Of a stretch of DNA of 64,000 nt, positions 1 through 64,000 are shown piece after piece (position 1 is the stretch's first letter; every line of letters begins with the position of its first letter). Made by a program: the position numbers and the translations under genes. A model generated the notes under the pieces. That model saw only the letters and a list, made by a program, of their open reading frames with translations. It did no database searches and was not told the origin of the DNA. This DNA comes from Actinomycetota bacterium (GTDB taxonomy: Bacteria; Actinomycetota; Acidimicrobiia; Acidimicrobiales; MedAcidi-G1). Location: the NCBI GenBank assembly GCA_014381745.1, contig JACNLA010000026.1:77069-141068 (forward strand), given 5' to 3'.

Positions 1-249
1 GTCGGTGCCGAGGTTGTGGCATGTGGCGAGGTCGGCCTAGGCGGCGAGGTCCGTCAGGTGGCTGGGCTCGAGAGGCGGCTGCATGAGGCCCATCGTCTGG
101 GTTTTCGACAGGCGATCCTGCCCGAGTCCGCCCCCGAGCCACCAGAGGGCATGTCTGCCATGAGGGTCGCAACCCTTGCCGATGCTGTAGCGGCGGCAGG
201 TTTGTCCACCGGTTCTGATGTCATCTCTTCAACCGGGGTAACCGTGTAG
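1..249 (+). CDS. radA: DNA repair protein RadA/Sms, C-terminal end (5' truncated by window)
   Basis: The open frame enters from the left edge and stops with TAG at 247-249. The visible 82 residues match the end of RadA, including GEVGLGGEVRQV followed by an LERRL..A..LGF block, which closes the Lon-protease-like domain. RadA is a RecA-like ATPase that promotes branch migration during recombinational repair. The ATPase and zinc-finger parts lie outside the window, so activity cannot be judged. In many actinobacteria disA follows radA; here a hydrolase gene follows instead. Confidence 0.85.
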   Translation, partial: VGAEVVACGEVGLGGEVRQVAGLERRLHEAHRLGFRQAILPESAPEPPEGMSAMRVATLADAVAAAGLSTGSDVISSTGVTV

Positions 250-282
250 ATGGGTCGGGCCTCTATGGGGTAAGCAGGGGGC

Positions 283-939
283 ATGAGAATTCAGCTTCCT
301 TCCGGAACCGCTGCAGAACTGGTCCACCCGTCTACGGGCCCTTCCAATCGCGGCCTCGTGGTGATCCCCGACATCATGGGGTTGCGGCCGCTCTGTGACG
401 GGATCGTGGCGGACCTGTCTGAGGCCAACGGCTGGTCGGTCTGTGCCTATGAGCTGTATCCGGGTCAGGAGCATCTGGACCTGGAGGGGCGCCATGAGGC
501 GTCTGCCGCCATGGACGACGATCGGGTTCTGGGTGATGCGGTCGCTGCAGCCGATGCGACCGGAGCCGGAACCGTCGCCATTCTGGGTTTCTGCATGGGC
601 GGCATGTATGTGCTCAAGGCTGTGGCCACCGGCCGGTTTGACCGGCACTGCCCCTTCTACGGGATGATCCGGGTGCCTGAGCGGTGGCAGGGTGCCGGTC
701 AGGGCGAGCCGCTGGATGCGCTCAGTCGGGGCGACGCCTCGTCGGTACTGGCCATCATCGGGTGCGACGACCCGTACACCCCGCCCGGCGACGTCGACGA
801 TCTTGAGGCAACAGGAGCGACCGTTGCCCGCTACGAGGGTGCCGGCCACGGTTTCGTCCATGACCCGTCACGGCCGTCGCACAGGGCAGCCGATGCAGCC
901 GATGCCTGGAAGAGGGTGTTGGAGTGGATCGGGCCCTGA
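283..939 (+). CDS. Dienelactone hydrolase family protein
   Basis: A 218-residue alpha/beta hydrolase. The nucleophile elbow GFCMGG places a cysteine at residue 104, as in dienelactone hydrolases rather than serine esterases. Asp162 or Asp163 (GCDDPYTPP) and His189 (GAGHGF) complete a plausible Cys-Asp-His triad. The length is usual for the family. The ATG is preceded by a purine-rich AGCAGGGGG. No catabolic neighbours reveal the substrate; the enzyme probably hydrolyses a cyclic ester or lactone in the cytoplasm. It converges on the Crp-family gene with a gap of about 19 bp. Confidence 0.85.
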   Translation: MRIQLPSGTAAELVHPSTGPSNRGLVVIPDIMGLRPLCDGIVADLSEANGWSVCAYELYPGQEHLDLEGRHEASAAMDDDRVLGDAVAAADATGAGTVAILGFCMGGMYVLKAVATGRFDRHCPFYGMIRVPERWQGAGQGEPLDALSRGDASSVLAIIGCDDPYTPPGDVDDLEATGATVARYEGAGHGFVHDPSRPSHRAADAADAWKRVLEWIGP

Positions 940-958
940 GGGACCCGGCTGAACCTGG

Positions 959-1618
959 TCAGCGGGCCCTGATGGTGAGCTGTTCCCGGTTGGTTACCCG
1001 GTAGGTGCGGTCGATCTGTTCAATCCATCCGAGCCTTATGAACGAGGCGATGGCCTTGTTGACGCGTTCACGTGACGCACCGACCATGCCGGCCAGCTCC
1101 TCCTGGGTGATCGGGAGGAAGAACTCGTCTGAGTCGCTGGCCAGCTCCAGAAGCCGCTTGGCGGTCCTTCCGGTGACATCCAGAAAGACCGAGTCGGCCA
1201 GGGCCTCGTCCATGTTGCGGAGCCGGCTGGCCAGCATCTCGACGACGGGCCAAAGAAGGGACGGGTCGTCCTGGTAGAGGCTCCTGAGTGGCTCATAGGG
1301 GACCGCTGTGACAACTGAGGCTTCGAGGGAGCGGGCTTGGGCTGAGCGGCCCCGCCCGCTGAACAGGCCCATCTCGCCAAAGAGGTCGCCCGGTTCCATG
1401 AGGGCGACCATCGACTCACGGCCGTCGACTGATTTGTTTGCGATGGCTATTCGGCCCGCCACGACCACGTAGAGCTCGTCGGGGTCATCGCCCTCGCTGA
1501 AGATGACGTCTCCGCGCTGCAGATCACGGTCGGTGGCGGCCGCCGCTATGGCGTCGAGGTCGGCCTGGTCGAGGCCGGCGAAGAGGGTTGTTTCGCTGAG
1601 GAGGGTGGTGTCTGGCAT
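959..1618 (-). CDS. Crp/Fnr family transcriptional regulator (GlxR-like)
   Basis: 219 residues with an N-terminal cyclic-nucleotide-binding beta-roll (about 10-125) and a C-terminal winged helix. The phosphate-binding cassette reads FGEMGLFSGRGRSA, with Gly81, Glu82, Arg91 and Ser92 where CRP contacts cAMP, so nucleotide binding is plausible. The HTH is near residues 170-192 (ITQEELAGMVGASRERVNKA). No cysteine cluster for an Fe-S centre is seen, which argues against an Fnr-type oxygen sensor. It is divergent from ispD; the roughly 90-bp gap must hold both promoters. GlxR-type global regulation is an inference from family. Confidence 0.85.
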   Translation of the reverse strand: MPDTTLLSETTLFAGLDQADLDAIAAAATDRDLQRGDVIFSEGDDPDELYVVVAGRIAIANKSVDGRESMVALMEPGDLFGEMGLFSGRGRSAQARSLEASVVTAVPYEPLRSLYQDDPSLLWPVVEMLASRLRNMDEALADSVFLDVTGRTAKRLLELASDSDEFFLPITQEELAGMVGASRERVNKAIASFIRLGWIEQIDRTYRVTNREQLTIRAR

Positions 1619-1708
1619 GTCGGTTGGCCATGCTAGTTACGTGCGACACCACCAATCAGCATCGACGGCGGGTTCTGCCACATTTCTGCCTTGCGCCAGG
1701 GGGTCGTT

Positions 1709-2356
1709 GTGAGCCTCTGGACAGTGGTCGTTGCTGCCGGGAACGGCCTTCGGTTTGGCTCCGACAAGCAGTCGGCCGACCTTGGGGGAGTGTCGGTGCT
1801 GGAACGCTCGGTGGCCACCGCATCCGAGGTCTCCGACGGTGTGGTCGTGGTGGTGGCCGATGGCCGGGTCGATGAGGTTCGCCAGATCGTTGGTGCGCAG
1901 GCCGTGGTCGAGGTTGTCTCAGGAGGCTCGACACGTTCCGAGTCGGTGCGGGCGGGTCTGGCGCTGGTTCCCGAGGCTGTTGAGGTAGTCCTGGTCCACG
2001 ATGGCGCCCGTCCCCTGGCGTCCCTGGCCGTCTACGAGCGTGTCGTCGCTGCCGTGAGGGCGGGTGCTGATGCCGTTGTTCCGGCCGTGGCTGTCTCCGA
2101 CACGCTGCGGTCCACCTCAGGTTCACTGGACCGTGAGGGCGTGATGGCCGTGCAGACACCCCAGGGCTTTTCAGCCGCCGTTATCAGGGCGGCCCATGCA
2201 GCCGGAGGCGATGCAACCGACGACGCCACGATGGTGGAGGCCAACGGTGGCACAGTGGTGGTTGTGGATGGAGAGGCCGACAACATCAAGATCACCCGAC
2301 CGGTTGACCTGGAGGTCGCCCGGCGGTTGTCGGCGGGAGGACAGGCCGATGTCTGA
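1709..2356 (+). CDS. ispD: 2-C-methyl-D-erythritol 4-phosphate cytidylyltransferase
   Basis: IspD transfers CMP to methylerythritol phosphate in the MEP route to isoprenoids. The N-terminal nucleotide-binding loop VVVAAGNGLRFG and the family signature LVHDGARPL are present, and 215 residues is a normal length. I prefer GTG at 1709 over the upstream TTG at 1691, because homologues begin just before the VVVAAG loop and an AGGGGG sits about 7 nt upstream. The last 8 bp overlap ispF, so the two are translationally coupled. Confidence 0.93.
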   Translation: MSLWTVVVAAGNGLRFGSDKQSADLGGVSVLERSVATASEVSDGVVVVVADGRVDEVRQIVGAQAVVEVVSGGSTRSESVRAGLALVPEAVEVVLVHDGARPLASLAVYERVVAAVRAGADAVVPAVAVSDTLRSTSGSLDREGVMAVQTPQGFSAAVIRAAHAAGGDATDDATMVEANGGTVVVVDGEADNIKITRPVDLEVARRLSAGGQADV

Positions 2357-2825
2357 GATACGCGTGGGGCAGGGATATGACGTGCATGCGTTCTGCGACG
2401 ATCCGGCACGGCAGTTGGTGCTTGGTGGTGTGGTGTTCGAGGGGCCCGGCCTGGTCGGGCACAGCGACGCCGATCCGGTGGCCCACGCCTGCATCGATGC
2501 CCTGTTGGGGGCAGCTGGTATGGGCGACATCGGCGATCGGTTTCCCGACACGGATCCGTCCCATGCGGGCGCTGACAGCATTGGTCTGCTCGCCGACACC
2601 GTCGCCGCAGTCGCGGCCGAGGGCTGGCGGGTGGTGAACATGGACTGCACGGTGGTTCTGGAGGTACCGAGGCTGGCACCCCGGAGGGGTGAGATGCAGG
2701 ACCGACTGGGTTCGGTTCTGGGCGCGCCGGTCTCGGTGAAGGCCAAGCGGGCCGAGGGCCTCGGTGCCCTTGGGCGGCGTGAGGGAATCGCCGCCATGGC
2801 CGCAGTCCTGTTGGAGCGGGGGTGA
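2349..2825 (+). CDS. ispF: 2-C-methyl-D-erythritol 2,4-cyclodiphosphate synthase
   Basis: IspF cyclises CDP-ME 2-phosphate in the MEP pathway, as a homotrimer with an active-site zinc. The start at 2349 gives MSEIRVGQGYDVHAF, the expected N-terminus with metal ligands Asp and His of the DVH motif. The second signature, GHSDADPVAHACIDALLGA, and FPDTDP are also intact. The length is 158 residues, typical. It overlaps ispD by 8 bp and rlmB by 4 bp, forming a tight three-gene operon. Confidence 0.95.
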   Translation: MSEIRVGQGYDVHAFCDDPARQLVLGGVVFEGPGLVGHSDADPVAHACIDALLGAAGMGDIGDRFPDTDPSHAGADSIGLLADTVAAVAAEGWRVVNMDCTVVLEVPRLAPRRGEMQDRLGSVLGAPVSVKAKRAEGLGALGRREGIAAMAAVLLERG

Positions 2826-3787
2826 GCGCCCCGAAGGGCCGCCGTGGGCCTGTCCGGGGTGGCGGAAAGGGCGGCAAGGGTGGTCGTGGAGGAGGACGCG
2901 GGGGTGGGCCCGGGCGTGATTCCAGGTCTCGGGGCGGTGCAGGCCAACGTGGTTCAACTCCGGTCAGGAAGAGGGGGCCTGAGCCTCCCAAGGGGCTCGG
3001 CGGCGATCAGGTCGAGGGCCGGCACGCCGTACGCGAGTTGCTGCTGGCGGGCACCCGTCGCACGAGAGAGGTCGTGCTGGCCACAGAGATGGATTCGGCT
3101 CCGATCCTTGACGACATCATCGACCTGGCCGATGAGGCGAGGGTCTCGATCCGTGAGCTTCCGCGTGCCAAGTTTGAGTCGATGGCAAGGACGGATGCCC
3201 CCCAGGGTGTCCTCGCAATGGCTGCTCCTCTGAAGGATCACAGCCTCGAGGATCTTTTGCACCGTGACGCCTCGGGTGCTGATCCGTTCCTCTTGATGCT
3301 GGACGGCATCACCGACCCAGGGAACCTGGGAGCGATCCTGCGTTCCGCCGAGTGCGCCGGGGTGACCGGTGTGATCATGCCGAGGCACCGTGCTGCCAGG
3401 GTCTCACCAACGGCTGCCAAGGCCGCCGCCGGGGCTATCGAGCACCTGCGTATGGCGAGCGTGTCGGGTCTCCCCAAGGCCATGGGTCGCCTGTCTGATG
3501 CTGGTATCTGGTCGGTGGGCCTCGACGTGGGCGGTGACCAGTTGATTCATGATCTGAAGGTTGCCGACCAGCCGTTGGCCCTGGTGATGGGGGCTGAGGG
3601 TGCGGGCCTGTCGCGTCTGGTGAGCGAGCGTTGCGACGCCCTGGCACACATCCCCCTGCGGGGGGTGTTGGGTTCCATGAACGTCTCGGCTGCGGCTGCG
3701 GTGGCTCTCTTTGAGGTGGCACGTCACAGGAATACGGCCGAAACGGGTTCGGTGGAGCCCGAGGTCGGATTCGAACCGACGACCTGA
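2822..3787 (+). CDS. rlmB: 23S rRNA (guanosine-2'-O-)-methyltransferase RlmB-type (TrmH/SpoU family)
   Basis: 321 residues. A very basic Gly/Arg/Lys-rich tail (about 1-58) precedes the substrate-binding domain (GDQVEGRHAVRELL) and the SPOUT knot domain. SpoU motifs are clear: ITDPGNLGAILRSAECAG, LVMGAEGAGLS and IPLRGVLGSMNVSAAAAVALFE. It should 2'-O-methylate a guanosine of 23S rRNA. The GTG start overlaps the ispF stop by 4 bp. The last codons (EPEVGFEPTT) are the antisense of the tRNA-Thr gene, so the reading frame runs into the convergent tRNA; the functional protein probably needs nothing beyond about residue 305. Confidence 0.9.
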   Translation: MSAPKGRRGPVRGGGKGGKGGRGGGRGGGPGRDSRSRGGAGQRGSTPVRKRGPEPPKGLGGDQVEGRHAVRELLLAGTRRTREVVLATEMDSAPILDDIIDLADEARVSIRELPRAKFESMARTDAPQGVLAMAAPLKDHSLEDLLHRDASGADPFLLMLDGITDPGNLGAILRSAECAGVTGVIMPRHRAARVSPTAAKAAAGAIEHLRMASVSGLPKAMGRLSDAGIWSVGLDVGGDQLIHDLKVADQPLALVMGAEGAGLSRLVSERCDALAHIPLRGVLGSMNVSAAAAVALFEVARHRNTAETGSVEPEVGFEPTT

Positions 3788-3829
3788 CGCTTACAAGGCG
3801 CCTGCTCTGACCAACTGAGCTACTCGGGC
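3753..3829 (-). tRNA. tRNA-Thr (anticodon TGT)
   Basis: A full cloverleaf on the minus strand. The 7-bp acceptor stem (GCCCGAG with CTCGGGC) occupies 3757-3829. The D-arm has GCTC/GAGC around AGTTGGTCA. The anticodon stem GGCGC/GCGTC encloses loop CTTGTAA, giving anticodon TGT (reads ACA). The T-arm has loop TTCGAAT. The discriminator is T (3756), and an encoded CCA follows at 3753-3755. It is convergent with, and overlapped by, the 3' end of rlmB. Confidence 0.96.
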
Positions 3830-4040
3830 GGGTGGCGCGCAACGTGGCGCGCAATGCCCACGGGACGCGATCCCTTCGGCCGCAAGGCTACTGAGGTCGA
3901 TCGGTGGTCGGGCCCATGAATTGGACGTCAGCTAGGAGTCGGCCACTGTGAAACTCAGGCTTTGAAGGCCTCGACCGCCAAGATCCTGAACTACCCTGCG
4001 CGCACCAGAGCCTGTGCGAATGATGGGGAGGTGCGGTGCG

Positions 4041-4796
4041 ATGACTCCAGTCGAGAACACCATCGTGGACTTGGACGAGGATCAGATCCGCGTTGACCTG
4101 GCTGCCGCCTTCCGGCTGGCCGCCAGGATGGATTTGCACGAGTCGGTGGCCAACCACTTCAGCGCCACCGTCTCGACTGACGGCAAGCGTTTCCTCTGCA
4201 ACCCGAAGTGGAGGCATTTCGGGTTGGTGAGGGCCAGTGAACTACTGCTTCTTGATGCCGACGATCCTTCGACCATGGACCGACCGGATGCTCCGGATCC
4301 GTCCGCATGGTGTATCCACGGTGCAATCCACGCCCGGATTCCGACCGCCCGGGCCGTGCTGCACTGCCACCCTCCGTACGCCACGGCCATGTGCGGGCTG
4401 GCCGACCCGACCATTCCGCCGATCGACCAGGCAACGGCCCGTTTCTGGGGTCGCACCGTCTACGACATGGATATTGGTGGGCCACCTGACGAGCCGGCCG
4501 AGGGAGCCCGGGTGGCTGAGGCCATGGTGGGTAACACGGTGATGATGATGGGCAACCACGGTGTGACCGTGGTCGGTGAGACCGTGGCCCACGCCTTCGA
4601 GGAGCTGTACTATCTGGAGCGTGCCTGCAGAAACGTGGTTCTGGCACTCAGCTCAGGCAGGCCGCTGCGGGTAATGGACGATGCCCTGGCCGCCAGCGTG
4701 GTCAGGATGTGGGACCGCTTCGCCGACCAGAGTCTGGCGCACTTCGCCGAGCAGAAGGCTCTTCTGGACCTTGAGGATTCCAGCTACCGGAACTGA
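4041..4796 (+). CDS. Class II aldolase/adducin family protein
   Basis: 251 residues from ATG 4041, chosen over GTG 4014 because GGGGAGGTG lies just upstream. The family's zinc-site pattern is visible: HGAIHARIPTARAVLHCHP around residues 95-115, and a late His in FEELYYLERACR context. The LHESVANHFSATV opening is typical of the L-fuculose-phosphate aldolase/adducin fold. Members are metal-dependent aldolases or decarboxylases, but the substrate cannot be read here and no sugar-pathway genes lie beside it. Confidence 0.85.
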   Translation: MTPVENTIVDLDEDQIRVDLAAAFRLAARMDLHESVANHFSATVSTDGKRFLCNPKWRHFGLVRASELLLLDADDPSTMDRPDAPDPSAWCIHGAIHARIPTARAVLHCHPPYATAMCGLADPTIPPIDQATARFWGRTVYDMDIGGPPDEPAEGARVAEAMVGNTVMMMGNHGVTVVGETVAHAFEELYYLERACRNVVLALSSGRPLRVMDDALAASVVRMWDRFADQSLAHFAEQKALLDLEDSSYRN

Positions 4797-4872
4797 CGGT
4801 GGGCAACCCGGTATGGCGGGGTTGGAACGGGTAGCAACATGACCGATGATCGCAGGATGAGGGAGGGGTGCC

Positions 4873-5376
4873 GTGTCTGAAAACCGGATGGAGGTCAGCC
4901 GGGCCATTGCAGCTGAGCCGGCCGAGGTGTTCGCCGTGCTGGCCAGCCCTGCCGGACATGTCGCGATCGACGCATCAGGCATGTTGATGTCGGCTGACGG
5001 GCCGCCTGTAACCGCCGTAGGTGACCGTTTCGACGTGGAGATGGACCGCGACTCCATACGCGACTTCGACCTCGGTGAATACACGGTCACGGTGGTGATC
5101 GAGACCTTCGACCAGGACCGTGAGATCGCCTGGACCATCGACGGTTCGATACAGCCGCCGATCGGCCACTATTACGGCTACAGGCTTGAGGCAATCGAGG
5201 GAGGAACCACGGTCACGTCGTACTACGACTGGTCCGAAATCCACGAGGCCTATGCCGGTGTGGCGGACGCCATCTTCCCCGTGATCTCTGAGACGAACCT
5301 GCTGGCTACCCTCGGGATCCTTGCCCGCACGGTCGCCACCGGGCGGCCACGGCCCGGAGCAAAGCGCTCGAACTGA
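4873..5376 (+). CDS. SRPBCC (START/polyketide-cyclase-like) family protein
   Basis: 167 residues. The opening beta-strand and helix (VSRAIAAEPAEVFAVLASP) and the later W-T-I-D-G and TTVTSYYDWSEI strands fit the SRPBCC helix-grip fold, which binds hydrophobic ligands in a deep pocket. GTG 4873 is preceded by a strong GGGAGGGG. It lacks catalytic motifs that would assign a reaction. It sits 76 bp after the aldolase gene on the same strand and may be co-transcribed with it. Function is unknown. Confidence 0.7.
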   Translation: MSENRMEVSRAIAAEPAEVFAVLASPAGHVAIDASGMLMSADGPPVTAVGDRFDVEMDRDSIRDFDLGEYTVTVVIETFDQDREIAWTIDGSIQPPIGHYYGYRLEAIEGGTTVTSYYDWSEIHEAYAGVADAIFPVISETNLLATLGILARTVATGRPRPGAKRSN

Positions 5377-5529
5377 CCGTTGTCGGCACTGATGACATTG
5401 CTACATGGTTGTGCCACAGGTCCGGGCCGCGCTCGATGGAACATGCCGTTGAAGCCTTTGTCCAACCGGTAGCTACTCAATCCCTTGGGGGTGCTTGTAA
5501 AGCCCTTCTGGCTGGATGATGATCACCAC

Positions 5530-5784
5530 ATGGCCCTGACCCAACGCGACCGGGAGATCCTGGACTTCGAGCGCACCTGGTGGGATTCCCCTGCCCCGAA
5601 AGATGTGCAGATCCTGGAGCGCTTCGAGTTGTCGGCCACCCGCTACCAACAACTCCTGGCGGTTCTCCTCGAAGATGACGAGGCGATGCTCTACGACCCG
5701 CTCGTCGTACGGAGGCTCCAGCGTCATCGCGAGAGGCGCCGCCGCGCCCGCTTCGTGAACCCGGTGGTCGAGGACACCAAGTGA
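5530..5784 (+). CDS. DUF3263 domain-containing protein
   Basis: A small (84-residue) actinobacterial protein. The core LTQRDREILDFERTWW, LSATRYQQLL and YDPLVVRRLQRHRERRR match the DUF3263 family, a helix-turn-helix-like fold of unknown role. Upstream TTG (5485) and GTG (5491) codons would extend it by up to 15 residues not expected in the family, so ATG 5530 is preferred. It overlaps the next gene by 4 bp, the arrangement usually seen with a LytR_C protein in actinobacteria, which suggests a shared cell-envelope role. Confidence 0.82.
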   Translation: MALTQRDREILDFERTWWDSPAPKDVQILERFELSATRYQQLLAVLLEDDEAMLYDPLVVRRLQRHRERRRRARFVNPVVEDTK

Positions 5785-6413
5785 ACGTCGGGGGCCGGGG
5801 TCGCAACGTCGGGCTGGGCCCCAGCAATCCGGCAGCCGCACCAAGGGCGCTGCTGCTGGTCGCTGTGGCACTGGTCATTGGGCTTGTGCTGTTGTGGAAG
5901 GCCGTCGACAACGATGTCGGCATCGTTGTGGTTCCTGAGCCTGCCGGTGGCGATGTCTCGGTTCAGGTAGATGAGACACCTGATGTTGTCGACACCGAGG
6001 TTCCTGCCGACTCGGCCGATGTCATACCCACCACGGAGGCTCCACCGGTTACAACCACCACCGCTGCGCTCCTCTTTCCGAGCAAGTCACCAAGCGAGGT
6101 GAAGGTACTCGTGGCCAACGGGTCCGGCATTGGTGGTGCTGCAGGCGCTGTCACCGACATGTTGAATCCACGCGGCTACGCGCTCGAGTCGCCGGCCAAC
6201 GCCAACCCGACCGATGTGTCGGGCGTCTACTACAGGGCCAGCTTCGCCGACGATGCCCGGATGGTGATGGAGGTCATCGCCCCCGGCAACCCTGACCTGC
6301 TCTCCCAGATGCCATCCGGTGGCCTTTCGGTACCTGACGGAACTCTCGACCGTTTGGCCAACGCCGATGTCGTGGTGATCCTCGGCTCCGATGGAATCAT
6401 CTACGCAGGCTGA
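5781..6413 (+). CDS. LytR C-terminal domain (LytR_C) membrane-anchored protein
   Basis: 210 residues. A single hydrophobic segment near residues 23-42 (ALLLVAVALVIGLVLLW) anchors the protein. An Asp/Val/Thr-rich linker follows (about 45-105), then a LytR_C domain beginning VKVLVANGSGIGGAAGAV. LytR_C domains occur at the end of LytR-CpsA-Psr wall ligases and alone in actinobacteria; their ligand is unknown. The domain should face the outside. GTG 5781 overlaps the DUF3263 stop by 4 bp. Confidence 0.8.
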   Translation: MNVGGRGRNVGLGPSNPAAAPRALLLVAVALVIGLVLLWKAVDNDVGIVVVPEPAGGDVSVQVDETPDVVDTEVPADSADVIPTTEAPPVTTTTAALLFPSKSPSEVKVLVANGSGIGGAAGAVTDMLNPRGYALESPANANPTDVSGVYYRASFADDARMVMEVIAPGNPDLLSQMPSGGLSVPDGTLDRLANADVVVILGSDGIIYAG

Positions 6414-6423
6414 GTTTCCACGG

Positions 6424-7419
6424 ATGCGGGTCGTGGCCGCACCGGACAAGTTCAGGGGCACCGGATCCGCGGTTCAGGTGGCTGACGCAATTGCACGAGC
6501 GGTGTCGAGGGTGGGCGGAGTTGCCGACCGGGTTCCGATGGCCGATGGCGGCGAGGGCACCCTCGACGTGCTGGGTGGACCCAACCGGTCGAGCGTGGTC
6601 ACCGGGCCCCTCGGCGATCCGGTCGAGGCGGGGTGGCGACTTGATGGTGGTACTGCCGTGATCGAGATGGCGAGGGCATCGGGTCTGGACCTGGCCGGTG
6701 GGCCGGTTGGCAACAGCCCACTTGACGCCACGACGGCCGGCACCGGAGAGCTGATCCTTGATGCGGCCGAAAAGGGTGCGCGGCGAATCATCGTGTGTCT
6801 GGGCGGGTCGGCCACGACCGATGGCGGCCTCGGGGCACTGAGGGCTATGGGATCCGCGGCCCGCTACCGGGGTGTCGAGTTGCTGGTCGCCTGTGATGTG
6901 CGTACCCGGTTCGTAGATGCTGCAGAGGTTTTCGGTCCGCAGAAGGGTGCTGGGCGGGCGCAGGTGGCGATGCTCCGGGGGAGGCTGGAGAGGCTCGTCC
7001 AGGTCTATTCCGAGGAGTACGGCGTGGATGTCTCTGACATGGCTAGGGCTGGGGCCGCCGGGGGGTTAGCCGGTGGGTTGGCCGCCGTGGGGGCAGGGCT
7101 GGTCGACGGAGTTGACCTGGTGGCCGAGGAGGTGGCTCTCGACGAGATTGTGGCGGGTGCCGATCTGGTTGTCACCGGCGAAGGTCGCCTGGATGCGACC
7201 TCCTTTGAAGGCAAGGTGGTGGGTGGCGTCGCCGCCTATACGGCTGCGGCCGGCGTGCCAATGCTGGTGGTGGCTGGGCAGGTGGCCCCTGAAGTTGTCG
7301 GCAGGCTCGACTCGGTCTCTCTAGTCGAGGAGTTCGGAAAGGAGCGGGCGATGACCGACACCATCGCATGTGTGGAAGAGGCCGTCGGCTCCCACCTGGA
7401 CTCCCGCTGGCCGGGATAG
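6424..7419 (+). CDS. Glycerate kinase (GlxK/GarK family)
   Basis: 331 residues, opening with VVAAPDKFRGTGSA and followed by VPMADGGEGTLD, GGSATTDGGLGALRAMG, FGPQKGAG and VTGEGRLDATSFEGKV, the standard block order of the glycerate kinase family. It phosphorylates D-glycerate, usually to 2-phosphoglycerate. ATG 6424 is used; the ATG at 6391 would overlap the previous gene and add a non-homologous N-terminus. No tartronate or glyoxylate pathway genes are adjacent. Confidence 0.9.
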   Translation: MRVVAAPDKFRGTGSAVQVADAIARAVSRVGGVADRVPMADGGEGTLDVLGGPNRSSVVTGPLGDPVEAGWRLDGGTAVIEMARASGLDLAGGPVGNSPLDATTAGTGELILDAAEKGARRIIVCLGGSATTDGGLGALRAMGSAARYRGVELLVACDVRTRFVDAAEVFGPQKGAGRAQVAMLRGRLERLVQVYSEEYGVDVSDMARAGAAGGLAGGLAAVGAGLVDGVDLVAEEVALDEIVAGADLVVTGEGRLDATSFEGKVVGGVAAYTAAAGVPMLVVAGQVAPEVVGRLDSVSLVEEFGKERAMTDTIACVEEAVGSHLDSRWPG

Positions 7420-7529
7420 TTCGTCATTTTCCATGATGGTGCGGAATCCTGACTGCTTTGGTAGGGTTTATCCCTGATGAGGCGGCCGCCATTCGGCCCG
7501 CCCCCCGGAACGATGAACAGGTGGAACCA

Positions 7530-7805
7530 ATGGCTGTAACCGTGCGAATTCCGACCACGCTTCGACCCCTCACGGGCGGAGCCCCCGAGGTCGCTGTTGA
7601 TGCGGCCACTGTCGGCGAGGCCCTCACCGCCCTCGAGGAGTCACATCCGGGCTTTGGTGAGCGGATCCTCGACGAGGCCGGTGCCCTGCGACGTTTCGTG
7701 AACGTGTTTGTGAGCGACGACGATGTGCGCTTCCTGGACGGCCTTGCCACCCATGTACCCGATGGTGACACGGTTGCCATTGTCCCGGCTGTAGCCGGAG
7801 GCTGA
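7530..7805 (+). CDS. cysO: CysO-type ubiquitin-like sulfur carrier protein
   Basis: A 91-residue beta-grasp protein ending in PAVAGG, with the Gly-Gly tail needed for thiocarboxylation. Its sequence follows the mycobacterial CysO pattern closely (VRIPTTLRPLTGG, RFVNVFV.DDDVRF, GLAT..PDGD) rather than generic MoaD or ThiS. CysO-thiocarboxylate donates sulfur to O-phosphoserine through CysM, and the protease Mec releases cysteine; neither partner is in this window. ATG 7530 has AGGTGG just upstream; longer forms from 7458 are not supported by homology. Confidence 0.85.
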   Translation: MAVTVRIPTTLRPLTGGAPEVAVDAATVGEALTALEESHPGFGERILDEAGALRRFVNVFVSDDDVRFLDGLATHVPDGDTVAIVPAVAGG

Positions 7806-7809
7806 TCCC

Positions 7810-7827
7810 GGCCGGTTCAGCCCGGCC
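7810..7827 (+). terminator. Possible terminator hairpin after cysO
   Basis: A GC-rich hairpin (GGCCGG, 6-nt loop, CCGGCC) starts 5 bp after the cysO stop. The downstream tract is CCTTCACGTTTG, not a true U-run, so it may be only a weak or Rho-assisted terminator. Confidence 0.35.
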
Positions 7828-7894
7828 CCTTCACGTTTGTGGACCTCTTATAGGCGCGTCCGCAGGTTGTGATTCAACGCTCCTGCTGGTTGGA

Positions 7895-9616
<1,722 letters not shown>

Positions 9617-9645
9617 ACGGACCTGCCCCAGGGCAGGGTTCACCC

Positions 9646-9680
9646 GGAGCGCCCTGCGGGGCGCTCCGTGGCGTTTTGGG
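9646..9680 (+). terminator. Intrinsic-type terminator after groL
   Basis: An 8-bp perfect GC-rich stem (GGAGCGCC / GGCGCTCC, loop CTGCGG) at 9646-9667 is followed by GTGGCGTTTT. It lies 30 bp past the groL stop, which suits termination of a monocistronic heat-shock transcript. Confidence 0.6.
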
Positions 9681-9739
9681 GTCAGGGTCGTGTTCACTGG
9701 TGTCCGTGACAAAGCGAGTTTGCGACGGAGGCCGATGAT

Positions 9740-10531
9740 TTGGCTGCCAGGGGACGAACCTCGAGGGTTTTGACACGTCGCGTCGACGGTGCCGTGAGCA
9801 GTCGCGTCCCCGACGAGCTGATCGTCGAGGAACCTATGTCAATCCGCCTCGACGGCACCCTGGTTGCAACGACGATGCGCACCCCGGGAGACGACTTCGA
9901 CCTTGCCGTCGGATTCTGTGTGGCGGAGGGCATCCTGAGCGGAGCCCCCGTGAAGGGTGTTCGGTACTGCGGTGAGGGGGCGGCCGTCGAGTCGGCATTC
10001 AACGACGTCACGGTGGAAACCGGTGGCTTCGCGCCGGAGCCCACGCCACGCCTGGGTCCGGCTTCGTCATCATGTGGTCTGTGCGGTTCCGTGGCCATTG
10101 ACGAGTTGTCTGAGCGATTGGAACCCCTCGAGGTGGAACCATTCGACCTCGAATTTCTGGCAGGGCTAACTGATCGCATCGGCGCTGACCATCCGCTGTT
10201 CGGAACGACGGGTGCTGTGCACGCGGCCGTTGCCTTTGACCGTTCCGGTGAGCCGATCGTGGTCCGCGAGGACATCGGCCGACACAACGCAGTCGACAAG
10301 GTCGTAGGACGCCTCCACCTAGATGGGCTCCTACCGGCCACAGGCCTCGGCCTGTGGGTGAGCGGACGTGCCTCTTTTGAAATTGCACAGAAGGCATGGG
10401 CGGCCGGCTTTGCTGCACTCGTAGCAGTTAGCGCCCCGTCGGCGTTGGCCGTCGAGACCGCAAGGGCCGCTGGTTTCCAGTTAGCGGGCTTTGCCAGGGG
10501 ACGACGTCTCAACCTCTACACGGAGGATTGA
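9740..10531 (+). CDS. fdhD: Formate dehydrogenase accessory sulfurtransferase FdhD
   Basis: 263 residues. FdhD transfers sulfur from a cysteine desulfurase to the molybdenum cofactor of formate dehydrogenase. The required CxxC motif is present (SSCGLCG, near residues 110-116), as are VREDIGRHNAVDK and SGRASFEIAQKAW. The start is TTG with ACGGAGG about 9 nt upstream. No formate dehydrogenase structural gene is in the window, so the client enzyme must be encoded elsewhere. chdC and larE follow on the same strand. Confidence 0.92.
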   Translation: MAARGRTSRVLTRRVDGAVSSRVPDELIVEEPMSIRLDGTLVATTMRTPGDDFDLAVGFCVAEGILSGAPVKGVRYCGEGAAVESAFNDVTVETGGFAPEPTPRLGPASSSCGLCGSVAIDELSERLEPLEVEPFDLEFLAGLTDRIGADHPLFGTTGAVHAAVAFDRSGEPIVVREDIGRHNAVDKVVGRLHLDGLLPATGLGLWVSGRASFEIAQKAWAAGFAALVAVSAPSALAVETARAAGFQLAGFARGRRLNLYTED

Positions 10532-10575
10532 CGGGTATCTGCCGTTCCGGGGTACCGGGTGGGCCCGGCACTACC

Positions 10576-10581
10576 TAGAAT
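10576..10581 (+). promoter_or_regulatory. -10 hexamer for leaderless chdC
   Basis: TAGAAT ends 8 nt before the ATG at 10590, so transcription would begin at or next to the start codon. There is no Shine-Dalgarno sequence and no clear -35. Confidence 0.6.
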
Positions 10582-10589
10582 CCGCTGCG

Positions 10590-11273
10590 ATGACCGAACC
10601 CGTCAGCCCCGCCGAGGGCCTCTGCGTACTTCACCTGTTCTGCAGGGTTCCTCCGGCGACCGACGCCGATGCTGTCTGTGCGGCGGTTGCCTCGTCGAGC
10701 GCCGCTGGCGACCAAGTGGTTCCTGTGGCAATCCTCGGCCACAAGGCCGATATGGCCCTGATGGTCCTTGGCGACGACCTCTGGAGGTTGCGTGACCTTC
10801 AGACGGCGGTCGTGGCTGCAGGCCTTGAGGTGGTCGAGAGTTATTTCTCGATGACGGAGATTTCCGAGTACGCCGCCGGGGTACCCGACGAGATGAAGCA
10901 GGCCCGCCTCTATCCGCAGCTTCCCCCTGAGGGAAAGCCGGCGTGGTGCTTTTACCCGATGTCAAAGAGCCGGGTAGTCGGCGCCAACTGGTTCACCCTT
11001 CCCTTCGAGGAGCGGATGGACCTGATGCGTGAACACGGCGCCTCAGGCCGAACCTTTGCGGGACGGATACTCCAGGTGGTGACGGGCTCGACCGGTGTCG
11101 ACGACTTTGAGTGGGGGGTGACCCTGTTCGGCGAGCGACCCGACGACCTCAAAGACGTCGTCTACACGATGCGCTACGACAAGGCGTCGGCCATCTACGC
11201 CGAGTTCGGTCCCTTCTACACGGGCATTGTCGATGACATCGACGTGGTGCTGCGCCGCGTCGGCTGCCCTTGA
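10590..11273 (+). CDS. chdC: Coproheme decarboxylase (HemQ/ChdC, chlorite dismutase-like family)
   Basis: 227 residues from ATG 10590. The family pattern is visible: CVLHLFCRV near the start, FYPMSKSR (Tyr122) and the proximal heme histidine His149 in MREHGASGRTFAGR. ChdC converts Fe-coproporphyrin III to heme b by two peroxide-dependent decarboxylations, the last step of the coproporphyrin-dependent pathway. This fits hemE and a coproporphyrinogen oxidase at 38.9-41.4 kb. The upstream GTG-like extension to 10491 overlaps fdhD and is rejected. The stop overlaps the larE start by 4 bp. Confidence 0.9.
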   Translation: MTEPVSPAEGLCVLHLFCRVPPATDADAVCAAVASSSAAGDQVVPVAILGHKADMALMVLGDDLWRLRDLQTAVVAAGLEVVESYFSMTEISEYAAGVPDEMKQARLYPQLPPEGKPAWCFYPMSKSRVVGANWFTLPFEERMDLMREHGASGRTFAGRILQVVTGSTGVDDFEWGVTLFGERPDDLKDVVYTMRYDKASAIYAEFGPFYTGIVDDIDVVLRRVGCP

Positions 11274-12097
11274 CGGTGACTGTCGGGGACCGGGTCGTGG
11301 CAACCGGTCTGGCCCACCTGCAACGCGATCTGATGACGCTCGACCGGGTGGTCGTGGCGTTCTCGGGCGGCGCCGATTCGGCCCTGCTGGCCAGGGTCGC
11401 CCACGACACACTCGGTTCGGACCGGGTCCAGGCGGTGACGGCCGTGTCGCCATCGCTCGCGGGGGAGCAGTTGGCTGATGCCGAGGCGCTCGCAACCGAA
11501 TGGGGTCTTCGGTGGTCGACCGTGTCGACCACCGAGATGGAGTCGGCTGCCTACCGGGTCAACGACTCCGACCGGTGTGCTCACTGCAAGGACGCCCTCA
11601 TGGACGTGCTCGCTCCGATCGCTGCTGTCGACGGTGCCACGGTTGTGCTCGGCGTGAACCTGGACGACCTGACGGATCACAGACCCGGCCAGGTTGCCGC
11701 AGCCGACCGTGGAGCACGGTTTCCACTTGCCGATGCCGGGCTAACCAAGGCCGACGTCCGGGACCTCTCCCGCAGTCTCGGCCTTCGCACCTGGGACAAG
11801 CCCGCCGCTGCATGCCTCGCCTCCCGTGTCCCCTACGGCACCGAGGTGACGGTGTCTGTGCTCTCGGTGGTGGACCGTGCCGAGGAGGCACTGCGGGCCA
11901 TGGGCTTTCATGACCTGCGCATTCGCCACTACGGCGACACCGCACGGATCGAGGTCCCGGTCGAGCGTCTTGGCGATGTTCTCGAGAGGCGGGAGGAAGT
12001 CGTCGGGGCCATCCGGGCCGTCGGATACGGCTACGTGACCCTTGACCTGGAGGGGCTGCGTTCGGGAAATCTGAACCAGGCTCTCAAGGGCGTCTGA
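11270..12097 (+). CDS. larE: ATP-dependent sacrificial sulfur transferase LarE
   Basis: 275 residues. The PP-loop SGGADSALLARVA (about residues 32-44) binds ATP, and ACLASRVPYGTEV contains the cysteine that LarE sacrifices when sulfurating the nickel-pincer cofactor of lactate racemase. A second Cys pair lies in DRCAHCK. LarB, LarC and a lactate racemase are absent from the window, so the role may be in that cofactor made elsewhere or another sulfur transfer. TTG 11270 overlaps the chdC stop; GTG 11276 is an equally possible start. Confidence 0.88.
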   Translation: MTVTVGDRVVATGLAHLQRDLMTLDRVVVAFSGGADSALLARVAHDTLGSDRVQAVTAVSPSLAGEQLADAEALATEWGLRWSTVSTTEMESAAYRVNDSDRCAHCKDALMDVLAPIAAVDGATVVLGVNLDDLTDHRPGQVAAADRGARFPLADAGLTKADVRDLSRSLGLRTWDKPAAACLASRVPYGTEVTVSVLSVVDRAEEALRAMGFHDLRIRHYGDTARIEVPVERLGDVLERREEVVGAIRAVGYGYVTLDLEGLRSGNLNQALKGV

Positions 12098-12109
12098 GGG
12101 CGGAGTCGC

Positions 12110-14419
12110 ATGACCGTTGTCTTCAGCGTCGCCGACCTTATGGCCGACGGTTCTCTGAGCGGATCTGCGTTCTGTGATTCGCTGACCGTTCGTACCGACC
12201 AGTTTCTGGAAGATGTCTTCAGGGCCGGGGACCCGCCCGAGGGGACAGCCCTGGTGGCGGTAGGTGGCTACGGCCGCGGGGAGCTGTGCCCCGGGAGCGA
12301 CATCGACGTGATCCTGCTCCATCGTTCCGACACGGACGTGTCGGACTTTGCCGAGAGGCTCTGGTACCCGTTGTGGGATGCGGGCCTCAAGTTGGGCCAT
12401 CAGGTGGGAACCGTCGAACAGATTCTGGCAGTGGCCGACGGCGACCTGGATACCGCCACCAGCCTCCTGGCTGCCCGACACGTCGCTGGCGACACGACCC
12501 TGGTGACGGGGCTTTCGGAGGGTGGGCGGCTCCAGTGGATGGACCGGGCTGACGAGAACCTGGCGGCGCTGGCCGCAAGGGTCGATGAACGACATCTGCA
12601 GCACGGTGAGGTTGCCTTCCTCCTTGAACCCGAGCTGAAGGAGGGGCGTGGTGGTCTGCGCGACGTCCATACGCTGGCATGGGCCGAGGCCACAGAACCG
12701 GTGTTGCACGCCTCTGAGGCGGAGGGCCTCTCTGATGCCTTTGAGGTGCTTCTCACGGTCCGGGTGGAGTTGCACAGGGTGACCGGTGGCCGTTCCGACC
12801 GGCTTCTCCTGGAACTGCAGGACGAGGTGGCCGAGCAGCTCGGACATGGCGACGCCGACCGGCTCATGGCCGATGTAGCCGCGGCTGCCGGTGCCATCAC
12901 CTGGGTGGGTGACGGCGCCTACAGGCGGATCCGCCGTGCCCTCGCCAACCAACAGAGCCCCTTGTCGGTCGGCTTTTCCGGCCCTGAGGTGGACGATCTG
13001 GGCTCAGGGCTGATGTTGGACGGTGACAGGCTGTGCCTGGCAGATGGGGTTTCCATCGATGACGACCCGGTGCTGCCCCTGCGCGTGGCAGCCAGGGCGG
13101 CGGCCGAGGGGGCCTATCTGGATCGACTCATGTTGGCGAGCCTGGCATCCGATTCACCACCCATGCCCGAGCCGTGGCCCGACGAGGCACGCGAATGCCT
13201 TGTGGACCTCTTGTCGGCTGGGCCAGACCTCGTGCAGGTTGTGGAGGACCTGGACCAGGTCGGGTTGTGGGTCCGCCTATTTCCCGAGTGGGAGCCATGC
13301 CGGCACCGCCCTCAGCGCAACGCCTACCACCGCTTCACCGTCGACCGTCACCTGCTTGAGGCCACGGCCGGGGCTGCGCGCCTCTGTGACGCCGTCGAGC
13401 GACCGGACCTGTTGGTGGTGGGTGCGCTGCTCCACGACATAGGCAAGGGCTACCCGGGGGACCACACAGAGGTTGGAATGGGGCTGGTTCGCACCATCGC
13501 TACACGGATGGGCTATCCGGCGGCCGATGTTGACGTTCTGGTGGCGATGGTGAGACACCACCTGCTCCTGCCAGATGTCGCCACCCGGCGCGACCTGGAC
13601 GATTCAGGGACGATCCTGGCAGTCGCCCAGGCCGTGGATGGTCGGGGTCTGCTGGGCCTGCTGGCGGCCCTCACAGAGGCCGACTCGCTGGCTACCGGCC
13701 CCTCAGCATGGAGCCGCTGGAAGGCGGACCTGGTTGGTGACCTGGTGGCGCGTGTCGACTACGTGCTGGCTGGCGGCGACGTCTCCGAACTGGTCGTTGG
13801 CCTGTTCCCGAGTCCAGAGCAACGTGTGATGTTGGAGGGCGAAGAGGATGTGGTCTGGGGGGAGGGTCCGACCCTCACTGTCGTGACCACCGACAGGCCC
13901 GGTGTGTTTTCCAAGGCTGCCGGCGTGTTGGCCCTCAACGGCCTCGACGTGGTCGATGCATCGGCACACACTGAAATGGGCCGTGCTCTGGCGGTGTTCC
14001 GGGTGACGGGTGTGTTCGGGCAGGTTCCCGACTGGCCGGTGGTCGCTGAGCAGGTGGAGCGGGCCCTTGCGGGTCGTCTGGCGCTAGCTGCCCGCCTGGG
14101 CGAGCGTTCCCGTACCTACAGGCAGGCGCCCACGGCGGCCAGGCCGGCACGGCCGCGGGTGACTGTCGACAACGAGACATCGGCTGCGGCGACGGTTCTG
14201 GAGGTGAGCTGCCCTGACGGGGTCGGGGTGTTGTACCGGATCACCCGGGCGTTCGCCGAGCTTGACCTTGACATCGTTAGCGCCCGCGTGCAGACCATCG
14301 GCTCGGACGTGGTCGACGCCTTCTACCTGCGCGACGGCTCTGGTGACCGGATCACGGACCCCGACCACCTTGCCGAGATCGAGCTGTCGGTACTGCGCTG
14401 GGTGGTTGTCGACTTCTGA
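12110..14419 (+). CDS. glnD: [Protein-PII] uridylyltransferase GlnD
   Basis: 769 residues with the full GlnD order. The nucleotidyltransferase motif is VGGYGRGELCPGSDIDV (about 51-67), an HD domain has LLHDIGKGYPGDHT (about 440), and two C-terminal ACT domains begin near 585 (LTVVTTDRPGVFSKAAGVL) and 695 (VLEVSCPDGVGVLYRITRAF). It modifies and de-modifies the PII nitrogen sensor in response to glutamine. It is somewhat shorter than proteobacterial GlnD but complete. The larE gene ends 12 bp upstream, so the two may share a transcript. Confidence 0.95.
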   Translation: MTVVFSVADLMADGSLSGSAFCDSLTVRTDQFLEDVFRAGDPPEGTALVAVGGYGRGELCPGSDIDVILLHRSDTDVSDFAERLWYPLWDAGLKLGHQVGTVEQILAVADGDLDTATSLLAARHVAGDTTLVTGLSEGGRLQWMDRADENLAALAARVDERHLQHGEVAFLLEPELKEGRGGLRDVHTLAWAEATEPVLHASEAEGLSDAFEVLLTVRVELHRVTGGRSDRLLLELQDEVAEQLGHGDADRLMADVAAAAGAITWVGDGAYRRIRRALANQQSPLSVGFSGPEVDDLGSGLMLDGDRLCLADGVSIDDDPVLPLRVAARAAAEGAYLDRLMLASLASDSPPMPEPWPDEARECLVDLLSAGPDLVQVVEDLDQVGLWVRLFPEWEPCRHRPQRNAYHRFTVDRHLLEATAGAARLCDAVERPDLLVVGALLHDIGKGYPGDHTEVGMGLVRTIATRMGYPAADVDVLVAMVRHHLLLPDVATRRDLDDSGTILAVAQAVDGRGLLGLLAALTEADSLATGPSAWSRWKADLVGDLVARVDYVLAGGDVSELVVGLFPSPEQRVMLEGEEDVVWGEGPTLTVVTTDRPGVFSKAAGVLALNGLDVVDASAHTEMGRALAVFRVTGVFGQVPDWPVVAEQVERALAGRLALAARLGERSRTYRQAPTAARPARPRVTVDNETSAAATVLEVSCPDGVGVLYRITRAFAELDLDIVSARVQTIGSDVVDAFYLRDGSGDRITDPDHLAEIELSVLRWVVVDF

Positions 14420-14444
14420 GCCGACGATCCTGCCGGTGATCGCC

Positions 14445-14450
14445 TACGGT
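14445..14450 (+). promoter_or_regulatory. -10 hexamer for leaderless NUDIX gene
   Basis: TACGGT ends exactly 8 nt before ATG 14459, the same geometry as at chdC; no ribosome binding site is present. Confidence 0.55.
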
Positions 14451-14458
14451 CCCGTTCC

Positions 14459-15163
14459 ATGAGCGACCCGGCCCACCTGCCTCCGTCCCGTCAGGAGTTG
14501 CTTCGCTGGGCCGAGTCGCTTTCGGCTATCGCCCGCACCGGCCTGGGCTTCACCGAGGTGCTCTACGAACAGGAGCGCTTTGAGGAGGTGCTGAGGGTTG
14601 CTGCCGACATCCGGGTGCGTGCCGAGTCTGGTGGATCCGGAGGGGTCACCGATGACCTGATGCGGGAGTGGATGGCCTCGGTGGGCGAGGGGGTGCCCGG
14701 GTACGTAACGCCCAAGTCGACGGTGGCGGCGGTGGTCGGCAACGACGACGGCGAGTTGCTGCTCGTGCAGCGGGCCGAATCCGGGCTCTGGCTCTACCCG
14801 ACCGGTTGGGCCGACGTGGGCTACTCGCCTTCTGAGGTTGTCATCAAGGAGGTCCTGGAGGAGACGGGCATCCACTGTGAGGTGGTCAGGCCCATCGCCA
14901 TCCTGGACGGCTTCCGACTGGGCTTCACCGGGATTCCGCTCTACTCGCTGGTGTTCCACTGCCGCATGACCGGCGGCGACCTGAAGGCCCATCCCTTGGA
15001 GTGCAGGGATGTCGGGTTCTTCGCCGAGGGCGACCTGCCGGAGGACACGATTCTTCCCGAGGAGTGGGCTGACGAGGCGTTTCGGGCCATCCGGGGCGAG
15101 CATGTCGAGGTTCGCTTCGATGCGCCGCGTGACCCGCCGTGGCAGGGAGAAATCGAGGTCTGA
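14459..15163 (+). CDS. NUDIX hydrolase
   Basis: 234 residues. An N-terminal helical extension (about 1-75; LPPSRQELLRWAESLSAIAR) of the NUDIX_N type precedes the catalytic fold. The Nudix box is GWADVGYSPSEVVIKEVLEETGI (about 117-140; split here as a family pattern), with the catalytic EVLEE intact but Lys in place of the usual Arg of REUxEE. Such proteins hydrolyse nucleoside diphosphates linked to other groups; homologues are often annotated as ADP-ribose or nucleotide-sugar pyrophosphatases. The TGA stop lies within the left 30-bp repeat flanking the AbiE cassette. Confidence 0.85.
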   Translation: MSDPAHLPPSRQELLRWAESLSAIARTGLGFTEVLYEQERFEEVLRVAADIRVRAESGGSGGVTDDLMREWMASVGEGVPGYVTPKSTVAAVVGNDDGELLLVQRAESGLWLYPTGWADVGYSPSEVVIKEVLEETGIHCEVVRPIAILDGFRLGFTGIPLYSLVFHCRMTGGDLKAHPLECRDVGFFAEGDLPEDTILPEEWADEAFRAIRGEHVEVRFDAPRDPPWQGEIEV

Positions 15164-15189
15164 GGGTCAGGGCCTGCCGGGCTGGTTGC
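15160..15189 (+). repeat. 30-bp direct repeat, left copy (DR-L)
   Basis: Identical over 30 bp to 16732-16761. It starts with CTGAGGGTCA, where TGA is the NUDIX stop, and ends in GGCTGGTTGC. Read on the minus strand it encodes NQPGRP and a stop, the same C-terminal end as the PAC2 gene. Confidence 0.95.
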
Positions 15190-15194
15190 CTAGG

Positions 15195-16058
15195 TCACCT
15201 CGAGTTGATGAGAGAGCTGAGCAGTGGGTCACTGAAGGCCATGACCTGTTCGAGAAGGTCAGCGAAAAACTCCGGAGTTGTCTCGACGAGACGCTGCTTT
15301 CGGCGCCATGCCGTCCATCGCTGCTGGGCGAGGGGGCCATAGCCGGCCAGAACTTCTCGTAGAGGATGGAGTGTGACCTGGCGGTGGCTAGCCGTTCGGG
15401 CGATTGCTTCCATGAGAGAGCCATCCTCTATGTCAGCCTCTGCGAGATTTGATATGTCGACGAAGTCCCGCCAGCGCGTGTTGGCTGTGCCTCGTTGGAT
15501 GGCCGTCACGATCTTTTCGGCCAGGACCAGTTCTATTCGGTATCCGAGGATGTGTATCGGCTGACCACCGAGGGAACGTGGGATGTCAACCGACTCGGGT
15601 TGGGGCCACAGCGGATCACCGAAGTTGATGTCGACGTGGAAACGAATCTGGCCGGTCGACAGGGTGCCGAAAATGCGTGCGCGGGTTCCTTCGTAACGGG
15701 CGCCGTCCCGGATTGATTCGACGGTGGTGGCCGCGGTGTCAAAGATGAGGCCGTCGTCTACCACAACTGTCAGAATTTCGTTCATGGTCTGTCTTGTCGA
15801 GTCAACGTCGTCCGCGACCCCGGTCTTGGCGAGGTCGACGTCTCTGGTGGGCCTGCGAGCGTTGAAGGCGGCGAGGAGGACCCCACCTTTCAGCACGAAT
15901 TGGGAGGCATGTTGGGATTGGACGAGCCTGTCGAGGAAGCCTTCGAGCCCGTAGATCTGGAGCAGCTCATCTGTGGGTCGCTCTGTCGCTGCGGCCAGTT
16001 TGCGTAGGGCCAGGTACACGGAGCCGGATCGGGTTGCATGTGTCGGGCTTCTGGTCAC
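15195..16058 (-). CDS. abiEii: AbiEii/AbiGii-type nucleotidyltransferase toxin
   Basis: 287 residues. Near residue 55 the motif VLKGGVLLAAF is followed by RPTRDVDLAKTG, the GG(S/V)-x-D-x-D nucleotidyltransferase core of the AbiEii/MenT family. Later blocks, LAEKIVTAIQRGTANTRWRDFVDI, are typical of the family. AbiEii toxins transfer nucleotides to cellular targets and give abortive infection against phage, held in check by AbiEi. It overlaps abiEi by 4 bp and ends 5 bp from the left repeat. Activity and target are not known for this protein. Confidence 0.88.
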   Translation of the reverse strand: MTRSPTHATRSGSVYLALRKLAAATERPTDELLQIYGLEGFLDRLVQSQHASQFVLKGGVLLAAFNARRPTRDVDLAKTGVADDVDSTRQTMNEILTVVVDDGLIFDTAATTVESIRDGARYEGTRARIFGTLSTGQIRFHVDINFGDPLWPQPESVDIPRSLGGQPIHILGYRIELVLAEKIVTAIQRGTANTRWRDFVDISNLAEADIEDGSLMEAIARTASHRQVTLHPLREVLAGYGPLAQQRWTAWRRKQRLVETTPEFFADLLEQVMAFSDPLLSSLINSR

Positions 16059-16636
16059 AACAGGATCTCAAGGACGCGCCTGATGGGCGACTCGGCAACA
16101 GGGAAGTGGCCTGCCATCCTGAGCAGGTCAGATGCTTGGTTCCCGGGCACCTTGATCCAGCGTTTGAGGGCTTCTACTGCCTGTTCGGGACCGTAGAGGT
16201 GGGTGAGCCGGAAGGCATCGACGATCGAGCGGACGGGCCCGTAGATGCCGATGGTGATTTCACCCAGGACGGTGAGGCTGGTTCGGCCAACCTCAAAGGA
16301 GTTCTCGTCGAATCGATGCCAGGTGACGGGTGCACTGGTGCGCGGCGTGCGCTTCCGGCGGGGGAGCGCAACGTTGATCATGGGTGGGATCTCGTCGATG
16401 AGGCCGTGTCGTGACAGCGAGGTTGTCAGGCACAGGGTTGCGTAGGGTGCTCGTATAGCGATCTCCAGCAGGTCGGGGTCCGCTTCGACATGCGGCTTGG
16501 TGAAGATTCCGCGTGCCAGTTGGTTAATCGTCCCTTCGTCGCGCCACTGGTAGAGGACGCGGTCTGAGAGGCCGAGGGTCCGGGCTCTGGCGTGGGTGAA
16601 GACGGGAGGGAGGTCTTCGACGACTACGGATCGCAT
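16055..16636 (-). CDS. abiEi: AbiEi-type antitoxin / transcriptional repressor
   Basis: 193 residues from ATG 16636. An N-terminal winged-helix region (FTHARARTLGLSDRVLYQWRDEGTINQLARGIF, spanning about 12-45) matches the AbiEi antitoxin HTH that reads a helix then Arg-Gly-x-Tyr/Phe. The C-terminal half is the AbiEi antitoxin domain. A longer start at 16654 is possible, but its first codons would lie inside a perfect inverted repeat, and a -10 hexamer TACACT sits 7 nt before 16636, so the shorter leaderless form is preferred. AbiEi homologues repress their own operon. Confidence 0.85.
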   Translation of the reverse strand: MRSVVVEDLPPVFTHARARTLGLSDRVLYQWRDEGTINQLARGIFTKPHVEADPDLLEIAIRAPYATLCLTTSLSRHGLIDEIPPMINVALPRRKRTPRTSAPVTWHRFDENSFEVGRTSLTVLGEITIGIYGPVRSIVDAFRLTHLYGPEQAVEALKRWIKVPGNQASDLLRMAGHFPVAESPIRRVLEILL

Positions 16637-16643
16637 GTATGAA

Positions 16644-16649
16644 AGTGTA
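16644..16649 (-). promoter_or_regulatory. -10 hexamer for leaderless abiEi
   Basis: On the minus strand TACACT is followed by 7 nt and ATG 16636. It lies inside one arm of the 8-bp inverted repeat, so a bound repressor would block it. Confidence 0.5.
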
Positions 16650-16674
16650 GCCATATCATCACTAGGTGGCTACA
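16646..16674. promoter_or_regulatory. Inverted repeat, candidate AbiEi operator
   Basis: Perfect 8-bp arms TGTAGCCA (16646-16653) and TGGCTACA (16667-16674) are separated by 13 bp. The arms sit over the presumed -10 and near the -35 of the abiE promoter, where an autoregulating AbiEi dimer would bind. Confidence 0.55.
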
Positions 16675-16731
16675 GTTGTATGCATCATCCCGGAACGGTG
16701 CCTTCCGGCTGGATTGGTGTCCTCGGGGAAG

Positions 16732-16761
16732 CTGAGGGTCAGGGCCTGCCGGGCTGGTTGC
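16732..16761 (+). repeat. 30-bp direct repeat, right copy (DR-R)
   Basis: Identical over 30 bp to 15160-15189. Positions 16739-16761 are the last codons and stop of the PAC2 gene. Confidence 0.95.
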
Positions 16762-17611
16762 GGAGGAAGTCCTCGATGTCGGCCACCAGCCGGTCGGGGT
16801 TGTCGTCTGGTCCCTCGTCGAAGTCCACCTCGAGGCGTTCGACGTACTCGGCGGTGTCGTCGTCTTCGGCGACCAGATCGCTGACCTGGCGTTCATAGGC
16901 TGCTGAGGCGATCTCAAGGTCGGTGCAGGGGATGGATGTTCCGAACACTGTGCTGAGGCCCTCGACCAGGGCTAGGGCCGCCTTTGGGGAGGGGGCGCTG
17001 GAGACGTAGGCCGGCACACTCGCCCACAGCGAGGCGGTCGGTATGCCGGCTGCCCGCAGGCCCGCCCCGAGCACGCCGACGATGCCGGTGGGTCCCTCGT
17101 AGGTGGATGGCGAGAGGCTGAGGTGTTCGGCGATCTCAGCGTCGTCGGAGGTGCCATAGACCTGTACGGGCCTGGTGTGTGGAACGTCGGTTAGCAGCGC
17201 TCCAAGGGTGACGGCAAGGCTGGCACCGACCTCTTCGGCGGTTGCGACCACGTGGTCCACGAAAGTCCGCCAGCGCAGCTGGGGTTCGTGGCCGGTCAGG
17301 ACGACAAGGTCGTGGTTGGTCCCGGGGATATGTGCGGCGTACACGCTTGTGGTCGGCCAGGCGATGTGGCGACTGCCATCGTCGTCGAGGTGGACGCTGG
17401 GTCGGGCCACGGTGAAGTCAAAGAAGTCCTCGGCATCGATGGTTGCGACCTCGATCGACTCGAAGTGGTCACGTACGTAGCGGGCGGCGGTGGAGGAGGC
17501 CTCGCCTGCGTCGTTCCAGCCCTCGAAGGCCGCTATCAGGATCGGCGATTCAAGGTCGCTGAGCCTCTCGGCGTCGGTCCAGTGCAGGTGCGGTGATGGT
17601 GAGCCCGTCAT
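16739..17611 (-). CDS. PAC2 family protein
   Basis: 290 residues. The opening SPILIAAFEGWNDAGEASSTA and the middle VVLTGHEPQLRWRTF and GIVGVLGAGLRAAGIPTASLWASVPAYV blocks are characteristic of the PAC2 (proteasome-assembly-chaperone-like) family, widespread in actinobacteria with no settled function. The C-terminal region is acidic (about 255-285) and ends NQPGRP inside the right direct repeat. A TAGCCT hexamer 7 nt before the ATG suggests leaderless transcription, divergent from the acetyltransferase gene. Confidence 0.85.
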   Translation of the reverse strand: MTGSPSPHLHWTDAERLSDLESPILIAAFEGWNDAGEASSTAARYVRDHFESIEVATIDAEDFFDFTVARPSVHLDDDGSRHIAWPTTSVYAAHIPGTNHDLVVLTGHEPQLRWRTFVDHVVATAEEVGASLAVTLGALLTDVPHTRPVQVYGTSDDAEIAEHLSLSPSTYEGPTGIVGVLGAGLRAAGIPTASLWASVPAYVSSAPSPKAALALVEGLSTVFGTSIPCTDLEIASAAYERQVSDLVAEDDDTAEYVERLEVDFDEGPDDNPDRLVADIEDFLRNQPGRP

Positions 17612-17618
17612 TGGTCGG

Positions 17619-17624
17619 AGGCTA
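17619..17624 (-). promoter_or_regulatory. -10 hexamer for leaderless PAC2 gene
   Basis: Minus-strand TAGCCT is separated by 7 nt from the ATG at 17611. Confidence 0.5.
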
Positions 17625-17686
17625 CCGGTGGCCGGTGCAGCGCGCGCCCGTGGGGTGGGCGATCCGGTTGGCCGGCCGGGTCCTTC

Positions 17687-17692
17687 TACACT
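17687..17692 (+). promoter_or_regulatory. -10 hexamer for leaderless acetyltransferase gene
   Basis: TACACT is separated by 8 nt (CGGCTGCG) from ATG 17701. The chdC promoter has nearly the same 8-nt spacer. Confidence 0.58.
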
Positions 17693-17700
17693 CGGCTGCG

Positions 17701-18141
17701 ATGACAGAGCAGCGTGTTGAGATTCGCGAGGCCACCGAGGTCGATGACGCCCTGGTGGCCGCCATGGCCCGGCTTATTCCGCAGTTGTCCAGCTCCAACC
17801 CGGCCCCCGACCGGGTGGCGCTGTCGGTGATCGTGGAATCGGATTCCTCGATCCTGTTGCTGGCCGAGGAACAAGGAGAGGTTCTGGGGGCGATGACGCT
17901 CGTGGTTTTCCGCATTCCCACGGGTGTGCGGGCGTGGATCGAGGATGTGGTGGTGGACGAGGCAGCCAGGGGCAGGGGTGTGGGTGAGGCCCTCAACCGG
18001 GTTGCCATCCAGCGTGCCAGGGATGCGGGTGCCCGGACCGTGGACCTGACCTCCCGTCCGTCCCGGGAGGCCGCCAACCGGCTCTACGGTCGCCTCGGTT
18101 TCAAGTTGCGCGACACCAACGTCTACCGCCTGGATCTGTAG
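17701..18141 (+). CDS. GNAT family N-acetyltransferase
   Basis: 146 residues with the GNAT acetyl-CoA signature VVDEAARGRGVGEALNRVAIQ (Q/RxxGxG/A pattern RGRGVG) and the late strand SREAANRLYGRLGF. The substrate is not predictable. Start 17701 is set by the leaderless promoter; an ATG at 17593 would overlap the divergent PAC2 gene. cdd follows 69 bp downstream. Confidence 0.85.
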   Translation: MTEQRVEIREATEVDDALVAAMARLIPQLSSSNPAPDRVALSVIVESDSSILLLAEEQGEVLGAMTLVVFRIPTGVRAWIEDVVVDEAARGRGVGEALNRVAIQRARDAGARTVDLTSRPSREAANRLYGRLGFKLRDTNVYRLDL

Positions 18142-18210
18142 CACCCGGACTGGTGGTCCCTTGTTCGACGAATCCGGCGTGGACCGGGCCAAATGGGGCA
18201 GCATGGTGGG

Positions 18211-18627
18211 ATGAACGAAAGAACCGAGATCGACTGGCAGGCACTCCGCTCGGTGGCAGCCGAGGCGGCCGCCAACGCATACGCCCCCTACTCGCGGTTC
18301 CCCGTGGGTGCAGCAGGCCTTACAGACGACGGCCGGATCGTGTCGGGCTGCAACGTGGAGAACGCCTCCTACGGCCTCACCCTTTGTGCCGAGTGCGGGA
18401 TGGTCTCAGACATGCACCTCACCGGAGGTGGGCGCCTCGTGGCAGTGGTGGCCACCAACCCTGAGGGTCAGCCACTGGCCCCGTGCGGACGGTGTCGCCA
18501 ACTGCTCCTCGAGGCCGGAGGCACAGACCTGTTGGTCGATGGTCGCAACGGGCCCCGCTCCATCGTCGAACTGCTGGCCGACCCCTTCTCCCCAGAAGAC
18601 CTGAACACGCCCTCAGACGGGGGCTGA
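18211..18627 (+). CDS. cdd: Cytidine deaminase
   Basis: 138 residues, the small tetrameric class. It deaminates cytidine and deoxycytidine to the uridines. The zinc site is complete: catalytic Glu and first Cys in LCAECGM, and two more Cys in PCGRCRQLL. The N-terminal AYAPYSRFPVGAA block is typical. ATG 18211 is chosen over 18193 because homologues begin just before the first helix and GGTGGG precedes it. deoA follows after 3 bp, so the uridines can go straight to phosphorolysis. Confidence 0.95.
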   Translation: MNERTEIDWQALRSVAAEAAANAYAPYSRFPVGAAGLTDDGRIVSGCNVENASYGLTLCAECGMVSDMHLTGGGRLVAVVATNPEGQPLAPCGRCRQLLLEAGGTDLLVDGRNGPRSIVELLADPFSPEDLNTPSDGG

Positions 18628-18630
18628 CCC

Positions 18631-19905
18631 TTGGACACAGTCGACATAATCAGGGCCAAGCGCGACGGCTACCGGCTTAGCGACGAGCAGATCAACTGGT
18701 TCATCCACAACTATGCCGCAGGTGGTGTCATCGCCGACGAGCAGGCCGCAGCGCTGGCCATGGCCATCTTCTTTCAGGGAATGGCTCCCGACGAGCTGGC
18801 TATCTGGACCGCGGCCATGGTCGATTCGGGTAGCCGCCTGGACCTCAGCGGGGTGGGCCTGCCCACGGTCGACAAGCACTCAACCGGTGGTGTCGGAGAC
18901 AAGGTCTCTCTGATCCTCGTGCCCCTCGTAGCCGCATGTGGTGCAGCCGTCCCGCAGCTGTCCGGCAGAGGGCTCGGCCACAGCGGTGGCACGCTCGACA
19001 AGATGGAGGCGATCTCGGGTTGGAGGGCCTCGCTAAGCGTCGACGAGATGGTCGACCAGATGCGCCGAGTAGGGGGTGTGATAGCCGGGGCCACCGAGGA
19101 CATAAGCCCGGCCGACCGGCGGCTCTACTCTCTGCGCGATGTGACCGCCACGGTCGACTCCATACCGCTGATCGCCAGCTCGATCATGTCAAAGAAGATC
19201 GCCGAGGGCACCGACTCGCTCGTCCTGGACGTGAAATTCGGCTCAGGGGCGTTCATGCCCGAGTTGGACCGTGCCAGGGAGCTGGCTCAAACCATGGTCG
19301 GCCTGGGCGAGAACAACGGGGTGCGTACCGTTGCCCTCCTGACAGCCATGCACACGGTTCTGGGAAGGACCGCCGGCAACGCCCTCGAGGTGGTCGAGAG
19401 CATCGAGGTCCTGGAAGGAGGAGGTCCCGCCGACCTCATCGAGGTGACCCTTGCGCTCGCAGACGAGATGGTCGCCCTGGCTGGGCTGGACGCCGACCCC
19501 GCAGCTGTTCTGGCATCGGGGCGACCCCGCGAGGTGTTTGAGGAGATGGTCGCCGTACAGGGGGGCGACCTCTCAGCGGACCTCCCGGCGGCACCTCACG
19601 TTCAGGTCGTCACGGTCGACGAGGCCGGTTGGCTAGGACGCCTTGACTGCCTTTCAGTCGGAATCGCAGCGTGGCGCCTGGGTGCGGGCCGTGCCCGCAA
19701 GGAAGACACCGTGAGTGCCTCGGCCGGCGTCGTGTGCCTGGCCAAGCCGGGAGACGCCGTAGAGGCCGGTCAACCGGTTCTGGAACTGCACGCAGAAGAC
19801 CCGGATCTGTTCGCCGTTGCCCGTGACGCCCTGCAGGGTGCTATCGACGTGGTCGGTGAGGCGCCCGACCCGATGCCGCTGGTAGTTGACCGGATCGGGG
19901 CCTGA
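18631..19905 (+). CDS. deoA: Thymidine (pyrimidine-nucleoside) phosphorylase
   Basis: 424 residues with the family signature SGRGLGHSGGTLDKME, plus the phosphate-binding KHSTGGVGDK and the C-terminal barrel-sandwich domain (AGVVCLAKPGDAVEAGQPVLEL). It cleaves thymidine or deoxyuridine to base and deoxyribose-1-phosphate. The start is TTG, 3 bp after the cdd stop. Its product feeds the mutase and DeoC encoded on the opposite strand, which converges on this gene. Confidence 0.95.
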   Translation: MDTVDIIRAKRDGYRLSDEQINWFIHNYAAGGVIADEQAAALAMAIFFQGMAPDELAIWTAAMVDSGSRLDLSGVGLPTVDKHSTGGVGDKVSLILVPLVAACGAAVPQLSGRGLGHSGGTLDKMEAISGWRASLSVDEMVDQMRRVGGVIAGATEDISPADRRLYSLRDVTATVDSIPLIASSIMSKKIAEGTDSLVLDVKFGSGAFMPELDRARELAQTMVGLGENNGVRTVALLTAMHTVLGRTAGNALEVVESIEVLEGGGPADLIEVTLALADEMVALAGLDADPAAVLASGRPREVFEEMVAVQGGDLSADLPAAPHVQVVTVDEAGWLGRLDCLSVGIAAWRLGAGRARKEDTVSASAGVVCLAKPGDAVEAGQPVLELHAEDPDLFAVARDALQGAIDVVGEAPDPMPLVVDRIGA

Positions 19906-19912
19906 GGCCCGC

Positions 19913-20758
19913 TCAGCGCCCGATCGGGTGCCAGACGGTCTTCATCTCCAGGAAGTCACCGATCATGTGCGGGCTGGCACCAGCCGGGTCGGCCCTCACG
20001 ATGCGCTTCACGTTGTCGGCGGCCGCGGCCACAGCGTCGTCGGCGAGGCCGTCGGGGGCACCGGTGAGGTCCACCGAGTTGACGTCCATGTGGCCCAGCG
20101 CCCATGGCAGCAGTTCGGCCTTGTCGCCGGTGAGGATGTTGACCACACCACCGGGAACATCAGAGGTGGCCAGCACCTCAGCCAGGGTCACAGCCGCCAG
20201 CGCAGCGGCGCCACCCGTGGCGACTACGGCCGTGTTGCCTGAGACGATCACCGGGGCCAGGCGGGACAACAAGCCGAGCAACGGCGGATCATCCGGTGAT
20301 GCGACAACCACCACGCCCGTCGGTTCCGGGAAGGTGAAGTTGAAGTACGGGCCAGCGACCGGGTTCACTGTGCCGAGCACCTGGTGAACCTTGTCGGCCC
20401 AGCCCGCGTACCAGACCCAGCGGTCGATGGACCTGTCCACCTCGCTGCGGGCGGTACGGGCGGTTTGGCCCATCTCCCGAAGCACCGACGTGAACTCGGC
20501 TTTTCGGGACTCCATGACCTCGGCCACCCGGTAGAGCACCTGCCCGCGGTTGTAGGCCGTGCGTCCCGCCCAGCCAGCCTGGGCACCGCGTGCCGCCTTG
20601 ACTGCTTCGCGGAGGTCCTTACGTGAAGCCTTCGCTGCATTGGCCAACAGCTTCCCGTCGGCCGAGTGGAGCTGGAAAGTGCGCCCCGACTCGGAGCGGG
20701 GGAACGCTCCGCCGATGAACAGCTTGAAGGTCTTGTCGACAGGCATGTGCTCGGCCAT
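19913..20758 (-). CDS. Short aldehyde dehydrogenase-family protein lacking the catalytic domain (ALDH16 C-terminal-like half)
   Basis: 281 residues. It aligns with the N-terminal half of aldehyde dehydrogenases (FKLFIGGAF, SADGKLLANAAKAS, PEPTGVVVVASPDDPP, SGNTAVVATG). It jumps from the ELGG region to a C-terminal tail (FLEMKTVWHPIG), so the catalytic Cys domain is missing. This is what the second, non-catalytic domain of ALDH16 enzymes looks like. The gene starts inside the stop of the full-length ALDH (TGATG). I infer it is a structural subunit of that enzyme, not a decayed copy: the frame is intact and coupled. Confidence 0.75.
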   Translation of the reverse strand: MAEHMPVDKTFKLFIGGAFPRSESGRTFQLHSADGKLLANAAKASRKDLREAVKAARGAQAGWAGRTAYNRGQVLYRVAEVMESRKAEFTSVLREMGQTARTARSEVDRSIDRWVWYAGWADKVHQVLGTVNPVAGPYFNFTFPEPTGVVVVASPDDPPLLGLLSRLAPVIVSGNTAVVATGGAAALAAVTLAEVLATSDVPGGVVNILTGDKAELLPWALGHMDVNSVDLTGAPDGLADDAVAAAADNVKRIVRADPAGASPHMIGDFLEMKTVWHPIGR

Positions 20759-22248
20759 CACGCACCCCTTCCCTTGGCGCCGGTTCGCTCCCTCAGGTAC
20801 GGGGCCAGGCCGTGAAGGCCGCCCTCCCGCCCGAAGCCGCTCTCCTTGTAGCCACCAAAGGGGCTGGCCGGGTCGAACCTGTTGTAGGTGTTGGCCCAGA
20901 CCACGCCGGCCCGCAGCTTCTCAGCCATCCAGAGAATTTTGGAGCCCTTCTCGGTCCAGATACCCGCCGACAGGCCGTAGGGCGTGTTGTTGGCCTTCTC
21001 CACGGCCTCCTCGGCGGTGCGGAAGGTCTGAACCGTCAGCACCGGACCGAAGATCTCCTCGCGGGCGACGGTGTGGCTCTGCTGCACCCCGGTGAAAACC
21101 GTCGGCGGGAACCAGTAGCCCTTGTCTGGCAGGTCGCACCCGGGTTGGTGGAGGTCGGCGCCCTCGGCCACCCCGGTGGCGACCAGGTCGGTGATGCGCT
21201 GCAGTTGGTCAGCCGAGTTGATGGCCCCCACGTCGGTGTTCTTGTCGAGGGGGTCGCCAAGACGCAGGGTCGAGATGCGGCGCATGAGGCGCTCCACGAA
21301 CTCGTCTGCGATGGACTCCTCCACCAGCAGTCGTGATCCGGCGCAGCAGACATGGCCCTGGTTGGAGTAGATGCCGGTCACGACACCCTCGACCGCCTGA
21401 TCTACTGCTGAGTCCTCGAAAACGATGTGGGCCGCCTTGCCGCCCAACTCCAGGGTGAGGGGAATCCGACGGGCCGAGGCTGCCCTCTGGATGGCCTTTC
21501 CGACCCCTGTGGAACCGGTGAAGGCCAGCTTGTCGACACCGGGATGGTCGACGAGGGCGGCACCTGTCACGCCGGCACCGGTCACGATGTTGACCACGCC
21601 CGGGGGCAGGTCCACATCACGCAGGACGTCTGCCAGCAGCAGGGCGGTGAGCGGCGTGGTCTCGGCAGGCTTGAGCACCACGGTGTTGCCGGCGGCAAGT
21701 GCCGGCGCCAGCTTCCACGCAGCCATCATGAGGGGAAAGTTCCATGGAACGATCTGGCCGGCCACGCCGTGGGGGGCCATGGTCCTGTTGGGAAAGGCGT
21801 ATTCCAACTTGTCGGCCCATCCGGCGTAGTAGAAGAACCAGGCGGCCGACAGCGGGAGGTCCAGGTCACGGCTCTCCTTGATGGGCTTGCCGCCGTCCAG
21901 GGTCTCGAGCACTGCGAACTCACGGGAGCGCTCCTGAAGTTGGCGGGCGATCCGGAACAGGTATTTTCCCCTCTGGCTTCCAGACATCTGGCCCCACGGC
22001 CCCTCAAAGGCGGCACGTGCAGCGGCTACGGCACGGTCGACGTCCTCAGCTGAACCGTCGGCGACGTATGCGAGGTGCTCCTCGGTTGCCGGGTTGACGG
22101 TGGCGAAGGTGGCACCCGAGAGGGACTCCACGAAGTCACCGTTGATGAAGTGCCCGTAGCCATCGGCGATGTCGACTACCGCCGTCGATTCAGGTGCCGG
22201 GGCGTAGTCGATACCGAAGGGTTCTGGTGTCTTGTCGGAAGGGGCCAT
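20758..22248 (-). CDS. Aldehyde dehydrogenase, catalytic (ALDH16 N-terminal-like half)
   Basis: 496 residues, a full ALDH. The NAD-binding GSTGVGKAIQRA, the general base in LTLELGGKAAHIV and the nucleophile in GHVCCAGSRLLV are intact. In the deoC operon it most likely oxidises the acetaldehyde released from deoxyribose-5-phosphate to acetate. Together with the following 281-residue gene it equals the length and domain order of ALDH16 (about 780 residues), here as two coupled genes. deoC ends 4 bp upstream. Confidence 0.92.
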   Translation of the reverse strand: MAPSDKTPEPFGIDYAPAPESTAVVDIADGYGHFINGDFVESLSGATFATVNPATEEHLAYVADGSAEDVDRAVAAARAAFEGPWGQMSGSQRGKYLFRIARQLQERSREFAVLETLDGGKPIKESRDLDLPLSAAWFFYYAGWADKLEYAFPNRTMAPHGVAGQIVPWNFPLMMAAWKLAPALAAGNTVVLKPAETTPLTALLLADVLRDVDLPPGVVNIVTGAGVTGAALVDHPGVDKLAFTGSTGVGKAIQRAASARRIPLTLELGGKAAHIVFEDSAVDQAVEGVVTGIYSNQGHVCCAGSRLLVEESIADEFVERLMRRISTLRLGDPLDKNTDVGAINSADQLQRITDLVATGVAEGADLHQPGCDLPDKGYWFPPTVFTGVQQSHTVAREEIFGPVLTVQTFRTAEEAVEKANNTPYGLSAGIWTEKGSKILWMAEKLRAGVVWANTYNRFDPASPFGGYKESGFGREGGLHGLAPYLRERTGAKGRGA

Positions 22249-22252
22249 GGTC

Positions 22253-23179
22253 TCAGTCCACCGTGACGTAGTCGGGGCCGCTGTAGCGGCCTGTGTCGAG
22301 TTTCTGGAGTTGCATCAGGACGTCGTTGAGCAGGCTGGAGGCTCCCAACCGGAACCGCTCCGGGGTTAGCCAGGCAGACCCCAGGGTTTCGCCCACGATG
22401 ACCAGATGGTGCCACGCCTGCTTGGAGGTGCGTATCCCGCCGGCCCCCTTTAGGCCCACAACAACGCCGGTCTGGTCCGCGTAGTCGCGGATTGCCTCGG
22501 CCATGTTCAGGATCATCGGATGGGTTGCTGCCTTTGGGATCTTGCCTGTGGAGGTCTTGATGAAGTCGGCGCCGGCGGCCATGGCCAGCATCGACGCTCG
22601 CCGGACCTGGTCGTAGGAGCCCAGCTCACCCGTCTCCAAGATGACCTTGAGGTGTGATGCGCCACAGGCATCCTTGGCTGCGGCGATCTCATCGTGGGCA
22701 CGCCCCAGGTCACCGGAGAGGAACGCCGACCGGTTCAGGACGATGTCGATCTCGCCGGCACCCCGACCCACGGCATCGACAATGTCGGCGACCCTCACAG
22801 CAGGTGCCGACATGCCGGCAGGAAACGCTCCGGCCACGCTGGCCACGGCCACGCCCGTTCCTGTCGTGGCTTCAACGGCGTGTTCGACCATCTCGGGGTA
22901 CACGCACACTGCAGCTACCGATGGCACCGTCGGGTCCGAGGGGTCTGGCTTTATCGCCTTCTGGCATAGTGACGCCACCTTGCCGGGCGTGTCGGTGCCC
23001 TCAAGGGTGGTCAGGTCGATGCACCTGATCGTGGTGTGCAGGGCGGCCCGCTTGCTGGTGGTCTTGATCGACCGTGTGCACAGGGCTGCGGCGCGTGCCT
23101 CAAGTGCGACGGCATCGACCGGGGTCGTGCGCACGGGGCCACCACCGGTGGTCGGAAGGAATGCGGGCGAGGCCGTCAT
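22253..23179 (-). CDS. deoC: Deoxyribose-phosphate aldolase (long DERA form)
   Basis: 308 residues, longer than E. coli DeoC and like the eukaryotic-type DERA subgroup. The Schiff-base lysine is in ADFIKTSTGKIP, and the second active-site lysine in VGLKGAGGIRT. It splits deoxyribose-5-phosphate to glyceraldehyde-3-phosphate and acetaldehyde. The ATG overlaps the mutase stop by 4 bp. The two ALDH genes downstream would remove the acetaldehyde. Confidence 0.94.
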   Translation of the reverse strand: MTASPAFLPTTGGGPVRTTPVDAVALEARAAALCTRSIKTTSKRAALHTTIRCIDLTTLEGTDTPGKVASLCQKAIKPDPSDPTVPSVAAVCVYPEMVEHAVEATTGTGVAVASVAGAFPAGMSAPAVRVADIVDAVGRGAGEIDIVLNRSAFLSGDLGRAHDEIAAAKDACGASHLKVILETGELGSYDQVRRASMLAMAAGADFIKTSTGKIPKAATHPMILNMAEAIRDYADQTGVVVGLKGAGGIRTSKQAWHHLVIVGETLGSAWLTPERFRLGASSLLNDVLMQLQKLDTGRYSGPDYVTVD

Positions 23180-24873
23180 TGTCGCGAGCCTGCCAACAGG
23201 AGCCCTGCAGCGTCCATCAGGCCGGCCAGGGTGTGGTCCATCGACTTCTCGGCTGCGGCGAGGTTTTCACCGGGGTCGGTGTCCAGGACCTCGGCGTAGG
23301 CCTTCAGCATCGGTTCGGTTCCGCTGGGTCGGACCACCAGGCGTCCGCCTTCCAGGTTGAACACAAGGGCGTCGGTTGGCGGCAACGGCGACCCGGGCAG
23401 GGAGAGGTCGGTCACCGACACCACATCCATGTCGGCGATGGCCTCAGGGGGGCCTGACCTCAGGTCGTCCATGAGCCGGGCCATCCGGGACACACCGTCG
23501 GGTCCCTCGAACCGGATCGTGCGAAGACCGGTCCTGTGGAGACCGTGGCGGCGCCACAGGTCGTGCAGTCGGTCTACAACCGTGCGGCCGGCCCTCTTCT
23601 CGGAGGCAGCCAGTTCCGCAAAGGCCAGTGCTGCGGTGATGCCGTCCTTGTCTCTCACCAGATCACCCACAGCAAACCCGGCAGCCTCCTCGTAGCCGAA
23701 CACGAAGTCGGCCGACGGGTCGAGCAGGCCCGGCCTGACAATCCACTTGAAGCCGGTGAGGGTCTCGGCGTAGCGTACGCCGTGGTGGGCCGCGATCGAC
23801 TCCAACATCCTGGATGAGACCACCGTGGTGACCACCAGGCGGTTGTCGCCCGAACCTCCGGCCAGGACGTGGTCGGCCAGCAGTGCGCCCACCTCGTCTC
23901 CGGTGAGGGTGCGCCACGCCGCCCCGTCGGGAACCGCCACCGCCAGCCGATCCGCATCCGGGTCGTTGGCCAGCACGATGTCAGTCGACCTTTCGGTTGC
24001 CAGGGTGATGGCCAGGTTCAGGGCACCGGGAACCTCGGGGTTTGGGTACTCCACCGTTGGAAAGTCCGGGTCCGGGTCGCCCTGTTCGGGAACCACCGTC
24101 GGCTCATCGAAGCCGGCCATCTGGAACGCACCCAGCAGGGTGTCCCTACCCACACCATGAAGCGGTGTGTAGACGACCGAGAGGCCACGGGGCGAGTCGA
24201 CCCCTACGACCGAAGTCGCTGTCTCCATGTAGCGGGTCACCTCCGCCTGGCCCGCCCGCGTGATGAGGGGGTCGTCAGGTGCTGCGAGATCGTCGTCGGT
24301 AGGCAGCGGTGCCCCCTCGATCAGGGCCGATATCTCAGAATCAATTGGTGAGATGATCTGGGCACCGTCGGTCCAGTACACCTTGTAGCCGTTGTCGGCA
24401 CGCGGGTTGTGGCTGGCCGTGACCATGATTCCGGCGTCGGCCCCACGGTCCCGCAGGGTGAACGCCAGGACCGGCGTAGGCAGCGGCCCCGGCAGCAGGA
24501 TGCTGGCGACACCCCGGGCTGCCAGCACCCTCACGGTGTCCTCGGCGAACACGTCGCTCATGTGGCGTGCGTCAAAGCCCACAACCACCAGCGGGGTCGC
24601 ACTGGTCGAACCGTTGTCAGCTGTCAGGTGGCCGGCGATGGCCGCGGCGGTCATCCGCACCATCACACGGTTCATTCGCATAGGGCCGGCTCCGAGCGCC
24701 CCACGAAGGCCCGCTGTTCCAAACATCAGCCTGTCGCCGAAGCGCTGCTCCAGGTCTTCGCCTCCATCGGCCAGCAACTTCTCGATCTCGGCCCGCGTGT
24801 CGTCGTCGGGATCAACCTCCAGCCAACTGTGGGCGGTCTGGGCTGAGCTGTCGGTGCGGGTGACCGTGCTCAC
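23176..24873 (-). CDS. Phosphohexomutase-family enzyme, PGM2/phosphopentomutase type
   Basis: 565 residues from GTG 24873. Sequence upstream of that start is only the antisense reading of punA. Domain blocks are [18 protein letters not shown], the phosphoserine loop [18 protein letters not shown] (Ser near residue 150), the metal loop LANDPDADR and the sugar loop ([19 protein letters not shown]). The ASHNP.x[11 protein letters not shown] pattern is that of PGM2, which acts as a phosphopentomutase. Between punA and deoC it should convert (deoxy)ribose-1-phosphate to the 5-phosphate, replacing DeoB. It overlaps both neighbours by 4 bp. Confidence 0.88.
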
Positions 24874-25700
24874 AGCCTCTCCAGCACACCGCGCAGCAGC
24901 GCCAACATGCGGGGTGCAGCGGCACGGGCCGCCTCGAGCACCTCGGCGTGGTCCAGGTTCTCGTTGCCCATGCCTGCGGCTGCGTTGGTCACCAGCGACA
25001 CCCCCAGCACCTCGGCTCCAAGGTGTCGGGCTGCGATTGTCTCGAGCACCGTCGACATGCCGACCAGGTCTGCTCCGAGGCCACCGATCATCCTGACCTC
25101 GGCCGGTGTCTCGTAGGCACCGCCCAACAGCCCCGCGTAGATGCCCTCGGGCAGCGAGGCATCGACCTCGTGGGCAATGGTCCTCAGTCGCATCGAGTAC
25201 GCCTCGGTCAGGTCCACGAAGCGTGCCGGCCTGTCGGTCGGCGGCGGTGGTCCCGCCATGGGTGAGGCGCCTGTCAGGTTGAGTTGATCGCTCAGAACCA
25301 CAGGTTGGCCCACCGGCCAGGCCGGGTTCAGGCCCCCGGCGGCATTGGTGAGCACGACGACACCGCATCCGGCGGCGATTGCCGTCCGCACACCGTGCAC
25401 GACCGTCGGTACAGGGTGCCCCTCGTAGAGGTGACTGCGGCCTCCCAGAACCAGAACCTTCGTGTCACCGACGGCCACGGAGAGGGCGCTGTTGCGGTGA
25501 CCCGCCACGGTCGGGGCGGGGAACCCGGGCAGGTCGTCGAGTGCCACGTCGGCCACGACCTCACCCAGGCCGTCTGCTGCAGCCGCCCAGCCGGACCCCA
25601 AAACGACAGCTGCGTCGTGTGTCGCCTGTCCTGTGCGCTCGGCAAGGACGGCAGCGGCCTCGTCGGCCAGCGAGAAGGGGTCGGTGTGGGTGGAGTTCAT
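24870..25700 (-). CDS. punA: Purine-nucleoside phosphorylase (trimeric type)
   Basis: 276 residues with the PNP type I pattern: [14 protein letters not shown] phosphate loop, [21 protein letters not shown], the purine-binding Glu in [12 protein letters not shown], and [12 protein letters not shown]. It phosphorolyses purine (deoxy)nucleosides to base and pentose-1-phosphate. It is the first gene of the punA-mutase-deoC-ALDH operon; the stop overlaps the mutase start (GTGA). Confidence 0.94.
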
Positions 25701-25775
25701 GGTGATCGCTGGGCACGCTCAGAGGGATCTGTACCCCGCTCCGTGCCCTCAGGAACGGTAGCGGATGGGTGGCCG

Positions 25776-25976
25776 CTAACCCTCTTCGTCGCGTGATGCG
25801 AGGCGCTCGGCGAGGCGTGCTGAGAGGCGCCGGTCGTTTCGCTCGACGGCGACCTTGGCGCCGATCATCAGCAGTTGCACGGCCACGAAGATGACCGACA
25901 GCGCCACCAGCACCGGCAGGCCGATGATGATGCCGGCGATCAGGACGATGACTGCTACGACGGTGGTGGCGACCAT
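25776..25976 (-). CDS. Small two-helix membrane protein
   Basis: 66 residues. Two hydrophobic stretches (about 2-21 and 23-45) are followed by a charged tail rich in Arg/Glu (ERNDRRLSARLAERLASRDEEG). I do not recognise a family. Support for a real gene is the clean hydrophobic-then-charged layout and a TAGGGT hexamer 7 nt before its ATG. It is divergent from the mutase operon and sits about 75 bp from punA. Confidence 0.55.
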   Translation of the reverse strand: MVATTVVAVIVLIAGIIIGLPVLVALSVIFVAVQLLMIGAKVAVERNDRRLSARLAERLASRDEEG

Positions 25977-25983
25977 TGACGTG

Positions 25984-25989
25984 ACCCTA
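25984..25989 (-). promoter_or_regulatory. -10 hexamer for the small membrane protein
   Basis: Minus-strand TAGGGT lies 7 nt before the ATG at 25976, a leaderless layout. Confidence 0.45.
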
Positions 25990-26049
25990 CGGGCCCCGGG
26001 TGTGGATGGGGTGTTGTCGACCGGTGGGGCGTGGAATCCTGGCCAAAGT

Positions 26050-26055
26050 TAGTGT
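26050..26055 (+). promoter_or_regulatory. -10 hexamer for the acyl-CoA mutase operon
   Basis: TAGTGT is followed by 6 nt (GGTGGC) and ATG 26062. The GGTGG could also serve as a weak ribosome binding site, so the leaderless reading is less certain here. Confidence 0.4.
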
Positions 26056-26061
26056 GGTGGC

Positions 26062-27638
<1,577 letters not shown>

Positions 27639-27639
<1 letters not shown>

Positions 27640-28052
27640 TGGTCGGTACCGGACTTCCGATCAGGGTGGTGCTCGCCAAGCTGGGTCTTGACGGCCACGA
27701 CCGTGGCCTCAAGGTGGTGGCCCGCATGCTCCGCGATGCGGGCATGGAGGTCGTCTACCTGGGGCTCCGTCAGACCACCGGGAGCATCCTCAACGCGGTT
27801 GAGCAGGAGGACGCCGACGTGGTCGGAATCTCGATGCACAACGCCGGACACCTCACCCTGGGTCCCCGAATCGTCAGCGCCCTTGCCGATGCAGGCCTCG
27901 ACGTGCCGGTCGTGATCGGCGGAATCGTCCCTGACGTGGATCTTGCAGAACTTGAGGCTGCCGGCGTGGCAGCGGTTCTGGGGCCGGGAGCACCCGTCGA
28001 CGAGGTGGTGTCCACCGTCCGGGCCGTGGCAGGACACGATGGGTCCGACTGA
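27639..28052 (+). CDS. icmB: Cobalamin-binding subunit of acyl-CoA mutase
   Basis: 137 residues. The DGHDRG motif (about residues 15-20) supplies the histidine that replaces dimethylbenzimidazole on cobalt, and SMHNAGH and GGIVPD complete the B12 fold. ATG 27639 overlaps the large-subunit stop (TGATG). This is the small subunit expected for the separate large subunit just upstream. Confidence 0.93.
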
Positions 28053-29004
28053 AACCGGGTCCGGTTCGTCGGCGGTCGCCGAGCTGGCCGAGGCCTCGCG
28101 TTCAGGTGACCGCAGGGCCACCGCCAGGCTGCTCAGCCTCGTCGAGCGTGGCGGGCCTCAGGCAGACGAGGTGGCGTCGGCCACCCATTTTCATGTGGGA
28201 GGGGCCCACGTGGTGGGTGTCACCGGTGCCCCCGGTTCGGGCAAGTCAACCATCACCAACTCGTTGACGACCCTGCTCGCCGAGGCCGGTCGCCGCCCGG
28301 CCGTGCTCGCAGTTGACCCCTCGTCGCCGCTCACGGGCGGGGCGATTCTCGGCGACCGGGTACGCATGAACGGGGCCGCGGAGGCCGGCGTCTTCATCCG
28401 GTCCATGGCGACCCGCGGTCACGCCGGGGGTCTGGCGCTTGCGGTACCAGGGGCGGTGAGGGTGCTTGACGCCGCAGGTTTTGATCCGGTGATCATCGAG
28501 ACCGTCGGGGTGGGACAGGTCGAGGTTGACGTGACCGACGCTGCCGACACCACGGTCGTCGTGGTCGCACCCGGCTGGGGTGACGCCGTGCAGGCCAACA
28601 AGGCAGGGCTGCTCGAGGTGGCCGACCTGTTCGTTGTCAACAAGGCTGACCGGCCAGGAGCCGACGATGCCCGCAGGGACCTGGACCTGATGCTCGACCT
28701 GTCCACGATCACGGGTCGGGTCGGCGGCGAGCGCCCGTCGGTCACCATGACCACGGCCACAGAGGGCGACGGAATCGCCGAACTGGCTGAAGCGGTGGTC
28801 GGGCACCTTGGCCGATTGTCCGATGGCGAGGAACTGGCTCAGCGTCGGGAGCGGCGGCGCCTCGCTGAGGTGCGGGCCCACCTGGGTCACCTGCTGGAAG
28901 GCGCCGGTGAGGAGGTGCTCGCCACCGAGGCGTCAAAGGCCACAAACCCCGCCGAATCGCCCATGATGGTGGCCCGGAGGCTGGCAGCAGGCCTGTTGGG
29001 CTGA
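28039..29004 (+). CDS. meaB: MeaB/ArgK-family GTPase, mutase chaperone
   Basis: 321 residues. The P-loop VTGAPGSGKSTITNSL is near residues 57-72, DPSSPLTGGAILGDRVRM is the switch region typical of MeaB, and NKADRPGA is the GTP-specificity loop. These GTPases load and protect adenosylcobalamin on their partner mutase. ATG 28039 overlaps the B12-subunit gene by 14 bp; earlier starts have no homology. Confidence 0.93.
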   Translation: MGPTETGSGSSAVAELAEASRSGDRRATARLLSLVERGGPQADEVASATHFHVGGAHVVGVTGAPGSGKSTITNSLTTLLAEAGRRPAVLAVDPSSPLTGGAILGDRVRMNGAAEAGVFIRSMATRGHAGGLALAVPGAVRVLDAAGFDPVIIETVGVGQVEVDVTDAADTTVVVVAPGWGDAVQANKAGLLEVADLFVVNKADRPGADDARRDLDLMLDLSTITGRVGGERPSVTMTTATEGDGIAELAEAVVGHLGRLSDGEELAQRRERRRLAEVRAHLGHLLEGAGEEVLATEASKATNPAESPMMVARRLAAGLLG

Positions 29005-29049
29005 ACCCGCCGCGTGACCACAGGCACGGGCCATTTTCGGACACAGGGG

Positions 29050-29055
29050 TAGGCT
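29050..29055 (+). promoter_or_regulatory. -10 hexamer for leaderless gtrA-like gene
   Basis: TAGGCT is followed by 8 nt (CTCCCCTC) and ATG 29064, with no Shine-Dalgarno sequence. Confidence 0.55.
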
Positions 29056-29063
29056 CTCCCCTC

Positions 29064-29525
29064 ATGGTCCCTCGCCTTCTTGCGCTTCCTGCGCGCCTGT
29101 TCCACGACTACGGGCAGAAGTTGATGCGGTTCGCCGGCGTCTCCGTCGTCAACGTCATCACCGGCCAGACCCTTCTTGTCATCCTCTATGGCCGTCTGGG
29201 ATGGTCTGGAATGGCAGCCAATGCCGTAGCCGTAGCCATCGGCAGCATGCCCGCCTACTACCTCAGCCGTCACTACGTCTGGGAGAAGAACAAGGGCGAC
29301 CACAAGATCGGCGAGGTCCTGCCGTTCTGGTCGCTGGCCTTCGTGGGGCTGATCCTCTCAACCGCCCTTGTAGGGGTTGTGGACAGCTTCAGCGACCGGA
29401 CCATCGCCGTGCAGGCCGCAAACGCAATCGCCTTCGGCCTGTTGTGGCTGGTCCGCTTCGCCGTGCTGGAACACCTTCTCTGGGGCGACCGCTCCGACGA
29501 CGAGCTGGTCGACACCTCCGGCTGA
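29064..29525 (+). CDS. GtrA family membrane protein
   Basis: 153 residues with four predicted membrane helices (about 22-43, 48-66, 86-105 and 114-132) and the GtrA pattern FAGVSVVNVITGQTLL and YYLSRHYVWE. GtrA proteins help move lipid-linked sugars across the membrane for polysaccharide or teichoic-acid decoration. The methyltransferase that follows after 3 bp and the glycosyltransferase cluster downstream suggest an envelope glycan role. Confidence 0.85.
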   Translation: MVPRLLALPARLFHDYGQKLMRFAGVSVVNVITGQTLLVILYGRLGWSGMAANAVAVAIGSMPAYYLSRHYVWEKNKGDHKIGEVLPFWSLAFVGLILSTALVGVVDSFSDRTIAVQAANAIAFGLLWLVRFAVLEHLLWGDRSDDELVDTSG

Positions 29526-29528
29526 CCG

Positions 29529-30179
29529 GTGGGCCCACCGGTGGATGAACGCCTCGTGGACCTGATGGCCCTGGCCGGGTCGACACGGGGCTTCATGCCC
29601 CCCGACGAGGGGATGGCGCTGCACCGCCACGCGTCCGAGGTGGCTGTTGACGGACCGTTCCTCGAGGTCGGAAGCTACTGCGGCAAGTCGGCCGTCTACC
29701 TTGGCTCGGCTGCCGAGTCTCGTGGCCGGGTCCTCTATTCGGTCGACCACCACCAGGGATCCGAGGAGAACCAGCCCGGGTGGGAGTGGCATGAACCCGA
29801 TCTGGTCGACTCGGCGACCGGTCGCATCGACACTCTTCCGACGTTTCGCCGCACTATTCAAGAGGCCGCCCTGGAGGCGACCGTGGTTGCCGTGGTCGGC
29901 GACTCACCGGTCGTGGCCGCATCGTGGGCCACCCCTCTTGCGCTGTTGTTCATCGATGGTGGACATGGGGCCGAGCCGGCGCATGCCGACTACGAAGGCT
30001 GGGTGCCGCACCTGTGCCGTGGTGGAACCCTTCTGATTCACGACGTCTTTCCAGACCCGGCCGACGGAGGCAGGCCACCGTTTGAGATCTACGGCCGGGC
30101 CATGGGCTCGGGAGCATTCACCGAGGTTGACGCCGTCGGCTCGCTGCGTGCACTGTGCAGGACCGGCGAGGGGATCTGA
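29529..30179 (+). CDS. Class I SAM-dependent methyltransferase
   Basis: 216 residues. The SAM motif is FLEVGSYCGKSAVYLGSAAE (motif I), followed by VLYSVDHHQGSEE with the acidic ribose-binding residue, and LLFIDGGHGAEPAHADYEGW, typical of the Methyltransf_24 O-methyltransferase group. GTG 29529 is 3 bp after the GtrA stop. The acceptor is unknown; the neighbourhood suggests a glycan or lipid. Confidence 0.8.
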   Translation: MGPPVDERLVDLMALAGSTRGFMPPDEGMALHRHASEVAVDGPFLEVGSYCGKSAVYLGSAAESRGRVLYSVDHHQGSEENQPGWEWHEPDLVDSATGRIDTLPTFRRTIQEAALEATVVAVVGDSPVVAASWATPLALLFIDGGHGAEPAHADYEGWVPHLCRGGTLLIHDVFPDPADGGRPPFEIYGRAMGSGAFTEVDAVGSLRALCRTGEGI

Positions 30180-30188
30180 CCGGTCGCC

Positions 30189-31253
30189 TCAGTCGGTCTC
30201 GTGTACCGGTGTGCCAGTCTCGATGATGTCAGGCAGCCCGGTGTGGTCGGTGAACAGGCCAGCAGCAGGGCTGGCACCGGAGATGGCATCAGCTGTCAGG
30301 ACTACGGCCGCAGCCGAGTAGGTGGTGCACTCCCCGTCGGGGAACGTCACGCCCTCGGGGTGGACCAGCCCGGTCACATACCGGCCGTCATCGCAACGCA
30401 TTGCCTGGATCCACGAAAACATCTGTTCAGCGGTCAGGCGATCACCTGCGAACAGGTGGGCGATGGCGCACTCGCAGGTCTCGGCGGCTGTCACCCAGGG
30501 CCTGTTGCTGACGCAGCGGACGCCGAGGCCGTCCATGACGAACTCGTCGAAGCGCTCTGCCAGGTGCTGTCGGGCATCACCCCCCTCGACGGTGCCTGAC
30601 AGAACCGGGTAGTACCAGTCCATCGCCCAACGGTGCTTGGGTGCGAAGGCACCGTCCGGCATTGTTCGCACGGTGTGGGCCAGATATGCCAGCGAGAGCT
30701 CCCAGTCGGGACGCTCATGGCCCAACTCCTCGGCTACGGCGATGGCGCACCGGAGGCTGTGGCAGATGCTGGATGAACCAGTCAGCAGGGCGAACGACCA
30801 CGGGGTGCCGTCGGGGTGGCGTGCCCAGAGGATCTCGCCCCTGGTGGTCTGAAGGTCCAGCACGAAGTCGATGGCCGGTTCTACAACCGGCCACATTGAC
30901 TCGAGGAAGGAGCGGTCCCGGGTCATCAACCAGTGGTGCCATGAACCAGTCGCCACATAGGCGATGACGTTGGCATCGTGCTTGTGGTCCTCGATTCCGT
31001 CTGCCGTGTAGTACTGGTGCCAGGCCCCGCTGGTGAGCTGGGTGTCGCTCAGCCAGCGGTAGGCAGCCTCGGCCTCGTCCAGGTGGCCTGACACCGCAAG
31101 CGCCATGGCGGCCTCGACGTGGTTCCACGGGTCTGCGTGGCCACCGGGAAACCACGGGATCATGCCGTTGGGCAGCTGCCACTCTGCGATGGTCTCAGCG
31201 GTGCGGTGGACGGCGGCGGCGTCGAGGACCCCGGGTACCTCAGGCAACGGCAT
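30189..31253 (-). CDS. Alpha/alpha-toroid protein (annotated 'prenyltransferase'-like in relatives)
   Basis: 354 residues with repeated helix-turn-helix hairpins carrying W-x-x-x-D/G motifs (ADPWNHVEAAMALAVSGH, GAWHQYYTADG, VATGSWHHWLMT, RHPDGTPWSFALL). This resembles the six-hairpin toroid shared by prenyltransferases, terpene cyclases and some glycosidases. I cannot assign a reaction; the 'prenyltransferase' label in related actinobacteria is nominal. It overlaps the upstream methyltransferase by 14 bp and forms a three-gene unit with it and a GT4 glycosyltransferase. Confidence 0.65.
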   Translation of the reverse strand: MPLPEVPGVLDAAAVHRTAETIAEWQLPNGMIPWFPGGHADPWNHVEAAMALAVSGHLDEAEAAYRWLSDTQLTSGAWHQYYTADGIEDHKHDANVIAYVATGSWHHWLMTRDRSFLESMWPVVEPAIDFVLDLQTTRGEILWARHPDGTPWSFALLTGSSSICHSLRCAIAVAEELGHERPDWELSLAYLAHTVRTMPDGAFAPKHRWAMDWYYPVLSGTVEGGDARQHLAERFDEFVMDGLGVRCVSNRPWVTAAETCECAIAHLFAGDRLTAEQMFSWIQAMRCDDGRYVTGLVHPEGVTFPDGECTTYSAAAVVLTADAISGASPAAGLFTDHTGLPDIIETGTPVHETD

Positions 31254-32013
31254 GCGACGGTTCCTTGACTGGTTGGGTGGTTTTGACGGCGGCAGGCTTG
31301 GTGGCGTAGACCACGAGGCTCTTCCCGAGCACGGGGTTCAGCACCCGCTCGGTGAGCCGGGTGACCTTTGGTGCCTTGACGATGTCCCATGTCAGCAGAC
31401 GGTGGTAGAGGCTGACCAGTCGGCTGTCCTCGACGGCACGGTCGGGACCGACGGCGCAGCGCAGCCACCAGTAGGGGCTGTGGAGTGCATGCGCTCGGTG
31501 TGAGCCGACGGGCTCCAGGCCTGCTGCAACCATCTTGGCGTGGAGCTCCGACTGCCGGTAGATGCGGACGTGGCCACCGGGCGTGTTGGGGGCGTGGTAG
31601 TCCTCAGAGAGTGCCCAACAGATCCGTTCAGGCATACGTGCCGGGATGGTGACGGCCAGGGTTCCACCGGGTCGCAGCACCCGTGCCAGGTCGGCCAGAG
31701 CTCCCTCGTCGTCGTTGATGTGTTCGAGCACCTCCGAGGCGATGACATGGTCGAAGGAACCGTCGTCAAAGGGCATGCAGGTGGCGTCACCGGCGGTTGT
31801 CCCGACCGAGGCGGTCTCTGGAATCTCACCGTCCAGGTACATGGCCGCCACGACGCCACGGACCTGACGCAGCTCGTCGACGCCGAGATCGCAGGCCACG
31901 ACGGCGGCTCCGCGCCGGAGAACCTCGTAGGCGTGCCTGCCGAAGCCGCAGCCGAGGTCAAGGACCCTGTCGCCGGGCTTCAGGCCGAGACGGTCGTAGT
32001 TGACTGTGAGCAT
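31240..32013 (-). CDS. Class I SAM-dependent methyltransferase
   Basis: 257 residues from ATG 32013. Motif I is DRVLDLGCGFGRHAYEVLRRGA, with VACDLGVDEL (motif II) and DHVIASEVLEHINDDEGAL typical of Methyltransf_11. A longer start at 32067 would overlap the GT4 gene by 41 bp and adds residues that are not part of the fold. Its place between GT4 and the toroid gene suggests methylation of a sugar or polyprenyl acceptor; the real substrate is unknown. Confidence 0.82.
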   Translation of the reverse strand: MLTVNYDRLGLKPGDRVLDLGCGFGRHAYEVLRRGAAVVACDLGVDELRQVRGVVAAMYLDGEIPETASVGTTAGDATCMPFDDGSFDHVIASEVLEHINDDEGALADLARVLRPGGTLAVTIPARMPERICWALSEDYHAPNTPGGHVRIYRQSELHAKMVAAGLEPVGSHRAHALHSPYWWLRCAVGPDRAVEDSRLVSLYHRLLTWDIVKAPKVTRLTERVLNPVLGKSLVVYATKPAAVKTTQPVKEPSHAVA

Positions 32014-32026
32014 CCCGCGGTGACCT

Positions 32027-33301
32027 TCAGGCCTTCTGACCGGCCAGAAGCGTCCGGTACTGCTCAACTGTCCGCAGGGCGGTGTGTCGCCAACTCCAGT
32101 TGTCGACTACGCGTCGGCGGCCGGCGGCCCCGATCCGCTCCCTTGCGTCGGGGTCGTCGAACGCCGTCTTGAGCATCGCCGCCAGGGCATCGGAGTCGCC
32201 GGGTGGGACCTGGTAGCAGGTCTCGGCGTGGGTGCCGGTCACCTCGGGTAGGGCTCCACCGGTGGTGGTCACGAGCGGTACGCCACACGACATGGCCTCG
32301 ATGGCGGGCAGCGAGAAGCCCTCGTAGAGCGACGGCACGACGGCGATCTCGGCCTCGCTGTATAGCTCCACGATCCGCTCATCGGGCACACCGTGCACGT
32401 AGCTCACACAGTCGGTGAGGCCCAGCCGTTCGAAGGTGTCGCTGGACGCGCTGTCCTCCCTCGGCTTTCCGATGATCACCAACTCGACCTGGCGTTCGGT
32501 CCGCAGCTTGGCTACCGCCTCCAGAAGAAACTTGAGGCCCTTCATGGCCACGTCGGCACTTGCCGTGGTGACGATCCGGCCGGGCACCCGCTCTACGTGG
32601 TCGAGTGGGCGGAACAGATCCGGGTCGACCCCCACCGGGACCACGTGTAGCCGATCCGGATTGACTCGGTGGTCGGCGATGATGTCGCCACGCGACGACT
32701 CCGACACGGTCATGACACGTCGCATCCGGCTGGCCACCCTGGTCTGCATCCGTGTGAAGGCGTACCAGCGTCGCTTGCCGAGGTTCTCCACGATGTGCCG
32801 GGAGTGCTCGATCTCGAGGCGGCGGTCGACGGTGATGGGGTGGTGGATCGTGGCCAGCACCGGGAAGTGCTCCCGGTTCTGGAGCAGCAGCAGGCCCCAG
32901 CCGAGGCACTGGTTGTCGTGTATCAGGTCAAAGTCGGCCCGCCTGTGGCGCAGGTGGTCCCAGGCCCGCATGCTGAACGCCATCGGTTCAGAGAAGTTGC
33001 CCGTGGCGAAAGACATCGCCTCGGCGAGGTCCCAGCGGGTCTTCAGCTCCCAGATGCGGGGCTTGCGCATCGGGAAGTGGTCGTTGTAGAGGTCGAGGCT
33101 GGGGAGCCTCACCATCGGGACCCGATCGTCCAGTTCCGGGTAGGGCTGGCCGGCCAGAACCTCGACATGGTGGCCCAGGTCGACGAGGGCCTTCGTGAGG
33201 TGCCGTGTGTAGACGCCCTGGCCACCGCAGTGGGGCTTGCCCCGGTAGGCGAGGTAGGCGATACGCAGTGCCCCGTTGTCGGGCGTGGCGGGGTTGGGCA
33301 T
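32027..33301 (-). CDS. Glycosyltransferase family 4
   Basis: 424 residues, GT-B fold. The N-terminal acceptor domain starts IAYLAYRGKPHCGGQGVYTRHL; the donor domain has VPVGVDPDLFRP, the E-x7-E pattern in PSLYEGFSLPAIEAMSCG and VPLVTTTGGALPEV. ATG 33301 is chosen because the 80 codons upstream (to 33541) are not family-like. It leads a co-directional set with a methyltransferase and a toroid protein, so it probably builds a methylated envelope glycan or glycolipid. Confidence 0.87.
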   Translation of the reverse strand: MPNPATPDNGALRIAYLAYRGKPHCGGQGVYTRHLTKALVDLGHHVEVLAGQPYPELDDRVPMVRLPSLDLYNDHFPMRKPRIWELKTRWDLAEAMSFATGNFSEPMAFSMRAWDHLRHRRADFDLIHDNQCLGWGLLLLQNREHFPVLATIHHPITVDRRLEIEHSRHIVENLGKRRWYAFTRMQTRVASRMRRVMTVSESSRGDIIADHRVNPDRLHVVPVGVDPDLFRPLDHVERVPGRIVTTASADVAMKGLKFLLEAVAKLRTERQVELVIIGKPREDSASSDTFERLGLTDCVSYVHGVPDERIVELYSEAEIAVVPSLYEGFSLPAIEAMSCGVPLVTTTGGALPEVTGTHAETCYQVPPGDSDALAAMLKTAFDDPDARERIGAAGRRRVVDNWSWRHTALRTVEQYRTLLAGQKA

Positions 33302-33638
33302 CCGACAAGTCTGGCCGGAAGGGTGGCGATTACCACCCGGTAACCGTGGGTCAGCCGATTCCCTGCTTGCCAAGGTGTCAACGTGTCCAAGGTTCTCTCG
33401 AGGATCGGCCTGAGTCCAGATCCTGGCGAGTCGACTCTGGATGGGTTTCTTCGGAACTTGTGCGGAGCGACGCAGTCCACGGCTCAGCGGCCGCACTCGA
33501 AGTTGTTGAACGCGACGGTCGCCGATTGGCGCGGCCTGCACAATGCCCGGGGCGGTTCACCTAGCACCATGAGTTGTCTAACATGGGGGCATTCCACTGT
33601 TGGGACGTCGCCATGTGACGGCCCAGGAGGAAATTCAG
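33302..33638. other. Intergenic region between GT4 and the interrupted protease
   Basis: No convincing gene here. It must hold the divergent promoters of the GT4 gene and the protease. A TAACAT near 33580 could be a -10 for the protease, with a leader of about 50 nt ending in AGGAGG at 33625-33630. No RNA gene or repeat was recognised. Confidence 0.4.
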
Positions 33639-34940
33639 GTGACACGGCTACTGCTTGTGGCGTCCACCCTGGCAGCACTATCGCTCGGCGTGGCTGCTGC
33701 GTCGGCTGGCGCTCAGACTGATCCTGGCGCCGAGGCCGAGGCGGTCGCTCCCGGCCTGGAGTTGGAGGCCGGACAATACTCCAGAGAGTACGGGGTGACC
33801 GCCGACGAAGCTCTTCGACGTTTCGAACGCATCGCAGAACTCAAGACGGCGCTTCGGGAAATTGCCGAAACCGAAGATGGTCGGGTCGCAGGTTGGAGCA
33901 TTGTGCACGAACCAGAGTTCGGAGGCTGGATTTCCTTGGTCGGTTCGGAGGAACCGAGTTTGCGCTCGACCCTCCTCACTTCGGAGAATAGCGACATCTG
34001 GATCGACGTTGGTGCGACACACACCTTGGCAGAACTGGTCAAGGCGATGTCGATCAAGTCGAACTTTGAGGCGATCCCTGAGGTGATGCGAGCCAGGATC
34101 GCATACCGAGATATCAGTCTCGAACAAAACAGCATCGTCATCGCACTGGATCGCGACGTTCCTCCAGAACCGGCTAGTGAAGATGACCGGACTTCTGAAG
34201 TTCTGCCGATTCAGTCCCTCAAACTACTACAAGCCGCTGAGGCCCTCGAAGAAATTCTCGAGGCGGATACGGGACTCCCTTTCATCGTGACGACTGGTGC
34301 GAGATCAGAACCCGACGCGATCTATGGGGGCGAACACAACGACCACAGCGGTGGTCGTTGCACGAGTGCGTTCGCAGTGCTCGACGGCAGCACTCGAGGA
34401 ATGCTCACCGCCGGTCACTGCGCGGACGTCACAACGCATTGGCGGTCACGCACGTCTTCCCACGCAGGCGGCAGCTATACAGCCACTCACCGAGACACCG
34501 TCTGGGGTGACGATGGCGACTCGTCCTGGTACACGACAACGCAATGGGAGTCCGACAACTTCTACGTCACAACTACTTCTACTCGAGACGCTACCGGACA
34601 CGAGGTGCGGTCTAACATGAACGGTGACTACGTCTGCCACTTCGGCACTTCATCGGGCTACTCATGCGGAACAGTCGTCTCCACGAACCACGATCCATAC
34701 TACTCAGTGTGTGGTTGGTAGCTCGGATGTGACAACCGATGGGTCAAGGTCGAAAGCAGCACGCTGGAGTCCTGTGGTGGCGATAGTGGAGGGCCTTGGT
34801 TCAACAATCGGACTGCCTACGGCGTCCACTCGGGAAGTGACAACGGGTCGGATTGCTCTGCATCCGGCACTGACTACGCCACGTTCACAGCGATGGATGA
34901 TGTGCTCCGCGACCTCGACCTGACGTTCGCGACGAACTAG
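33639..34940 (+). pseudogene. Secreted S1-family serine protease interrupted by an in-frame TAG
   Basis: GTG 33639 has a strong AGGAGG 8 nt upstream and opens a signal peptide (TRLLLVASTLAALSLGVAAA, then SAGAQ). A pro-region follows (about 50-230), then a chymotrypsin-like domain with the catalytic His in MLTAGHCAD and a likely Asp in GDDGDSSWY. A TAG at 34719-34721 ends the frame after YYSVCGW. The same frame continues through ESCGGDSGGPW (the catalytic Ser) to TAG at 34938-34940. The N-terminal product alone cannot be an active protease. The cause may be a true nonsense mutation, a base error or readthrough. GC is lower than in neighbours. Confidence 0.85.
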
Positions 34941-34975
34941 ATCCCAAAACGTTGGTGCCGACAAGGGGAGTAATA

Positions 34976-35389
34976 GTGACGACACGAACCCGACTCTGGG
35001 TCGCTCTTGTGGTCGCCAGCCTGATCATGTCAGCGTGTGTAGATGATTTCAGCAGCGACCTCGGTGGCACTGAATGGGTTATCGTTTCGATGGCCGGGTT
35101 TCCTCAAGACAATATCGTTGAGGGCTCCTTCGACTTCACCAACGATCGCATCCGCTTCCATGACGGAGTCAACTTCTCGAGCCGGTTAATCGACTGGACC
35201 GAAGAAGGATTCACTGTGGAGGGCGGAGGAGACACTACGGACGTCGGCGTCGAAGACGGTGACCCACAGCGGTACCTGACTATGTTCCTCTCAGTTGATT
35301 CGAGCATCGGTGTCGCTGAAGATGAACAAGGAAGGCTCACGCTGTCGCGCAACGACGGCCTCACCCTGACTGCGGAACCCGGCCAATGA
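34976..35389 (+). CDS. Putative lipoprotein, META/HslJ-like
   Basis: 137 residues from GTG 34976, which has AAGGGGAG 5 nt upstream. The N-terminus is a lipoprotein signal with lipobox IMSAC (Cys near residue 22). The mature part starts LGGTEWVIVSMAGFPQ and ends in a GRLTLSRNDGLTLTA strand pattern resembling META/HslJ domains; this is a weak fold-level resemblance. It lies 35 bp after the interrupted protease in the same lower-GC patch and may share its history. Confidence 0.65.
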   Translation: MTTRTRLWVALVVASLIMSACVDDFSSDLGGTEWVIVSMAGFPQDNIVEGSFDFTNDRIRFHDGVNFSSRLIDWTEEGFTVEGGGDTTDVGVEDGDPQRYLTMFLSVDSSIGVAEDEQGRLTLSRNDGLTLTAEPGQ

Positions 35390-35619
35390 TTGTCTCGGCG
35401 AATTGGTCGCCGTGCTCATCGTGTTCATGCAGTCAAGGCGGAAGAGGCGTGGAGTGAGACAGGACGGGTAGAGGGTCCGTGCGTGTCGGGGTGGGCGGCG
35501 ACTCCCGGGGCCCGCAACCCTCTTACCTGTGTGTATCAACTCTGGTTGGCGAACCGCCCCGGGTCACACCAGGGCCCGGGCAATGCCTTGGTCAGTTCAT
35601 CGACGCTGCCCAGGCCCCG

Positions 35620-35625
35620 TATAGA
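35620..35625 (+). promoter_or_regulatory. -10 hexamer TATAGA ahead of a 24-codon ORF
   Basis: TATAGA is close to the TATAAT consensus and is followed by exactly 8 nt and GTG 35634, the geometry of other leaderless genes in the window. Confidence 0.5.
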
Positions 35626-35633
35626 GTCGGTTC

Positions 35634-35708
35634 GTGCGAGCGCTGGTGCAACCGGTGGAGCGGGCTTCGGTGTACGACGACCCCTTGACCAACACAGCCG
35701 GGGTCTGA
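35634..35708 (+). CDS. Candidate 24-residue leaderless upstream peptide
   Basis: GTG 35634 opens a 24-codon frame (MRALVQPVERASVYDDPLTN then TAGV) whose TGA at 35706-35708 overlaps the ATG of the downstream methyltransferase (TGATG). It has no family. The promoter position and the stop-start overlap argue for real translation with coupling, but the peptide is too short to support by coding statistics. It could be a leader peptide or simply a device that delivers ribosomes to the next gene. Confidence 0.35.
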   Translation: MRALVQPVERASVYDDPLTNTAGV

Positions 35709-36490
35709 TGGTGCCCGGAGTACCCGGCGACTCGTTCGGGGCCGCCGCCGACGACTACGTCCGCTACCGCAAGGGCTTTCCGCCCGAGACCCTCGACCGC
35801 CTGGCCGAACACGAAATCGGCACACCGGGCCAGCGCATCCTGGATCTGGGATGTGGCACCGGCACCATCGCACGCCAGCTCGCCGCTCGTGGCTGCACGG
35901 CCGTCGGGTTGGACGTCGACCACAGAATGCTGCAGGCGGCACAGGGAATGGCCGAGGCAGACGGAGTCGGGGTTGACTGGGTCGAGGCTCCAGCGGAGTC
36001 CACCGGCCTTGAGGCCGGAACCTTCGATGCCGTTGTGGCCGGGCAGAGCTGGCACTGGTTCGACCAGGAGGACGCCATGGCCGAGGTCGGGCGCCTGCTG
36101 GTCGCTGGTGGCAGGCTGGCGGTCTGTGGGTTCGACTGGCTCCCGCTACCCGACACCGTTCCCGGAGCCACCGAGGCCCTCATCGAGGTCCACAACCCGG
36201 CCTGGGACCTGGGCGGCATCCGCAACTACGAACCGACCCTGCGGCCGCTGCTGGATCGGACCGGCTTCACCGTGCAGGTCACGTTCAGGTTCGACATGGA
36301 CGTCGTCTACGACCAGTTGGCCTGGCGGCGTCGAATCGCAGCCAGCGCCGGAATCGTCAACCTCTCACCCGATGAGGCCGCAGCCTTCGACCGGGACCTG
36401 GTGCAGATGCTGGACGAAAGGTTCCCCGGAGATGAGGTGCACACGCCCCATCGGGTCTGGGGGATCGTGGCCACCTCGCCCGGTTCCTGA
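35708..36490 (+). CDS. Class I SAM-dependent methyltransferase (Methyltransf_11)
   Basis: 260 residues from ATG 35708. An early FGAAADDYVRYRKGFP block, motif I RILDLGCGTGTIARQLAARG, VGLDVDHRMLQAA and VVAGQSWHWFDQEDAM are typical of small-molecule or quinone-like methyltransferases; the substrate is unknown. Upstream in-frame sequence to 35390 is not family-like. It is followed 3 bp later by the convergent hydrolase gene. Confidence 0.82.
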   Translation: MVPGVPGDSFGAAADDYVRYRKGFPPETLDRLAEHEIGTPGQRILDLGCGTGTIARQLAARGCTAVGLDVDHRMLQAAQGMAEADGVGVDWVEAPAESTGLEAGTFDAVVAGQSWHWFDQEDAMAEVGRLLVAGGRLAVCGFDWLPLPDTVPGATEALIEVHNPAWDLGGIRNYEPTLRPLLDRTGFTVQVTFRFDMDVVYDQLAWRRRIAASAGIVNLSPDEAAAFDRDLVQMLDERFPGDEVHTPHRVWGIVATSPGS

Positions 36491-36493
36491 GGT

Positions 36494-37378
36494 TCAGCTG
36501 CCCGTTCGCTCAACCAGACCCGAGATGGTGTCGAGCAGTTCAGGCCATGCCCCCTCGGGCCACTCGTGGCCCATTCCCTCGATGAGAACCAACTCGGCAC
36601 CCGGCACCGCGTTGGCAGTCCTTCTACCGCACTTGGGCAGCATGAGCCTGTCGTCGGTTCCGTGAATGACCGTGGTGGGGACGTCGAGGTCGGCCAGGCC
36701 GGGTCCACGGTCACCGTCGGCCATGATCGCCGCCATCTGACGGTTCGTTCCCGCAGGATGCCACGCCCTGTCCGCGGCGATGGTTGCCACCTCCAGCAGG
36801 TGGTCCTCTTCGAGGGGAAAGCCGTTTCCGGCAATGAGCCGGAAGGTGTCCATCCCGACTTTGATCCGCCCCTCCCTGGAGTCCGGGTTCTGGTCCATCC
36901 TCATCAACTTCAGCGTCAGGCCGAACGAACCAACCGGCTGACCCGGGCTGGACATGGTGGAACAAAGGGACAGAACCCGGTCGGGGTGTTCGATCGCCAG
37001 GCGCTGGGCGATCATTCCCCCCATGGAGACACCCACCACGTGGGCTGCCTCGATCCCGAGGGCGTCGAGAACCCCGGCGGCATCGCCGGCCATGTCGGAG
37101 AGCGTGTAGGCGACCTTGGGCGCGATACCCAACTTCGAGCGCAGCCAGACAGCGGCCATGTTCGGCTCGGGCTGATCGTCGAACCAGGTGGACAGGCCGA
37201 CGTCGCGGTTGTCGAACCGGATCACGTGGAAGCCCCGTGCCGCCAACTGGTCGACGAGGCCATCCGGCCAGTGGATCAACTGGAAGCCCAGACCCATGAT
37301 GAGCAGGACCGCCGGATCGGCCGGATCCCCGGTGGTGTCTACCTCGATGCTGATCCCGTTGGCCTCAACCTTGGGCAT
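36494..37378 (-). CDS. Alpha/beta hydrolase
   Basis: 294 residues. The oxyanion block LLIMGLGFQLIHWPDGL, RFDNRDVGLSTWF, nucleophile elbow VVGVSMGGMIAQ, acid in VIHGTDDRL and final GMGHEWPEG His give a complete Ser-Asp-His triad. Its pattern resembles esterases and aromatic-polyketide hydrolases of the same fold. ATG 37378 has AAGGAGCAG upstream and overlaps lnt by 14 bp, so the pair are co-transcribed. Confidence 0.86.
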   Translation of the reverse strand: MPKVEANGISIEVDTTGDPADPAVLLIMGLGFQLIHWPDGLVDQLAARGFHVIRFDNRDVGLSTWFDDQPEPNMAAVWLRSKLGIAPKVAYTLSDMAGDAAGVLDALGIEAAHVVGVSMGGMIAQRLAIEHPDRVLSLCSTMSSPGQPVGSFGLTLKLMRMDQNPDSREGRIKVGMDTFRLIAGNGFPLEEDHLLEVATIAADRAWHPAGTNRQMAAIMADGDRGPGLADLDVPTTVIHGTDDRLMLPKCGRRTANAVPGAELVLIEGMGHEWPEGAWPELLDTISGLVERTGS

Positions 37379-38900
37379 CTCTGCTCCTTCTGCCTCGGCC
37401 CCTGTCCGGAGCCTGCCAGCGGATGATTGCATGGCCCGCAGTCACCAACAGCACCGAGAGCACGAGCATCGGCACCGGACCCAGCCTTGTCGCCCAGGTG
37501 AGACCCTCGCGGAGTTCGACCGTCCCACGAATGACCGCCTGTTCGCCCACGCCGGTGCGTTCCAGCAGGCGACCCTCGGCGTTGATGATGGCGCTGAATC
37601 CGGTGGGTGCCGCCTGGATCATCCAGCGTCCGGTCTCAAGGGCCCGCAGCCGGCTGGATGCGATCTGCTGGGTCTGGACCTGGGTCAGCCAGTAGCTGGC
37701 CCCGTTGGTCGGGTTCAACATGATCTGGGCCCCGTCCAGCACCGGAGCGCGGGTGCGATGGTCGAAGAAGACCTCCCACGAGATGGTCACCCCCAGGCGT
37801 CCGACCGAGGTTTCAAGCACAGCGTCACCGGTGCCCGGAAGGAGGTCACGGGACGGGAGCATTCCGCCTGCCAAGGGCTCGATCATCCAACGCAGCGGCA
37901 CGAACTCGCCGAAGGGAACCGTGCGCACCTTGTCGTAGCGGTCAACGACGGTTCCGTCAGGTTCGATTGCGGTTGAGTAGTTGACGTTGGCCTTCGGGTC
38001 GCTCGGTGAGCGGTGGAACCAGCCCGGAACCAGCACCGCATCAAGCCTCTGGGCCTCAACCTTGAGGGCCAGGTCGGCTTCGTCTGCGTAGAGCCTGTCA
38101 GCTCGGCGGATTCCCGACGCTGGGAGCGGCGTCGGGTTGACGACGTTCTCAGGCCACAGAACCAGGTCGACCGGTGTCGTCACCAGCTGTGATGCCGCCA
38201 TCTGGTTGGCGAACACGACTGCCGCGCCGGTCGGAGAAGCCCTCGTTCGCTGAGGTCCGCCGCCCTGTACGGCAGCCAGATCGAGGCTCCCCACGACGTG
38301 ACCCGTCGGAGCGATGACCGTCATGATCGTCACCAGAAGGACCGCGCCAACTCCTGTCAAAGCCTCCCTGAGAGACCGGCTGTCGCCCCGCCTGGCGTCG
38401 ATCAGGGCACTCAGCGACATGCCGATGGTCACGACCACTGCGACCAGGAGCAGCGATCCGGCCACGCGAACCACCGGCGCAAATGGGCCGTCGGCCTGCC
38501 CCATGGGGATGGTCGCCAGGGGAACACCCCCGAACGGAACGCTCCAGCGGATGAACTCGGCCAGGGTGAACGAGCCGACAAGGCCGATCCGTCTGCCCCG
38601 ACCGGCAGGAACCAGCGCAGCGGCAAGGCCGAAGAAGGCTGCGTGGAGAAGCCCGGCGAACACCCAACCCGGTGGTGTCAGGTCCAGCATCCAGAGCGTC
38701 GCCGGAAGGCTCCAGACAGCCGTGGCCGCCATCGTGCGACGGAACCGGACGGCGGCCGACTGCCCGGCAATGAGCTGGTCCAAAACGGCGATGCCGACAA
38801 AGGCCGCCGGCCACCAACCCCATGGCGGCACGGCGGCAGCCAGCAGGAGGCCGGCGCCGATAGCCGTGGCGGCGGTACGCAGGTGTGGGAATGTCGGCAT
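37365..38900 (-). CDS. lnt: Apolipoprotein N-acyltransferase Lnt, with catalytic Cys position as Ser
   Basis: 511 residues from ATG 38900. About seven N-terminal membrane helices precede a nitrilase-like domain. The Glu (VDLVLWPENVV) and Lys (DRYDKVRTVPFGE) of the triad are present. The nucleophile block reads VTISWEVFF where E. coli Lnt has AICYEIAF, so the catalytic Cys aligns with Ser. The end (ALETGRWMIQAAPTGFSAII) is typical of Lnt. It should N-acylate lipoproteins, but activity is in question. A longer start at 38972 would overlap cgoX. Confidence 0.83.
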   Translation of the reverse strand: MPTFPHLRTAATAIGAGLLLAAAVPPWGWWPAAFVGIAVLDQLIAGQSAAVRFRRTMAATAVWSLPATLWMLDLTPPGWVFAGLLHAAFFGLAAALVPAGRGRRIGLVGSFTLAEFIRWSVPFGGVPLATIPMGQADGPFAPVVRVAGSLLLVAVVVTIGMSLSALIDARRGDSRSLREALTGVGAVLLVTIMTVIAPTGHVVGSLDLAAVQGGGPQRTRASPTGAAVVFANQMAASQLVTTPVDLVLWPENVVNPTPLPASGIRRADRLYADEADLALKVEAQRLDAVLVPGWFHRSPSDPKANVNYSTAIEPDGTVVDRYDKVRTVPFGEFVPLRWMIEPLAGGMLPSRDLLPGTGDAVLETSVGRLGVTISWEVFFDHRTRAPVLDGAQIMLNPTNGASYWLTQVQTQQIASSRLRALETGRWMIQAAPTGFSAIINAEGRLLERTGVGEQAVIRGTVELREGLTWATRLGPVPMLVLSVLLVTAGHAIIRWQAPDRGRGRRSRDAQG

Positions 38901-38919
38901 CAGCCCGGAGCGTGGAGCC

Positions 38920-40314
38920 TCAGCCCAGAAACTCTGACACGGCGAATGCCGCTTCGTTCCCTGAGCGGACACACGCCGGAATCCCGACCCCGTTATGGGC
39001 CGAACCGGTCACATAGAGACCCGGAGCATCCTGACCCAGGGCCAGCACCATCTCGGCCATCTGGCGTCGATGACCAACGGGGAACTGCGCCAGGGAGTCG
39101 GGCCAACGCTTCACCTTCACCTCAGCCGGATCGGCCTTGACGCCGAGCGTGGCGGCAAGGTCGCGTCGGAGCACTGCCACCAGCTCTGCATCGTCCATGT
39201 GGAGCGCACGGTCATCGTCGATCCGCCCGGCCGAGACCCGCAGCACCGTGTGCTCACCATCGTCCAGGTGGCTCCACTTGCTGCCGGCGAAAGAGCAGGC
39301 GGTCATCAACATGTCTGAACCCCTCGGCACGAGGAACCCACTCTGATCGTATGGGACCTCCAGGTCGGACCGCCTGTAGGCGATTGCAGCAAGGGACACG
39401 GAGGCGTGACGGATCCCCCCCAGGGCGGCACCGGCTGTAGGGCAGACCTCTTCAACCAGCGGGGCAGCCACGAAGGCCGGCGCTGTCACCACCACGGCAT
39501 CGGCCTCCTCGGCACCGTCGTCTGTGCCGACGCTCCAGCGATCACCCAGGCGTGAGATGGACGTAACCCGTCTGCCGGTTCGAATCCGGTCGCCGAGGCG
39601 CCCAGCCAGCGTCTCGGTGAGATGCGACATTCCTGCCGGATGGCCATTGAAGATCGGAGCATCTGGGTCGGCCTCGGCCATTGCCAGGCGCAGGGTGGCC
39701 AGCAACCCCTCGTCGCTTCGAGCCGCCCGGAGGAACTGGGGGGCCATGGCGGCACAGCTCATGTCATCGGCCAGGCCGGCGTTGATCCCACCCAGCAGGG
39801 GATCTACCAGCCGTTCAAGGACCGCCTGCCCGGCACACGACCGGATCACCTCACCGATGCTGAGGTCGCCAGCCGGGCCATCACCGGCCGAAAGCGGTTC
39901 CGCGGGTAGCCCGGGGCCCGCCAGCCGAGCCAGGTCCTCGTCAGACAGCAGCCCTGGTTGGACCGATCCCGGATCCAGAGGAAGGCCGAACACGCTCCCG
40001 CTCGGTATCGGCCGCAGCCGGTCGTCCAGCCAGAGGGAAGCCGATCGGGCACTGGGGGCAACCAACTCGTCAGAGATGCCCAACTCGGCACACAGGTCGA
40101 CAGCCCACGGAACCCGGACCAGAAAGGAGTCGGCGCCCTCGTCAACAGGCAGCCCGGCGAAGGTGTTGGTGACCAGCTTGCCGCCCGGTGACGGCGAGGC
40201 CTCGAGTACGACCACCTCCAGCCTCGGTCGGTCCACCATGAGCCTGTGTGCGGCGCTGAGGCCGGTGATGCCTGCACCGACAACCACCACACGCCTGACC
40301 GTTCTCGTGCTCAT
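38920..40314 (-). CDS. cgoX: Coproporphyrinogen III oxidase / protoporphyrinogen oxidase (HemY/CgoX)
   Basis: 464 residues, an FAD-dependent amine-oxidase-fold enzyme. The N-terminal dinucleotide loop VVVVGAGITGLSAAHRL and the C-terminal FAD block GLYVTGSAHNGVGIPACVRSG are clear. In actinobacteria this enzyme oxidises coproporphyrinogen III; chdC at 10.6 kb in the same window supports that assignment over a protoporphyrin substrate. It lies 4 bp downstream of hemE in the same operon. Confidence 0.9.
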   Translation of the reverse strand: MSTRTVRRVVVVGAGITGLSAAHRLMVDRPRLEVVVLEASPSPGGKLVTNTFAGLPVDEGADSFLVRVPWAVDLCAELGISDELVAPSARSASLWLDDRLRPIPSGSVFGLPLDPGSVQPGLLSDEDLARLAGPGLPAEPLSAGDGPAGDLSIGEVIRSCAGQAVLERLVDPLLGGINAGLADDMSCAAMAPQFLRAARSDEGLLATLRLAMAEADPDAPIFNGHPAGMSHLTETLAGRLGDRIRTGRRVTSISRLGDRWSVGTDDGAEEADAVVVTAPAFVAAPLVEEVCPTAGAALGGIRHASVSLAAIAYRRSDLEVPYDQSGFLVPRGSDMLMTACSFAGSKWSHLDDGEHTVLRVSAGRIDDDRALHMDDAELVAVLRRDLAATLGVKADPAEVKVKRWPDSLAQFPVGHRRQMAEMVLALGQDAPGLYVTGSAHNGVGIPACVRSGNEAAFAVSEFLG

Positions 40315-40318
40315 CGGA

Positions 40319-41365
40319 TCATGCTCCTGACATTGGGTTGCCCGCGTCGACGGTCAGCTCGTGAACAAGCTGAACCACCCTTTCGAGCACCGCCGGGTCT
40401 GTCTCGGGAAGAACACCGTGGCCCAGGTTGAACACATGTCCGGGATGGCCGTTGTTGCGACGCAAGATGTCGGTCACCTCGGCCTCAACCACCGCTATCG
40501 GCCCAAGGCAGAGGGCAGGATCAAGGTTGCCCTGGAGCACGGTGTCGGGCCCCAGGCGGTCGCGGGCCACGTCGATCGGAACCCTCCAGTCCACCCCGAC
40601 CACGTCGCAGCCCGTGTCGGCCATGAGGTGGAGGATCTCGCCGGTTCCGACTCCGAAGTGGATGCGTGGCACGTCGGCAACCGCATCAAATACACGGCGT
40701 GTGGCCGGCTGGACGAAGCGCTCGTAGGCGGCCGGGCTGAGAGCACCGGCCCAACTGTCAAAGACCTGCACCGCTGCGACACCGGCATCTATCTGGGAGC
40801 GCAACGAGGAGATCGCCAGGTCGGTCAGGCGGTCTATCAGCTTGAACCAGAGCTCGGGGTTGCCGGCCATGAGGGCCTTGGTGCGTCCGTATGTGCGCGA
40901 CGGCGAACCTTCGATCAGGTAGGAGGCAACGGTGAAGGGAGCCCCGGCGAAGCCGATGACGGGGACGGGTGACTCCTCGACCAGGATCGAGATCGTCTCC
41001 AACACATACGGGGTGTCAGCCTCCGGTTCCAGGGGGCGAAGTCGCTCAAGGTCGGATTCCCGGGCGAAGGGACGCTCCACCACCGGTCCCACCCCGGGCT
41101 GGACATCGACACCGAACCCGATGGCGTTCACCGGTACGACAATGTCTGAGTAGAGGATCGCTGCGTCAACGCCGTAGCGCCGCACCGGCTGGAGGGTCAG
41201 CTCAGCGGCAAGAGCCGGATCGGCAATGGCATCCAGGATGCTGCCCTCGCCGCGAAGGTCCCGGTATTCGGGCAGCGACCTTCCCGCCTGTCTCATGAAC
41301 CAGACAGGAGTGTGCCCATGGGGAAGCCCCCGGCACGCTGCCAGGAACGGATCGGTGCCGGTCAC
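40319..41365 (-). CDS. hemE: Uroporphyrinogen decarboxylase
   Basis: 348 residues with both HemE signatures: the N-terminal PVWFMRQAGRSLPEYR and the internal IGFAGAPFTVASYLIEG. It decarboxylates uroporphyrinogen III to coproporphyrinogen III, the substrate for the next gene. The start overlaps the patatin gene by 4 bp and cgoX follows after 4 bp. Confidence 0.95.
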   Translation of the reverse strand: MTGTDPFLAACRGLPHGHTPVWFMRQAGRSLPEYRDLRGEGSILDAIADPALAAELTLQPVRRYGVDAAILYSDIVVPVNAIGFGVDVQPGVGPVVERPFARESDLERLRPLEPEADTPYVLETISILVEESPVPVIGFAGAPFTVASYLIEGSPSRTYGRTKALMAGNPELWFKLIDRLTDLAISSLRSQIDAGVAAVQVFDSWAGALSPAAYERFVQPATRRVFDAVADVPRIHFGVGTGEILHLMADTGCDVVGVDWRVPIDVARDRLGPDTVLQGNLDPALCLGPIAVVEAEVTDILRRNNGHPGHVFNLGHGVLPETDPAVLERVVQLVHELTVDAGNPMSGA

Positions 41366-42342
41366 GTGGCGACGCTTCCAGCTGCCGCCCGTTTCAGGAG
41401 CCCACGCGCCGCCGCCGAGCGTGGATGCGCCAGACAGGCCCTGGCCGACAGGGCAGCGGCCTCACACATTTCGGCCATGGAGGAACGATCCATGTCGCCG
41501 TTCTCCCGAATGGCGAGGTCAATCGTGGTTGGTTGAACCACGAGTACCGATGTGTTCCTGGAGCGGATGGCCTCGACCTCGCGTCGGAGGGTTCGGCTGT
41601 GCCACGCTCGACCTATCGGCCCGTCAGGCCATGAAGCGGCGACGGGAACCGCGGTCATGGACGAGGAGACAACGACCAGGTCCAGCCCCAGGGTGGACAA
41701 CACGTCGGCGTTGGTGGTCGAGTGAGAGCCGCCGTCCACGTAGCGGTCACCGTCGATGGCAACAGGTGCCAGGTGGCCCGGAATCGCTGATGAGGCGTGC
41801 ACGGCCTCGCCGATCTCTGCGTCCACGTCGTCGCGTCCGAAGACGACACGCTTCCCAGAGTCGAGGCTCACTGCGCAGATCCAGGTTGGATCCTGCGGCC
41901 AGGGCCCCGGCAGCACCTGGCTGGCTCGTTCTGCGATGGTCGTTCCCGAAGCAGTTCCCTCCGGAAGGACACCGGCGATGGCCACGACCGGCCGGGGCCG
42001 CTTCGAGCTGAGCAACTCACGGACGGGGAGCATCGGGTTGGCCGGCCACCAGGCGCCTGAACGGGTAACCGGTTCGGCAATGTCGAGCCGGGTTGTGACC
42101 CGGTCGGCGATGGTCTGTCCCTCAGCGCTGCGGGGAGAGCCCGTACAACTTGCTGCAAGGTCGGCGGCACAGAGCCCCGCCCTCAGCGAAACTGCGGTTG
42201 CCGCCCCGGCCGAAGTGCCGACAATGACATCTGCTGTCCGGGGGTCCCAGCCGGTGGCTTCCGAGACGGCGGCCAGCACCCCGGCATGGAATGCGGCTGC
42301 GTTCATTCCGCCAGCGCTCAGGACAAGGCCGATGCTCGTCAC
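41362..42342 (-). CDS. Patatin-like phospholipase family protein
   Basis: 326 residues from GTG 42342 with GAGG upstream. The opening GLVLSAGGMNAAAFHAGVLAA is a diverged glycine-rich oxyanion loop, VIVGTSAGAATA contains the nucleophile Ser, and YVDGGSHS contains the Asp of the Ser-Asp dyad. Such proteins act on membrane lipids, but the substrate is unknown. It leads the heme genes hemE-cgoX, then lnt and the hydrolase, all on the minus strand. Confidence 0.82.
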   Translation of the reverse strand: MTSIGLVLSAGGMNAAAFHAGVLAAVSEATGWDPRTADVIVGTSAGAATAVSLRAGLCAADLAASCTGSPRSAEGQTIADRVTTRLDIAEPVTRSGAWWPANPMLPVRELLSSKRPRPVVAIAGVLPEGTASGTTIAERASQVLPGPWPQDPTWICAVSLDSGKRVVFGRDDVDAEIGEAVHASSAIPGHLAPVAIDGDRYVDGGSHSTTNADVLSTLGLDLVVVSSSMTAVPVAASWPDGPIGRAWHSRTLRREVEAIRSRNTSVLVVQPTTIDLAIRENGDMDRSSMAEMCEAAALSARACLAHPRSAAARGLLKRAAAGSVAT

Positions 42343-42504
42343 GGGTTGGACCTCATTGTCGCCATCGTCGCATGCAAATCGGGGTTTTCCTGCCCCAGGG
42401 CGACATATCCGCCCGCGAGTTCGGTCAGGCACCGGCCCTGTAGAATCGATCTTCGGCCGAATTCGAGATATTGGCCCTTAGGGGACTCTGCGCTGGCCGA
42501 CGAC

Positions 42505-44583
42505 GTGCAGGAGGTTGTAGCGATCCATCCGGAACTGGAGGCCGAGCAGGCCTACGTTGACAACGCCTATCGGTGTCTGGACGAAGCGCGCGACCGTGCA
42601 CTTGAGCTGGTGTCGATGGTCGAGGTCGGTACCGGTGGAACCAACCAGGCCAGGTTCGAACGTGAAGCCATCTGGGGGTCTGTGGCCCTCCGCCTCGAAC
42701 AACTCGACCTCGGTGACGCGTCCCTCGTCTTTGGCCGAATCGACCAGGAACAAGAGGTTGGCGACGGGAGCTACCACATCGGCCGGGTAGGAGTCTGGGA
42801 CGACGACCAGGAACCGGTCGTCGTGGACTGGCGGGCACCGGTGGCCGAGGCCTTCTACCGGGCGACGGGGCCCGTCCCGATGGGCCTGCGTAGGCGACGC
42901 CATTTCGTGAGCCGTGGCCGGACCCTTGTCGGGCTTGAGGACGAGTTGTTCGGAGATCTCGAACGGTTCCGTACAGACGATGGCCGGGGCCTTCGTGGCG
43001 AGGGTGCGCTCATCGCCGCACTGGAGTCGGCCCGAACCGGTCACCTGGGCGACATCGTCGGAACCATCCAGGCAGAACAGGATGAGATCATCCGGTCTCC
43101 ACTACCTGGCGTGCTTGCCGTGCAGGGTGGGCCAGGCACCGGAAAGACCGTCGTGGCGCTTCACAGGGCCGCCTACCTGCTGTATACGCACCGGTTTCCG
43201 CTGGAGGGTCAGGGCGTTCTGGTGGTCGGACCGAACCGGTTGTTCCTCGCCTACATCGAGCAGGTTCTGCCGTCTCTCGGAGAGGCCGGCGTGCAGTTGG
43301 CCACTGTCGGCGACATGGTCGGCGGCGTCCGCATCTCAGACAACCGGGACGACGAGGCTGTGTCCCGCCTCAAGGGTGATCTCCGGATGGTCCGAATGAT
43401 CGCCAGGGCTGCCCGCACGCGCCAGCAGCCGTTGCGCGATGATGTTCGCGTTGGTCACGGTTTGCAGTGGCTAACGGTTCCAGCCGCTGCCACCGGAGCG
43501 ATTGTCACCGAGGCGCGGCGTCGGTTCCGTACCCACAATGCAGCCAGGCGTTTCGTAGAAGCCGAGTTCTTCGCGGTCATGGCCCAAGGTGGACGCGGCG
43601 ACCTGGACCCGGAGGGGCTGCGTGAACGCCTCCGCGGCGAGATGGCGGTACGGGAGGCCCTGGAGTGGATGTGGCCCGTCCTGACCCCGGCGCAGTTGCT
43701 CAACGACCTTTTCGGTTCGCACGCACTTCTGCGTGCCGCCGATCCGTCCCTGACCGATGCCGAGGTCGATGCGCTCTACAGGCCGAGGTCGCCGGAGCCG
43801 AACGAGCTTCTCTGGTCGGCAACCGACGCACCGCTGTTGGATGAGGCCAGGGCCGTGCTCGGTCCACGACCGGGGCGCAGAGAAGAGGACGCCGTTCGGA
43901 CCTATGGACACATCGTGGTTGATGAGATCCAGGACATGTCACCCATGGACCTGCGCATGCTGGACCGTCGTTCGCTGAACGGGTCGATGACCGTGGTCGG
44001 AGACATCGCCCAGGCCACCGGTGCGTGGGCGCACCACGACTGGGAGAGCATCCTCGACCACCTTCCCGATCGCCGGCCTGCCCGGCGCAACGAGCTGACC
44101 GTCGGCTACCGGATACCGGCGCCACTCATGGACGTTGCTTCACGGGTGCTCACTGAAGCTGCGCCCGACCTGGCTCCGCCGGTTTCTGTCAGGTCCGATG
44201 GCGACCCTCCCCGGTACGTAGAGGTGGACGACATGGCCGCTGACCTGGCTTCAGCGGTTCGAGCCGAACTGGAGGCCGTCGAGACGGGCAACCTGGCTGT
44301 CATCGTCGCCCGGTCACAGGTGACCGACGTGGAACAGGCCCTCGTTGGCGCCGGAATCGAGTTCGGACAGCCGACCCGGCGCGGTCTCGACGAGCGGGTG
44401 GCGGTAGTTCCGGTGACGCTGGTCAAGGGACTGGAGGTGGATGCTGCCCTGGTGGTGGAACCGTCGCGCATCGTGCGTGAACAGGAGCAGGGAATGCGGG
44501 CCCTCTACGTGGCGCTCACGCGTGCCACCAAGCGGCTCACGATCCTCCACGCCGAACCGTTGCCAACGGTTCTGTCCGCCTGA
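42505..44583 (+). CDS. HelD/HelR-type RNA polymerase-associated ATPase (UvrD-like helicase superfamily)
   Basis: About 692 residues from GTG 42505; the exact start is uncertain, since the frame is open further upstream and no ribosome binding site decides it. An N-terminal coiled arm (HPELEAEQAYVDNAYRCLDE) and GVWDDDQEPVVVDWRAPVAEAFY match HelD proteins. Walker A is AVQGGPGTGKTVVALHRAAY, Walker B HIVVDEIQDMSP, and the last motif LYVALTRATKRLTIL. HelD releases stalled or bound RNA polymerase; some actinobacterial forms (HelR) give rifamycin tolerance. A TAGAAT near 42441 may be its -10. Confidence 0.85.
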   Translation: MQEVVAIHPELEAEQAYVDNAYRCLDEARDRALELVSMVEVGTGGTNQARFEREAIWGSVALRLEQLDLGDASLVFGRIDQEQEVGDGSYHIGRVGVWDDDQEPVVVDWRAPVAEAFYRATGPVPMGLRRRRHFVSRGRTLVGLEDELFGDLERFRTDDGRGLRGEGALIAALESARTGHLGDIVGTIQAEQDEIIRSPLPGVLAVQGGPGTGKTVVALHRAAYLLYTHRFPLEGQGVLVVGPNRLFLAYIEQVLPSLGEAGVQLATVGDMVGGVRISDNRDDEAVSRLKGDLRMVRMIARAARTRQQPLRDDVRVGHGLQWLTVPAAATGAIVTEARRRFRTHNAARRFVEAEFFAVMAQGGRGDLDPEGLRERLRGEMAVREALEWMWPVLTPAQLLNDLFGSHALLRAADPSLTDAEVDALYRPRSPEPNELLWSATDAPLLDEARAVLGPRPGRREEDAVRTYGHIVVDEIQDMSPMDLRMLDRRSLNGSMTVVGDIAQATGAWAHHDWESILDHLPDRRPARRNELTVGYRIPAPLMDVASRVLTEAAPDLAPPVSVRSDGDPPRYVEVDDMAADLASAVRAELEAVETGNLAVIVARSQVTDVEQALVGAGIEFGQPTRRGLDERVAVVPVTLVKGLEVDAALVVEPSRIVREQEQGMRALYVALTRATKRLTILHAEPLPTVLSA

Positions 44584-44715
44584 GTTCGCCGGTTGCTGAG
44601 ACCCTCCAACGCCATCTCGACTGTCACACCGTCCCAATAGGTTCTGGGCAACTTCTCCCTCGTCTACCTGCCACTTCTGCGGAGTGGCTTGCCGCCGACA
44701 GGAAGAAGATGGACA

Positions 44716-45099
44716 ATGAAGGTTGATGAACAAGATCGGCAGTCGCTTCGCGAGCGGCTCGACACGGTGCTCGGTGAGTATCCGGCCGAGGTCCTGATGG
44801 GCATGCTTGAGGGCATTGCCGGTCAGGATCTGGCTACCCGCGACGACGTGCTCGCAATCGGTACCCGCCTGGACGGGATCGGTACCCGCCTGGACCAGAT
44901 GGACCGCCGCCTGGACCAGATGGACCGCCGCCTCGACAAGGTTGACACCCGGTTCGAGATGGTTGATGCCCAGCTCGAGAGACTGGATGCCCGGTTCGAG
45001 TCACGCATCGCCGAACAAACGAGGATGATGGTGTTCACAGGCGTAGGCATCGCCATGAGCTGCTGGGCTCTGTTGTTCGCAGCCCTCGGATTCGGGTGA
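44716..45099 (+). CDS. Small coiled-coil protein with C-terminal membrane segment
   Basis: 127 residues from ATG 44716 (AGGAAG upstream). A short N-terminal part is followed by heptad repeats (RLDQMDRRLDQMDRRLDKVD, about 60-80, extending to about 100) and one hydrophobic helix near the end (VGIAMSCWALLFAALG). It likely forms a membrane-tethered homo-oligomer. I recognise no named family. At the DNA level the heptads are near-perfect 21-bp repeats (44887-44926), which may vary in number between strains. Confidence 0.7.
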   Translation: MKVDEQDRQSLRERLDTVLGEYPAEVLMGMLEGIAGQDLATRDDVLAIGTRLDGIGTRLDQMDRRLDQMDRRLDKVDTRFEMVDAQLERLDARFESRIAEQTRMMVFTGVGIAMSCWALLFAALGFG

Positions 45100-45109
45100 G
45101 CCGGGTGGG

Positions 45110-47827
45110 CTACTCGTAGCCGATGGCATCGAGCACGTTCAGGCGAGATGCCCGGCGCGCCGGAAAGATTGCCGCCACCATGCCGAACGCTCCTGACACG
45201 AGCAGGTAGAAGCCGAGCCTCCGCACCGGAATCGACACGATGTCGACGAACGTCTCCGGTATGGCAGCGATGGCAGCCAGGCCGAACAGCACTCCCATGG
45301 CAACACCCAGGAGGCCGCCGAACAGAGCGATGATCACGGCCTCCCACCTGACCATTCGCCGCAGCTGGCGCCGGGTCATTCCGATGGCACGGAGCAGGCC
45401 CAGTTCGCGGGTGCGCTCGAAAATCGACAGCGCCAACGTGTTTGTGATGCCGAGCACTGCGATGAACAGCGATAACCCCAGGAACACGGTAATGACGGCG
45501 AGCAGCTGGTTCAGCTGGGCCTCGGTCGATGCACGGAGTTCAGCCTTGTCCTCAACGGTGAGTTGCGGGTAGGCGTCGGTGATCTTTTCGACAGCCGTCC
45601 TGGCCTCTTTCATGTCGGCCGTCGGTGTATACACAACTGAGACGAAGCCGTCGGGAGCATCGGGCAGATAGCGATCGAAGGTGGAGGTGTCAAACACCCA
45701 GTTTCCGAGCATCGAGGAGTCGGCGATGATCGCCGCCACCGTGAACGTGGCCTGTCGCCCGCCGGGGAACGTGCCATCAACCGTCGAGCCGATTCCAAGC
45801 GCCAGATCCTCGGCGGGGTCAACGTGCACCAGCACCGTTCCGTCGGTACCCGCATTTGCCGACCCGGTGGTTGAGCCCTCAACGACCTGCAGGTCCATGT
45901 GGGCGTCGAGTACCGCCAGGTCGGCGCTGACGATGTCCCTACCAACTCCGTCGACCTCGAGCCCGCCCAGGCCGAAGCGGTAACGGACCGTCGATTCGAC
46001 CAGATCTGGCCGGTCGGCTCCGAGGAGGTCAAGATCGGCTGCGAGTTGCCCGGAGAAACCTGCGGTGGGGTCAAAGGCGTTGGCGTAGATGAACAGGTCC
46101 GACTCGACGCTGTCGTCGAGTGCCTGCACGAACGTCGCCTTCATTGAGTCGCTGACCACGGCGGCCAGGCTCACCAGTGCAAGGCCCACCGTCAGCGCCG
46201 CAGCGGTGGCAGCCGTGCGCCTGGGGGCCCTCGCGGCGTTCTCACGGGCCAGCCGTCCGGGCACCTTGTAGACGCGTTCAATGGGGCGGCCCACCAGGTT
46301 TGCCAGAGGCCGTGCCACGGCCGGGCTGAGCAGGTAGATGCCCATGAATGTTCCAAGCGCCCCGCCACCCAGAGACAGGAGCAGTGGTCGGGTGTCGAGT
46401 TCGGCGGTCATGCCGAGCGCAAGCAGCGCCACGCCGGCGAGGGCAACGACGCTGCCGACCCAGATGCGCCTTCGGAGGCTCGTGGGGGTGAGCCTGGCCT
46501 GGTCACGTAGGGCGGCGACCGGTGGAATGCTTCGTACCCGTCGTGATGGCCCCAGCGACGACAACACGGTCGCTCCAATCCCGACTACGGCCGCCACGAT
46601 GATCGTGCGGGGCCTTACCGGGATAGCCCCCGGGAGGTTTCCGAAGTTGATGGTCACAAGGACCCATCGAAGGAAGGCAGCCAGGAGGTAGCCCCCGACG
46701 AGGCCCAGCACGGTTGCGACGGTGCCTATCACGACTGCCTCAAGCCGAACCGACCGACTTACCTGGCGCCCTGTGGCGCCCAGCGACCTGAGCAGGGCCA
46801 GCTCGCGAACCCTCTGGCCAAGGACGATTGAGAACGTGTTGTTGATGATGAAGGCGCTCACCACGACGGCGATGATTGCAAAGGCCAACAGGACGTTCGA
46901 CAGCACCGACACGATCTGGTCAAAGTCCTGCCTGTCCTCCTCGGTGGTGGTGGCGGCCGTGACAACCTCTATCTGGGCCTCGGCGAACGGTGCCAGCACC
47001 TCCAACTGTTCGTCGGGAAGCGCCTGCAGTTCAGAGCGAAGTCCGGCCATTGCAGCGTCGAGCCGCTGCTGGATGTCAGCCATTACAGCGGTCTCGTCGG
47101 CATCGCTGGTCAGCGACACGGCCAGCGTGTCGTAGAGGCCCTCCCGCCCGAGAAACTCCTGGGCTGTGGCCTCGTCGAAGGCGCTGATGATCGCACCCGG
47201 GGACTTGTTCTCATCGGGTGACCCGAAGTAATCGGGTGACCCGAAGTAGACGAGACCGACAAGGGTGAACTGCCGGTTGCCACCCGTGGCGCTCACGATG
47301 TAGGTCTCACCAACCTCGAACCCAAAGGTGGAGGCCGTTCTGGTGTCCAGAACGAACTCGCCGATGGTGTCGGGATCAGCCAGTGGGCCGATTCGGTCCG
47401 GGGCGCGTCCCTCTGCAATGTAGAGCTGGCTGAGCGTCTCGTCACCGGAGAAGTTCATGCCCAACTTGGGTCCGTTGGAGGAGACAGCTGCGGGTTCGCC
47501 TTCGTCGTCGATGTAGATGGGAACGACGTTGAAGGCCCTGATGCGCGGCTCGACGGCGGCGACACCGGGTATGTCAGTGGTGATGGACTCGGTCAGGTCC
47601 GCTGGTACAGGGAGGCGGTTGACCCGCTCGCCGTCGCCAACCGAGGCCCTGATCTCAAGGTCCAGGTCGCCGGTGATCTCAACGGCCAACTCATCGAAGG
47701 TGTCCCTGATGCGGTCGGTCAGGAAGAACGCCGTGGAGAGGAAAGAGACCCCCAGGACCACCGCCAGGGTGGTTAGGGCGTACCGGAGCTTCTGCCGGCT
47801 GATGTTGCGGAGGGTCAGGCGGAACAC
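45110..47827 (-). CDS. ABC transporter permease, FtsX/MacB family (two FtsX domains)
   Basis: 905 residues with the duplicated layout: an N-terminal anchor (TTLAVVLGVSFLSTAFFLTD), an extracellular domain, an FtsX block (NNTFSIVLGQRVRELALLRSLG), a second extracellular domain (about 550-760) and a second FtsX block (FERTRELGLLRAIGMTRRQL). The RE.ALLR.xG pattern occurs twice. The family exports lipoproteins, peptides or drugs, or transmits force rather than transporting. The cognate ATPase lies 4 bp upstream. The substrate is unknown. Confidence 0.9.
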   Translation of the reverse strand: MFRLTLRNISRQKLRYALTTLAVVLGVSFLSTAFFLTDRIRDTFDELAVEITGDLDLEIRASVGDGERVNRLPVPADLTESITTDIPGVAAVEPRIRAFNVVPIYIDDEGEPAAVSSNGPKLGMNFSGDETLSQLYIAEGRAPDRIGPLADPDTIGEFVLDTRTASTFGFEVGETYIVSATGGNRQFTLVGLVYFGSPDYFGSPDENKSPGAIISAFDEATAQEFLGREGLYDTLAVSLTSDADETAVMADIQQRLDAAMAGLRSELQALPDEQLEVLAPFAEAQIEVVTAATTTEEDRQDFDQIVSVLSNVLLAFAIIAVVVSAFIINNTFSIVLGQRVRELALLRSLGATGRQVSRSVRLEAVVIGTVATVLGLVGGYLLAAFLRWVLVTINFGNLPGAIPVRPRTIIVAAVVGIGATVLSSLGPSRRVRSIPPVAALRDQARLTPTSLRRRIWVGSVVALAGVALLALGMTAELDTRPLLLSLGGGALGTFMGIYLLSPAVARPLANLVGRPIERVYKVPGRLARENAARAPRRTAATAAALTVGLALVSLAAVVSDSMKATFVQALDDSVESDLFIYANAFDPTAGFSGQLAADLDLLGADRPDLVESTVRYRFGLGGLEVDGVGRDIVSADLAVLDAHMDLQVVEGSTTGSANAGTDGTVLVHVDPAEDLALGIGSTVDGTFPGGRQATFTVAAIIADSSMLGNWVFDTSTFDRYLPDAPDGFVSVVYTPTADMKEARTAVEKITDAYPQLTVEDKAELRASTEAQLNQLLAVITVFLGLSLFIAVLGITNTLALSIFERTRELGLLRAIGMTRRQLRRMVRWEAVIIALFGGLLGVAMGVLFGLAAIAAIPETFVDIVSIPVRRLGFYLLVSGAFGMVAAIFPARRASRLNVLDAIGYE

Positions 47828-47831
47828 CGGT

Positions 47832-48608
47832 TCAGCCGCCGATTTGCTTTACGCGGTCCAGGATGCCGTCGGCGGTCGGGTCGGCCATCTCGGAGACGAT
47901 CTTCCCGTCGCCCAGGAACAGCACTGTGTGGGCCGTGGCAGCGGCGCCCGCATCGTGGGTGACCATGACCATGGTCTGGTCCAGGTCGTCGACGGCCCGT
48001 CGCAGGAAGTCCAGCACCTCACCGCCAGTAGTTGAGTCCAGGTTTCCTGTCGGTTCGTCGGCGAACACAATGGATGGCCTGCCGACGAGTGCCCGACCAA
48101 TGGCAACCCTCTGCTGCTGGCCTCCGGACAACTCGTCTGGCCGGTGGCGTAGCCGGTCTCCGATTCCGAGAGAGGTGACAAGGCTCTCCATCCAGTCCTG
48201 ATCCGGCTTGCGACCGGCCAGATCCAGCGGGAGGGTCAGGTTCTCGGCCGCCGTGAGGGTGGGGATCAGGTTGAAGGACTGGAACACGAAGCCGACTTTG
48301 TCGCGGCGCAACAGCGTGAGGTCACGGTCGGACAGGCTGCCCAGTTCCGTGTCGCCTATGAACACGCTGCCCGATGAGAGGTCGTCGAGGCCCGCCACAC
48401 AGTGCATGAGGGTCGATTTGCCCGATCCCGACGGACCCATTATCGCCGTGAAGCGGCCCGCCTCGAAGCCGACGCTGACCCCATCAAGAGCCCGGACCTC
48501 GGTGTCGCCGGCCCCGTAGACCTTGGTTCCATCGGCCATCCTCGCAGCAGCGGTTACGGCTGCAGAAGGGGTGGTGCCTGATCCGGGTACTTCGCTCGCG
48601 TCGTTCAT
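47832..48608 (-). CDS. ABC transporter ATP-binding protein (MacB/LolD type)
   Basis: 258 residues: Walker [21 protein letters not shown]-loop [17 protein letters not shown], signature [17 protein letters not shown], Walker [14 protein letters not shown] and an H-loop MVTHD. The pattern is that of ATPases paired with FtsX-type permeases. About 23 N-terminal residues before the fold are extra. TAGTCT 6 nt before the ATG suggests a leaderless transcript for the ATPase-permease operon. Confidence 0.94.
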
Positions 48609-48614
48609 GCCGTC

Positions 48615-48620
48615 AGACTA
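48615..48620 (-). promoter_or_regulatory. -10 hexamer for the ABC transporter operon
   Basis: Minus-strand TAGTCT is followed by 6 nt and the ATG at 48608. Confidence 0.45.
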
Positions 48621-48644
48621 AGACCGCAGCAGGAAGAACCAATC

Positions 48645-49163
48645 ATGGAGGTGGGTGGGTCGATGTCTGGAGACGGGTTGCTACGGCCGGTGGAGTCAGC
48701 CGATCTTTCGGCTCTTCTCACGCTCAACAACGATGCTGTTCCAGCGGTGAACCAACTGGAATCCGATGAGCTGTCGTGGTTTGCAGACGTAGCCCACACC
48801 TTTCTCGTAGCCGGCCATCCGGAGGTGGACGGGTACGCGGGCTTCCTGATCGGGTTGGAGGGACCGGAGCTCGGCTACAGAAGCGACAACTACAGGTGGT
48901 TCTGTGAGCGCTACGAGCGGTTCATCTACGTGGACCGCGTTGTCGTGGCTCCGGCGGCCTGGGGTCTGGGTCTGGGTCGCTCCCTGTACACGGAGTTCAT
49001 CTCGGCTGCAGACGGCCACCCGGTCCTGTGTGCCGAGGTGAACCTGCTGCCCAGAAACGACCGTTCGCTGGCTTTCCATGAGGCGTTCGGCTTTGTGCCT
49101 GTGGGTGAACAGGACACCGAAGGCGGGTCAAAGCGGGTTCAGATGCTGGCCATGGAGCTGTGA
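48645..49163 (+). CDS. GNAT family N-acetyltransferase
   Basis: 172 residues. The acetyl-CoA loop is VDRVVVAPAAWGLGLGRSLY (Q/RxxGxG variant GLGLG), and AFHEAFGFVPVGEQ is the closing motif. The substrate is unknown. Two starts are possible: ATG 48645 with AGGAAG 8 nt upstream, or ATG 48663 with GGAGGTGGG upstream; homology begins after both. Confidence 0.85.
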   Translation: MEVGGSMSGDGLLRPVESADLSALLTLNNDAVPAVNQLESDELSWFADVAHTFLVAGHPEVDGYAGFLIGLEGPELGYRSDNYRWFCERYERFIYVDRVVVAPAAWGLGLGRSLYTEFISAADGHPVLCAEVNLLPRNDRSLAFHEAFGFVPVGEQDTEGGSKRVQMLAMEL

Positions 49164-49201
49164 CGGGCAACCACCGGACCGGACCCGGCAGCGGGAACGG
49201 C

Positions 49202-49456
49202 TCAGTCGTGGACCAGCGTGGTGCCTGCCGGGCGCAGGCCCTGTTCGCCACAGGACCAGCACGGTTCAGACAGGCGTCCGTGCCAGGTCACCTCACAGCG
49301 CCCACAGGTGAGCGTGACGTGATCGGTAGGCACATGGTCGGGCGCCACCGTGGTGGTTGCAGAGAGCCTCGGGTGAACTGCCGGTGCTGTGGGATGGCCC
49401 GGATGAGAGGTTGGCTGATGGGCCCCTTGTCGACTCAGGTTCGGCACCGGTGCCAT
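49202..49456 (-). CDS. Small zinc-ribbon-like protein
   Basis: 84 residues. A low-complexity Pro/His/Thr-rich N-terminal half precedes TLTCGRCEVTWHGRLSEPCW, then SCGEQG, a CxxC...CxxC arrangement typical of a zinc ribbon. I recognise no named family. A TAGGGT hexamer 7 nt before ATG 49456 supports expression as a leaderless mRNA, and suggests the GTG at 49465 is not the start. Confidence 0.55.
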   Translation of the reverse strand: MAPVPNLSRQGAHQPTSHPGHPTAPAVHPRLSATTTVAPDHVPTDHVTLTCGRCEVTWHGRLSEPCWSCGEQGLRPAGTTLVHD

Positions 49457-49463
49457 GCGCGGC

Positions 49464-49469
49464 ACCCTA
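49464..49469 (-). promoter_or_regulatory. -10 hexamer for the zinc-ribbon gene
   Basis: Minus-strand TAGGGT is followed by 7 nt and the ATG at 49456; the same hexamer and spacing occur at 25984-25989. Confidence 0.5.
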
Positions 49470-49583
49470 ACCAGACCCCGCGCGCGCGGGGGTGACCCCC
49501 GAAACTGCCCGTAGCCTGCCCGTGTCAGAAGTGCCGGTTGCGATTGTCAGTCGTTTCGGTGCCCGATCCGACTGGAGACCCCA

Positions 49584-50141
49584 ATGACTGAGAACACGCC
49601 CGCCGCCGAGGGACAAGGGGAGCGCCGCACATCCTTTGATGGGCCACCCCCGATGACCGTCGACCCCGACAAGACGTACACGGCCGAAATGGTCACCTCG
49701 ATGGGAACCATGACCATCCATCTGGACCCGATCAGGGCTCCCAGAACGGTCAACAACTTCGTCTTCCTGGCCGGCTGCCACTACTACGACAGCATCGTGT
49801 TCCACCGTGTCATCAACGGCTTCATGATTCAGGGCGGCGACCCCGAGGGAACCGGCAGGGGCGGACCCGGCTACAAGTTCGAAGATGAGCTCCCGCCCCC
49901 TGGGCGTTATGAGATCGGCTCCCTGGCAATGGCCAACGCCGGCCCCGACACCAACGGCAGCCAGTTCTTCATCGTCTCGGGAGCCAGCGGCGTGGGCCTG
50001 CCGCCCAGCTACTCGCTGTTCGGCAAGGTCATCGCAGGCCTGGATGTGGTTGACGCCATCCAGAACGTGGCCACCGCTCCCGGTGACCGGCCGTTGACAG
50101 ATGTTGTAATCGAGTCGGTGACGATCACCGTCGGCGGCTGA
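49584..50141 (+). CDS. Peptidylprolyl isomerase, cyclophilin type
   Basis: 185 residues, cytoplasmic (no signal peptide). The cyclophilin core is complete: YDSIVFHRVINGFMIQGGDP with the catalytic Arg, GRGGPGYKFEDE, LAMANAGPDTNGSQFFI and LFGKVIAGLDVVDAI. It accelerates prolyl isomerisation in folding proteins. A TAGCCT near 49514 may be its -10, giving a leader of about 60 nt. Confidence 0.94.
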   Translation: MTENTPAAEGQGERRTSFDGPPPMTVDPDKTYTAEMVTSMGTMTIHLDPIRAPRTVNNFVFLAGCHYYDSIVFHRVINGFMIQGGDPEGTGRGGPGYKFEDELPPPGRYEIGSLAMANAGPDTNGSQFFIVSGASGVGLPPSYSLFGKVIAGLDVVDAIQNVATAPGDRPLTDVVIESVTITVGG

Positions 50142-50170
50142 TCAACCGTCCAGGGAGAGGGAGAGAGACC

Positions 50171-51028
50171 ATGACAATCCAGATCGTGGGAATAGTCGGT
50201 GGTGGCCAGATGGGTGGTGGTGTCGCAGAGGTGACCGCCAGGTCCGGTCTGACGACCGTGGTCCGTGAGATAAGCCCGGAGATGGCCGAGAAGAGCAGGT
50301 CCGGCATTGAACGGTCTCTGGGGCGTGCCCTTGACCGTGGCAAGATCGACCAGGTTGCACATGATGCCACGCTGGCAAACCTCTCCTACACGACGGACCT
50401 GGCTGACCTTGCAGCCTGTGATCTTGTAGTCGAGGCCGTCGTCGAGTCGTTCGAACTGAAGGCCGAGATCTTCGCCGAGTTGGATTCCATCGTCACCTCG
50501 CCTGATGCGATCCTGGCTACCAACACCTCGTCGATTCCGATCATCGACATCGCCATGGCCACCAACAGGCCCGACAGGGTGGTCGGCCTCCACTTCTTCA
50601 ACCCGGCACCGGTCATGGCGCTGGTCGAGGTGATCCCGTCAGTACGAACCGACCCGGCGGTCACCGAACAGGTCACCACCTTTGCCACCGAAGTCATCGG
50701 TAAGACCGTCGTGGCGGCAAAGGACCGGGCCGGCTTTGTGGTGAACATGCTTCTCGTGCCGTACCTGCTGGGCGCCATGCGGATGTTCGAGGACGGTCAC
50801 GCCACAGCCGAGGACATAGACACCGCCATGACCCTCGGAACAGGCCACCCAATGGGCCCTCTCACGCTCAGCGACCTGATCGGCCTCGACACGATGCTGC
50901 TCGTTGGCGAGACGCTTCTGGCCGAGTACGGAGATCCCTCATACGCACCGCCGCCACTTCTGCGGCGCATGGTCGCCGGCGGCCACCTGGGCAGAAAGAC
51001 CGGCCGGGGCTTCTACGACTACTCCTGA
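50171..51028 (+). CDS. 3-hydroxybutyryl-CoA dehydrogenase
   Basis: 285 residues. The NAD loop is VGIVGGGQMGGGVAEVTA, the catalytic His is in GLHFFNPAPVMALVEV, and the C-terminal domain has GTGHPMGPLTLSDLIGLD. It oxidises or reduces 3-hydroxyacyl-CoA in short-chain fatty acid metabolism, which fits the butyryl/isobutyryl-CoA mutase at 26 kb but is not proof of linkage. A strong GGGAGAGGGAGAG precedes the ATG. Its last 10 bp overlap the convergent MFS gene. Confidence 0.92.
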   Translation: MTIQIVGIVGGGQMGGGVAEVTARSGLTTVVREISPEMAEKSRSGIERSLGRALDRGKIDQVAHDATLANLSYTTDLADLAACDLVVEAVVESFELKAEIFAELDSIVTSPDAILATNTSSIPIIDIAMATNRPDRVVGLHFFNPAPVMALVEVIPSVRTDPAVTEQVTTFATEVIGKTVVAAKDRAGFVVNMLLVPYLLGAMRMFEDGHATAEDIDTAMTLGTGHPMGPLTLSDLIGLDTMLLVGETLLAEYGDPSYAPPPLLRRMVAGGHLGRKTGRGFYDYS

Positions 51029-52428
51029 GGTCGACCGTCGTCCATCCGTGAGGCCAGACCGGCTGCCACAACGGCGAGGGCGGCGGCCAACAGGTGGAGA
51101 ACGAGAAACCTGGTTCCGCTGACCGAGTCGCCCATCAGCGACGTCAGCACGGTGATGCCGACGGCGGCACCGATCTGCTGGAGCATGTTCAAAGAGCCAC
51201 CGGCGATACCAAGGTCGTCGTCGCCTGCCGCCAGCGTCACCGAGTTGGCGACTGCCGGCCGGATGTAGCCACTGCCTGCGCCGGCCATGGCGGCACCCAG
51301 AATGAACACGGGTAGCCACCGCTGCTGCGCCCCGATTCCTGCCAGGACCATCGCCGTGGCAAAGGTGAACATTCCTGTCATCACGACGCGGCGGGCACCT
51401 CGCCGAGGGTCGTGGATGCCGCCGATCCTGGCCGAGAAGGCAAATGCAAGGGGTCTGGGAAGCATCAGCAGGCCGATGATGGTGGGGCGAAACCCCCAGC
51501 GTCTCTCCAAGAGGAACGGTGCCATGACCATGGCCCCCATGTACCCCGATTGCAGGACCGCCTGGGCGGCCATGGGGAGTATGAACGCCCGCTTTCCCAA
51601 AAGGCGGGGTGCGATCAACGGGTTGGATACGCGACGCTCGACACCCACGAAGGCGATGAGGGCGATGGGCGAGAGAGCCAGACAGATGAGGACCAGGGGG
51701 CTGCTCCAACCGGAGTTGAGGCCCCGGTTGATGGCGATCAGCAGGCTTGCCGTTCCGGCGCCCAGGAGAACCGAGCCGGGTATGTCAAAGCGGGTCTCCG
51801 GCCGGCTGCGTGTCTCAGGCAGGACCTGGATGGCTGCCACGAGGGCTACGACGACGGTTGTGCCCTGCACCACGAACAGGGCCCTCCAGCCCATCCATTC
51901 GATGAGAGGTCCACCCGAGACCACCCCTAGGGCCGGGGAGAGCGCGACGACGGCAGCCCAGATTCCGAGTGCACGGGGACGCTCCCGTTTCGGGTAGATC
52001 GAGAGGATCATCGCCATCGCCGACGGGCCGGAAACCGCGATGGCGGTCTGGGCGAGCGTCCGGAGCACGATGAGCGATGCGACATCCCAGGCCAGTGAGG
52101 TCGCAAACGAGAGCAGGCAACCGGCCATGAAGCCGCCTAGGTAGATCCGGCGATGGCCGTAGAGGTCGCCCATCTTGCCGGCGATCGGGGTTGCGAGCGC
52201 AAAGGCCAACAGGGGTGCGGCAATTACCCAGGTGATCGTGTTGTCGCTCGTTCCAAGGTTTTCCGCGATCGTCGGAAGCGACGCCGAGAGAACCGTGACC
52301 GGGTAACTCCCGGTCGCAGCACCGAACAGGGCCACCATCAGGACGATCCTCGGGTAGTCGGGCCGCTGCCTGAGGCTCTCCCGTCGTGCCCGTAGGCCGT
52401 TGTCGGCCATCTCGGAGTCGTCGGTCAT
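51019..52428 (-). CDS. MFS transporter, DHA2-like (drug:proton antiporter type)
   Basis: 469 residues with 12-14 hydrophobic segments. The loop GKMGDLYGHRRIYLGGF is the MFS motif A, and WAAVVALSPALGVVSGGPLIEWMGWRALF is motif C of exporters (shown here as its two halves around PALG and GGPL). It probably exports hydrophobic compounds using the proton gradient. It converges on the hydroxybutyryl-CoA dehydrogenase gene with a 10-bp overlap. Confidence 0.88.
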   Translation of the reverse strand: MTDDSEMADNGLRARRESLRQRPDYPRIVLMVALFGAATGSYPVTVLSASLPTIAENLGTSDNTITWVIAAPLLAFALATPIAGKMGDLYGHRRIYLGGFMAGCLLSFATSLAWDVASLIVLRTLAQTAIAVSGPSAMAMILSIYPKRERPRALGIWAAVVALSPALGVVSGGPLIEWMGWRALFVVQGTTVVVALVAAIQVLPETRSRPETRFDIPGSVLLGAGTASLLIAINRGLNSGWSSPLVLICLALSPIALIAFVGVERRVSNPLIAPRLLGKRAFILPMAAQAVLQSGYMGAMVMAPFLLERRWGFRPTIIGLLMLPRPLAFAFSARIGGIHDPRRGARRVVMTGMFTFATAMVLAGIGAQQRWLPVFILGAAMAGAGSGYIRPAVANSVTLAAGDDDLGIAGGSLNMLQQIGAAVGITVLTSLMGDSVSGTRFLVLHLLAAALAVVAAGLASRMDDGRPQE

Positions 52429-52479
52429 CTAGGTGTGAACCTATTCCCGGCCCGTTACCAGCCCAGCAGCGGCGACCGG

Positions 52480-52485
52480 TACGGT
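52480..52485 (+). promoter_or_regulatory. -10 hexamer for leaderless NAD-kinase-like gene
   Basis: TACGGT is followed by 8 nt (CGGCATCC) and ATG 52494; the same hexamer serves the NUDIX gene. Confidence 0.55.
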
Positions 52486-52493
52486 CGGCATCC

Positions 52494-53504
52494 ATGTCAG
52501 ACGGATGTGCGCCCATCGGGATCATCGTGAACCCGCGTGCTGGGACGGACGTGCGTCGGGCCGTGTCGGCGGCAGCGAACGTGACCGTCGAGGCCAAGGC
52601 AAACGTCGTGCGCAGGGTGGTCCTAGGGGCGATGGAGGCCGGTGCTAACCGGTTCGTGGTTCAGGAGGATCCTCACAGCATCGTGAGAAGGGCCACCGAG
52701 ACGATCCGTGGCATCCACCTGGACTGGGTGGACGAGGTGAGGGTTTTCACCGAGGAGGACACCGTGACGGCGGTTTCCTCAATGCGTGACCGAGGTGTCG
52801 CTGTTGTCGTCGTGCTGGGTGGCGACGGCACAAACAGGGCTGCTGCGAGGGCGTGGCAGGACATTCCGGTGATTCCTGTGTCGACGGGGACCAACAACGC
52901 CTTTCCGGTCTTCGTTGAGGCCACCGTCGCCGGCTCTGCAGCGGGCCACCTTGCCTGCGGGCTGTGCGGGGTTGACGAGGTCTCATCACCAGCCAAGGTG
53001 GTTCGACTCAGAATTGAAGGAGTCGGAGCGGAACCGCCCCTCCACGACATGGCTCTCATAGACGCTGTGGCGGTCGACGACCCGTACGTGGGCTCGTTCG
53101 AACTGTTCGATCCGTCAACCCTCAAGTTGGCGGTCCTCGCAAGAGCCGATCCGATGTCGATCGGCTTCGCCGGTGTCGGAGGCAGGGTCGAGCCGGTGTC
53201 GCCAGAAGATGACGCCGGGTTGCTTCTCCGGTTCGGTCCGGCGGACGGTTGCCCGACCGTCGTGCGGGCACCGACGGCTCCCGGCCACTTCGACGATCTG
53301 GGACTCGCTGAGGTACGCCGCCTCTCCCTTGGCGAGGAGGTAGGTGTCGACGGGCCTGTCCTCATGGCATTTGACGGCGAGAGGAAACGCCGTCTGGGTG
53401 GTGAAACACGGGCAGTCCTGACGGTGCAAAGGGACGGCCCGCGCGTCGTTGATGTGGCAGCCGTGATGGCAGCGGCTGTCTCGGGAGGCGCGTACACCAG
53501 GTGA
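52494..53504 (+). CDS. NAD kinase-like (ATP-NAD kinase/AcoX family) protein
   Basis: 336 residues. The opening IGIIVNPRAGTDVRRAVS and the GGDGTNR nucleotide-binding motif (VVVLGGDGTNRAAARAW) are those of the NAD/diacylglycerol kinase superfamily, and STGTNNAFPVF resembles the AcoX branch seen beside acetoin genes. No acetoin dehydrogenase is near, so the substrate is uncertain. Start 52494 is fixed by the leaderless promoter. Confidence 0.75.
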   Translation: MSDGCAPIGIIVNPRAGTDVRRAVSAAANVTVEAKANVVRRVVLGAMEAGANRFVVQEDPHSIVRRATETIRGIHLDWVDEVRVFTEEDTVTAVSSMRDRGVAVVVVLGGDGTNRAAARAWQDIPVIPVSTGTNNAFPVFVEATVAGSAAGHLACGLCGVDEVSSPAKVVRLRIEGVGAEPPLHDMALIDAVAVDDPYVGSFELFDPSTLKLAVLARADPMSIGFAGVGGRVEPVSPEDDAGLLLRFGPADGCPTVVRAPTAPGHFDDLGLAEVRRLSLGEEVGVDGPVLMAFDGERKRRLGGETRAVLTVQRDGPRVVDVAAVMAAAVSGGAYTR

Positions 53505-53541
53505 GCCCTGGGGAGTCCCCGATCCGGCATGGTGGCGGAAC

Positions 53542-53547
53542 TACCGT
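53542..53547 (+). promoter_or_regulatory. -10 hexamer for leaderless DUF3499 gene
   Basis: TACCGT is followed by 7 nt (TTCGGTC) and ATG 53555. Confidence 0.5.
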
Positions 53548-53554
53548 TTCGGTC

Positions 53555-54154
53555 ATGCGGAACCTCTGTATGCGGTCCGCCTGCACGGGCGCCGCGTCCG
53601 TGCTGGTCGAGATGAACGCAGTAGAACTCAGCTTCACCATCCGCGACCTCGCCGAGGTCGACGGTCCCGGTCGGGTCGTCCTTTGTGACGTCCACATGGA
53701 CCGCATGCGTGCCCCCAGGGGCTGGGCTCTCATTGACGAGCGGTCCGACGCCAGCCTCCTGGTGTTCCCCGACCGTCCGGTTCCTGCCGAGGCCGATGAG
53801 GCACTCGAGGATGCCTCGGTGACAGCCCTGCACTCAACTGGCGATCAGCCACCGAGCCCTCAGGTGATCCGAACCGTCGACGCAGCGGTCCATCCCCTGG
53901 ATCTGGCTCGCCCCGAGAAGCCGAGCGTTTCAGAGCCTGCCGAGATGCCGCTGCTGGCCCGGGCTTTCCTCGGAGTCGACCGCCACCCGTCGACTTCCGA
54001 GTCTCCTGCCGGCGATCGGGGTCCCGAGGGGGACCAGGCAGACACGGTCGTCTTAGACGCGTTTCCGGCAGATGACGCAGACTGGGACCAGCGTGACCAC
54101 CTTGACGACGAGCAGCTTTCGCTCGCACCCCACGAGCCCGAACACATCGCCTGA
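53555..54154 (+). CDS. DUF3499 domain-containing protein
   Basis: 199 residues. The first 65 match the actinobacterial DUF3499 family: RNLCMRSACTGAASVLVEM, then VVLCDVHMDRMRAPRGWALI, with two N-terminal Cys and a later Cys-x-x-His that could bind zinc. The remaining 130 residues are a long acidic, low-complexity tail. Function is unknown. The start is set by a TACCGT -10 hexamer; GTG 53501 would overlap the previous gene. Confidence 0.8.
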   Translation: MRNLCMRSACTGAASVLVEMNAVELSFTIRDLAEVDGPGRVVLCDVHMDRMRAPRGWALIDERSDASLLVFPDRPVPAEADEALEDASVTALHSTGDQPPSPQVIRTVDAAVHPLDLARPEKPSVSEPAEMPLLARAFLGVDRHPSTSESPAGDRGPEGDQADTVVLDAFPADDADWDQRDHLDDEQLSLAPHEPEHIA

Positions 54155-54199
54155 ACCTGCTCTTCGGCCTGACAGAGCGCTCGAACCAGGTAGCGCAGC

Positions 54200-55798
54200 G
54201 TGACCCCCCGCCGCTGGATCTTGTTCGGGACGGGAGCCTTGCTCCTTGCCACCCTGTTGGTGCTGGCCCTGGCGTGGCCGTCCCCGACATCTGAGTTGAC
54301 CCAGAACCCTCCCTCCACGGTCACCATCGCTGAACCGGCTACTCCCAAGGTTGTTTCGACCACGGTTGTTCCGGCGACGCCGGCGCCGTCAACCACCACC
54401 CAGCCAGCGCCCACAACCGTTGTAGCGACGACGACCGTGTCCACGACCCTTCCCGTCTACGACGGTTGGGTGGATCCGACCTCGATAGGCGAACCCTGGG
54501 GTGATGTCGTGCCCGGCGTGCTCACCTTCAGGGGCTCACCAACCCGTAGTTGGCACGGTGCCGGCCCGGTCCCTGTCGACCCGGTTGTGGCCTGGCGCTT
54601 TCCGACCGATGGTCAGATGTGTTCCATGTCGAGCGTCGCCGGCGTTGAACAGGAATGGTGCGGTATGGGCTGGACAGGCCAGCCGGCGGTCTTTGAGAGG
54701 CAGGGTCGCACCTGGGTCGTCTTCGGCGCATTCGACGCCAGGGTCCACTTCCTCGACGGTGCGACAGGCGAGAAGATCCTTCCCGACTTTGCCACGGCCG
54801 ACATCATCAAGGGTTCGGTGACCGTGGACCCGGACGGCTACCCGCTGGTTTACGTGGGTTCACGTGACAACAGGCTCAGAATATTGGCAATCGACCGGGC
54901 CAGGCCCGTCGAGTTGTGGGGTATCGACGCCGACGACACGGCACCACGAATGTGGAACAACGACTGGGATGCGTCGCCCCTGATCGTGGACGATCACCTG
55001 TTCGAAGGTGGAGAAAACAGCCGCTTCCACGTGGTCCGCCTGAACCGCTCCTACGGGGCCGACGGCCTTGTGGCCGTCGAACCGGAGCTCGTGTGGGACG
55101 TGGCGGGATGGGATGCAGGCCTTGTCGCCGAGGTGGGCCCGAACGTGTCGATCGAGAATTCTCCGCTGATCGTGGGAAACACCCTGTACTTCGCCAACTC
55201 AGGTGGCCTCGTACAGGGCTGGGACATCACCGGCCTGGCTGACGGGGTTGAGCCGACCAGGGAGTTCCGTTTCTGGGTGGGCGATGACGTGGATGCCACC
55301 CTCGTACCCGATGACGAGGGGATGCTCTACGTCGGTGTTGAGTACGAACGCGAGACCGAACGCTCGCTGGAGCTGGGCCAGGTCATCAAGCTGGACCCAT
55401 CGAGACCCCTCGATCCGGTGGTGTGGTCCGTCCAGGCCCACACGAAGGTCGGCACCGGCGTGTGGGCCACCCCGGTGGTGTACGGCGACCTCGTGATCGT
55501 TGCTACCGCCGATGGTGAGGTCCTGGGAATATCCAGGGCTGATGGGCAGGTTCGCTGGACACTCAGGCTTCCCGGCCCTCTCTGGTCGTCGCCGACGATC
55601 GTGGACAATGTGATGGTCATCGGAGACTGCACCGGTCGGATCCTGGCATTTGACCTTTCCGATGGCGGTGCCGCTCCGAGGGAACTGTGGCAGGTGCCTA
55701 CGGGAATCTGTGTGGAGGCATCGGCCGCTGTCTGGGACGGCACGATCTACATCGGATCGCGGGACGGTCACCTCTACGCCCTACGCGACCCCTCCTGA
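54200..55798 (+). CDS. Membrane-anchored PQQ-type beta-propeller protein
   Basis: 532 residues. One membrane helix (about 6-27, ILFGTGALLLATLLVLALAW) is followed by a Thr/Pro/Val linker (about 30-90). A repeat domain then has blades resembling PQQ/quinoprotein propellers (VYVGSRDNRLRIL, GTPVVYGDLVIVATADGEVL-like, IYIGSRDGHLYAL). The propeller should face outside. No catalytic Ca/PQQ site can be confirmed by eye, so it may be a binding or scaffold protein rather than a dehydrogenase. GTG 54200. Confidence 0.75.
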   Translation: MTPRRWILFGTGALLLATLLVLALAWPSPTSELTQNPPSTVTIAEPATPKVVSTTVVPATPAPSTTTQPAPTTVVATTTVSTTLPVYDGWVDPTSIGEPWGDVVPGVLTFRGSPTRSWHGAGPVPVDPVVAWRFPTDGQMCSMSSVAGVEQEWCGMGWTGQPAVFERQGRTWVVFGAFDARVHFLDGATGEKILPDFATADIIKGSVTVDPDGYPLVYVGSRDNRLRILAIDRARPVELWGIDADDTAPRMWNNDWDASPLIVDDHLFEGGENSRFHVVRLNRSYGADGLVAVEPELVWDVAGWDAGLVAEVGPNVSIENSPLIVGNTLYFANSGGLVQGWDITGLADGVEPTREFRFWVGDDVDATLVPDDEGMLYVGVEYERETERSLELGQVIKLDPSRPLDPVVWSVQAHTKVGTGVWATPVVYGDLVIVATADGEVLGISRADGQVRWTLRLPGPLWSSPTIVDNVMVIGDCTGRILAFDLSDGGAAPRELWQVPTGICVEASAAVWDGTIYIGSRDGHLYALRDPS

Positions 55799-55895
55799 GT
55801 CGGGTTCACACGGTGTTTCCCCGATTCTCCGGGACGACGGCCTCTTGGTAGGTTTCCCGTCGCAGCACTGTCGTTGAACCAGAGAGCAGCCGTAT

Positions 55896-57104
55896 ATGCC
55901 TGAACTGACAGAACAAGAGGTCCGAGCCCTTGCGAGGCAGCTGGTGGAGGACGTACCGCCAGACCAGGTCGACCAGTTCGAGTTCAGGGGAGCCCAGTTC
56001 GACCGGGGCCTCGCCATGGTCCAGTTCCCTGAGGGCCTCGGTGGTCTGGGGTTGTCCAGCCGGCGCCTGCAGACGGCTGTCGATTCGGAACTTCGTTCCG
56101 CCGGGGTTACCTACAACGACCTGCTCATCAACCCGATCGGAATCGGCATGGGTGGACCGGTCGTGCTTACCTACGCCACCGACGAACAAAAGCAGCGCCT
56201 GCTGCGGCCGATGTTCACCGGCGAGGAAATCTGGTGCCAGATGTTCAGTGAACCCGGATCGGGCTCAGATGTGGCCGGCCTGTCCACCCGTGCAGAACGC
56301 GACGGTGACGAGTGGATCGTGAACGGCCAGAAGGTCTGGACCACCCTCGCCCACGTCTCCCGGTGGGGGATGCTCGTGGCCCGGACAAACCCGGACCAGC
56401 CCAAGCACAAGGGCCTCACGTACTTCCTTCTTGACATGGAGTCACCTGGTGTCGAGGTAAGGCCGCTGCACCAGATAACCGGTGAGGCCGAGTTCAACGA
56501 GGTGTTTCTCTCCGATGTACGAATCCCACACGACCACGTGTTCGGCGACGTGGGAGGCGGCTGGGGCGCCGCCGTGACCACCCTCATGAACGAGAGGGTT
56601 GCCCTCGGTGGTGGAGTTCCAAAAAAGGGGTCGGGCCCGATCCAGGATCTCGTCAACGTCTGGAATGAGACGAGGGAGAGCCTGGATCCTGTGACAGCGG
56701 CGGTCCTGCGGGATCGGGTGGCCGACCTGTGGGTTCAGGCCGAGGCTCTCAGGCTCACAAACTGGAGAGCCCGGGAGGCCAGCCGCGATGGGAACCCCGG
56801 CCCTGAGGGATCTGTCACCAAGCTCATGTCGGCCGAAATGAACCAACACATCTACGAGGCCTGCATGGACGTCGTCGGCGCCGGTGGGATGCTCTACGAG
56901 GCCGGCTACGACCGCAAGCGGCCCGACGGCCTGCGTGGCCCCGACTCACACATCAGGTACGCCTTCCTGCGGGCCAGGGCCAACACCATCGAGGGCGGCA
57001 CCTCCGAGGTAATGCGCAACATCCTGGGTGAGCGGGTCCTGGGCCTTCCCGGTGATGTACGTGTCGACAAGGAGCTTCCGTGGTCCGAGGTTCCCAGGAA
57101 CTGA
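55896..57104 (+). CDS. Acyl-CoA dehydrogenase
   Basis: 402 residues with FAD and substrate blocks QMFSEPGSGSDVAGLSTRA, WIVNGQKVWTT, FNEVFLSDVRIP and the C-terminal TIEGGTSEVMRNILGERVLG. It oxidises an acyl-CoA at alpha-beta; the chain length is not clear. A TAGGTT at 55849-55854 is a likely -10 with a leader of about 35 nt. The ligase gene follows after 21 bp, so the two probably activate and oxidise the same acid. Confidence 0.92.
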   Translation: MPELTEQEVRALARQLVEDVPPDQVDQFEFRGAQFDRGLAMVQFPEGLGGLGLSSRRLQTAVDSELRSAGVTYNDLLINPIGIGMGGPVVLTYATDEQKQRLLRPMFTGEEIWCQMFSEPGSGSDVAGLSTRAERDGDEWIVNGQKVWTTLAHVSRWGMLVARTNPDQPKHKGLTYFLLDMESPGVEVRPLHQITGEAEFNEVFLSDVRIPHDHVFGDVGGGWGAAVTTLMNERVALGGGVPKKGSGPIQDLVNVWNETRESLDPVTAAVLRDRVADLWVQAEALRLTNWRAREASRDGNPGPEGSVTKLMSAEMNQHIYEACMDVVGAGGMLYEAGYDRKRPDGLRGPDSHIRYAFLRARANTIEGGTSEVMRNILGERVLGLPGDVRVDKELPWSEVPRN

Positions 57105-57125
57105 CCGGGTCCTGCCGGTGACCAG

Positions 57126-58637
57126 ATGCCCCTGAACACCCTGCTCGACCGGCACGCCACCTACCGCCCGGACCATCCGGCCCTCGTCTTCAAGGGCCAG
57201 GCGATTACATGGGCGGACCTTCGCTGCAGGGTCGACAGCCTCATCTTCCAGCTCAGGTTGGAGGGCCTGGGCGTGGGCGACAAGGTTGTGCTGCTCTTGG
57301 ACAACTGCCTTGAGGTGCTGGAGCTCTACCACGCGGCAGCGAAGGCGGGCTTCGTCGTCGTTCCGCTCAGCCCGATGCTGCGGGGTGGTGGCCTCACGAC
57401 CCTCATCCACGACTCTGATGCCGTCGCCGTCGTCACCATGCAGCGCATGGTCGAGCACGTCGATCCGGTGCGCTCCGATCTGGTGAACGTGCCCGAAGAC
57501 AGGTTCTTCCTGGTCGACGGTGAGGCTGACGGCTACTGCAGCTACCCGGACACATCGGTCGAGCCGCCTGAGCCCGTCGGTGCAGCAGACCTGACCGACG
57601 ACGATCTGTTCAACATCATCTACTCCAGCGGCACGACCGGGTTACCCAAGGGGATAGTCCACACCCACGGAATCCGGGAGGCGTATGCAACCGGCCACGC
57701 AGCCGGCTGTCGGATCCACCCTGAGAGCGTTGCGGTCCATTCGGGGTCGCTTGTGTTCAACGGCGCGTTTCTAACGCTCATGCCGTCCATGTACCTGGGC
57801 TGCACCTTCGTGCTCATGGAGGCCTTTGACCCGTCGGGGCTGATCGACGTGATGATCGCCAACAACGTGACCCACGTGGTCCTGGTGCCCTCCCAGATCA
57901 TTCAACTGCTGGCCGACCCCCGGTTCGATGATGCACACCTTCCGACGCTGGAAATGGTCCTCACCGTCGGCGCCCCGCTGCACCTGGAGCACAAGGAGGA
58001 GCTGGTCCGCCGCCTTCCTAACCGCTTCTACGAGCTCTACGGCCTGACCGAGGGTCTCTGCACGGTGCTCGACCGCGATGCACCCCATTCCAAGCTGGGA
58101 TCGGTTGGGGTGCCTCCACCGCTCTACGAGCTGAGGATCGTCGATGACGATGGAAACGATGTACCCGTCGGCGAGGTTGGTGAGATCGTGGGCCGAGGTC
58201 CGGTGCTGATGCCCAGCTACTACAAGAGGCCAGACCTGACGGCCGAGGCCATTCGGGACGGTTGGCTCTACAGCGGTGACCTGGGGCGCCTGGACGACGA
58301 CGGGTACCTTTACCTGGTCGACAGGAAGAAGGACATGATCATCTCCGGCGGGGTCAACGTGTACCCCCGCGACATTGAGGAACTCGTCGTTACCCACCCG
58401 TTGGTCCGGGATGTTGCCGTGTTCGGAGCGCCGCACCCCCAATGGGGTGAGCAGCCGATCGCTGCCGTGGTGCTCGACGATCCGATCGACCCTGAGGAGA
58501 TCAGGTCATGGGTGAACGAGCGGGTCGAGGCGCGCTACCAGAAGGTGGGCGTTGTCTATGCGGTCGAGTCGTTCCCCGTGAACGTGGCCGGCAAGACGCT
58601 CCGCCGGGTGCTGCGCGAGGAGTACATGGAGGCCTGA
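57126..58637 (+). CDS. Acyl-CoA synthetase (AMP-dependent ligase)
   Basis: 503 residues of the ANL superfamily. The phosphate loop is IIYSSGTTGLPKGIVHTHG, the A5 motif YELYGLTEG, then YSGDLGRLDDDGYLYLVDR and the A10 lysine in NVAGKTLRRVLRE. It makes an acyl-CoA from a carboxylic acid, ATP and CoA. Its substrate is unknown, but it is coupled to the acyl-CoA dehydrogenase upstream. It converges on cysS. Confidence 0.92.
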   Translation: MPLNTLLDRHATYRPDHPALVFKGQAITWADLRCRVDSLIFQLRLEGLGVGDKVVLLLDNCLEVLELYHAAAKAGFVVVPLSPMLRGGGLTTLIHDSDAVAVVTMQRMVEHVDPVRSDLVNVPEDRFFLVDGEADGYCSYPDTSVEPPEPVGAADLTDDDLFNIIYSSGTTGLPKGIVHTHGIREAYATGHAAGCRIHPESVAVHSGSLVFNGAFLTLMPSMYLGCTFVLMEAFDPSGLIDVMIANNVTHVVLVPSQIIQLLADPRFDDAHLPTLEMVLTVGAPLHLEHKEELVRRLPNRFYELYGLTEGLCTVLDRDAPHSKLGSVGVPPPLYELRIVDDDGNDVPVGEVGEIVGRGPVLMPSYYKRPDLTAEAIRDGWLYSGDLGRLDDDGYLYLVDRKKDMIISGGVNVYPRDIEELVVTHPLVRDVAVFGAPHPQWGEQPIAAVVLDDPIDPEEIRSWVNERVEARYQKVGVVYAVESFPVNVAGKTLRRVLREEYMEA

Positions 58638-58649
58638 GGTGGCCGGGTT

Positions 58650-60026
58650 TCAGGCCCGGCGCCAGGTGGTGCCGGCCGGACCGTCTTCCAACTGGATTCC
58701 CCTGGCGGCGAGGGCTTCGCGGATGCTGTCGGCCTGGGCGTAGTCGCCCGCGGCCTTGGCTGCGCTCCGTTCGGCAACGAGGGCGTCGATCTCGTCGGCC
58801 TCGGGGTCCGTGGTCGATGATCCCCTGGACCCCAACTCCAGGCCCAGCACCGATGCGAGGTCCGTCACGGCTGCAGCAAGCGCTGCGGCACCGGCATGGT
58901 CCTCGATGTCGATGGCCCTGTTGGCGTCTCGAACGGCATCGAAGATGACCGCAACCGCTGCTGGCGTACCCAGGTCGTCGTCCATGGCTGAACGGAACCG
59001 CTCCACGACCGACTGGTCGGGTTCCGAAGTGGGAAGGTCGGTCTGACCGATTCGGTCGGCGAAGGTGTCGAGGCGCCCGAGCGCGGCAGCGGCCTGGTCG
59101 AGCGTGTCGGACCCGATCTCCATGGTCCTGCGGTAGTGGGTCTGCAGTACGAGCAGCCGAAGCGCCCTGGGGTCCCAGGCTTCGAGCAGGCCCATGAGCG
59201 TTGTGAAGTTGCCCAGAGACTTGGACATCTTCTCGCCGCCCACCTGGACCATGCCGTTGTGGACCCAGTGGTTGGCGAATGCCCTGCCACAGCCGAGGGC
59301 CTCGGCACGCTCGTTCTCATGGTGAGGGAAGATGAGGTCGTCGCCGCCGCCATGGATGTCAAAGCCATCACCAAGCAGGTCAAGCGACATTGCAACGCAT
59401 TCGATGTGCCACCCGGGACGCCCCGGACCCCATGGCGAATCCCAGGATGGCTCGCCGTCCTTGGATGCCTTCCAGAGGGCGAAGTCCAGCGGGTCGGCCT
59501 TGTCGTCGTCGACGTCGACTCGGGCGCCGGCACCCTCGCGCAGTTCATCGGTTGAGCGGTGGACGAGGGCGCCGTACTCGGGAAGGCGGTCGACTGCGAA
59601 GTAGACACCGGAGTCTGTGGTGTAAGCCATGTCCCGATCCACGAGGTCGGCAACCACGGCGATCATCTGCTCCACGTACTCGGTGGCCCTTGGGCGAAGG
59701 TCCGGGTGGGCGATGTTGAGGAGGTCCATCTGTTTGATGAACGCTGTCTCGAAACGGGCTGCCAACTCCGGTTCGGTTGAGCCCTCCTCAGCTGCCCTGG
59801 CGATTATCTTGTCGTCGATGTCGGTGATGTTGGACGCCGAGCAGACCTCGTAGCCGGACCAGCGCAGGTACCGGACGAGGATGTCAAATGCCAGGGTGCT
59901 GCGTGCATGCCCTAGGTGGGGAAGGTCGTACACGGTAGGCCCACACCAGTAGACGGACGCCTTGCCCGGGTCGCGGGGGACGAACTCGGTCTTGTCGCCG
60001 GTGAGGCTGTCGGTGAAGCGCAGCAC
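58650..60026 (-). CDS. cysS: Cysteine--tRNA ligase
   Basis: 458 residues. The HIGH motif reads LPHLGHARS, the zinc-binding Cys is in VYWCGPTVYD, the KMSKS loop is EKMSKSLGN, and WHIECVAMS plus HGGGDDLIFPHHENE are intact. The C-terminal DALR and anticodon-binding region is present, which separates it from mshC next door. The GTG start is preceded by TATCCT at 6 nt. In many actinobacteria cysS lies between ispF and rlmB; here it is about 56 kb away. Confidence 0.94.
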   Translation of the reverse strand: MLRFTDSLTGDKTEFVPRDPGKASVYWCGPTVYDLPHLGHARSTLAFDILVRYLRWSGYEVCSASNITDIDDKIIARAAEEGSTEPELAARFETAFIKQMDLLNIAHPDLRPRATEYVEQMIAVVADLVDRDMAYTTDSGVYFAVDRLPEYGALVHRSTDELREGAGARVDVDDDKADPLDFALWKASKDGEPSWDSPWGPGRPGWHIECVAMSLDLLGDGFDIHGGGDDLIFPHHENERAEALGCGRAFANHWVHNGMVQVGGEKMSKSLGNFTTLMGLLEAWDPRALRLLVLQTHYRRTMEIGSDTLDQAAAALGRLDTFADRIGQTDLPTSEPDQSVVERFRSAMDDDLGTPAAVAVIFDAVRDANRAIDIEDHAGAAALAAAVTDLASVLGLELGSRGSSTTDPEADEIDALVAERSAAKAAGDYAQADSIREALAARGIQLEDGPAGTTWRRA

Positions 60027-60032
60027 CGGGTC

Positions 60033-60038
60033 AGGATA
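60033..60038 (-). promoter_or_regulatory. -10 hexamer for leaderless cysS
   Basis: Minus-strand TATCCT is followed by 6 nt (GACCCG) and the GTG at 60026. Confidence 0.45.
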
Positions 60039-60074
60039 CGCGGTGACGGAGGCGGGGCGTGTGCTTGTTGCAGG

Positions 60075-61280
60075 TCAGGTCGTACGTACCCATGACTCTG
60101 GAACGCTCTCATCGAGACGGATGCCGAGCAGGCCTGCTGCCTCGGTCAGGCCCGCTGCCGAGGAGGGGTCGTCGCCGGCCCCTGCCAATATCGCTCCGGC
60201 CAACATGTCGAGGGCGTCGCGTGCGGCGGCGGTGTTGAGGTCGTCGTCCAGGGCGTTCCTTATCGTTGCCAGGGTCGGGGCCGGGTCGGGGCCGGTTGGC
60301 CGCCCGGCAGCGGTAATGAGACGGTCGAGGCGGGTAACCCCGTCATCGATGTCGTGGTCGAACCACTCGAAGCCGGCCCGGTAGTGGTGGGCCAGCAGCG
60401 ACAGGCGGATTGCCCTTGGATCGTGGAGGTGGCGCAGGTTGCGTATGAACACCAGGTTGCCGAGCGACTTTGACATCTTGATGCCCTCGTAGGCGACCAT
60501 CGCCACGTGCATCCAGTGGCGTGCCAGGGGGGCACCGTTGGCCGCCCCGCTCTGGGTCTCCTCGCACTCGTGGTGGGGGAACACCAGGTCGTCGCCGCCA
60601 CCGTGCAGGTCGATGGTCTGGCCCAGCTCAGCCATTGCCATTGCCGAGCACTCGATGTGCCAGCCGGGTCGCCCCGGGCCGAAGGGTGAGTCCCACGACG
60701 GCTCGTCGTCGGCGCTGGCCTGCCAGAGGATGAAGTCCAGCCGGTTCCGCAGGCGCGGATCGTCGGGGTTGGCACCCCGCTCGGCGGCGTAGGCGACCAT
60801 GGTCGCCTCGTCGTATCCGGACACCGACCCGAACCCCTCCCATGTGGATGTGTCAAAGAAGGTTGTTCCCTCGACGGTGTATGTGTGTCCCGCCGCCTCG
60901 AGGCGGCCTATCAGGTCGAGCATCGACTGGATCGACTCGGTGGCCCTGGGTTCGGCGGCAGCAGGCCGAAGGTCGAGTGCTGCTAGGTCCTCATGGAAGC
61001 TGGCCACCTCGCTGGCGGCCAGGTCCAGATAGTCGACGCCGAGCTCCCTGGCCTTGCCGAGGATCGAGTCGTCCACGTCGGTGACGTTGCGGACCATGCG
61101 CACCTCGTGACCCAGGTCCTCTAGACGCCGTATCACCAGGTCGAAGGTCAGGTAGGTGAAGGCGTGTCCCAGGTGGGTTGCGTCATAGGGGGTGATGCCG
61201 CACACGTACATGGTGACCGTCGGGCCCGGCTCGAACGGTACGACCTCGCCGCGGGCCGTGTCGAACAGGTGCATGGTCAT
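60075..61280 (-). CDS. mshC: Cysteine:glucosaminyl-inositol ligase MshC (mycothiol synthesis)
   Basis: 401 residues. The N-terminal MYVCGITPYDATHLGHAFTY is the MshC form of the CysRS active site (ITPYDATHLGHA rather than PTVYDxxHxGH), WHIECSAMAM and HGGGDDLVFPHHE are present, and KMSKS is IKMSKSLGN. MshC couples cysteine to GlcN-Ins, the penultimate step of mycothiol. It lacks the full CysRS anticodon domain. A TACCGT 8 nt before ATG 61280 indicates a leaderless mRNA. Confidence 0.93.
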   Translation of the reverse strand: MTMHLFDTARGEVVPFEPGPTVTMYVCGITPYDATHLGHAFTYLTFDLVIRRLEDLGHEVRMVRNVTDVDDSILGKARELGVDYLDLAASEVASFHEDLAALDLRPAAAEPRATESIQSMLDLIGRLEAAGHTYTVEGTTFFDTSTWEGFGSVSGYDEATMVAYAAERGANPDDPRLRNRLDFILWQASADDEPSWDSPFGPGRPGWHIECSAMAMAELGQTIDLHGGGDDLVFPHHECEETQSGAANGAPLARHWMHVAMVAYEGIKMSKSLGNLVFIRNLRHLHDPRAIRLSLLAHHYRAGFEWFDHDIDDGVTRLDRLITAAGRPTGPDPAPTLATIRNALDDDLNTAAARDALDMLAGAILAGAGDDPSSAAGLTEAAGLLGIRLDESVPESWVRTT

Positions 61281-61288
61281 GGGGGCGC

Positions 61289-61294
61289 ACGGTA
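61289..61294 (-). promoter_or_regulatory. -10 hexamer for leaderless mshC
   Basis: Minus-strand TACCGT is followed by 8 nt (GCGCCCCC) and the ATG at 61280. Confidence 0.5.
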
Positions 61295-61345
61295 GCGGGC
61301 GAACCGGGGTCAGTTCGTGCCCGGTCCCGCGACTGGGACCGGGCC

Positions 61346-62245
61346 TCAGGTCCGTTCGAAGGGGACCGAATGCTCCCAGTCGGCCAGGAGGGTCCGCAGG
61401 GCGGTGACGACCAGCAGGGGCTGGTCCAGCATCATGTGGTGGCCAGCCAGCGGGATCTCGATTACCGGTGCCACCTGACCCAGTTGCTCGTACATGTAGG
61501 CGCCGATGTCGGCGGTGACGAGGCCGTGTTCGGCCCGGAACAGGGCGATGCGGCAGGTCACCTGTCGGAGAAGCTCGTTGGCAGTGGAGCGCGGCGACAG
61601 GAAGATGCGGGGATCGAACTTCCAGGTGACACCACCTTCCACCTCCATGAGGGAGTTGGCGGCGATGTGGGCCATTACGTAGGGCTCACAGTGCACCTGT
61701 TCTGGCACGGTGCGGAAGCGGGCAATTGCGGCGTCCCGGTCCGGGTACACCTTGGGGTTGGCGAACTGGCTGCGGGTGGTCGTCTCCATCTCGGGATCGG
61801 GCCTGCGGACCGGTGAGTCCAAGATGACCGCGCCGGCTATCTGGTCACCTCTGGTGGCAGCCGTGGCGAGGGTCACGAAGCCGCCCATGGAGTGGCCGAT
61901 CACAATCGGCGGGCCGGCCATGTCGGCGTCCTCGGCGACGGTGACGATCTCGTCGCACCAACTCTCCAGCGAGTACCTGTCGCGCCTGTCGCTGTCGCCG
62001 TGGCCCGACATGTCGATGGCCGCTATCCGGTAGACGCGGGCGAACTGGGCAGCGATGTGGGTCCACCAGTGAGCGTGGGCGGCGCCACCGTGGACGAAGA
62101 CCAGGCCCGGGCGGTTTTCCTCGCCCCACACCAGGTAGTGGATGTCAACGCCGCCGACGCTGACGGTCCGATCCTGATAGGGCACCGCCATGGCGGCCGT
62201 GTACCAGGCAGGTGTCGCCCGGTCTGGGTTGCTGGCTTCGGTCAT
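61346..62245 (-). CDS. Alpha/beta hydrolase
   Basis: 299 residues. The oxyanion block LVFVHGGAAHAHWWTHIA, DMSGHGDSDRRD, elbow PIVIGHSMGGFVTLATA and the final His in IEIPLAGHHMML give a complete triad. It may start at ATG 62194 instead, where homology begins (VSVGGVDIHYLVWG). The 5' end lies only about 20 bp beyond tRNA-Arg on the same strand, so it may be transcribed from the tRNA promoter. The substrate is unknown. Confidence 0.85.
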   Translation of the reverse strand: MTEASNPDRATPAWYTAAMAVPYQDRTVSVGGVDIHYLVWGEENRPGLVFVHGGAAHAHWWTHIAAQFARVYRIAAIDMSGHGDSDRRDRYSLESWCDEIVTVAEDADMAGPPIVIGHSMGGFVTLATAATRGDQIAGAVILDSPVRRPDPEMETTTRSQFANPKVYPDRDAAIARFRTVPEQVHCEPYVMAHIAANSLMEVEGGVTWKFDPRIFLSPRSTANELLRQVTCRIALFRAEHGLVTADIGAYMYEQLGQVAPVIEIPLAGHHMMLDQPLLVVTALRTLLADWEHSVPFERT

Positions 62246-62264
62246 TGGGTCTCTCGGCTGCTTG

Positions 62265-62338
62265 CGCCCTCGACAGGAATCGAACCTGTGGCCTACCGCT
62301 TAGGAGGCGGTCGCTCTATCCGACTGAGCTACGAGGGC
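62265..62338 (-). tRNA. tRNA-Arg (anticodon CCT)
   Basis: A complete cloverleaf: acceptor GCCCTCG/CGAGGGC, D-arm GCTC/GAGC, anticodon stem ACCGC/GCGGT enclosing CTCCTAA (anticodon CCT, reads AGG), and T-arm ACAGG/CCTGT with loop TTCGATT. The discriminator is G at 62265; CCA is not encoded. AGG is a rare codon in GC-rich genomes. An alpha/beta hydrolase gene follows closely on the same strand. Confidence 0.96.
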
Positions 62339-62366
62339 AAGGGTGGCGTCGTGTTGACGCACGAGG

Positions 62367-63647
62367 TTACCGGGGTCGGCTGCGGCCGGCTTCGTGCACG
62401 TGCGCTATGGAATCCGCCTTCTGGCTCTGGAGTTTCAGTGGTGTCTTCCAGGTCGCTGCCACCGAAGAAGTTCTGCGAAACACGACCCCGTTCGGCCGGC
62501 TTGACTGCTCACGGTCAAGGCTCAGCTCCGGCAGCAACTCCAGCGCAGCCGTGATTGCTGCAAGGGTTTCCATACGGGCCAGGTGCATGCCGAGACAGGC
62601 ATGGGCACCGTGCACGAACGAGAGGTGCTGTCTTGCGTTGGACCTGTGCACGTCGAAACGGTCCGGGTCTTCGAAGGTGGACGGGTCCCGGTTGATGCCG
62701 GTCAGCGACACCGATACCAGGTCACCCCTTCCGATTCTGGCGTCACCCAGGCTCACATCGGCGGTGGCGTAGCGGTCGACCAGGGCCACAGCCGGTTCGA
62801 ACCGGAGAGACTCCTCGACGGCGTTCACAAGGTCCGATGTGTCGCCGTCGGTGAGGCCCGTACGGACCTCCTCCATCTGGTCCGGGTGGGAGAGCAGGTG
62901 CCAGAGGGCGTTGGACGTCATCCCCTGGGACGTCTCGATGGCGCCGAACAGGAGGATCGCCGTGTTGGAAAAGACCTCGGTTCTGTCGAGGGTTCCAGTT
63001 CCCGCCACAGCCGAGAGCAGGGAGGCCCCCGCCTCCTCGACTGTTCTGTCCACCTGACGGCGCAGGTCGGCAACTGCGGCTACACCCTCCGGTGGGACAT
63101 CCCTGCCGGCTGACACCCCGACCACCGCTTCAACGATCGCCGTGTACCACGCCAGCATCTGTTCCTGATCAACGTCCACCAGACCCAGAGCCCGTGTCAC
63201 GGTGGACACTGCCAGCGGTGCTGCAAGTTCCGTGGCCAGATCTGCGTGCCCGGCGGGTGCAAGATCCTCGACGAGGCGTTGGGCCTCGACCCCGGTCCAC
63301 TCCTCGTAGTCGGTGCGGATGGTGCTCTTGCGGAACGGATCGGCGAACGGAGACCGGTGACGTTCGTGTTCGGCACCATCCAGCGAAAGCATGCTGGGCC
63401 CCACCACCTGGGCTGTCGAAAAGCGGGGGTCGTCGACGGTGAAGGTCTCGACGTCACGCATGACGTCGAGGGCGAGCGCACGGCTGGTTACCAGCCAGCC
63501 CCCGAGTGCAGGCAACCATGAGACCGGTTCGCCTGGTCTCAGGTCGGCGAGAAGTTGGTGAGCCCCAGATCCGTTGAGACCCTCCAGCGTCAGAGCCCCG
63601 CCGAGAGGGAAGCGGCTCAGACGGTCCGGATGTGGTCCGTCTTCCAT
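62367..63647 (-). CDS. Cytochrome P450
   Basis: 426 residues. The heme-binding loop is FVHGAHACLGMHLARME (Cys is the fifth heme ligand), the K-helix ExxR is in EESLRFEPAV, and the I-helix reads LLFGAIETSQG in place of the usual A-G-x-D/E-T. It is a class I bacterial P450; no ferredoxin or reductase gene is adjacent. Its ATG overlaps the stop of the M16 peptidase gene, so both are in one operon. The substrate is unknown. Confidence 0.92.
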   Translation of the reverse strand: MEDGPHPDRLSRFPLGGALTLEGLNGSGAHQLLADLRPGEPVSWLPALGGWLVTSRALALDVMRDVETFTVDDPRFSTAQVVGPSMLSLDGAEHERHRSPFADPFRKSTIRTDYEEWTGVEAQRLVEDLAPAGHADLATELAAPLAVSTVTRALGLVDVDQEQMLAWYTAIVEAVVGVSAGRDVPPEGVAAVADLRRQVDRTVEEAGASLLSAVAGTGTLDRTEVFSNTAILLFGAIETSQGMTSNALWHLLSHPDQMEEVRTGLTDGDTSDLVNAVEESLRFEPAVALVDRYATADVSLGDARIGRGDLVSVSLTGINRDPSTFEDPDRFDVHRSNARQHLSFVHGAHACLGMHLARMETLAAITAALELLPELSLDREQSSRPNGVVFRRTSSVAATWKTPLKLQSQKADSIAHVHEAGRSRPR

Positions 63648-64000
63648 CAGGGCGTCGTGCCTTCCGGGACCCTGAAGACCTCTATCCGCCGGGTCTCGGG
63701 CAGCAGCATCACGGCGGCCTCACGGACCTGAGCGAGGGACACCAACTCCACCTCGTGGTACCTCTCGGCGAGGGTCGCCGAATCCTGGCCATTGCTGCGG
63801 CCCCACGCCGCGAGCCGGCCCAGGATGTCCACGTTGGTCACAAAGTCCAGATCGGAAAGCACCGTGGCCCTGGCACGGTCCAGCTCATCCAGGTCTGGCC
63901 CGGATGTAGCCAGATCGGCCATTTCCGACAGCGTCCGGGCATGCAGTTCTGCAACTCCGTCCGGGTTGCCGTCGACGCTCACGAACACCTCTGCCAGGGC
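63647..64000 (-). CDS. M16 family (insulinase-like) peptidase, C-terminal part (5' end outside window)
   Basis: 117 residues remain open to the right edge. The visible part (AEVFVSVDGNPDGVAELHAR, DELDRARATVLSDLDF, and a NVDILGRLAAWGRSNG stretch) matches the end of the C-terminal M16 domain, in which DE.ELERAR..L...L helices follow the non-catalytic half. The HxxEH zinc site would be upstream, off the window. The stop overlaps the P450 start by 1 bp. Confidence 0.75.
   Translation of the reverse strand, partial: ALAEVFVSVDGNPDGVAELHARTLSEMADLATSGPDLDELDRARATVLSDLDFVTNVDILGRLAAWGRSNGQDSATLAERYHEVELVSLAQVREAAVMLLPETRRIEVFRVPEGTTP

What the first reader, a model, noticed from the sequence alone, without database searches (positions are those of the whole stretch)
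15160..16761. AbiE toxin-antitoxin cassette inserted between two convergent genes and flanked by perfect 30-bp direct repeats
Seen: the 30 bp at 15160-15189 recur exactly at 16732-16761, and everything between them is abiEii, abiEi and their promoter. The repeat carries both the NUDIX stop (TGA) and the last codons and stop of PAC2 (TCA on plus), so collapsing the two copies rebuilds a tidy convergent junction with stops 3 bp apart. Known: integrated elements often use gene 3' ends as attachment sites and duplicate them, and AbiE is a phage-defence module. Inference: this is a minimal att-flanked defence islet with no integrase, mobilised in trans or by homologous exchange. A 1.57-kb single-operon cargo of this sort is, to my knowledge, not a described element class.
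Basis: partly seen in the sequence, partly recalled or inferred. Interest (0 to 1): 0.8.

Follow-up and report, generated by a model that had tools for sequence, protein, structure and literature searches.

The report
AbiE toxin-antitoxin islet in direct repeats
A 1.5-kb pair of phage-defence (AbiE) genes was recently inserted between two ordinary bacterial genes and is bracketed by a perfect 30-base repeat; the insertion is real and absent from every relative examined, but it most likely belongs to an already known kind, a small genomic island without its own integrase.

Summary
The 30-bp repeat (15160-15189, 16732-16761) is exact, occurs only twice in the 2.19-Mb genome and brackets just an abiEi-abiEii operon. 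In 1,400 random spans the longest bracketing exact repeat was 16 bp. Collapsing the copies gives the NUDIX/PAC2 junction of the congeners; all 35 family genomes with both genes at hand have an empty site, and the other six genus genomes lack this AbiE. The insertion is therefore recent and horizontal (60.5% GC against 65.4%).

AbiE looks complete: all toxin residues known to matter are present, with an antitoxin-type operator.

Elsewhere in the class, five related AbiE operons sit between direct repeats made of tRNA sequence, in 2.3-5.7-kb islands where no intact integrase was recognised; one keeps an integrase tail. This fits a CIME-like or trans-mobilised islet. But the 30-mer has no recombinase-like dyad, the junction holds no other mobile cargo in 42 genomes, and no viral contig carries the exact core. 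Site-specific integration is likely, not shown. The claim of a new element class is not supported, because integrase-less att-flanked islands (CIMEs) are described. Verdict: a clean, unusually small member of a known kind.

The parts
15160..15189 (.). left copy of the 30-bp direct repeat (candidate attL); holds the NUDIX stop codon
   Evidence: only two copies in the genome
15195..16058 (-). abiEii, 287-aa nucleotidyltransferase toxin, GTG start
   Evidence: PF08843 E 1.9e-33; PADLOC AbiEii E 3.7e-77; catalytic residues invariant
16055..16654 (-). abiEi, antitoxin/repressor, 199 aa from the first ATG; the ATG ending at 16636 is the likelier start because the operator overlaps the first one (inference)
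   Evidence: PADLOC AbiEi E 1.2e-47
16646..16674 (.). candidate AbiEi operator, TGTAGCCA-N13-TGGCTACA
   Evidence: the arms differ together in L059 and L066 (TCATAGCCA-N13-TGGCTATGA), same spacing
16732..16761 (.). right copy of the 30-bp direct repeat (candidate attR); holds the PAC2 stop and last codons
14459..15163 (+). left flank: NUDIX hydrolase gene, native
   Evidence: PF00293; next to PAC2 in relatives
16739..17611 (-). right flank: PAC2-family gene, native
   Evidence: PF09754; present in all 61 genomes searched

Best explanation
A complete, self-regulated type IV toxin-antitoxin operon (AbiE) was acquired horizontally and inserted at the adjoining 3' ends of the convergent NUDIX and PAC2 genes. 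The 30-bp direct repeats are most likely the attL/attR ends left by a site-specific recombinase, probably a tyrosine integrase, supplied in trans or once carried by the element and since lost, as in CIMEs. The repeat restores both gene ends, so the insertion breaks nothing; AbiE then gives phage defence and/or prevents its own loss. Shown: the insertion, that it is recent, the intact junction, an AbiE with all known key residues and an operator, and no integrase in the islet. Inferred: that a recombinase made the repeats, which one, whether the islet can still move, and the defence role here.
For: Exact, genome-unique 30-bp repeats far beyond background; empty junction in 35 family genomes and AbiEii absent from the other six genus genomes; foreign composition; none of the four other extra stretches in the window has a repeat at its edges; five related AbiE operons sit between direct repeats of tRNA sequence with no intact integrase recognised, one with an integrase tail; the genome holds two island-type tyrosine integrases that could act in trans.
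Against: The 30-mer has no inverted-repeat core above chance; no integrase or other mobile cargo at this junction in relatives; no phage carrying the exact core; the genome's island integrases lie near tRNA genes, not protein genes; no donor AbiE closer than 58% identity.
Confidence: 0.55

Rival explanations
1. The 30-bp repeat is a target-site duplication from a non-site-specific insertion: a staggered break repaired with a captured AbiE fragment, or an unknown transposase.
For: Both copies look like the host's own junction sequence; no recurrent use of the site; no recombinase-like dyad.
Against: No Ku gene found in the 96%-complete genome; no terminal inverted repeats above chance, P = 0.18; no transposase in the insert; 30 bp is long for a transposon duplication (own knowledge).
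Confidence: 0.22
2. Homologous recombination: a circle or linear fragment already carrying the 30-mer beside AbiE recombined with the junction, or AbiE came in with flanking genes from a strain that already had it, as in minimal mobile elements.
For: 30 bp is near the lower limit for homologous recombination (own knowledge); replacement through the flanks would leave the same picture.
Against: It only moves the question to the donor, which must already have had the repeats; no relative has AbiE here.
Confidence: 0.12
3. Assembly artefact: a circle or a second molecule sharing the 30-mer was joined into the contig.
For: The genome is a 44-contig draft and reads are not available here.
Against: Metagenome assemblers usually finish with word lengths well over 30 bp (own knowledge), and a free molecule with this species-specific 30-mer would itself need the recombination event.
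Confidence: 0.06

Closest known systems
CIME (cis-mobilizable element; Pavlovic et al. 2004, as reviewed in PMC5704250)
   Same: Integrated segment without integration genes, bounded by attL/attR-like direct repeats at gene 3' ends
   Different: 1.57 kb with a single operon; att function untested; not next to a helper element; no remnant of an integrase
AbiE type IV toxin-antitoxin system (PMC3985639) with Rv2827c-type operator (PMC7319586)
   Same: Bicistronic abiEi-abiEii, all known key toxin residues, operator pair with 13-bp spacing
   Different: Nothing essential; carried here as the only cargo of an islet
AbiE-bearing islands at tRNA sequence in the same class (L059, L067, L104, L107, L112)
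   Same: AbiE between direct repeats, no intact integrase recognised
   Different: 2.3-5.7 kb, repeats are tRNA sequence, most carry further genes
Minimal mobile elements (first named in Neisseria)
   Same: Small variable module between two conserved genes
   Different: Those are exchanged by homologous recombination in the flanks and are not defined by direct repeats (own knowledge); no alternative mobile cargo found here

Membership tests
AbiE type IV toxin-antitoxin system | Adjacent AbiEi and AbiEii homologues in one operon | tested here: met
AbiE type IV toxin-antitoxin system | Key residues of motifs I-IV in AbiEii | tested here: met
   G58/G59, R69, D73, D75, K182, R189, D201, all invariant in nine sequences, placed by spacing against PMC3985639
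AbiE type IV toxin-antitoxin system | Toxicity, neutralisation, phage defence | not testable with these tools
   needs bench work
CIME / integrase-less att-flanked island | Insertion relative to an empty site | tested here: met
   35 empty family junctions
CIME / integrase-less att-flanked island | Direct repeats at both ends that restore the target | tested here: met
CIME / integrase-less att-flanked island | No recombinase or transfer gene inside | tested here: met
   only abiEi and abiEii in the insert
CIME / integrase-less att-flanked island | Repeats are working att sites of a known recombinase, or the element derives from an ICE/IME | tested here: inconclusive
   no dyad, no integrase-bearing relative at the site, no remnant seen; no excision data
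Transposon or MITE | Terminal inverted repeats and a short target duplication | tested here: not met
   best terminal match at chance level, P = 0.18; 30-bp repeat
Minimal mobile element | Alternative cargo at the same junction in relatives | tested here: not met
   35 family junctions empty; four order-level genomes have other sequence between the two genes, ordinary chromosomal-type genes where readable, without bracketing repeats over 13 bp

The most novel reading that the evidence does not exclude
A distinct class of minimal defence islets: single toxin-antitoxin operons carrying only their own att-type ends, moved in trans by resident or phage integrases into tRNA and protein-gene 3' ends across this class of bacteria.
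Probability: 0.17. Interest if true: 0.65.

Novelty: new member of a known kind. Interest (0 to 1): 0.4.

Why it matters
It is a clean before/after case of one defence operon entering a genome with nothing else. If the repeats are working att sites, it shows how small a trans-mobilised defence unit can be. The wider pattern, related AbiE operons in small repeat-flanked islands without an intact integrase, bears on how defence genes spread without mobility genes of their own.

Tried and rejected
Dispersed repeat: rejected, two copies genome-wide with 3 mismatches allowed. Chance repeat: rejected. Other cargo at the same junction: the stretches between the two genes in L196, L198, L202 and L206 (order level) lack bracketing repeats over 13 bp and look like ordinary chromosomal genes where readable. 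Phage attP: no exact hit in viral contigs; one degenerate hit (L161) shows no further resemblance. Transposon ends and recombinase dyad: not above chance. End joining: no Ku. Serine recombinase: none. L066 (AbiE, 32-bp repeat beside tRNA-Ala) first looked like a twin, but its AbiEii is truncated and the right repeat copy lies in native sequence in a sister genome, so it is not counted as a clean att case. L060, L105 and L115 have long repeats around AbiE that look dispersed or intragenic and are also not counted.

Full report
Observation. The exact 30-bp repeat at 15160-15189 and 16732-16761 is present as described. It brackets abiEii (15195-16058, minus), abiEi (16055-16654, minus, 4-bp overlap) and about 77 bp upstream of abiEi. 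Collapsing the copies leaves the NUDIX and PAC2 stops 3 bp apart. The core is found only at these two places in the genome, even with 3 mismatches. In about 480 kb of this genome it is one of three exact repeats of at least 18 bp at 0.3-8 kb spacing; the other two are spaced 306 and 531 bp. In 1,000 random spans of contig C22 and 400 of two congeners the longest bracketing repeat was 16 bp.

Empty sites. PAC2 was found in all 61 genomes searched. In 29 family genomes (six of the same genus) the fetched locus shows NUDIX and PAC2 adjacent and convergent with no AbiE; six further family genomes are also empty. The congeners' junctions, such as CTGAGGGTCAGGGCTTACCGGGCTGGTT in L007, align with the collapsed junction. 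None of the other six genus genomes has this AbiEii, and only 2 of 48 family genomes do. The insertion is thus specific to this species among those sampled. Its GC is 60.5% against 65.4% for the window, and GC3 is 0.69-0.75 against 0.81-0.85 for the two neighbours. The two copies have not diverged, although most of the left copy lies outside any gene, which also points to a recent event (inference).

A local control. Against G005 and G006 the window has extra sequence at five places: 4797-5487, 11282-12121, the AbiE islet, 33344-35702 and 44584-45094. Only the islet has a direct repeat of 9 bp or more at its edges. Repeats are therefore not a by-product of every gene gain here.

What the cargo is. 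AbiEii matches PF08843 and PADLOC AbiEii, and AbiEi matches PADLOC AbiEi. The residues shown by mutation to matter in S. agalactiae AbiEii (PMC3985639) correspond by spacing to G58/G59, R69, D73, D75, K182, R189 and D201, all invariant in nine related sequences. Upstream of abiEi is TGTAGCCA-N13-TGGCTACA at 16646-16674; in L059 and L066 the arms are TCATAGCCA/TGGCTATGA with the same spacing, and 13 bp is the gap reported within the operator pairs of Rv2827c (PMC7319586). The islet is therefore a self-contained, probably functional and autoregulated unit. Function was not tested.

Related AbiE operons. This AbiEii family is rare: 13 of 298 genomes of the order and 24 of 394 of the class. Of 29 loci examined, five besides the window have AbiE between direct repeats made of tRNA sequence: L107 (30 bp, tRNA-Ile 3' end), L059 (17 bp, tRNA-Leu 3' end), L067 (95 bp, upstream and 5' part of a tRNA-Leu), L104 (23 bp) and L112 (45 bp). 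L104 and L112 were recognised as tRNA 3' ends from their sequence; ARAGORN reports no intact tRNA there. Spacings are 2.3 to 5.7 kb. No intact integrase was recognised among the ORFs listed or the selected proteins scanned; L112 keeps a C-terminal integrase tail beside its repeat, 63% identical to the integrase fragment on C11 of the window's genome. Counting all exact repeats of 17 bp or more, 10 of 29 AbiE loci are bracketed, against 44 of 595 non-independent control spans from the same loci. Those regions are rich in mobile DNA in general, so this is an enrichment, not proof. The nearest relatives of the window's AbiEii are 54-58% identical, so no donor is identified.

Mechanism. The most likely account is insertion by a site-specific recombinase supplied in trans or since lost. 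The genome has one Xer-like and two island-type tyrosine recombinases (the labels Xer-like and island-type are by inspection), no serine recombinase and no Ku. Three results count against it: the 30-mer has no dyad above chance; the NUDIX-PAC2 junction holds no other mobile cargo in the 42 relatives where both genes could be seen, of which 38 are adjacent and four have ordinary sequence between them; and no viral contig carries the exact core. A 30-bp target duplication by an unknown route therefore stays a serious rival.

Comparison with the known. Islands that lost integration and transfer genes but keep attL and attR are known as CIMEs (PMC5704250), and helper-dependent elements in general are reviewed in PMC11389934. 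The window element works like a very small CIME. Membership is not fully shown, because att function was not established. The claim of a new element class is not supported by the present evidence, but the case is clean, and the recurrence of AbiE in repeat-flanked islets without an intact integrase is worth a dedicated survey.

Noticed in passing
window 4797-5487, 11282-12121, 33344-35702, 44584-45094: Four other stretches that G005 and G006 lack, without edge repeats: a polyketide-cyclase-like (SRPBCC) gene, a LarE-like gene (Pfam hit NAD_synthase), two unknown genes, and a small coiled-coil-like ORF.
   Followed up: partly
L068 (G000:C11, contig end) and L070 (G000:C23): Two island-type tyrosine integrases of the window's own genome, one beside tRNA-Pro(ggg) and cut by the contig end, one about 2 kb from tRNA-Val(tac).
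   Followed up: partly
L066 8598-9322 and L167 (G070:C45): A 725-bp AbiEi segment is 98.6% identical in two congeneric genomes but at different sites, while the shared flanks are 85-92% identical; AbiEii is truncated in one and absent from the other.
   Followed up: partly
L105 884-3040: AbiE operon lying between long near-identical copies of a fibronectin-like repeat, apparently inside a large repeat-protein gene.
   Followed up: no
L112 and its contig G343:C31: The same tRNA 3'-end sequence recurs several times along one contig, suggesting a tandem array of integrated islands.
   Followed up: no
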